A stretch of DNA of 32,497 bases from Spirochaetaceae bacterium (GCA_031256905.1 JAIRPY010000006.1:1-32497); one strand, 5' to 3'; positions 1 to 32,497 are shown, counted from the first letter of the stretch. A program made the numbers and translations. Notes: generated from the letters alone by a model not told the origin.

Positions 1-138
1 GATATCGAGGAAGAGCAGGGACAGGAACTGCCCCTCGGCATCGACGACCCCGCGCTCGTCAGCGAAGCCGACCTGCACCCCATCAGAAAACGCCAGGACC
101 CGCCTTTCCCGGAAACCCCCGGCATGGAGCAAGCATAG
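1..138 (+). CDS. C-terminal end of a CDS entering from the left edge (hypothetical)
   Basis: Frame 1 is open from base 1 to TAG at 136-138: DIEEEQGQELPLGIDDPALVSEADLHPIRKRQDPPFPETPGMEQA*. Convergent with the next gene. Too short for family assignment. Confidence 0.45.
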   Translation, partial: DIEEEQGQELPLGIDDPALVSEADLHPIRKRQDPPFPETPGMEQA

Positions 139-185
139 AAAAACTGTAAACCTGGCGGTCTGAAACGCAAGCCTGCCTGGGAGGG

Positions 186-1457
186 CTAATACTCGGTGGG
201 ACCCGAGGGCGGAGCGGTAAGGATGACATCTTCTCCCGAAGGTTCAACCAAGTACAAGCCCTGCTGGAGAACGTAATTCCGCAACGCGACATCCAAAACC
301 ACCATGCCGGCAATTGCTCCGTAGAGCTTTCGGCGGTCCTTTTGCAAATCGAGGTAACGCCGAACCTTTTCCAGCCGCCGGATAAATATCCTAATATCGT
401 CTTTACTTGGTTTGAGCTTTGCTTCTACGGCAATACAACTTTCGCCGTTTTGCATGAATCCGTCCATTTCTATGGCAATGTCATGTTTGGGAGCGTTAAA
501 GAAAGTGTTCTGCGAAATTTGGGTGAAAGCGTACCCAAAGGCTTGGAATTTTTCCGGAAGATTTGGGATTAACGTGCATTGCACCCATTCGCCGATACGG
601 TTGCCAAGTTTCCCCAAAGCCTTGTCCAGAGCGGCGTGACGTTTTTCGCTTTCCGCGGATCGGGCTTTTAGCTCGGCTTCCCATTGTTCCCGATGCGCTT
701 TTGCCTCGGCTTCCCATTGTTCCCGATGCGCTTTTGCCTCGGCTTCCCGTTCTTTCCGGGCTTTTGCCTCGGCTTCTCGTTCTTTGGCGGCTTCGGCTTC
801 TCGGGCTTTTGCTTCGGCTTCCCGGGCTTTTGCGGCTTCGGCTTCTCGCTCTTCCCGGGCTTTTGCGGCTTCGGCTTCTCGCTCTTCCCGGGCTTTTGCC
901 TCGGCTTCCCGGGCTTTTGCCTCGGCTTCTCGGGCTTTTGCGGCTTCGGCTTCCCGCTCTTTCCGGGCTTTTGCCTCGGCTTCTCGGGCTTTTGCGGCTT
1001 CGGCTTGCCATTTGGCTTCTCGCTCTTTTAGCTCGGTCTGCCATTGTTCGTGCCGGGCCTTTAGATCGGCTTGCCATTGTTCTCGTTCTTTGGCGGCTTC
1101 GGCTTGCCATTTGGCTTCTCGCTCTTTTAGCTCGGTCTGCCATTGTTCGTGCCGGGCCTTTAGATCGGCTTGCCATTGTTCGTGCTCTTGGGCGGCTTTG
1201 GCTTCTCGTTGGGCTTGCCGGGCCTTTAGATCGGCTTGCCATTGTTCGTGCTCTTTGGCGGCTTCGGCTTGCCATTTGGCTTCTCGCTCTTTTAACTCGG
1301 TCTGCCATTGTTCTTGCCGGGCCTTTAGCTCGGCTTGCCATTGTTCGTGCTCTTTGGCGGTTTTGGCTTCTCGTTCTTTTAGCTCGGCTTGCCATTGTTC
1401 CCGTTCCCGAGCGGCTTTGGCGCGCCAGACAGAAGAACGGCGGGTGATTCTGCTCAT
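186..1457 (-). CDS. Long hendecad/heptad-repeat coiled-coil protein with C-terminal PD-(D/E)XK nuclease-like domain (DUF3782-like)
   Basis: Start chosen at MSRITRRSSVWRAKAARER (ATG at 1457), 6 nt after TATACT. QWQADLKARHE 11-mers, then AREAEAK heptads. C-terminus ...HDIAIEMDGFMQNGESCIAVEAKLKPSKDDIRIFIRRLEKVRRYLDL... resembles the E/D...ExK core of PD-(D/E)XK families. Confidence 0.75.
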   Translation of the reverse strand: MSRITRRSSVWRAKAAREREQWQAELKEREAKTAKEHEQWQAELKARQEQWQTELKEREAKWQAEAAKEHEQWQADLKARQAQREAKAAQEHEQWQADLKARHEQWQTELKEREAKWQAEAAKEREQWQADLKARHEQWQTELKEREAKWQAEAAKAREAEAKARKEREAEAAKAREAEAKAREAEAKAREEREAEAAKAREEREAEAAKAREAEAKAREAEAAKEREAEAKARKEREAEAKAHREQWEAEAKAHREQWEAELKARSAESEKRHAALDKALGKLGNRIGEWVQCTLIPNLPEKFQAFGYAFTQISQNTFFNAPKHDIAIEMDGFMQNGESCIAVEAKLKPSKDDIRIFIRRLEKVRRYLDLQKDRRKLYGAIAGMVVLDVALRNYVLQQGLYLVEPSGEDVILTAPPSGPTEY

Positions 1458-1463
1458 GGTAAC

Positions 1464-1493
1464 AGTATACTCTAGCCGGCCGGCATGGGGCAA
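1464..1493 (-). promoter_or_regulatory. Predicted sigma70-type leaderless promoter (TTGCCC-N18-TATACT-N6-ATG)
   Basis: Minus strand: TTGCCC (1493-1488), 18-bp spacer, TATACT (1469-1464), GTTACC, ATG (1457). No Shine-Dalgarno possible. Confidence 0.5.
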
Positions 1494-1497
1494 GCAT

Positions 1498-1524
1498 AAA
1501 AAAAGGGGCATCTTCCCGATGCCC
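1498..1524 (-). terminator. Intrinsic terminator (copy A in repeat)
   Basis: Minus strand GGGCATC GGGAA GATGCCCC TTTTTTT; stem plus T7. Confidence 0.6.
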
Positions 1525-1658
1525 TGCGCCGGCTTCCGGGCCGGGCATTACCCGATGCCCTGCGCCGGCTTTCACCCCGGGCATCTTCCCGATGCCCTGC
1601 GCCGGCTTCCGGGCCGGGCATTACCCCGATGGCAAGAACCCCCGGCATGGGCAAGCAT

Positions 1659-1686
1659 AAAAAAAGGGGCATCGGAAAGATGCCCC
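1659..1686 (-). terminator. Intrinsic terminator (copy B in repeat)
   Basis: Minus strand GGGGCATC TTTCC GATGCCCC TTTTTTT; perfect 8-bp stem plus T7. Confidence 0.7.
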
Positions 1687-1867
1687 TTGCGCCGGCTTCC
1701 GGGCCGGGCATTACCCCGATGCCCCCCCTTGCGCCGGCTTCCACCCCGGGCATCTTCCCGATGTCCCTTGCGCCGGCTTTCACCCCGGCATTATCCCGAT
1801 GCCCCTTGCGCCGGCTTCCGGGCCGGGCATTACCCCGATGGCAAGAACCCCCGGCATGGGCAAGCAT

Positions 1868-1895
1868 AAAAAAAGGGGCATCGGAAAGATGCCCC
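1868..1895 (-). terminator. Intrinsic terminator (copy C in repeat), downstream of the OMP gene
   Basis: Same stem-loop and T7 as copy B, 50 bp past the stop codon of the 1945-3981 gene. Confidence 0.75.
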
Positions 1896-1944
1896 TTGCG
1901 CCGAGGTGAAACCCAGGCTTACCCCGGGCTACCCCGATGACAGG

Positions 1945-3981
1945 CTAGAAGGTCCACCGGAAGGTGCAACGAAGACCGTTAAGCCAGTTGGTGGTCTTGT
2001 TGAAAATGGGTTCAACATGGTCGCCGGGATTGTTGGTTATTTTATCTTGGGTTTCTTCTTGGTTATACTGACCGAAAGCCCAGCCGACGTAGTACCGCAG
2101 GACAATACCGCAGGACGGGTCATCCGTGGCCGCATCGCCTTTGAGATTCCAGTAAAGGGCCGGAGCCAGCCACAAGTACATGCCCTTGTTCCCCGCATAG
2201 TAGTAACCGCGCTCGCTATCCAACATGGGATTGGAACCCGTATCAACATCGAATAAGTCTTTTTTGTCTTTTGTTCCGTTCAAGCTGACCGCGAAATTGA
2301 TGGGGAGGTGAACCTGCAGGGTTTTGGGGATGATGTCGTATTTGACGTACGGGGAAAATTGCAGGAAGGTATCCCGAACAGCCGCTACGTTTTTGTCAAA
2401 CCAGATACCGCCGTCGCCATCGCCGAAAGCGTTATACCCGAAGTTGTCATCCACTGTACCAGGATCGCCCCGCAACTTAATCTGAAGACCTGCATGAAGA
2501 GGCTCTGCGTCATAGTTCACCTGGGCCCCAAGCATCAAGTGGGCCATAGTAAAGGCCTTCCCATCCTGGAGGGGTACATCACTAATGTTTTCTTTTAATC
2601 CCTTTGCGGCGGTATACAGTGAACCGGGGATATAGACTTTTTGGGAGAGACCGGAAAGCTGGACGTCCAGACCCGCGGAAAGGCCTTCCATAATGGTGTA
2701 CTTCCCGCCTAAATAAACCGCATCAACCCCAGGACTTTTGTTCAATTCAATGCTACCTATATCCCCATCTCCATAGGGAACCCCCGTATCGGGATTGCTA
2801 TAATTTGTTAGGAGGTTATTTAGAAAGCTAAACATATACTGCCCGCCGTGCCCCTTTATGCCTTGTAAAGAAGAACCGGTGATATTTGCATCGGCGGCAT
2901 TCCATTTGTAGGTATCGAGTTGCTGGCGGTTTGCCCGGAAGCCGGCCGCGGCGGAAATGGGACCATTGTCGTACTTCACCCCAAAGGCAAAACTACCTAA
3001 AATGTCCGCCACCGTGGGATTGTAGTTATCGCTAAACCAATGCTGATCCCCAGACCAGGATTTGGTTATGGAAGGGTTATCTGCATCGGGATAATACTTC
3101 CCGCCCCTTATCTTCCCAGGGGTGCCGCTGGGAACGCTGGGGGCGGCTAGGTTGATGCCTAATGGAGTATTATTACTATCTTGGGCTATCCATCCCACAG
3201 GACTAGCAGTACTATCCCACACAATATCATAACCCTTTCCATAGTCTGGCACTCTGTTTTGGATACCGGCGTTACCGTTGTGGAAGGCGAAGCCGACTCG
3301 GAGGCCTTCGACGGCTTTGGGGTTGAAGGTTACCCGGATGCCGGCGCGGTTATCCATGTTATCGTAGTTGGTATCCCCGACGAGGTCGACGGGTTCGCTT
3401 AGGAGGGATTCGTCGTTACCCCGCCAGGCGGCTTCCAGTTTGAGCTGGCGGTCGAAGAGGAGGTAATACCCCCAGGTCCGGCGAAGGACTTCTCCGAAAC
3501 TGTCGGGCTTGACTATGCTGACCCCGGCGGAGTTGAAGATCCGGAATTGGCTTTGAAGTTTCCAGTTAGATTCGGTGCCGTTAACGCCGTCGCCGTATAT
3601 AACTTTGGCTTGAAGGGTCGCATCTGCATCCCCGGCCCCCTTCAGGGTGTTAAACCCGGTAGCTTTCCCGTAATTCGCTTCGATGGTGGAGCTGACTTCC
3701 ATCGCTCCTTTGGTGTATTTTACGGTAACGTCCCCTTGGTTCCAGTCCCCGTGGAGGCCCGTTACGCCCTTGTCAAAGGATCGGGCCGCCAGTGGATCAG
3801 TGCTATCTTCTCCCTTCTCCGGAGCATTAGTTCTTGTACCAGGGCCGTTCCAGACGGTATCGACTCCTAGTTTTACGCTTCCGGACCAAGAAAATTTTCC
3901 CTTATCGGCGTCGGCTTCTTGGGCGGCCAATCCTCCCGCGGCCGTAGCGAGAGCCAAAAGACCTGCACAAAATCGTTTCAT
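1945..3981 (-). CDS. Predicted outer-membrane beta-barrel protein
   Basis: 678 aa. Signal peptide MKRFCAGLLALATAAGGLAAQ. Alternating-strand character throughout; C-terminal ...LRCTFRWTF with terminal Phe. SD AGGAG upstream of ATG. Confidence 0.75.
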   Translation of the reverse strand: MKRFCAGLLALATAAGGLAAQEADADKGKFSWSGSVKLGVDTVWNGPGTRTNAPEKGEDSTDPLAARSFDKGVTGLHGDWNQGDVTVKYTKGAMEVSSTIEANYGKATGFNTLKGAGDADATLQAKVIYGDGVNGTESNWKLQSQFRIFNSAGVSIVKPDSFGEVLRRTWGYYLLFDRQLKLEAAWRGNDESLLSEPVDLVGDTNYDNMDNRAGIRVTFNPKAVEGLRVGFAFHNGNAGIQNRVPDYGKGYDIVWDSTASPVGWIAQDSNNTPLGINLAAPSVPSGTPGKIRGGKYYPDADNPSITKSWSGDQHWFSDNYNPTVADILGSFAFGVKYDNGPISAAAGFRANRQQLDTYKWNAADANITGSSLQGIKGHGGQYMFSFLNNLLTNYSNPDTGVPYGDGDIGSIELNKSPGVDAVYLGGKYTIMEGLSAGLDVQLSGLSQKVYIPGSLYTAAKGLKENISDVPLQDGKAFTMAHLMLGAQVNYDAEPLHAGLQIKLRGDPGTVDDNFGYNAFGDGDGGIWFDKNVAAVRDTFLQFSPYVKYDIIPKTLQVHLPINFAVSLNGTKDKKDLFDVDTGSNPMLDSERGYYYAGNKGMYLWLAPALYWNLKGDAATDDPSCGIVLRYYVGWAFGQYNQEETQDKITNNPGDHVEPIFNKTTNWLNGLRCTFRWTF

Positions 3982-4168
3982 ATATATTCTCCTAAAAAAT
4001 ATTTGGGGGGGAAAGCTACGCTTCCCGTCGATCCCCTTTGTTTTCCTGCCACTTTTTTAGAACCCGGTATCGGTATTCTGTTTTTTGTCCTGGGCACCTC
4101 CTCCGTAATGGTATTTAGGGCTTCCTGAAATTGCGTAATTCGGCCCGGGGTATTCTTTTATGTATCAA

Positions 4169-4197
4169 AATATAGCGCAAAAGATTTTTTATGTCAA
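4169..4197 (-). promoter_or_regulatory. Strong predicted sigma70-type promoter for the OMP gene (TTGACA-N17-TATATT)
   Basis: Reverse complement reads TTGACA TAAAAAATCTTTTGCGC TATATT. Predicted start about 180 nt upstream of the ATG. Confidence 0.65.
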
Positions 4198-4319
4198 CCA
4201 TTATAACAAAATATAACAAAAATATTTTTGTTTTTTTCCCCTCCGGCCGGGGCGGTTTTTTCTTGACAATCCCCGGAAAAAAGCACATCCTACCATAAAA
4301 CCCCCAAGGAGGGCCCTGC

Positions 4320-6419
4320 ATGAGCCACACAACGGAATGTATTAAAAACGTTACCCTTACCGGTCACGGCGGAACCGGCAAAACCACCCTTTTTGAACAT
4401 CTCCTCTTTGCCGGGGGAGCCATCCCCAAGGCCGAAACCATCGAGTCCGGCAAAACGGTAAGCGATGCCGCCCCGGAAGAAATCGAACGGAAAATATCGA
4501 TTCATGCCGCCCTGGGCCATATCGAACGCCGGGGCCTGAAAATCAACCTCTTCGATACCCCGGGTTCCTCGGACTTCACCGGAGATGTCATCCTCACCTT
4601 CCGATGCGCCGAACTGGTCCTCCTCGTCCTCGACGCCCGCACAGGACCCCAAATCGAAACCCTGAAACTCTGGCGGACCCTCGAAAACCGGGCCAAAGAA
4701 TCCCCCCCGGTAATCAAACCCCGGGCCTTCTTCGCCGCCAAAATGGACGACGACCGGGCCGACTTCCCCAAGGTCCTCGAGGATATTAAAGAAAAATTCA
4801 AAATTAACCCGGTCATCGCTTCTTTTCCCATGGGCCAAGGCCCAACCTTCCAGGGAGTCATCGATGTAATCCAAAATAAGGCCTTCTTCATCCAAAAAGA
4901 CGCCCCGGAAAAAGAAGGCCCCATCCCCCCGGAATACCAATCCCAAACCGCCGCCGCCCAAGAACGCCTCCTGGAAGCCGCCGCCGAAGGGGACGAAATC
5001 CTCCTGGAACATTACATCCTTTTAGGAACCCTCGAACCCGAAGAAATTAAACGAGGCCTCCGCCAGGGCCTGGCCCGGAATAAATTCGTCCCGGTCTTCG
5101 CCGGAGCCGGATTAAAAAATTCCGGCCTGATTCCCTTCCTAGACTTCCTAGCCGACCTCGCCCCAAACCCGAAGACCGCCCAAGATATAGCCCAAGACCC
5201 AAAAGGCGGAAACCAGGGAATCCCCCTGGACCCAAATAAACCCCTCGCCGCCCTGGTCGTCAAAACCGTCTACGACCAGTTTTCCGGGAAACTTTCTTGG
5301 ATTAAAATTATCCAGGGAAAACTAAGCCCGGACTCCGAAGGTTTTAACATCTCGGAAAATAAAAAGGAACGAATCGGCAAACTCTACCTTTGTCAGGGCA
5401 AAAAACTCGAAGAAACCCGGGAACTCCAGGCCGGAGACGTGGGCCTCATCGCCAAATCCGGCCTGAAAACCAACGATACCCTCGCCGGAGGCCCCGGAAC
5501 CCTGCCCTTCCTCCCCCTCCGGCTCCCCGAACCGGTCCATGCCGTAGCCGTAACCGCCGGCGCAAAAAAAGACGACGATAAACTCGGCGAAGCCCTCCTC
5601 AAGGCCGCAGAAGAAGATAAAACCTTCCGCTACCTCTTCAACGAAGAAACCAAAGAACGAGTCCTCTCCGGCATGGGCGAATTGCACGTCACCAGCATCC
5701 TCGAAAAAATCAAACAAACCCAAAAAATCGAAATCGAAACCCGAATCCCCCGGGTGCCCTACCGGGAAACCATCGCAAAAAAAGCCTCCGCCGAGTACAC
5801 CCACAAAAAACAAACCGGGGGCCACGGCCAATACGGCCGAGTAGCCATCGAAATCGCCCCCCTTCCCCGGGGCGCCCAATACAAATTCATCAACGCCATC
5901 TTCGGCGGAGCCATCTCCAAAAGCTACATCCCCGGCGTCGAAAAGGGCCTCCTCGAAGGCATGGCCTCGGGAACCCTAGCCGGCTACCCAGTCGTCGACG
6001 TAGAAATCAAAATCGTCGACGGCAAAGAACACCCGGTAGACTCCTCCGAACTAGCCTTCAAATTAGCCGCCCGAAACGCCTTCCGAGAAGCCATGAGACA
6101 AGCAGGCCCCACCCTCCTCGAACCCATCATGAACCTTACGGTCTTCGCCGAATCCAAATACTTAGGCGACGTAATGAGCGACCTCTCCAGCAAACGGGGC
6201 AAAATCTTAGGCCAAGATTCCGTCGGGGGCATCGAAGAAATCCGCGCCCAAGTCCCCCAAGCCGAACTCCTCCGGTATTCCATCGACCTCCGATCCCTCA
6301 CCAGCGGAACCGGCTCTTTCAACGTAGACTTCGACCATTACGCTCCTATCGCAGGAAAAATCGCAGAAGAAGTCATCAAAGCCGCCCAGAGCTTCAAAAC
6401 TCAGGAAACCGACGACTAA
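4320..6419 (+). CDS. EF-G-like translational GTPase (FusA2-like subfamily)
   Basis: P-loop GHGGTGKTTL, switch II DTPGSSDF, domain IV YRETIAKKASAEYTHKKQTGGHGQYGRV, SIDLRSLTSGTGSF. SD AAGGAGG. 699 aa. Confidence 0.9.
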   Translation: MSHTTECIKNVTLTGHGGTGKTTLFEHLLFAGGAIPKAETIESGKTVSDAAPEEIERKISIHAALGHIERRGLKINLFDTPGSSDFTGDVILTFRCAELVLLVLDARTGPQIETLKLWRTLENRAKESPPVIKPRAFFAAKMDDDRADFPKVLEDIKEKFKINPVIASFPMGQGPTFQGVIDVIQNKAFFIQKDAPEKEGPIPPEYQSQTAAAQERLLEAAAEGDEILLEHYILLGTLEPEEIKRGLRQGLARNKFVPVFAGAGLKNSGLIPFLDFLADLAPNPKTAQDIAQDPKGGNQGIPLDPNKPLAALVVKTVYDQFSGKLSWIKIIQGKLSPDSEGFNISENKKERIGKLYLCQGKKLEETRELQAGDVGLIAKSGLKTNDTLAGGPGTLPFLPLRLPEPVHAVAVTAGAKKDDDKLGEALLKAAEEDKTFRYLFNEETKERVLSGMGELHVTSILEKIKQTQKIEIETRIPRVPYRETIAKKASAEYTHKKQTGGHGQYGRVAIEIAPLPRGAQYKFINAIFGGAISKSYIPGVEKGLLEGMASGTLAGYPVVDVEIKIVDGKEHPVDSSELAFKLAARNAFREAMRQAGPTLLEPIMNLTVFAESKYLGDVMSDLSSKRGKILGQDSVGGIEEIRAQVPQAELLRYSIDLRSLTSGTGSFNVDFDHYAPIAGKIAEEVIKAAQSFKTQETDD

Positions 6420-6425
6420 AGCCCC

Positions 6426-6614
6426 GGAACTTTCTTGGGATGTCCCAAAACTTTCTTGGGATACCCCAAAACTTTCTTGGGATACCCCGGAAATTTCTTG
6501 GGATACCCCAAAACCTTCTTGGGATACCCCGGAAAGTTCTTGGGATACCCCGGAACCTTCTTGGGATGTCCCGGAAAGTTCTTGGGAGGTCCCGGAAATT
6601 TCTTGGGATGTCCC
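6426..6614. repeat. Tandem repeat, 21-bp unit x 9
   Basis: GGAAATTTCTTGGGATACCCC-type unit, nine consecutive copies with a constant TTCTTGGGA core. Lies between convergent genes. Confidence 0.95.
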
Positions 6615-6628
6615 CCGGGCTTGCCGGC

Positions 6629-8485
6629 TTAAAACTCCTCGGTTTCCGCCGGGGGGTTTTCTTCTATAATAAGATCCTCCGGGATGTTGCCTTCGAGGAC
6701 GCCCCCCCGGCGGGAAAGGTCTCCGCCGGGGGCTACGTACACGCCTCCTCCGGCGGCCGCTTCGTTTCCCGAAATAAGGCCTCCTTCAGGTTTAAGAAGA
6801 TTCGAATTCCACATATTAAATACCCCCTGGGGCCCCACATGAAGGCCTCCGCCTTTTTCCGCCCGGTTTCCCCGGAAAACCGCGCCGGTCATGGTGACAA
6901 TAGTATAGGCCCGAATATCAAAGCCTCCCCCTTCTTTGGCGGAGCGGTTCCCGGATACAGCTCCCCCGGAAATCAAAACGTTGCAGTACCCCCCGGCATA
7001 CACGCCCCCTCCGGTATTCCGGGCGATGTTATCCCGAATTTCCCCGCCGAAGATCTCAAAGGTGCCATTCCCGACATACACGCCCCCGCCAGACCCCCCG
7101 GCGGTATTGCCGATTATCCCCCCGGTCCCCCTAAGGGTAAAGGCCGAATCCGCCGCGCTGACCCCGCCGCCGTAGAGGCCCGCGTTTTCCGCAATCTCCC
7201 CGCCCTGAAGGTCCAGGGCCCCGGAGGCCACCGAAATCCCGCCGCCCCGGCCGTTCCCGGAAAGAACATTGCCTTTGATAAGCCCGCCTTTCATCGCTAA
7301 AGAACTGTTTTCCGCGCCGATGCCCCCGCCGGAGAGCGCAGTATTGCCGGAAATTTCGGCCTCCCCGGTTAGTTCGAGAGTTCCATTCAGAATGAAGAGG
7401 CCCCCCCCGGTTTCCTTGGCCTGATTGTGATGAATCACCCCCCCGGAAATGGCAATATCCAAGGGCCTATCGCTATCCGTGGCGTTAATGCAAAGCCCCC
7501 CGCCGTACTCCGCCCGATTCCGGGCAATCTCCCCGCCGGAAATGGCGCACGCGCTTTGCAAAGCAAAAAGGCCGCCGCCGGAGTTATCCGCCAGGTTGTC
7601 GGTAATTTTGCCGCCGGTCATAACAAAATCGCTCAGAAACAAGGCCAGCCCCCCGGCATTATAGGTCACCCGGTTGTCTTGAATCGTGCCGTTTTTCAAA
7701 GTAAAAAGACTGGAAACGATGTAAGCCCCCCCGCCGACGTTGCTGTTGATAGTCCCGCCGGTCATTTCCAGGGATCCGTCTTTGAGAAAAATCCCGCCGC
7801 CATTATCGTCCATCGCGGTATTGCCGGTAATTTCGCCGTCTATAATCTTGGCTACGCAGTTCCGGAGGTACAATCCGCCCCCGGCCTCCCCGATGGAACC
7901 TTCCGCAAAATTGTCCCCGATCCGCCCGCCGGCCAAAGTCACCCGGGCCGAAACAGCATAAACCCCGCCGCCCTGGATGCCTCGGTTTCCCTCCACTTCC
8001 GCGCCGGGACCCAGGGTAATCGACCCGGTCTCCGCATAAATTCCGCCCCCATTCCCCGGGGTCTCCAGGCCCCTAAAGCCCCCGGTAAGGCCGATATGTT
8101 CAAAGCGGATCGCCGCTCTTCCTTCTATTTTGATAACCCGCTTCCCGGTTCCCGCCGCCCCCAGTTCCCCCTGGTTTAGGCCCCGGATAAGAATTTCGGT
8201 CCGCCCGGAATCTTTAATAAAAAATACGCTCTCCGGGTCTCGGGCAAAGGCCGTCTTTTGTTCGCTGGCCTCCGTAAGAATCCCCACGACCGTAATGCGC
8301 TTAATCTTATTCCGCCGGGCCATGTCCACCGCCTTTCCCAAGGTCTGAAAAGGCGTCTCCCGGGACAGCCCATCGTTTTTATCGTTCCCCCGGGCCTCCA
8401 CGTAATACGTGCCGGTTTCGGCATTTCCTCCGGCGTACAGCCCCGGCAGAGCCAGGAGACTCAAGATTAGCCAGATATATTTCAT
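6629..8485 (-). CDS. Secreted/surface right-handed parallel beta-helix (pectin-lyase-fold-like) repeat protein
   Basis: Start MKYIWLILSLLALPGLYAGGNAETGTYYVEARGNDKNDGLSRETPFQTLGKAV. Many GGG-[VIL]-Y/GNTA/SGG repeats. AGGAG SD 5 nt upstream. Confidence 0.85.
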   Translation of the reverse strand: MKYIWLILSLLALPGLYAGGNAETGTYYVEARGNDKNDGLSRETPFQTLGKAVDMARRNKIKRITVVGILTEASEQKTAFARDPESVFFIKDSGRTEILIRGLNQGELGAAGTGKRVIKIEGRAAIRFEHIGLTGGFRGLETPGNGGGIYAETGSITLGPGAEVEGNRGIQGGGVYAVSARVTLAGGRIGDNFAEGSIGEAGGGLYLRNCVAKIIDGEITGNTAMDDNGGGIFLKDGSLEMTGGTINSNVGGGAYIVSSLFTLKNGTIQDNRVTYNAGGLALFLSDFVMTGGKITDNLADNSGGGLFALQSACAISGGEIARNRAEYGGGLCINATDSDRPLDIAISGGVIHHNQAKETGGGLFILNGTLELTGEAEISGNTALSGGGIGAENSSLAMKGGLIKGNVLSGNGRGGGISVASGALDLQGGEIAENAGLYGGGVSAADSAFTLRGTGGIIGNTAGGSGGGVYVGNGTFEIFGGEIRDNIARNTGGGVYAGGYCNVLISGGAVSGNRSAKEGGGFDIRAYTIVTMTGAVFRGNRAEKGGGLHVGPQGVFNMWNSNLLKPEGGLISGNEAAAGGGVYVAPGGDLSRRGGVLEGNIPEDLIIEENPPAETEEF

Positions 8486-8603
8486 TTTTTCTCCTAAATA
8501 TTTCTTTTTTTTAGAAAAATACCATATTCCTCCCGCCCCGGCAAGCCTCGCCGGGTTGACAAAACCCCCGGATTTGTATAGCTTTCTGCCCAGGAGGAAT
8601 TCA

Positions 8604-9575
8604 TTGAAAACAAAAAGCATCGCCGGCCTCGCGGCGGCCCTGACAATCCTAGCCGCCGCCCCAGGATACGCCAACGGCTCCAGCCAAAATAAAGGCCCGG
8701 CCCGAATCCGAATGGCCACCGGAGGCAATACCGGAACATACTACGCCTACGGCTCCGCGGTAGGACAAATCTTAACGGATAAAACCAAAACTCCCATTAC
8801 CGTCCAATCTACCGGAGCATCCAAAGCAAACATTCAGCTCATCGCGGCCGGAGAAGTGGAACTTGCGATTGTGCAAAACGACGTAATGGATTACGCCTAT
8901 CGGGGAGTAGAGCTTTTTAACGGCGAGAAAATAAGCAACTTTTCGGCCGTCGCCGGGCTGTACGCCGAAGTCTGTCAGATTATCGTGAATGCCGCTTCCG
9001 GCATCGTCAGCGTCGCAGACCTTAAAGGCAAAAACGTATCGGTTGGGGATGCCGGAAGCGGCGTGGAATTCAACGCCCGGCAGATTCTGGAAGCCTACGG
9101 CATCACCTTTACCGACATCGGCAAACAAAACCTGAGCTTCGGGGCCTCCGCGGACGCCCTCCGGGATAACAAAATCGACGCATTTTTCTGCGTAGCCGGC
9201 GCGCCTACCACCGCGGTACTGGACCTCGCCACGAATAAAGACATCGCGGTTCTCTCTATCGACCGGGACCGGGCCGACCAGATTATAAAAAAATATCCCT
9301 TTTATACCGACTTTTCTATCCCGGCCGGGACTTATCGGGGAGTAACCCAGGAGGTCCCGACCTTAGCGGTAAAAGCTACCCTCATTGCCAGCAACAAACT
9401 CCCGGAAGATACGGTATATCAGCTTGTAAAGGCCCTCTTCGAGCATAAAGGCGAAATCGCCCAAGCCCACGCCAAAGGCGCGGAACTGGCTCCAACCTAC
9501 GCCGTGGGCGGAATTTCCGTACCCTTTCACAAAGGCGCGGAACGGTATCTAAAAGAAATCAAAGCCCTCAAATAA
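8604..9575 (+). CDS. TRAP transporter solute-binding protein, TAXI family
   Basis: TTG start after AGGAGG (LKTKSIAGLAAALTILAAAPGYANG signal peptide). IRMATGGNTGTYYAYGSAVGQIL...STGASKANIQLIAAGEVELAIVQNDV is characteristic of TAXI. Confidence 0.93.
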   Translation: MKTKSIAGLAAALTILAAAPGYANGSSQNKGPARIRMATGGNTGTYYAYGSAVGQILTDKTKTPITVQSTGASKANIQLIAAGEVELAIVQNDVMDYAYRGVELFNGEKISNFSAVAGLYAEVCQIIVNAASGIVSVADLKGKNVSVGDAGSGVEFNARQILEAYGITFTDIGKQNLSFGASADALRDNKIDAFFCVAGAPTTAVLDLATNKDIAVLSIDRDRADQIIKKYPFYTDFSIPAGTYRGVTQEVPTLAVKATLIASNKLPEDTVYQLVKALFEHKGEIAQAHAKGAELAPTYAVGGISVPFHKGAERYLKEIKALK

Positions 9576-10033
9576 TGCTCCGGCTCTTCCTTGCCCTGGC
9601 GGTTTTGGCTTTGACTTATCAGTTCGTCCCCCGGGGGCTTGCCATCGGGGATGCGGATTCCGGAAAAGTCTACCTCCGCCGGCCCCTCCAGAAGGGCGAA
9701 ACCTTTGCCATCGAATTCATCCATTCGGTAAATAACAGCCCGGTCCGGGAAACCTTCACGGCAGACCAGGGAAGGATTCGCCCGGTGTCCAGCCGGTTCG
9801 CGAGTTTCGGCGCCGGCATCCAAAGCGACCTCGCCGAAGGGCAGACCTTATCCCGAGAAGGCGGCTTTCTTGTCATCTCGGGATTCCAAACCTCTTACAA
9901 GGAACTGCTCTATATCGTAGGCACTGTTTCGGACCACATCCTGTACCTGAGGGATGAACGAATCAGTCTCCGGGATCTCTGCGGCCGAAACGCCCACATC
10001 CGGATTTGGACCCATAAAGGAATTTTTTTATGA
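9575..10033 (+). CDS. DUF1850-like protein, TRAP-associated
   Basis: 1-bp overlap with TAXI gene. FAIEFIHSVNNSPVRETF...; operon position typical of DUF1850. Confidence 0.8.
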   Translation: MLRLFLALAVLALTYQFVPRGLAIGDADSGKVYLRRPLQKGETFAIEFIHSVNNSPVRETFTADQGRIRPVSSRFASFGAGIQSDLAEGQTLSREGGFLVISGFQTSYKELLYIVGTVSDHILYLRDERISLRDLCGRNAHIRIWTHKGIFL

Positions 10034-11955
10034 AAACAGAAAAAATGCAGACAGAAAAAATGCAGGAAGAAACCCTCCAAACCGAAGACCTGATCGCCCA
10101 ATTCGACCGGGAGTCGGCGGTTCGGCGGTTTTCCGGAATTTCCGAGCATATTATAAAAGGCTTGCTCCTGCTTTTTACCGCCTATGTGTTTTGGGTGACT
10201 CTTTTTGCGGCCCTCCCGGAACAGATCCGCCGATGCGCGTTTCTGGGGATCCTGGTATTCATCGGGTATATCCTGTACCCTCTGCGGAAGGGCCTGACAA
10301 AACGAAAAAATTATGTGCCCTGGTACGATATTCTGCTGGGAGCCTTGGGAGCGGCTTCTTTTTTTTATTTCGTAGCGAATTTTGAAGCGATTATCAACCG
10401 GGCGGTGATGCTCAAGCCCTGGGACATTGGAATGGCGGTCCTGGGAATGATCCTGCTGGGGGAACTCTGCCGCCGGGTCGTCGGGATTCCGATTCTCGTG
10501 GTGGGGACTGGGTTTATTACCTATGCGGTTCTTTCGGGCTATTCCCTCCGCCGGATTGTTCACCAGCTTTTCTACACCACCGACGGGATCATCGGCACGC
10601 CTATCGGGGTATGTTCTACTTTTATCGTCCTGTTTATCTTTTTGGCGTCCTTTTTGGAGAAATCCGGCATTGCGTCCTTTTTCATAGACCTGGCGAATTC
10701 CGCGGCCGGCTTCGCCTCCGGGGGACCCGCTAAGGTCGCGGTCATCGCCAGCGCATTGAGCGGGATGTATTCCGGGAGTTCCGTAGCGAATACCGTCGGA
10801 TCCGGAAGCGTCACCATTCCGGTCATGAAAAAAACCGGCTATAAACCGGAATTCGCCGCGGCGGTAGAAGCTTCCGCGTCTACCGGAGGACAGATCATGC
10901 CTCCGATTATGGGCGCCGCGGCCTTTCTCATGGCGGAACTTACCGGTATTGCCTATTCGGTTATCGCGGTATCCGCAATTCTGCCGGCCGGGTTGTATTT
11001 CACCGGCATTTTCCTGATGATTCACTTCGAGGCGAAAAAACTGGGCCTTAAAGGTCTGCCCAAGGAATCGATTCCGCCTTTCGGGAAACTTTTTCTGGCA
11101 AAAGGCTATCTTCTTCTGCCGATTGCAGTCCTGGTTTTTTTCATGACCCGGGGCAATACTCCGGCGGCGGCGGCGTGTTACGCGATTCTGACCGCGATTA
11201 TCGTAAGTATGTTCCGGAAAGAGACCCGATTCACCCCAAAAACGTTTATCGAAGCCCTCACAAACGGCGCGAAAAACACCATCGGAGTGGCCCTGGCCTG
11301 CGCGGTGGCCGGAGTGGTGGTGGGCATCGTTTCTCTGACCGGTTTGGGACAGATTTTAATTGGAATGCTCCTTTCGGTAGCTCAAAGCAATCTTTTGCTT
11401 GCCCTGTTTCTAACGATGATTGCCTGCCTCATCCTCGGCATGGGTATTCCGACTACCGCGAATTACGTCATCATGGCGACCATTACCGCGCCGATAGTAA
11501 TCGGCATGGGCGTGCCGATTCTGGCGGCCCATATGTTTGTCTTTTATTTTGGAATTATGGCTGACATTACCCCGCCGGTGGCCCTGGCCGCGTATGCCGG
11601 TTCGGCTATTGCCAAATCGAATCCCATCAAAACCGGCATTACCGCTACCCGCCTAGCGATTACGGCCTTTATCATCCCCTATATTTTTGTATACAGTCCA
11701 TCCATGTTATTCATTGACACGACGCCCCTCGATGTGGTGCGGATCGTGATTACCTCCTGTATCGGGATGTTTGGACTTGCAATAGGCCTCGAGGGATATA
11801 TGCTGAGAAAACTGAAGTTCTTCGAACGGATTCCCGCGATAGCCAGCGGCTTACTGCTGATTCATCCAGGGCTTGGGACCGATATTATCGGCTTTGGGCT
11901 GGTGAGTATTGTGGTGATCCTGCAAATTCTCGGCCGGCCCAGAATCCCGGTATAG
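10030..11955 (+). CDS. TRAP transporter fused permease (DctQM-type)
   Basis: 641 aa, multiple TM segments. SGMYSGSSVANTVGSGSVTIPVMKKTGYKPEFAAAVEASASTGGQIMPPIMGAAAFLMAE is diagnostic. 4-bp overlap with upstream gene. Confidence 0.95.
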   Translation: MKTEKMQTEKMQEETLQTEDLIAQFDRESAVRRFSGISEHIIKGLLLLFTAYVFWVTLFAALPEQIRRCAFLGILVFIGYILYPLRKGLTKRKNYVPWYDILLGALGAASFFYFVANFEAIINRAVMLKPWDIGMAVLGMILLGELCRRVVGIPILVVGTGFITYAVLSGYSLRRIVHQLFYTTDGIIGTPIGVCSTFIVLFIFLASFLEKSGIASFFIDLANSAAGFASGGPAKVAVIASALSGMYSGSSVANTVGSGSVTIPVMKKTGYKPEFAAAVEASASTGGQIMPPIMGAAAFLMAELTGIAYSVIAVSAILPAGLYFTGIFLMIHFEAKKLGLKGLPKESIPPFGKLFLAKGYLLLPIAVLVFFMTRGNTPAAAACYAILTAIIVSMFRKETRFTPKTFIEALTNGAKNTIGVALACAVAGVVVGIVSLTGLGQILIGMLLSVAQSNLLLALFLTMIACLILGMGIPTTANYVIMATITAPIVIGMGVPILAAHMFVFYFGIMADITPPVALAAYAGSAIAKSNPIKTGITATRLAITAFIIPYIFVYSPSMLFIDTTPLDVVRIVITSCIGMFGLAIGLEGYMLRKLKFFERIPAIASGLLLIHPGLGTDIIGFGLVSIVVILQILGRPRIPV

Positions 11956-11960
11956 GTCCG

Positions 11961-11989
11961 TTGACAACCTGCTTTTCTTATAGTATGCT
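11961..11989 (+). promoter_or_regulatory. Predicted promoter of the MBL-GrpE-like-Hsp70 module (TTGACA-N17-TATGCT), 9 nt before ATG
   Basis: TTGACA 11961-11966, TATGCT 11984-11989, ATG 11999. No SD between. Confidence 0.6.
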
Positions 11990-11998
11990 GGCAAAATC

Positions 11999-13162
11999 AT
12001 GAAAAGGCGGGGAAAAAAATCTTATCTGCGTTTTGTCGCCCTGGGAGGCGGGCAGGAAGTCGGAGCCAGCTGTTACTTTCTTCAAATTAATGACGCCTAT
12101 ATTCTGCTGGATTGCGGAAAATCCCCAAATGGGGCCTACTTTCCAGATTTTTCGACTATTTTAAAACCCCCTTTTTTAGAATCCCTTAATCAGATCACCC
12201 AAATTTTTATATCCCACAGTCATTTTGATCACATCGGGGCCTTTCGGTATCTTTCGTCCCAATGCCGGAACGCCGGGGTTTACGCGACGCCGATAACTAA
12301 AGCGTTGTTATTTCACATTCTCTGGAATCTCAATGAATGGCAGACTTCCCCGCCGGAGGACCGCCGGGAGGAAGAAGAAATCCGCTCGGAGGCCGCGATT
12401 CGGTCTATTATTGAAATCGGCTACTGCCAGGAAATTTTTCTGCCCGAGTACACAGTTACGTTTTTTGAGGCCGGGCATATTCCGGGCGCGGCCATGGTGT
12501 ACCTTCAAACCGAGGATAGACGGATTCTCTATACCGGGGATTTCTCCTGCCATGCCGGGGTTTTGACCTCTTCGTACATTCTGCCCGATTCGATACAATT
12601 TGATACGATGATTATCTGCGGCCTGCACGCCAAACATCCTCATCTTCGGCGGGGGCGGAATCCCCAGTCCCAGTTTGCCTTTGTGAAGGGCGCGTTGGAA
12701 CGGGGCTGTTCGGTGCTTTTAGAGACCGTCCAGCTCACCAAAGGCTGGGAAGTCCTGCACAGCCTGAACAAAGCGATGGAGAATCGCAGGCTCCCCCGGA
12801 TTCCGGTATACATCGATCAGAAGTTGAGTCTCCTGGCGGAAGAAATGGAACGAATGCACATACCGGTACGCCGGGCTTGGAATTACGTGGGGATTCCGCC
12901 CCGGGGAGAGCAGGCCGCGCTTATCGGGCGGTTTGCTCCGGCCCATTTTCTGCCGGTGAAGGTTGATTTTTCTTTGCATCCGACGTATCGTGAATTGGCG
13001 GATTTTATTGAAAAATATCATCCGAAAACGGTGGTGCTGGTGCATACCGGCTCGGCGGAACCCCGGATTGAAGCGAATTGTCTTGAAATAGAACTTATGA
13101 CCCGGACGTCCTGGACAGGTCATTTTATTTACGCCGAAACCGGCGAAATATATTCTCTTTAA
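11999..13162 (+). CDS. MBL-fold metallohydrolase, beta-CASP-like
   Basis: HSHFDHIGA, EAGHIPGAAM, YTGDFS, PVYIDQKLSLLAEEM and VVLVHTGSAEP motifs. Confidence 0.85.
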   Translation: MKRRGKKSYLRFVALGGGQEVGASCYFLQINDAYILLDCGKSPNGAYFPDFSTILKPPFLESLNQITQIFISHSHFDHIGAFRYLSSQCRNAGVYATPITKALLFHILWNLNEWQTSPPEDRREEEEIRSEAAIRSIIEIGYCQEIFLPEYTVTFFEAGHIPGAAMVYLQTEDRRILYTGDFSCHAGVLTSSYILPDSIQFDTMIICGLHAKHPHLRRGRNPQSQFAFVKGALERGCSVLLETVQLTKGWEVLHSLNKAMENRRLPRIPVYIDQKLSLLAEEMERMHIPVRRAWNYVGIPPRGEQAALIGRFAPAHFLPVKVDFSLHPTYRELADFIEKYHPKTVVLVHTGSAEPRIEANCLEIELMTRTSWTGHFIYAETGEIYSL

Positions 13163-13184
13163 AAAGGAGTTGGAACAGGGCAGT

Positions 13185-14213
13185 ATGATAGCAAAAGAGG
13201 CGCTAGACAAAATCGATGAAGTCATCGAGATGCGGAGAAAAGTAGGCATGGATAAAATTTGCGTGGATGAAAATCGGGTAATCAGCGAATTCTGTCTGGA
13301 TCCCGACTTGGATCCCAAAGAAGCCGCCCGCCGGCTCAACGCAAAAAACAAGAAAAAAGACGACCCCGACTACACCCTGGATCGGGTGATCAAAATTCTG
13401 CGGATCCTGAAATTATCCAACCGCACCGAACGTCCGCAGATTATAAGAGACGCCCTGAAAATGGCGCAATGCGTTCGCGACTGCTTCGACGGGGATATTA
13501 TGGCCTATAAACGCTTTCGGGAGTACGAAAAAAAATCCGAAGAAGCCCTCACGAACGACATTCACTGCTCCCGGATGAGGTGCGTCCTCATCGCTCTGTT
13601 CACCACCATTCCCGAATTTCAAAAACTGCGTTTCGCCGGCGACATCTTCTTCCGGGGAAGCGCGAGATCCCGAGCCTGCCTCAACGACATCCTGCATCAG
13701 GCCGTTAAAACCATGAGCAAAAATAAACAGCTCGACGAAGAAGATCTCCCGGATCAAAAGGACGATTCAATCCGCCGACTCAACGATATGCTCGAAGAAA
13801 CCCAGAACGAATTCGAACTCAAACTTGAGGAAAGCAAAAATCAGGAAATTACCGGCTTCTTCTCCGCCCTGAATTCCGAAAAATACGGCTGTATTCTGGA
13901 CGAACTTTTTTCCGCAAAAGCCGGCCTCGAATCCCTGCGGAAACAAAACTACGAACTCCCCATCGAGATAAACGGCCTCACCATTCTAGTCCGGAAACTC
14001 ATCCAATTCGTAAAAGACAGCGGCATCAATCCCATAATCCGCACCGGCGAAACCCTAACCGTAAAAAGTCAGGACATCGAAAATTACAACTATCTCGGCT
14101 CTCCCTTCGAACACGAAGGAGAAGAAAAACAAGTAATCGTAGTTTCCCCAGGTTGGGTATACAAAAAAAAAGATACCCAAATATCCAGACCAACCATCAA
14201 AGAAATTCTTTAA
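13185..14213 (+). CDS. Uncharacterised protein with GrpE-like C-terminal region (putative nucleotide-exchange factor for adjacent Hsp70)
   Basis: Helical N-terminus. C-terminal ...DSIRRLNDMLEETQNEFELKLEESK... then ...EHEGEEKQVIVVSPGWVYKKKDTQISRPTIKEIL resembles the GrpE head (V..V..GY......RPA.V.V). Alternative TTG start at 13170. Family assignment by eye only. Confidence 0.55.
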   Translation: MIAKEALDKIDEVIEMRRKVGMDKICVDENRVISEFCLDPDLDPKEAARRLNAKNKKKDDPDYTLDRVIKILRILKLSNRTERPQIIRDALKMAQCVRDCFDGDIMAYKRFREYEKKSEEALTNDIHCSRMRCVLIALFTTIPEFQKLRFAGDIFFRGSARSRACLNDILHQAVKTMSKNKQLDEEDLPDQKDDSIRRLNDMLEETQNEFELKLEESKNQEITGFFSALNSEKYGCILDELFSAKAGLESLRKQNYELPIEINGLTILVRKLIQFVKDSGINPIIRTGETLTVKSQDIENYNYLGSPFEHEGEEKQVIVVSPGWVYKKKDTQISRPTIKEIL

Positions 14214-14270
14214 AGTTTTCTCTTTAAAAAAGTTTTAAAAATTTTGTAAAATTTAGAAAAGGAAAAAAAT

Positions 14271-16997
14271 ATGACCGAAGATCACGATGAGCTATGCGTC
14301 GGCATCGATTTAGGCACTACGAATTCGGTACTGGCTATAACCAACGTCACCCCCGGAGGAACGATAGTCAGTAAAGTCGTAGACATAGCCCGATACGAAG
14401 ATATTTATTCCAGCGCGTCCGCGGATGACATCAAGGGAAGTACCACAAAAAAACCTCTGCTTCCATCCTGCGTGTATTACCGGCAAAATCGCAACGGAGA
14501 ACTCAAACCCTTAGTCGGAGACCTGGCGAAACGGCTCTACAGTATGCGCCCCCAGCTTGTGGCAAAATCCATCAAAAGCCAAATGGGACAAACCGGGGTT
14601 TCCGGTCTCAGCCCGGACGTGCCGGACAAAACGCCGGAAGCGGTATCCGCGCAGATTCTCAAACATCTGTTAAGCGAAGTAAAGCGAGTCTACCACAAAG
14701 AACTTACCGACGCGATCATCACCGTGCCGGCGAGTTTCGACAGCGCCATGTGCCAAGCAACCCTTAAAGCCGCGGAAATCGCCGGAATAAAGATGACTAA
14801 CCGGGACGGCACAAAACGGCAAATTCTCCTTTCCGAACCCAACGCGGTAATGTACGATCTGCTCAACCAAATTCAAAAAGGAGAAATCCCCGCCCATATT
14901 CTGGACACAAGCAAAAAGCAAAAAGTGATGGTGTTCGATATAGGAGGCGGAACCCTGGACATCACCCTCCATGAGATAAGCAGAAACGAAACAAATAAAG
15001 AATTAATGCAGATGGACGAAATCGCCACAAACCGTTACACCCGGCTTGGAGGAGATGATTTCGATCTGCTCATCGCTCAAGCGATGTTTGAGCGGTATCG
15101 CAAACAATACCGCAATACCCAAGAAATCGTGCAGAAAATCGACGCCGGCCGAGATGAAGTTATAGCCCAGCTCATCGTGTACGCGGAGAACATGAAAATC
15201 GATATTAACGAACAAGTTTCCAATACCCAAGACGATAACTGGGGAACCGACATCCTCAGTTCCACCGGCGGACGAATGCACAACGGATACGCGTATGACG
15301 ACGAATTCACCAAAGCCGAATTCGAACAGATCATCGCGCCTTTGCTGGGCCCCGGACTAAACTACGACGATTATAAACAACTCGACAAAATGCAGGATAA
15401 CGGACAGATTAAAACGATTATCTATCCTGTTTTAGACGTCCTCCAGAAAGCCGCAAAAAAATTGCGCTTGGAAGACGTCCAAGTCGATGCAGTGGTGTTA
15501 AACGGAGGTATGTCAAAGCTGTATCTGATACAGGAACGGCTTGAACAGTTTTTTGGATTTAAGCCTATTCTCGCGCTGGATCCGGATCAAGCAGTCGCCC
15601 GGGGCGCGGCGGTGTACCATTACTACTTGCACAAGTACGGCGAAACCGACGCCGCTCTGCCGGTAAATCCTCGGAGCGCGGAAACAGAAGACAGTATTAC
15701 TGTTCAGGATGCCCCAGGCATTCAGCTTCGGAAAACGGTTCTGAACGAACCCCTGTACCTCGGCATGAGCGGCGGCGCGCACGAACTTTTGGTCGACGCG
15801 GGAGCGGATCTGCCTTTCACGTCAGATCGTAAAGACGGATTTTCCATCGCCCCGGGACAGACGAAAATTAAAATTCCCATTCGGAAAAAAGAGGAAAAAG
15901 ATACCTATACCACCATCGCTTCGGGAGAAATATCCTTTGAAAAAACCTACCAAGACGCCGCGGCCGTATCAATTCGCTTTAGTTTAAGCCGGAATAAGAT
16001 ACTTTCCTTTGAAGCGTACACAGAACGTGAAAAGGGATCCGTTATTATTTCTATCGATAAAAGCGGCTATACCGCCGCGCGTTCCGCAGTGATACCGAAA
16101 CAGGGAACTCCGCTGGTTCCGAAAAATGAAATTTCCCGTCTCTCTGATCTGTGTAATCAGCGGCGGAAAAATTTCAACAAAGGAAGCAATAAAAATACGA
16201 ATAAAACCATCAAATTATGCATCAACATGATTTCTCACTGCGGAAACCCTGAAGAATTTGCGATTCCGATTATCCTAGAATTACGGAAACAAATACAACA
16301 GCAAAAACGGGACGAATTTTTTATTCAACGGCTTTTAGTGCTGTCCCGAAAACTCGCGCTCCGATGGAACCAAAACCATCGGGAAACCTTGGTGGACTGT
16401 TGCATCGATATTGTTTCTGTCGTTAAACACGCCATCATCGGCGTAACCGGAGAACGAGTCGCCACCATAAACGAAGCCATCCGCAACATCGGACTCCTCG
16501 GCGCCCCGGCCCAGAAAGACTCTCTCCTCGCATACCACAATAGAGATAAACGGTACGAAGAAGCGTTAATCTACGCCCATGCGGTTTCTCAAACCGAAAT
16601 CCCCTGGATTTTTAAACAGATGCAGGAAACCGCCTCCGGCGCAAGCCTCTGGGGAATCGGCGTAGCCCTACAGCGCAACGGAAAAGTCCCCCAATCCTTC
16701 AACCCCAGAAAACCCGCAGAAAGCCTCATAACCTTGCTGGAATCCTATACTTTAAACGCTAATAACCAATCCGCCGCCCTCCTTTCCTTAGGACTGATCT
16801 GCGATCAGCGCGGCGCCGCCATTGATCCGGTCGATAAAATTTTCGCCCAAAGTATATACGAACGCATCGAGCGCATCCTGGAATATTACGAACCCACCAA
16901 ACAGTTCCGCATCGCGCTCCAGCTCATCAACGGCGGTCTTTTAAGCGAAGAAGATGAAGCCTTTCTGCTCCAAAAAATTACCGAACTGGAAGAATGA
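14271..16997 (+). CDS. Divergent Hsp70/DnaK-like protein with long non-canonical C-terminal extension
   Basis: CVGIDLGTTNSVLAI, SEPNAVMYDL, VMVFDIGGGTLDITL and VVLNGGMSKLYLIQ actin-ATPase motifs. About 350 C-terminal residues are helical and unlike the DnaK lid. SD AAAAGGA. Confidence 0.9.
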   Translation: MTEDHDELCVGIDLGTTNSVLAITNVTPGGTIVSKVVDIARYEDIYSSASADDIKGSTTKKPLLPSCVYYRQNRNGELKPLVGDLAKRLYSMRPQLVAKSIKSQMGQTGVSGLSPDVPDKTPEAVSAQILKHLLSEVKRVYHKELTDAIITVPASFDSAMCQATLKAAEIAGIKMTNRDGTKRQILLSEPNAVMYDLLNQIQKGEIPAHILDTSKKQKVMVFDIGGGTLDITLHEISRNETNKELMQMDEIATNRYTRLGGDDFDLLIAQAMFERYRKQYRNTQEIVQKIDAGRDEVIAQLIVYAENMKIDINEQVSNTQDDNWGTDILSSTGGRMHNGYAYDDEFTKAEFEQIIAPLLGPGLNYDDYKQLDKMQDNGQIKTIIYPVLDVLQKAAKKLRLEDVQVDAVVLNGGMSKLYLIQERLEQFFGFKPILALDPDQAVARGAAVYHYYLHKYGETDAALPVNPRSAETEDSITVQDAPGIQLRKTVLNEPLYLGMSGGAHELLVDAGADLPFTSDRKDGFSIAPGQTKIKIPIRKKEEKDTYTTIASGEISFEKTYQDAAAVSIRFSLSRNKILSFEAYTEREKGSVIISIDKSGYTAARSAVIPKQGTPLVPKNEISRLSDLCNQRRKNFNKGSNKNTNKTIKLCINMISHCGNPEEFAIPIILELRKQIQQQKRDEFFIQRLLVLSRKLALRWNQNHRETLVDCCIDIVSVVKHAIIGVTGERVATINEAIRNIGLLGAPAQKDSLLAYHNRDKRYEEALIYAHAVSQTEIPWIFKQMQETASGASLWGIGVALQRNGKVPQSFNPRKPAESLITLLESYTLNANNQSAALLSLGLICDQRGAAIDPVDKIFAQSIYERIERILEYYEPTKQFRIALQLINGGLLSEEDEAFLLQKITELEE

Positions 16998-17011
16998 GAC
17001 TACCACGCCCA

Positions 17012-17046
17012 GCGGGGAAAGACGGTTTTCATTCGTCTAACCCCGC
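17012..17046. terminator. Imperfect hairpin between convergent genes, possible terminator
   Basis: GCGGGG AA AGACG GTTTTCATT CGTCT AA CCCCGC. No long T-run. Confidence 0.4.
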
Positions 17047-17048
17047 CG

Positions 17049-18206
17049 TTAAATATGATCCGGGGATTCAAAAAAAAGCGGCAGAGGCAGTAAACTGCGG
17101 AGAAAAAGATTTTCCCGAATCTCCGGAAATACAGACTCTCCCGAAAAAGAACACAAAAACTGCAGAGCTTCATTCGCAGACATAACCCGGGAAACATTTT
17201 TTCTTTCGATTTTCTCCTCCGCGAAAGCTCTGCCATTCTGCACGGACAACTCAAGCAGAGGACCTCCTTCAATCTGAAACGAAAAAGAACCATCCTGCAG
17301 GGTCCGCATCTGGGATTTAAGCCGCAGAAAAGGGGTCAAAAATGTCGGATAATCAAAAACCGCAAAATGGTAAGCCGGACTTATTCGGTACGTTTCGGCG
17401 AAACAAGAAAGGCCCGCAATTTTTTCGGTTTCATGAGAAGCGACGGAAACCTGCGCCTCGGTTTCATGCCGATCCCGTAAAAAAAGCCCGATCACATCCG
17501 GCAAGCGGGAGTAATCCCTAAGGTTTATCTCGGAAATATTACCCCGGCAGGCGACCATATAGCCCTGAAACTCTCCGCCCCGGAGAACTCCCAAGACCTG
17601 CGCTTTCCATGACGAAAGTATGTCGAAAAGCCGTTCCCGGCTCCGCCGAATCCTGATACTTTTAGCCTCGTGCAGAGCCTGAATCTTATCCAGCAATACC
17701 TCATCCCCAGAGTCAAGTCTCTGGAGCGAAAAATCTCCGCCCCAGTCTTCTTTTCGATGCCCCAGGGAATGCCGGATATTGGCTTCGCCGCAGGTAAACG
17801 TATACCCGCTCCCAGCCGGAGTAAAGCCAAAGTATTCATACCGCTGACGTTGCCCTCCAAGACAACTGAAGGCCACCCGGTCCCGGCGCATATCCGCCAA
17901 AGCCAGGTTCATCAGGGTTTTCATGTGATTCCGGGACCGGCAATAGGGATGCACCGATACCATCCCGATGCCCCGCCCCGGCGCCGAGCCTTCAGGAAAA
18001 TCCAGTACCAGAGGATAAGCCCCAACCGCCGCTTTTATCCGCCCATCCTCCCGAGCGATGTAATGCGTTGCATCCATAAAATACTCGGGTTTGTAGAGTT
18101 TCGGCAGGAGCGATGGAAAATCCGTCGGACCGTGGGCCTGACTGAACACATAATTCGCAAAATCTATCAATTCATCATAATCTTCCTGCCCGGCAATACA
18201 ATACAT
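17049..18206 (-). CDS. GNAT N-acetyltransferase, Eis-like
   Basis: N-terminal GNAT region with GIGMVSVHPYCRSRNHMKTLMNLAL; C-terminal SCP2-like region. SD AGGAGGG. Confidence 0.75.
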   Translation of the reverse strand: MYCIAGQEDYDELIDFANYVFSQAHGPTDFPSLLPKLYKPEYFMDATHYIAREDGRIKAAVGAYPLVLDFPEGSAPGRGIGMVSVHPYCRSRNHMKTLMNLALADMRRDRVAFSCLGGQRQRYEYFGFTPAGSGYTFTCGEANIRHSLGHRKEDWGGDFSLQRLDSGDEVLLDKIQALHEAKSIRIRRSRERLFDILSSWKAQVLGVLRGGEFQGYMVACRGNISEINLRDYSRLPDVIGLFLRDRHETEAQVSVASHETEKIAGLSCFAETYRISPAYHFAVFDYPTFLTPFLRLKSQMRTLQDGSFSFQIEGGPLLELSVQNGRAFAEEKIERKNVSRVMSANEALQFLCSFSGESVFPEIRENLFLRSLLPLPLFFESPDHI

Positions 18207-19289
18207 TTATCCCTCCTGCGCCGCCGGCCTGGGGTTTTTGCTTCTTTTTTTTCTTTTTTTTAGGTTCCGCAATTCTTTTCGTACATATTCAGCGGCGACA
18301 AAAATACCTTTCGATAGCGGACGATACGCGTAATCCCAACTGCCCGGCCGATGGATAATACGGCCGCCGAAACCGGTTTTAAAACGGTACAACCCAGCCA
18401 TTGGATGATCCGGATCGTCTTTTGGGGGAATGCCGAATAAATCGTAAACCTCACAGCCTTTAGCCTTTGCATCCCGCATGGCAAGCCACTGAAGCGCATA
18501 AGGTCCCATGAGGTTTCGCTTTACATCCGAAGAAGCTCCGTAAAGATATACCGCTTCCTTCCCCCGAAATAACGTAATAATCCCCGCCAATAGATCGCCC
18601 TCATGCTCCGCAAAATACAAGGCCGCCTCCTGCCCGGGATGAGGATACTCCCGGGTATGCGAAAATAACGTCTGATAGTATTCAAAACTGTGGATAGATA
18701 TACCATCCCGAAGAGCAGTTTCTTGCAGAAGCGTGTAAAATCGATTCAGTTCAGTTTCCTGCCCCGGCCGCACAATCACTCCCTTTTTTTGCGCCAGCCC
18801 GATGTTGTACCGCCACTTGCTTTTCATACCCTGAAGAATAGCATCTTCCGAGGGAGTAAGATCGAGAAGAACCGTGTCCGGCGGCTGAACATCCGCTCCA
18901 GACTGGGTAAAGGGCTTTCCAACAACCGGAGGCGGAACGTTATGCCCCTCGGTGTACCACGGAGGATCAAAGCGAATAAACGCGATGTTTTTAGGCAGAA
19001 GGGGACGCAGAGCCAGAGCAAGTTCCTCCAGAGCGGTCTTTCGGGCCTCCTCAGGAAAGGCTTGGGGAAATTCCGGTCCCCAGGGAAGGTACGCAAAAGA
19101 TACCCCCAGCCCCAAGGGCCGGCGGATCACCAGCAAGGGCTTCGGGTCCCAATTTCCCCAATGAACCAAAAAGGACCGGGCGTTCCATCCAAACCGAGCC
19201 TTAAAACTTCCCCAAAAACCGGACTGCAAAAATGACTCTGCCTGATTACACACAGAAAGCTCCGCCGGTACTATGTCCGTGAGGTACAT
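18207..19289 (-). CDS. FemAB/FemX-like peptidoglycan-bridge aminoacyltransferase
   Basis: FWGSFKARFGW, LPWGPEF, KSKWRYNIGLAQKKGV, YLYGASSDVKRNLMGPYALQW, FKTGFGG motifs. Confidence 0.85.
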   Translation of the reverse strand: MYLTDIVPAELSVCNQAESFLQSGFWGSFKARFGWNARSFLVHWGNWDPKPLLVIRRPLGLGVSFAYLPWGPEFPQAFPEEARKTALEELALALRPLLPKNIAFIRFDPPWYTEGHNVPPPVVGKPFTQSGADVQPPDTVLLDLTPSEDAILQGMKSKWRYNIGLAQKKGVIVRPGQETELNRFYTLLQETALRDGISIHSFEYYQTLFSHTREYPHPGQEAALYFAEHEGDLLAGIITLFRGKEAVYLYGASSDVKRNLMGPYALQWLAMRDAKAKGCEVYDLFGIPPKDDPDHPMAGLYRFKTGFGGRIIHRPGSWDYAYRPLSKGIFVAAEYVRKELRNLKKRKKRSKNPRPAAQEG

Positions 19290-19292
19290 CGC

Positions 19293-21536
19293 TTAATGCA
19301 CCTCCCCGGATAAGATCCGGCGGGTCCGGATTTTTTCGCCCTGAACAGTAAGGGCCAGGCCGTCCTGCTCGACGATGCCGTCCCGGACCCGCAGGGGAAT
19401 CGAAAAAAAGGCGTCGATGTCAATTTCCGGCAAAGCGGATTCGTCCTGCCCGCCCTCGATGCCGACCCGGGTACCTGTCGGAGCGTTTCCGGGGTCCAGT
19501 ACTTCTACCCGTTCCTGGCCTTCCGGGTCGGTATCGCCGGCGGCGAGGAGCATCCCCCGGCTGGCGATGCCCCGAAGTTTCGCGGGCTTCAAGTTATAGG
19601 CCACCACGATGCGTTTTCCCAGTAACTCTTCTTCTGTATAAAACGGCACAAGACCGGACACAATAATTCGTTCCTCTCCGGCGATTTCCAACGTTTCGAT
19701 GTACAGCTTGTCTGCTTTGGGATGCCGCTCGATCTTGATAATCCGGGCGACTCGCAGATCCAGGGTCCGCATAAAGCGGGCCTGCGGGTTTTCAGATAAA
19801 GAAGCCTTCGCCGGTTCCGGAGGAGGAATATTTTTGCTTCGCTCTTGCTGGCTTCCGGCGTAGCGGGCGCGCAAGGTTTCGGTTTGTTCGTTTTCCAGTT
19901 TTGTGAATATCACTTCGCTGGAAAATATTTTGGAAAGCCCCTGATCTGTTCCGAGGTCTTTCCAAGAGATACCCTCCGGATTTTGAGGAGAGCCGAGGGA
20001 CAGTCCGAAAAAGGAAAGAATCTTCTCCGCGGAGCCGGGAATGTAGGGGTGTAACATCACCGCGGCATCCCGAATCAGGTAGCACAAATCCCGAATCAGT
20101 CCCGCCGCGGCCCGGGGGTTTTCTTTGCGGGTTCGCCAGGGTTCTCCTTCCTGAAAGGTCTTGTTTCCAAAAGAACACAGGTCGAAGATCCGCCTAAACG
20201 CATCCCGAAGCTCTACGCGTTCAAGTTTTTCGGCGATTTCGGTTTTGTAGTTCCCTAAAATTTCCCGAAATGCCGGATTTCCCGGTTCCTGGGGGATTAT
20301 TCCGGCGTAATATCGGTTCACAAACGAAACCGTACGATTTACTAAATTTCCCAAATTTCCGATAAGTTCGCTGTTTACCCGTTCCTGAAAATCCTTCCAG
20401 GTGAACAGCGCGTCAGCTTTCTCCGGGCGGTTGTAAAAAATATAAAACCGCCATACATCCGGCTGAATGCCTGTTTCCATCGCGTCGGTTCCAAACACGC
20501 CAACCCCTTTTGACTTGGAAAATTTGCCGCTTTCATAATTCAGGTACTCGGTGCTGGATATATGATGAAGCATGGTCCAGGCTTCGCCGGTTCCCAGCAG
20601 ACTCGATGGGAAAATAACTGTATGAAAGGGAATGTTGTCTTTCCCAATAAATTGAAATAATTCCACATTCTTAGGATTTTTCCACCAGGAATCGGTGAAA
20701 CTCTGCCAGTTCGGGGAACTTTTCGCTCCCAGGGCGCCGGTAATCGAAATGTAGCCTATGGGCGCGTCAAACCAGACGTAAAAAACCTTGGTTTCGTAGC
20801 CTGGTTTGGGGACTGGAATTCCCCATTTGAGGTCCCGGGTAATAGCCCGTTCTCTCAACCCATCCCTAAGCCAGGCCTGGGTCATCTGAATCGCATTGTA
20901 GGACCAAAAACCTTCCCGAGAAGCGTTTTTCAGCCAGGGGTCAAGCCGGTCCCGAATCTTCGGCAAATCGATGTACAGATGCTTCGTCGATTCAAGAGAC
21001 GGCGAGGACCCGCAACTCGCGCACCGAGGCTCCTGGAGATCCGTGGGGTCCAGCAACTTCCCGCAAGCTTCGCATTGATCCCCCCGGGCATCCCTATACC
21101 CGCACTGAGGACACACGCCCCGTACATACCGGTCCGCAAGAAATCTCCGGCACTGTCCGCAATAAAGCTGTTCTATTGTATGCTCGGTCACAAATCCTTG
21201 GGCGTCCAGGTTTTGAAAGATGCCCTGTACGACTTCGGTTTGAATCGGCGCAGACGTCCGTCCGAACTCATCAAAGGCGATATTAAACCATTGGTAGACA
21301 GTCCTATGCAACCCATGATACCGGTCGCAAAGCTCCCGAGGACTTATCCCTTCTTCCGCCGCCCGGTTTTCCGTAGCAGTACCGTATTCATCGGTCCCGC
21401 ACACATAGAGCGTATCGTACCCCCGAAGCCGGCAAAACCGCGCAAAGGCATCCGCCGACAATACCTGAATCAAATTGCCCAAATGCGGAACATTATTGAC
21501 ATAGGGAAGCGCGGATGTAATCAGTCTTCGTTTCAT
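19293..21536 (-). CDS. metG: Methionyl-tRNA synthetase
   Basis: MKRRLITSALPYVNNVPHLGN, YVCGTDEYGTATENRA, zinc Cys clusters, FSKSKGVGVFG (KMSKS region), C-terminal tRNA-binding domain. Start set at 21536, not 21566. Confidence 0.95.
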   Translation of the reverse strand: MKRRLITSALPYVNNVPHLGNLIQVLSADAFARFCRLRGYDTLYVCGTDEYGTATENRAAEEGISPRELCDRYHGLHRTVYQWFNIAFDEFGRTSAPIQTEVVQGIFQNLDAQGFVTEHTIEQLYCGQCRRFLADRYVRGVCPQCGYRDARGDQCEACGKLLDPTDLQEPRCASCGSSPSLESTKHLYIDLPKIRDRLDPWLKNASREGFWSYNAIQMTQAWLRDGLRERAITRDLKWGIPVPKPGYETKVFYVWFDAPIGYISITGALGAKSSPNWQSFTDSWWKNPKNVELFQFIGKDNIPFHTVIFPSSLLGTGEAWTMLHHISSTEYLNYESGKFSKSKGVGVFGTDAMETGIQPDVWRFYIFYNRPEKADALFTWKDFQERVNSELIGNLGNLVNRTVSFVNRYYAGIIPQEPGNPAFREILGNYKTEIAEKLERVELRDAFRRIFDLCSFGNKTFQEGEPWRTRKENPRAAAGLIRDLCYLIRDAAVMLHPYIPGSAEKILSFFGLSLGSPQNPEGISWKDLGTDQGLSKIFSSEVIFTKLENEQTETLRARYAGSQQERSKNIPPPEPAKASLSENPQARFMRTLDLRVARIIKIERHPKADKLYIETLEIAGEERIIVSGLVPFYTEEELLGKRIVVAYNLKPAKLRGIASRGMLLAAGDTDPEGQERVEVLDPGNAPTGTRVGIEGGQDESALPEIDIDAFFSIPLRVRDGIVEQDGLALTVQGEKIRTRRILSGEVH

Positions 21537-21542
21537 GCTTGC

Positions 21543-21571
21543 AGTATAGAAAATATCCACCAACAATTCAA
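21543..21571 (-). promoter_or_regulatory. Predicted leaderless metG promoter (TTGAAT-N17-TATACT-N6-ATG)
   Basis: Minus strand TTGAAT 21571-21566, 17-bp spacer, TATACT 21548-21543, GCAAGC, ATG 21536. Confidence 0.55.
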
Positions 21572-21574
21572 GAT

Positions 21575-21616
21575 AACCGGGTCAGCCATAGACCTTAGGT
21601 CGGACCCGGTTTTTTC
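21575..21616 (+). terminator. Intrinsic terminator-like hairpin
   Basis: AACCGGGTC (21575-21583) pairs perfectly with GACCCGGTT (21603-21611), followed by TTTTTC. Inner GACCTTAGGTC hairpin. Confidence 0.6.
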
Positions 21617-21716
21617 TCTCCCTTGACTTGGGTGAATTTTTCAAAAGCCTTTCTGAACTGTTTTCCCAAATTTTTCAACTTGGTATATAAAAGTATACAC
21701 TGGAAGTATACCAGGT

Positions 21717-21812
21717 AGAACGAGTTCTGTTTCGGATAGAACCGGTTCCCTGCGGACTAGAACGAGTTCTGTTTTGGATAGAACCGGTTCCCTGCGGACT
21801 AGAACGAGTTCT
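21717..21812. repeat. 42-bp repeat x 2.3, built of alternating palindromes every 21 bp
   Basis: AGAACGAGTTCT at 21717, 21759, 21801; AGAACCGGTTCC at 21738, 21780. Confidence 0.9.
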
Positions 21813-22043
21813 CTAGGTCTGCCGAGTTGTTTTTCCTCCGGGTCCTTTCTTCCGTATTTCTTCGTATATTCTGTATAGCGGTTTACTCTGGGACCATTAA
21901 AGAAATCGATGGTAAAAGGATGCGGCCCCCCATCCGGATTCCCCCAGGAGATTAGGGGATAAATCCGTACATCCGGGGTCCTCGTCAGGGCCGGACTGTT
22001 CCCCGGAGTTTCGGAGGGTTGACAAAGGGAGGAGGTACTCGCT

Positions 22044-23366
22044 ATGCTTTCGGTACAACTTAGGGAAAAAGAGGAATCCATGGCGCAATCTCGGTTGGAA
22101 TGCCTGAATTTTAAAAAAGACGCCTTCATTATCGTGGAGGGAGACCAAAAAGCGGACCGTTTTTTCATTATCCGGCAGGGTAAGGTCAGAATCGTAAAAG
22201 ACGTCGGCACCATTGAAGGCGAAAAGGACCTGCTGGTCCCGGGGGATTTCTTCGGAGAAGTCGCCGCGATGTCATCCCACAGCCGCATCGAAACCGCCCA
22301 AGCTCTCACCGACGCGTCCCTTATTGTCATCAAAACAGACCAATACGGCGAAGTTATTCAGCATAATACCAGCATCGCCTTAAAAATTATCCAGCAATTC
22401 TCAAAACGGATGCGGAACCTCAACGAATCCCTCACCAAACTCACCTTGAAAAAAACCGGGGCCGAAGACGCATCCCACCTTTTCGAGGTAGCCGAATATT
22501 ATAAATCCCAAAAACGTTACGACCTCGCTTTCTACGCCTACTCGAAATATATGGAATACTGCCCCGAAGGAGCCCATGTCAACGACGCCCAAGAACAAAA
22601 ATCCAGCATCGCCCTGAAGGTCAACGAAGAAAACCTGCAATACAAAACCCAGGGCCCGGTCCGGATCTACCCGAAAGACGCTCCCTTCTTTTCAGAAAGC
22701 GAACCGGGAGAAGAACTTTTCATAATTCAAAAAGGATCGGTGAAGATAACCAAAATCGTGGAAGGCAACGAGGTCCTGCTGGCGATTCTCAAACCCGGGG
22801 ACATTTTCGGAGAAATGGCCATCCTCGAGAACAAACCCCGAAGCGCCTCGGCCATCGCGTACGACGGGGACTGCACCGCTTTCTCGGTGAACCGGGCAAA
22901 TTTTGAAACTATGGCGAAAAGCCAGCCCCAGATTATCGCCCGGCTGACCACGCTCCTGGCGGAACGCATCTGGGGCCTGTACCGGCAATTGGCCAGCACC
23001 CTCATCACCGAACCTATCGGGCGGCTTTACGATGCTCTGCTCCTGGACCTCGAAAAAAAACGGGTCGATTTGGAATCCAAAGAACCCTACACTTTCAATT
23101 TCGGCCGGGAGGAGCTTATTAAAATGGTCGGTTTTTCCCTCGATGAAGGGATGACCGCGGTTCGGAAAATGCTCGAAGAGCCGAAAAAAATACAGCTTCG
23201 GGATGAAAAACTCTACTGCCCGGATTTACGAAACATCCGGAAAGAGGTCCAATACTACCTCCACATGACGGACCGAAAACAGCATCTCGAAGAATACGCG
23301 GCCCAGGAAAAAGAAAAGGACCGCAAAGCCGCGGCCCTGCGAAACGTTTCTAAGCCGGCAACCTAA
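22044..23366 (+). CDS. Protein with two cyclic-nucleotide-binding (Crp/cNMP) domains
   Basis: Two domains: FIIVEGDQKADRFFIIRQGKVRIV...LLVPGDFFGEVAAM and FFSESEPGEELFIIQKGSVKITKI...ILKPGDIFGEMAIL; C-terminal Crp-HTH-like region (FGREELIKMVGFSLDEGMTAVRKML). GGAGGT SD; alternative start at 22080. Confidence 0.88.
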   Translation: MLSVQLREKEESMAQSRLECLNFKKDAFIIVEGDQKADRFFIIRQGKVRIVKDVGTIEGEKDLLVPGDFFGEVAAMSSHSRIETAQALTDASLIVIKTDQYGEVIQHNTSIALKIIQQFSKRMRNLNESLTKLTLKKTGAEDASHLFEVAEYYKSQKRYDLAFYAYSKYMEYCPEGAHVNDAQEQKSSIALKVNEENLQYKTQGPVRIYPKDAPFFSESEPGEELFIIQKGSVKITKIVEGNEVLLAILKPGDIFGEMAILENKPRSASAIAYDGDCTAFSVNRANFETMAKSQPQIIARLTTLLAERIWGLYRQLASTLITEPIGRLYDALLLDLEKKRVDLESKEPYTFNFGREELIKMVGFSLDEGMTAVRKMLEEPKKIQLRDEKLYCPDLRNIRKEVQYYLHMTDRKQHLEEYAAQEKEKDRKAAALRNVSKPAT

Positions 23367-23431
23367 CCTATGAAAAAAAATTTAGATAAAGCAAATCCCA
23401 CCCAACTGCCTTATAAGGTAAAGGAGGTACA

Positions 23432-24658
23432 GTGGCAAAAATGAATGACAAAAGCCCAAGTACAGAAAAGACCCGGGCAAATCCCCAGGCTACCAGCGAA
23501 GAAAAAGAACGGGCCCTGGAAATTGCCCGTTTGCAGATCGAAAAACAGTTTGGTTCCGGGTCTCTTATGAAACTCGGAAGCCATAGCGCGGCCGCGGGCA
23601 TCGAGGCGATTCCTTCCGGATCCATCCTGCTCGACGAAGCCCTGGGTATCGGCGGGTATCCCCGGGGACGGATCATCGAGATTTACGGTCCCGAATCGTC
23701 CGGCAAGACGACCCTCGCTCTGCACGCGGTCGCGGAAGCCCAAAAGCTCGGAGGCATCGCGGCCTTTATCGACGCGGAACACGCCCTCGACCCGGGATAC
23801 GCCAAAAATCTTGGGGTGAATATCGACGACCTGTGGGTGTCTCAGCCCGATACCGGAGAACAGGGCCTCGAAATCGCGGAAAGCCTGGTCCGATCCGGGG
23901 CCGTGGACGTAATTGTCGTGGATTCCGTCGCCGCCCTCACTCCCCAAGCCGAAATCGAAGGCGATATGGGCGCGGCTCACATGGGCCTCCAGGCCCGCCT
24001 CATGAGCCAAGCTCTGCGAAAACTCACCGCCACCATCGGCAAATCCCGAACATTACTCATCTTCATCAACCAAATCCGCATGAAAATCGGAGTAATGTTC
24101 GGCAATCCCGAAACCACCACCGGAGGCAACGCCCTAAAATTTTACGCCTCGGTCCGGCTGGACGTCCGCAAAACCGAAACCATCGAACGGGGCGACGCCG
24201 ACGCAGTAGGTAACAAAATTCGAGTCCGGGTAGTGAAAAATAAAGTCGCCCCCCCATTCCGCCGGGCAGAAATGGAAATTATGTACGGTAAAGGTATTTC
24301 ACCCATCGGAAGCCTCCTGGACGCCGCCGCAAAATACGATGTCATCAGTAAAAAGGGCGCGTGGTACGCCTACGGAGAAGAACGAATCGGCCAAGGCCGG
24401 GATAACGCCGTAGCCTTTCTGGAAAATAATCCCGAAATCGCCCGGGACGTGGAAACCAGGGTGCGGAAAATTATCTTCCCGGACCGCCAGCCGGCCGAAG
24501 CCGGGCCTCCGCCGGCCGGCGGCGCGCCGGAAAACCCTCCGGACGAACCGCCGCCGGCTTTCCCTCCGCCGGCCGATGAAGCCAGCCCCGCCGAGCAAGC
24601 AGAAGAGACCGGCGATGCCGGTTCAGCCCGCCGGGGACGCCCCAAGAAAAACGACTAG
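23432..24658 (+). CDS. recA: Recombinase RecA
   Basis: GTG start after [73 protein letters not shown]. Confidence 0.98.
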
Positions 24659-24663
24659 CCGGA

Positions 24664-24690
24664 AAAAGCCGCCTAAGGCGGCTTTTCTTC
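24664..24690 (+). terminator. Intrinsic terminator of recA
   Basis: AAAAGCCGCC TAA GGCGGCTTTT; perfect 10-bp stem. Confidence 0.85.
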
Positions 24691-24790
24691 TCCGCCGATC
24701 CTCCCAAACTTTTTAAAAAACTTCCGGCTAACATTGCATCCTGCTGAAAAAGAATGTACACTGATAACAATAACGGAAATGGAGGTCCCC

Positions 24791-26032
24791 ATGGAATACA
24801 AGGCCATCGAATTTCTTGTTTCCCGCCTGCCGCCTTATCACGCCCGCTCAAAGGGGATAGCTTTTCAGCCCGCCTATCCTGTGGGCTATGTGTATGAGAA
24901 ATCGGTAGTAGATGTGGGACCTAATCCTTACGACCCCTACGAAACCGAAATAGAAGGGGATTTCACCGCATCCCAAAACGATAAGGTTTTCGTAAATGTC
25001 GAAGTTAAGAAGTATCGGACCTTCAAAGAAGCCCGGAATCAGTTTTTAGAGCGATGCCGGCTCGCGGAGGATGACCAGATCTCTCTGGGACTTGAGCGGG
25101 GCCTTCAGATCGGGGACATTTCCGCCGGGGATGCGATGTTTCTGGATTTTGTACGGGCCAATATTCTCGTGCGGATCGAGGCGGTTCACGCGGAACACGC
25201 CGAAGCCTACGCCATCCTGCCCATGGCGGAAGAACTGGACCGGCAGATTATCGCTTCCCTGGGCTTAACCCCGGAAACCTTAGAGGCCGGCTACGCCAAA
25301 CCTCCCAATAGGGACATCCGCAACGTCGTGCCGGGATCCGGCGGCTTCGCGGCTACCGTCACCGGGAAATCCGTCAGGATAAGCGGGTATTTCGGCACAT
25401 CTCCCCAGGTAATAATACCGGATCAGATCAACACCCTGCCGGTATCCAGCATCGGAGATTGGGCTTTTTACGAAAAGGGCCTGCGGAAGGTCCTCATCCC
25501 CCGAAACCTTAGAGTCATCGGCGACTGGGCTTTCATGGGAAATTATCTGCGGCAGATCCAGATCCCGCCAAAACTTGAAGCTATCGGCGGAATGGCGTTC
25601 TACAACAACTACCTCACCGAAATAGCCATCCCGGACAGCGTAAGCGTCATCGGCAAAGAGGCCTTCTGCGGCAATAAGCTGACCCAGGCCCTCCTCCCGA
25701 ACCGCATCCTCCGGCTTGAATCGGGAGTCTTCGCAGAAAACAGCCTTACCAAAATTGATATTCCCGCCAGCGTAACGGAAATTGGAATTTCCGCGTTCGC
25801 AGGCAACCGCTTAAACCGAATAAGCCTCCCCCGGGGAGTTACGCTAATCGAGAACCGGGCCTTTCAAGACAACCCTCTGACGAATATCGACATCCCCGGC
25901 GATGTAAAACTGCCGGAAAATTCGGATGCTCCGGCCTTCGGTAACGGCTTCGACGTATACTACCTCGAAAAAGGCAGTCTTTCCGGCACATATCGTTTCG
26001 CAAACCAACGCTGGTCCCGCCAGGGAGAATAA
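24791..26032 (+). CDS. LRR_5/BspA-like leucine-rich repeat protein
   Basis: Start MEYKAIEF after GGAGGTCCCC. ~23-residue repeats: LRVIGDWAFMGNYLRQIQIPPKLEAIGGMAFYNNYLTEIAIPDSVSVIGKEAF. Confidence 0.85.
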   Translation: MEYKAIEFLVSRLPPYHARSKGIAFQPAYPVGYVYEKSVVDVGPNPYDPYETEIEGDFTASQNDKVFVNVEVKKYRTFKEARNQFLERCRLAEDDQISLGLERGLQIGDISAGDAMFLDFVRANILVRIEAVHAEHAEAYAILPMAEELDRQIIASLGLTPETLEAGYAKPPNRDIRNVVPGSGGFAATVTGKSVRISGYFGTSPQVIIPDQINTLPVSSIGDWAFYEKGLRKVLIPRNLRVIGDWAFMGNYLRQIQIPPKLEAIGGMAFYNNYLTEIAIPDSVSVIGKEAFCGNKLTQALLPNRILRLESGVFAENSLTKIDIPASVTEIGISAFAGNRLNRISLPRGVTLIENRAFQDNPLTNIDIPGDVKLPENSDAPAFGNGFDVYYLEKGSLSGTYRFANQRWSRQGE

Positions 26033-26044
26033 CGCCAGGAAGTC

Positions 26045-26794
26045 TCAAGCCCAGGGAGAGCCGCTGGTATCCCAGCTTTCAAGCCGTCGGCCGAGGGCGA
26101 TAGCCATGAGACCGGTCGTCAAGGTTTTAACCTGAGTCAAAGATGATTCGTCAAGGGTAAAACGGAAGAGTTGGTCCGGCGGGAGGCCCTCCGCTAAAGC
26201 CAGCCACCGCCGGGCTCCAAGACCTATCCGGGCGTCTTCGGAATCTTTTGCGCAGAAAGGGCATCCCAGAATCCCTTCATATTGATTGAAAAACAGCTCT
26301 TCCAGAGATTCCCGGCCGCAGACTCCGCAGTGAAACACATCTTGTCCTAATCCCAGAATATCGAGCCAGTTCCACAGGAAATGGGCAAGAATTCGGGCGC
26401 AACAGCCGGCCTCCGCCGAGGCTAAGGCGTCGAGGGCTTGTTCGGTAAGGCGCAGCGCTTCTTGCCAGGTCCCGCCGCCGGCATGGGAAGCCAGGAGAGT
26501 TTCGAGGATGGAACTTCCGGTTTTTGTCCGTTCGTACTGTTCCCGGATGCCGGGCCGCCAGTTTTGCACGTCGAAATCGGTCACTTTACGGGTATCTCGG
26601 ACCGGATCGTGATAAAGCCAAAGGGTCCCCTGATGAAACGGCGCGACCTGGGACCGAAGCCTGCTTTTTGGTCCTCCAAAAACCGTAGCTTTGAGAATTC
26701 CTTCTTTTGGGGTGAGGAACCAGGCTTCCCGATGGGATTCTCCCACGGACCGCGCTCGGAGAACCAGGGCCGGATAGGTAAAATTTCGGAGCAT
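26045..26794 (-). CDS. recO: DNA repair protein RecO
   Basis: N-terminal OB-like region, CGVCGRESLEELFFNQYEGILGCPFC zinc motif, size and repair-gene neighbour. Confidence 0.8.
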   Translation of the reverse strand: MLRNFTYPALVLRARSVGESHREAWFLTPKEGILKATVFGGPKSRLRSQVAPFHQGTLWLYHDPVRDTRKVTDFDVQNWRPGIREQYERTKTGSSILETLLASHAGGGTWQEALRLTEQALDALASAEAGCCARILAHFLWNWLDILGLGQDVFHCGVCGRESLEELFFNQYEGILGCPFCAKDSEDARIGLGARRWLALAEGLPPDQLFRFTLDESSLTQVKTLTTGLMAIALGRRLESWDTSGSPWA

Positions 26795-26795
26795 T

Positions 26796-29051
26796 TTATT
26801 CTTCGTTTATCCGGGTGAGCCGCCGGTCCTGTCCGGAAAAACGCATCTCTTTGCCGGTATCGAACCTCACCCGCAGAACCGCGTCGGCTTCCTGTATATC
26901 GATGACACTGCCGTAGCCTTGTTCTTCATGGAACAGCCGGTTTCCGATTTCCCAACCTACATCAAAATCTTCAGGATCCTGTGGCTCATCGCCTATGGTT
27001 CGGAGATAATTCCTATTTATTTCATAGAAAAACTGAGAAGGTTGCATAGGTTCAGTTCGGCCGTACAACCGTCTCAATGCGGTGGAACAAAGATATAACT
27101 CGTCCATCGCTCTAGTCGCTCCTACATAGAACAATCGTCGTTCATCTTCCAGTTCCTCTCCGATTTCCTCTTTTCGGGGAAACACGCCTTGCTCAAGGCC
27201 GGTCATAATAACTCGTTTGAATTCAAGTCCTTTGGTGTTATGAAAGGTAATCAGCGTAACCGCGTCTCTGGCTTCATCTGTGTTTTTATCATCATCGAGA
27301 GATCTATCTAGCTCGATATGTTCGAGAAATAGCGTAAGCCCGGTCTCGCTTGCTGGATAGAGGCTTGCGGCGTTGGCTAATTCTTGTAGGTTGTTAAACC
27401 GCTGGTTTCCAGCGATTTCATCGTGATCCAGATGATATTCCGCAATTCCCGTATTCTCTATAAGCGTGATGACGCATCCTGAAAGTCCTTCTCCGGACTG
27501 GAGATGTTCTCTTTTTTGATTTTCCGTACTTGTATTTTTCGGTTTTCTCTCCTGCTTTTTTGGTTTTTTTTCGGTTTGTTCTAAAGCTTCCGCTGTAAGT
27601 TCTATAACAAGCTGAGTGGAAACAGAAATCCCCAAAAAGGCCTGTCCGCTTTTGATGGCTTTGAGGAAGTTGGTCAATCCAGATTTGGCTTTGGCGGACA
27701 ACTCTGGAGCCAGCCGCCGAGCGGCAGTCAGCAGATTGCCGTCAGAGGCCTGGGCTTCCGAGACGATACGAGCCGCCGCCGCCGGACCAACGCCCCGGGC
27801 CGGTTTATTCACGACCCGCCGGAATGCGACTTCGTCTTTCGGATTCGCCACAATCGCCAGCAAGGCCAGGGCGTCTTTTATTTCTTCTCGTTCGTAAAAT
27901 TTCAGGGATCCCACTACCCGATACGGAATACGGCGTCGGAGAAATTCGGTCTCGAATCCCAAAGATTGGGCGTTTGTTCGGTACAAAACCGCCCAATCCG
28001 CATATTTGGGATCAGAAGATTTTTCAGTATGAGAAAAATTTTTCTTAACCGAAGATTCGATAAGTTCGGCGCAGAAATTGACTTCTTCTTCCTGATTTGG
28101 CAGAAATGTCCAGACCGGTTGTTTACCCTTTCCTCGTTCCGGGATGAGGGTTTTGCCGAGGCGTCCGCGGTTCCGGGCAATTACCGAGGATGCCACCCCC
28201 AGAATCGGCGCGACGGACCGGTAATTCCGCTCCAGCCGGATGACCTCCGTTCCGGCAAAGCGATCCGGAAATTCCAGAATATTCCGTACCTCCGCGCCCC
28301 GGAATCGGTAAATTGACTGATCATCATCCCCAACTACGCACAAATAGGTTTCGGGTCCGCACAATTCCCGCAAAAGCTCGAACTGGGCTATATTCGCATC
28401 CTGATACTCATCAACCAGGACCGCCCGAAACCGTTCCCGAAACCGTTCCGCAAACTTCGGGTTATTCCGCAGAACTTCCACCGGTTTTTTTATCAGATCC
28501 CCGAAATCCACATTTCCAATTTGGCCGAGCCGTTCCTCGTACTCTTGGTACACGCGCCGAAAATCCTTTCGATAGTCAATAAGCGATAAGTCCGAATCTT
28601 CCGGGTTGAGAAAATAATCCTTCGCCCGGGCGATATTGTGGGCGTAGCTTTTGATTTCGCCCCGGGATCCCTTTTCCCGAATCAGCGAAAGCAGAGCCAG
28701 AGTATCGGCATCGTCATAAATCGTAAATCCCGATTCCAGCCCGGCAAGATCGCTGTAGCGCCGCAAAAACCACGCCCCAAAAGAATGAAAGGTCCTAAGC
28801 ATGGCGAATTGGGCCCGGCCGTCGATGAGCCGGGCCCGTTCCGCCATTTCCCGGGCCGCTTTGTTGGTAAAAGTCACCGCCAAAATCGACCGCGGATCAA
28901 GCCCCTGTTCCCGAATAAGGTACGCAATCTTCGTGGTAATAACCCGAGTCTTCCCAGACCCCGCCCCAGCGAGAATAAGCAGAGGCTTTCCGGTATGCAG
29001 AACCGCTTCGCGCTGTTCCGGATTCAGGGGTTTGAGGTATGCATCATCCAT
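26796..29051 (-). CDS. UvrD/PcrA/Rep-type DNA helicase
   Basis: LNPEQREAVLHTGKPLLILAGAGSGKTRVITTKIAYLI, DEYQDANIAQ, VVGDDDQSIYRFRGA, TFHNTKGLEFKRVIMTGLEQGVFP. Confidence 0.96.
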   Translation of the reverse strand: MDDAYLKPLNPEQREAVLHTGKPLLILAGAGSGKTRVITTKIAYLIREQGLDPRSILAVTFTNKAAREMAERARLIDGRAQFAMLRTFHSFGAWFLRRYSDLAGLESGFTIYDDADTLALLSLIREKGSRGEIKSYAHNIARAKDYFLNPEDSDLSLIDYRKDFRRVYQEYEERLGQIGNVDFGDLIKKPVEVLRNNPKFAERFRERFRAVLVDEYQDANIAQFELLRELCGPETYLCVVGDDDQSIYRFRGAEVRNILEFPDRFAGTEVIRLERNYRSVAPILGVASSVIARNRGRLGKTLIPERGKGKQPVWTFLPNQEEEVNFCAELIESSVKKNFSHTEKSSDPKYADWAVLYRTNAQSLGFETEFLRRRIPYRVVGSLKFYEREEIKDALALLAIVANPKDEVAFRRVVNKPARGVGPAAAARIVSEAQASDGNLLTAARRLAPELSAKAKSGLTNFLKAIKSGQAFLGISVSTQLVIELTAEALEQTEKKPKKQERKPKNTSTENQKREHLQSGEGLSGCVITLIENTGIAEYHLDHDEIAGNQRFNNLQELANAASLYPASETGLTLFLEHIELDRSLDDDKNTDEARDAVTLITFHNTKGLEFKRVIMTGLEQGVFPRKEEIGEELEDERRLFYVGATRAMDELYLCSTALRRLYGRTEPMQPSQFFYEINRNYLRTIGDEPQDPEDFDVGWEIGNRLFHEEQGYGSVIDIQEADAVLRVRFDTGKEMRFSGQDRRLTRINEE

Positions 29052-29072
29052 ATTTTTCTCTTCCCCGGGTTT

Positions 29073-29966
29073 TTAGTTCGGAGATAAAGCGAAAAACTGC
29101 TGACGTTCCGCTTCGGCTTCCCGATGGAGGACCTCAAGCCGGGCCATAATGCTGTCTGCAACGGCTTGTTTTTTGTCTTCTAGGCCGGCGGCTTCGGCTT
29201 GGGTTCGGGCTTCGTTTCGGAAATCCGGGCAGGAAATTACCGGACTCGCGGTGCATCGCACCACATCCCGGCTGATGTAATCATCCAGCATACTTCCCTC
29301 CCGCACATGGAGGACTTCGCCGTTTATGGCCACGAAACACATATAGTCAAAGGATTTGATGTAGGAATCGATTTCCCGGACTCCTTTTTTCGTATCCGGG
29401 TCCCAGGGGCGGTATCGGGTCCCGGAAGGAAACACGAGAATCAGTTTGCCCTGCCGTTTCACCTCAATGAGGGCTTTCATGGCCCCCCGGTTTATGGCGT
29501 TACTTCGGATTATTTCCGCCCGATCTTTTTCGGCGTCCAAGCCCTGAAGGGACCGGCTGGGATAAATCACAATCCGAGTATAGGCCCCGCTGAAAGCCGC
29601 CACCGCGGGACTAGCTTCGTTGAGCTTCATGCCTGCAATCGCCACAATCGCGTCAGATAGGCCCTGCCCTTGGGGATCTTTCCGCAAAAGGTACGAAAAA
29701 ATCGGCATATCCAAATTACTATAATGCTCAAGCAGTAACAGACAAGCCTTCCCGGTCTGGGCAAACCTCAAAAGTTCCAAGAGATGCGCCAGACCCCCGA
29801 CGCCCGAACCAGGCAGGAGGAGGGTCTCGATGATTTTATCTATCATAGGTACAATTTCCGCCTGCCCGGGCTGATATACATTATGTTCCGTTACCAAGGT
29901 CGATGTGGTTGAACGCGCCGACACCTCTTTAATGACATCCTGAAATACGGCGCTTAAAGGTTTCAT
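29073..29966 (-). CDS. Glycerol-3-phosphate / PlsC-like acyltransferase
   Basis: Start MKPLSAVFQDV. HYSNLD (HX4D), VFPSGTRYRPWDPDTKKG. The upstream extension in the ORF track is antisense to uppP and is rejected. Confidence 0.75.
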   Translation of the reverse strand: MKPLSAVFQDVIKEVSARSTTSTLVTEHNVYQPGQAEIVPMIDKIIETLLLPGSGVGGLAHLLELLRFAQTGKACLLLLEHYSNLDMPIFSYLLRKDPQGQGLSDAIVAIAGMKLNEASPAVAAFSGAYTRIVIYPSRSLQGLDAEKDRAEIIRSNAINRGAMKALIEVKRQGKLILVFPSGTRYRPWDPDTKKGVREIDSYIKSFDYMCFVAINGEVLHVREGSMLDDYISRDVVRCTASPVISCPDFRNEARTQAEAAGLEDKKQAVADSIMARLEVLHREAEAERQQFFALSPN

Positions 29967-29972
29967 GGTTTC

Positions 29973-30002
29973 AGTATACCTGCCTTTGCAAGGAGCTGTC
30001 AA
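29973..30002 (-). promoter_or_regulatory. Predicted leaderless promoter of acyltransferase (TTGACA-N18-TATACT-N6-ATG)
   Basis: Minus strand TTGACA 30002-29997, TATACT 29978-29973, GAAACC, ATG 29966. Confidence 0.6.
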
Positions 30003-30014
30003 ATACGGTATGCT
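29986..30014 (+). promoter_or_regulatory. Predicted leaderless promoter of uppP (TTGCAA-N17-TATGCT-N6-ATG)
   Basis: TTGCAA 29986-29991, TATGCT 30009-30014, GAACGT, ATG 30021. Overlaps the divergent promoter. Confidence 0.55.
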
Positions 30015-30020
30015 GAACGT

Positions 30021-30818
30021 ATGACTATATATGAAGCGGTTGTCCTCGGCGCGGTACAGGGGCTTACCGAGTTTCTGCCGGTAAGCAGTTCCGGGCATCT
30101 GGTGTTGTTGCAAAAAATATTCCGTATCGAAGAACCCGTGCTTTTGTTTGATACGTTTCTGCATCTGGGCACTCTGGTTGCGGTATGTACTGTTTTGGGG
30201 CCGGATCTTTGGCGGCTGATCCGCAAACCGATTCAGCGGCTTACGGGGCTTCTCATTTTGGGGACCCTGCCGATGGTCGCGGCCGCTCTGCTCTGCAAGG
30301 ATAAAATCGAGGAAATTTTTTCGTCCGCCGAGTATTTGGGTTTTGCCTTTCTTTTTACCGGGCTTTTGCTGTTTATTGCGGAATGTTGGGCCCCCAGATC
30401 CGGCAGACCCAAGGACGAATACACTCTGACGGGGCTGAATGCCTTGGTTATCGGGATCTTTCAGGCTGTCGCTATTATTCCGGGGGTTTCGCGTTCCGGG
30501 GCGACCTTGTCCGGGGCTTTGGTTAGCCGGCTTCAACGGGAGTTTGGGGCGAAATTTTCGTTTTTGCTGTCGATTCCCGCGATTTTGGGCGCCTTGGTCC
30601 TGCAAATACGGGACCTTTTCGAGATCGATTCCGGCCGAGGGATAGACCTGGCACCCTATGCTGTCGGGACTGTCGTCGCCGGGGCGGTGGGATTTTTTTC
30701 GGTAAAACTGATGCTGGCAATTATCCGGAAACATGGGCTGTGGGGATTCGCCCTGTACGCCGGACTTTTAGGCGCCTTGATCTTAACGGATCAGTATGGG
30801 AGTCATATTTTCTTTTAA
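30021..30818 (+). CDS. uppP: Undecaprenyl-diphosphatase
   Basis: MTIYEAVVLGAVQGLTEFLPVSSSGHLVL and IIPGVSRSGATLSGAL signatures. Confidence 0.95.
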   Translation: MTIYEAVVLGAVQGLTEFLPVSSSGHLVLLQKIFRIEEPVLLFDTFLHLGTLVAVCTVLGPDLWRLIRKPIQRLTGLLILGTLPMVAAALLCKDKIEEIFSSAEYLGFAFLFTGLLLFIAECWAPRSGRPKDEYTLTGLNALVIGIFQAVAIIPGVSRSGATLSGALVSRLQREFGAKFSFLLSIPAILGALVLQIRDLFEIDSGRGIDLAPYAVGTVVAGAVGFFSVKLMLAIIRKHGLWGFALYAGLLGALILTDQYGSHIFF

Positions 30819-30847
30819 CATCGCAAAAATTCCGGTTCAGGGCTGTA

Positions 30848-31570
30848 TTACGGGACCTGATCCTTTCCGATGCGGCCTATCGGCGGGCCGAATCTCAAAA
30901 GATATTTTAGAAAGCTCTGGGGAGAGGCCAATTCCGGGAGCCTTACAGGCACCGGTATTGAAAGCCCTTCCGGAGAACGAGACAGGACCAGCCCAAAGGC
31001 CAAAGGCTCGCCGCTGTAGAGGCCTGCGTATTCGGAGGGGCCTTGTTCGTCGGCGTAGGCGATTATGATTTCTTCTTCGGCGCCGCACAAAACCGGCGCC
31101 GCCGCCGCCTGAAATCCTCCGGCAAAGTCCTCCGGACTGGGATAAAGTGCGGTATATCCGGCGGTCAGATGCAATCCTATCGATGCCGCGGCCGGGGGCG
31201 TGTTGAAGACCGAGACCGGAAATACCGAAGGGCTTATCTCGCCTTCGGTAATTATCATCTTATTGATTTTAAATTGTTGCGTCAGCTCTCCCCAAAAAGA
31301 TAGGAATACTATTTTTATTTTTTCTTTCGCGTCTTCCTTCGCGTCTTCCTTCGCGTCTTCTTTGAGAAGAAGAAATAAATTCTGCAATACCTGAATCGTC
31401 ATGCGGGATGTTTGACTCAAACGTCGGCGGAATCGGGGGTCGATGAAATTCAGTTCCGGGCTTTCATCGTTGCGTCTAATTTGCCGTTGGCCCTGGGCCC
31501 ATTCCTGCCAATCCTGGGGGCAGGTCAGGCCCGGCGCCCAAGGGGTAAAACGGGTTGTGAAAAGAGTCAT
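30848..31570 (-). CDS. Beta-ketoacyl-synthase-like protein (Ketoacyl-synt_2/PF13723-like)
   Basis: TRFTPWAPGLTCPQDWQEWAQG...DPRFRRRLSQTSRMTIQVL and ITEGEISPSVFPVSVFNTPPAAASIGLHL. 4-bp ATGA overlap with upstream gene. Confidence 0.7.
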   Translation of the reverse strand: MTLFTTRFTPWAPGLTCPQDWQEWAQGQRQIRRNDESPELNFIDPRFRRRLSQTSRMTIQVLQNLFLLLKEDAKEDAKEDAKEKIKIVFLSFWGELTQQFKINKMIITEGEISPSVFPVSVFNTPPAAASIGLHLTAGYTALYPSPEDFAGGFQAAAAPVLCGAEEEIIIAYADEQGPSEYAGLYSGEPLAFGLVLSRSPEGLSIPVPVRLPELASPQSFLKYLLRFGPPIGRIGKDQVP

Positions 31571-32436
31571 GTTTTCCGAAACCTCAAAAGCGAGTAGCCC
31601 TGGGGTCCGAGGCCGTGATGCGCGGTTTTCAGTTCAAAGCCTCCGGCTTCAACCGCGGAAAGGAGTTCCCCGAAACGGTACATCTTACTGTTTCCGTTAG
31701 CCAAGCAGGTAAAATACAGGGACGTCGCGGTAAGGGAATACGCGGAGGCTTCGAACTTTTGCAGATCCCAAAAAGGTTCAAGCACGAAAACATCGGTTTC
31801 ATGCCCGAGGGCCCCGCGGATTTTGGTTAAAATCCCGGTAATTTCCGTTAAGGAAAAACAGTCGAGAAATTGACTCATCCAGATGGCCTGCGCGCCTTGG
31901 GGAAAGGCCGTTTCGGGATCGAGGATGTTGCCGGGATAGGTTGTAATCCGGTCGCTGAAACCGGCCCGGCCGATGTTTTGTTCCGCTTCGGCGGTTTGTC
32001 CGGGAAGATCGATAAGGGTTACGGTTACTTTTGGGTCGTATTTGCAACATTGGATGGCCCATTCCGCGGTATTTCCGCCTATATCGAAGAGCGTGCGGGG
32101 TTTTTGAGCGAAGACGATCGGCAGAGCTTCGGGGAAGGCGGCCTCTGAATAAAAGTGATCGAAGGCGTACCAGCTTTTCCGGGCCTGTTCGGGCAGGGAA
32201 GCTAGGGCTTCGTAGATGGTGTTCCAGGCTGTTCCGAATACGGATAATCCGGCGGGTTTTCCGGTTTTGACGGATTCCAAGAGCCGAGCCGCGCCCTGGT
32301 AGCAGATGTCGTTTACGAAGTTGAGGTTGATGCGTCCCATATCGTCTTCCAGCAGGAACCAGCCGATTTTTCCCAAGACGAAACTTTCTTTTCCGGGAAG
32401 GGGGGGGGGGGGGGGGGGGTTGTTTAATCGGCCCAC
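31567..32436 (-). CDS. SAM-dependent O-methyltransferase (possibly 5'-truncated or frame-disrupted at poly-G)
   Basis: RTLFDIGGNTAEWAIQCCKYDPKVTVTLIDLPGQ...ITTYPGNILD...IWMSQFLDCFSLTEITGIL. GTG at 32436 precedes a poly-Pro stretch encoded by the homopolymer, so the 5' end is uncertain. Confidence 0.75.
   Translation of the reverse strand: MGRLNNPPPPPPLPGKESFVLGKIGWFLLEDDMGRINLNFVNDICYQGAARLLESVKTGKPAGLSVFGTAWNTIYEALASLPEQARKSWYAFDHFYSEAAFPEALPIVFAQKPRTLFDIGGNTAEWAIQCCKYDPKVTVTLIDLPGQTAEAEQNIGRAGFSDRITTYPGNILDPETAFPQGAQAIWMSQFLDCFSLTEITGILTKIRGALGHETDVFVLEPFWDLQKFEASAYSLTATSLYFTCLANGNSKMYRFGELLSAVEAGGFELKTAHHGLGPQGYSLLRFRKT
32400..32420. repeat. Homopolymeric G tract (about G21 on + strand)
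   Basis: Uninterrupted G run between GGGAA and TTGTTTAATC. Confidence 0.95.
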
Positions 32437-32497
32437 AGTGGTTGGACCCGCCGGTGGTGGGCCATTTCCAGGATAACCGGCGCGCCGTAATTTTATA

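Follow-up and report, generated by a model that had tools for sequence, protein, structure and literature searches.

The window, a stretch of 32,497 nucleotides from a Spirochaetaceae bacterium, carries between positions 11999 and 16997 three co-directional open reading frames, encoding in order a nuclease, a GrpE-like protein and an Hsp70; these and all features described below lie on the plus strand. ORF1 (11999..13162, 387 aa) is a beta-CASP metallo-beta-lactamase (MBL) hydrolase of the RNA type, resembling CPSF73 and aCPSF1. ORF2 (13170..14213, 347 aa, listed with a TTG start) encodes the GrpE-like protein, with an added N-terminal helical domain, and ORF3 (14271..16997, 908 aa) an Hsp70-type chaperone with a solenoid tail. 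The gaps between the genes are 7 bp (ORF1-ORF2) and 57 bp (ORF2-ORF3), in keeping with an earlier note on this DNA that had described three co-directional, closely spaced genes; the module is also, as remarked there, without a J-domain gene. No Rfam element was found in 11500-17500.

The same note credited the genes with their own promoter, a claim that survives in part. A candidate found by motif scan, TTGACA-17-TATGCT (11961..11989), lies just 5' of the module, but in the window such matches are no more frequent than in shuffled sequence, and no equivalent element was found upstream of the module in one congener (G841). In another congener (G843), however, TTGACA-17-TATACT occupies the matching position even though the upstream gene differs from that of the window. 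This same placement despite different upstream DNA makes the promoter likely to be real in G843.

The closest NCBIfam profiles to ORF1 are those of aCPSF1 (3.8e-35) and Cas14 (6e-25), and in Pfam it matches Lactamase_B (PF00753, 1.3e-14) and RMMBL (PF07521, 9e-6), as well as PF16661. When the family profile is compared with the PDB, CPSF73 is recovered (2i7t, 6e-43), and matches also extend to the structures of Integrator 11 and archaeal CPSF. The MBL metal motifs are complete: the ligands H73, H75, D77 and H78 of motif 2 (SHSHFDHIG, 12212..12238), H160 (GHIPGAAM) and D181 (YTGDFS) of motifs 3 and 4 (12473..12547), and also D38, are invariant in the family alignment. Equally invariant are H327 and H349 of beta-CASP motifs B and C (12971..13045), and His at motif C is typical of RNA-type beta-CASP members. 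What had been read as a hydrolase of the RNA/DNA-nuclease type belongs with the RNA-type nucleases by its CPSF73 profile match and the retained histidines of motifs B and C. The departure is at motif A, where CPSF73 has an acidic residue: in the alignment with 2i7t, Cys207 (12617..12619), invariant in the family, stands opposite a Glu. Membership of the beta-CASP fold is accepted from the whole-profile match despite this cysteine, which, judging from the sequence, may mean that catalysis by ORF1 is altered or lost.

ORF2 is probably a distant relative of GrpE. Its AlphaFold2 model (mean pLDDT 83) comprises an all-helical N-terminal domain (residues 9-185, 13194..13724), followed by a GrpE-like part (13755..14204), the most conserved portion of the protein, with a long helix (196-233), two shorter helices (237-258 and 265-283) and a small beta domain (286-345). 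This is the topology of GrpE, with its long dimer helix, short helices and beta domain, and block pLDDT in the GrpE-like part ranges from 62 to 93. In some Selenomonadales an extra gene corresponding to the N-terminal domain alone is placed between ORF1 and ORF2. Sequence comparison is less direct. ORF2 of the window has no significant Pfam match, the GrpE family PF01025 included, and PF01025 matches only 2 of 40 family members, weakly (best 0.00097); hhalign of ORF2 against local GrpEs was not significant, the ORF2 profile found nothing among PDB sequences, and Foldseek with the whole of ORF2 returned no significant match, GrpEL1 (9blt_B) being third and weak (prob 0.47, E 0.56). A divergent member of the family (L080), however, matches nearly the full PF01025 profile over residues 212-365 (1.1e-5), with a score of 25.6 bits that falls just under the cut-off of 25.8. 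The assignment is thus drawn from the L080 match and the predicted topology, and the earlier description of ORF2 as GrpE-like, which cannot be demonstrated from the window sequence alone, is sustained by these two lines together.

ORF3 matches the Pfam HSP70 family (6.4e-38), and AlphaFold2 predicts a nucleotide-binding domain and a beta substrate domain followed by about 15 helices (residues 617-906). The nucleotide-binding domain (residues 8-457, 14292..15641) has the actin-like ATPase architecture of Hsp70 with its phosphate motifs, and the signatures GIDLGTTNS, K102, E189, GGGTLD and GGDDFD are intact and nearly invariant across the family, bearing out the observation that all ATPase motifs are kept. 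Together with the beta substrate-binding-like domain (residues 490-595, 15738..16055; AlphaFold2, Foldseek) it matches DnaK and other Hsp70 structures in Foldseek (best E 3e-28). The earlier note had also found the last ~350 aa unlike a DnaK lid, and in the model the lid is indeed replaced by an alpha-helical tail (16119..16988), whose ~15 helices adopt a HEAT/ARM-like solenoid arrangement; sequence searches recovered no PDB relative of the tail and no consistent Pfam family. Against the full-length prok_dnaK model, ORF3 scores 123 bits where the cut-off is 822.55. Among PADLOC defence families there is no match for ORF1 or ORF2, and for ORF3 only a weak one confined to the phosphate-binding region. 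That the Hsp70/GrpE-like pair might be an ordinary dnaK/grpE paralogue, an outcome the earlier note had named as one that would refute its reading, was rejected: the home genome has its canonical grpE, dnaK and dnaJ clustered on another contig (C98), away from the module, and ORF3 lies far below the DnaK equivalog cut-off.

The three genes are one co-inherited unit. With ORF2 as query, a scan of GTDB species genomes gathered 61 related loci from Spirochaetaceae, Lachnospiraceae, Selenomonadales, Synergistaceae, Riflebacteria and other Firmicutes. The ORF1-ORF2-ORF3 order and strand are identical in 54 of them, the remaining 7 being cut by contig ends, and the same arrangement is seen in loci found later. 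Trees of the three proteins are congruent (patristic r 0.955-0.966, Mantel p 0.001), with 23 splits common to all three. In a profile search of 189 Selenomonadales genomes, ORF2 was detected in 46 and the Hsp70 beta domain plus tail in 47; the two co-occur in 44 genomes, most of the exceptions being fragmentary matches. In a single genome (G573) ORF1 and ORF2 are fused into one open frame of 794 aa. The module is present in one copy in each of the 12 genomes checked for copy number. The conservation analysis for which the earlier note had called thus finds the three families travelling together, and not, as it had considered, apart in most relatives. No broadly recurring fourth gene stands beside the module across related loci; a tatC gene upstream and a TSUP-type transporter downstream, identities that come from reading of the sequences, are found mainly at Selenomonadales loci.

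Presence of the module is patchy. It was convincingly present in 1 of 393 Spirochaetota genomes drawn, in 3 of 6 genomes of its own genus, in 7 of 250 Lachnospiraceae and in 1 of 87 genomes of the G402 family, and its carriers include very different gut and rumen bacteria. In the window it is flanked by a TRAP operon and a FemAB-metG block, both of which are located elsewhere in congeners; the modules of G841 and G843 have flanks that differ from those of the window and a downstream neighbour common to both. Membership of the TRAP transporter operon was rejected, since in congeners the TRAP genes either lie away from the module or occur where no module is present. GC content is ~0.46-0.48 over most of the module, compared with 0.49-0.59 elsewhere in the window. 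Carriage as phage or plasmid cargo was likewise set aside, as no relatives of the module were found on viral contigs, phages or plasmids. The patchiness, the differing flanks, the GC content and the lack of mobile-element relatives fit horizontal spread of a chromosomal unit.

Parts of type III CRISPR systems adjoin the module in three genera. The PADLOC scan of neighbours covered 111 proteins, mostly from Lachnospiraceae loci, and a few of these are type III CRISPR parts. In a Butyricicoccus MAG (L033) an array of seven repeats ends ~730 bp 5' of ORF1 and two further repeats begin ~140 bp 3' of ORF3, on a contig that also encodes Cas6, CARF, Csm2, Csm4, Cas10a and a second Cas10. In Phascolarctobacterium (L056) a three-repeat array lies just 5' of ORF1, with CARF and Csx1-like CARF-HEPN genes downstream, and in Lachnoanaerobaculum orale (L016) a lone Cas6 gene is directly 5' of the module; in L. 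saburreum (L019) two repeats are followed by a run of N. Repeats at a further locus (L036) have CRISPR-like spacing but proved to be a ~70-bp tandem repeat and were rejected. Because CRISPR arrays are sparse in genomes, CRISPR parts within ~1 kb of the module in three genera may be more than chance. The suggestion of a defence role thereby gains circumstantial support only, set against the fact that no CRISPR parts were seen at the window, at most other loci or in the Selenomonadales loci inspected for arrays.

How might such a module work? The reading preferred here, to which we give an even chance, is a dedicated machine in which a beta-CASP RNase has its activity or targeting controlled by its own Hsp70 and exchange factor. 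That the proteins form a working complex is favoured by how strictly the genes are linked and by the fusion, as well as by the added domains and the retained metal and ATPase residues. The Hsp70, with its ATPase and beta domain and with the solenoid tail as a docking arm, would hold the nuclease or a nuclease-RNA/ribosome complex. ORF2, which is probably dimeric via its long helix, would reset the Hsp70 as a putative exchange factor, and its N-terminal domain might bring the nuclease or nucleic acid to the chaperone. The Hsp70 cycle would then be shifted by a signal of stress or invasion, such as unfolded protein that competes for the chaperone or a J-domain protein recruited from the cell's general complement; RNA cleavage would thereby be released or switched on. 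We infer the physical complex, the RNA substrate, the gating and the stress or defence role from these features, and the 'chaperone-gated nuclease' of the earlier note is plausible. The role would probably lie in stress or anti-phage conflict. More tentatively, and with less than even confidence, the module could represent a new class of immune or stress effector, wherein detection of invasion or of a proteotoxic state by the Hsp70/exchange-factor cycle would license a CPSF73-like RNase, in some cases alongside type III CRISPR signalling.

Several observations run counter to the preferred reading, namely the Cys at motif A, the indirect profile link between ORF2 and GrpE, the weak Foldseek result, the restriction of CRISPR parts to three genera and the occurrence of the fusion in one genome. 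Separately, the stable placement beside tatC in many Selenomonadales is more like that of a housekeeping accessory. The indications point both ways: patchiness and CRISPR neighbours incline to conflict, and the stable tatC site to housekeeping.

The strongest rival, which we consider unlikely, is housekeeping RNA quality control. Here the solenoid-tailed Hsp70 would dock on ribosomes, or on RNA-protein complexes that have stalled, so bringing mRNA or rRNA within reach of the beta-CASP enzyme, as a specialised degradosome-like device with no part in defence. The CPSF73/aCPSF1 type of the enzyme and the intact ATPase motifs accord with this, as do the single copy in the 12 genomes and the tatC neighbourhood, and DnaK associates with the E. 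coli degradosome. Yet the very patchy presence in Spirochaetota, Lachnospiraceae and the G402 family would be odd for a housekeeping function, and the proximity of type III CRISPR parts in three genera also speaks against it.

Strict linkage and the altered motif A could also be accounted for if Hsp70 and ORF2 were a private folding pair that only folds or assembles the hydrolase, whose own role would be unrelated to RNA; MBL enzymes have many substrates. We regard this as improbable, since the RNA-type histidines of motifs B and C are invariant and a private Hsp70 carrying a solenoid of 290 residues looks like more than the folding of one small enzyme would need. Least probable, and in our view very unlikely, is that the module belongs to, or has recently become an accessory of, type III CRISPR or another named conflict system such as CoCoNuT or GAP1-N2, for although arrays, Cas6, CARF/Csx1 and two Cas10 genes lie near it in a few loci, and Hsp70 is reported together with GrpE in GAP1-N2 loci (PMC7159879) and with HEAT-like helices in CoCoNuTs (PMC11090510), the three genes alone recur, as a conserved core without cas genes, GTPase or McrB/C, and CRISPR parts occur at three genera only.

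If the dedicated machine is real, a three-gene unit that crosses phyla would wire chaperone state directly to RNA cleavage, and it would offer a simple system for asking whether Hsp70 can be a switch or sensor beyond its part as a folding aid. The module also adds a GrpE variant with an extra domain and a bacterial family near CPSF73 and aCPSF1, enzymes with a central part in forming the 3' ends of RNA in eukaryotes and archaea.

Four kinds of known system come close. CoCoNuTs, predicted to target RNA, include in type III (CnuD/CnuCD) an Hsp70 nucleotide-binding and substrate-binding domain with HEAT-like helices (PMC11090510), so that they too have an Hsp70 with a helical repeat tail connected to RNases. 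They are built, however, on a McrB-type GTPase and CnuC/McrC, whereas the module is without a GTPase; for CnuD very inefficient ATP hydrolysis is predicted (PMC11090510), whereas the ATPase motifs of the module Hsp70 are intact, and the GrpE-like partner and the beta-CASP enzyme belong to the module. GAP1-N2 conflict loci of Firmicutes and Actinobacteria have a dedicated Hsp70 with its own GrpE (PMC7159879), the same pairing as here, but they are centred on a GTPase accompanied by FNIII/DnaJ proteins, and the word lactamase is absent from that paper. No McrB-like or TRAFAC GTPase was found among the window neighbours scanned, and no fourth gene is conserved beside the module. Cas14 of type VII CRISPR, aCPSF1 and CPSF73 have the same beta-CASP fold as ORF1, which differs in being shorter, in scoring far below the family cut-offs (87.6 bits against the Cas14 model, cut-off 800) and in the Cys at motif A; Cas5 or Cas7 partners were not found among the window neighbours scanned and none recur beside the module. 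The canonical dnaK-grpE-dnaJ set has the same logic of Hsp70 and exchange factor, but only the module has the solenoid tail, the added domain of ORF2 and a nuclease as partner. A search limited to open-licence literature found no published description of the trio, so that prior description elsewhere is possible, and papers within it on beta-CASP proteins and Hsp70 were unrelated by title and abstract. Identity with CoCoNuT, GAP1-N2, type VII CRISPR or an ordinary DnaK system was rejected, the module lacking a defining feature of each, and the earlier judgement that this is not a recognised named system is upheld. Assembled from component folds that are known, the three-gene unit appears to be an undescribed system.

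Upstream of the module, window positions 8409-11955 hold TRAP transporter genes of the TAXI type, which encode an NMT1_3 binding protein and DctM, and such genes occur too in congeners, that is, genomes of the same genus, in which the module was not detected. Exact short repeats with regular spacing are found at 855-1006 and 1524-1716, where CGGGCTTTTGCGGCTT and TGCGCCGGCTTCCGGG, present in three copies each, overlap predicted ORFs. On the downstream side of the module, two congeners encode proteins with long GDGSDGSG-type repeats (L136:5876-7795 and L137:10054-12054).

At one related locus, a single 794-aa frame (L081:9560-11944, minus strand) encodes the beta-CASP enzyme joined to the GrpE-like protein as a natural fusion, and at three loci (L032, L084 and L095) an additional gene between ORF1 and ORF2 consists of the N-terminal helical domain of ORF2 alone.

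Further Hsp70 genes accompany the module at locus L021. The gene immediately upstream (446-2776) encodes an Hsp70 (PF00012, 1e-74) whose ATPase domain is interrupted by a nuclease-type PIN_4 insert (PF13638, 1.5e-15). After the module come a protein whose C-terminal motif appears GrpE-like by eye (7959-8753) and a second Hsp70 (8753-10240).

In L033, from a Butyricicoccus MAG, and L152/L153 (G402 contig 55), the surroundings of the module form a large super-locus of type III CRISPR parts. It includes two Cas10 genes and several short arrays, together with genes that, by eye, are of vWA, PIN/kinase-like and phosphatase-like types.
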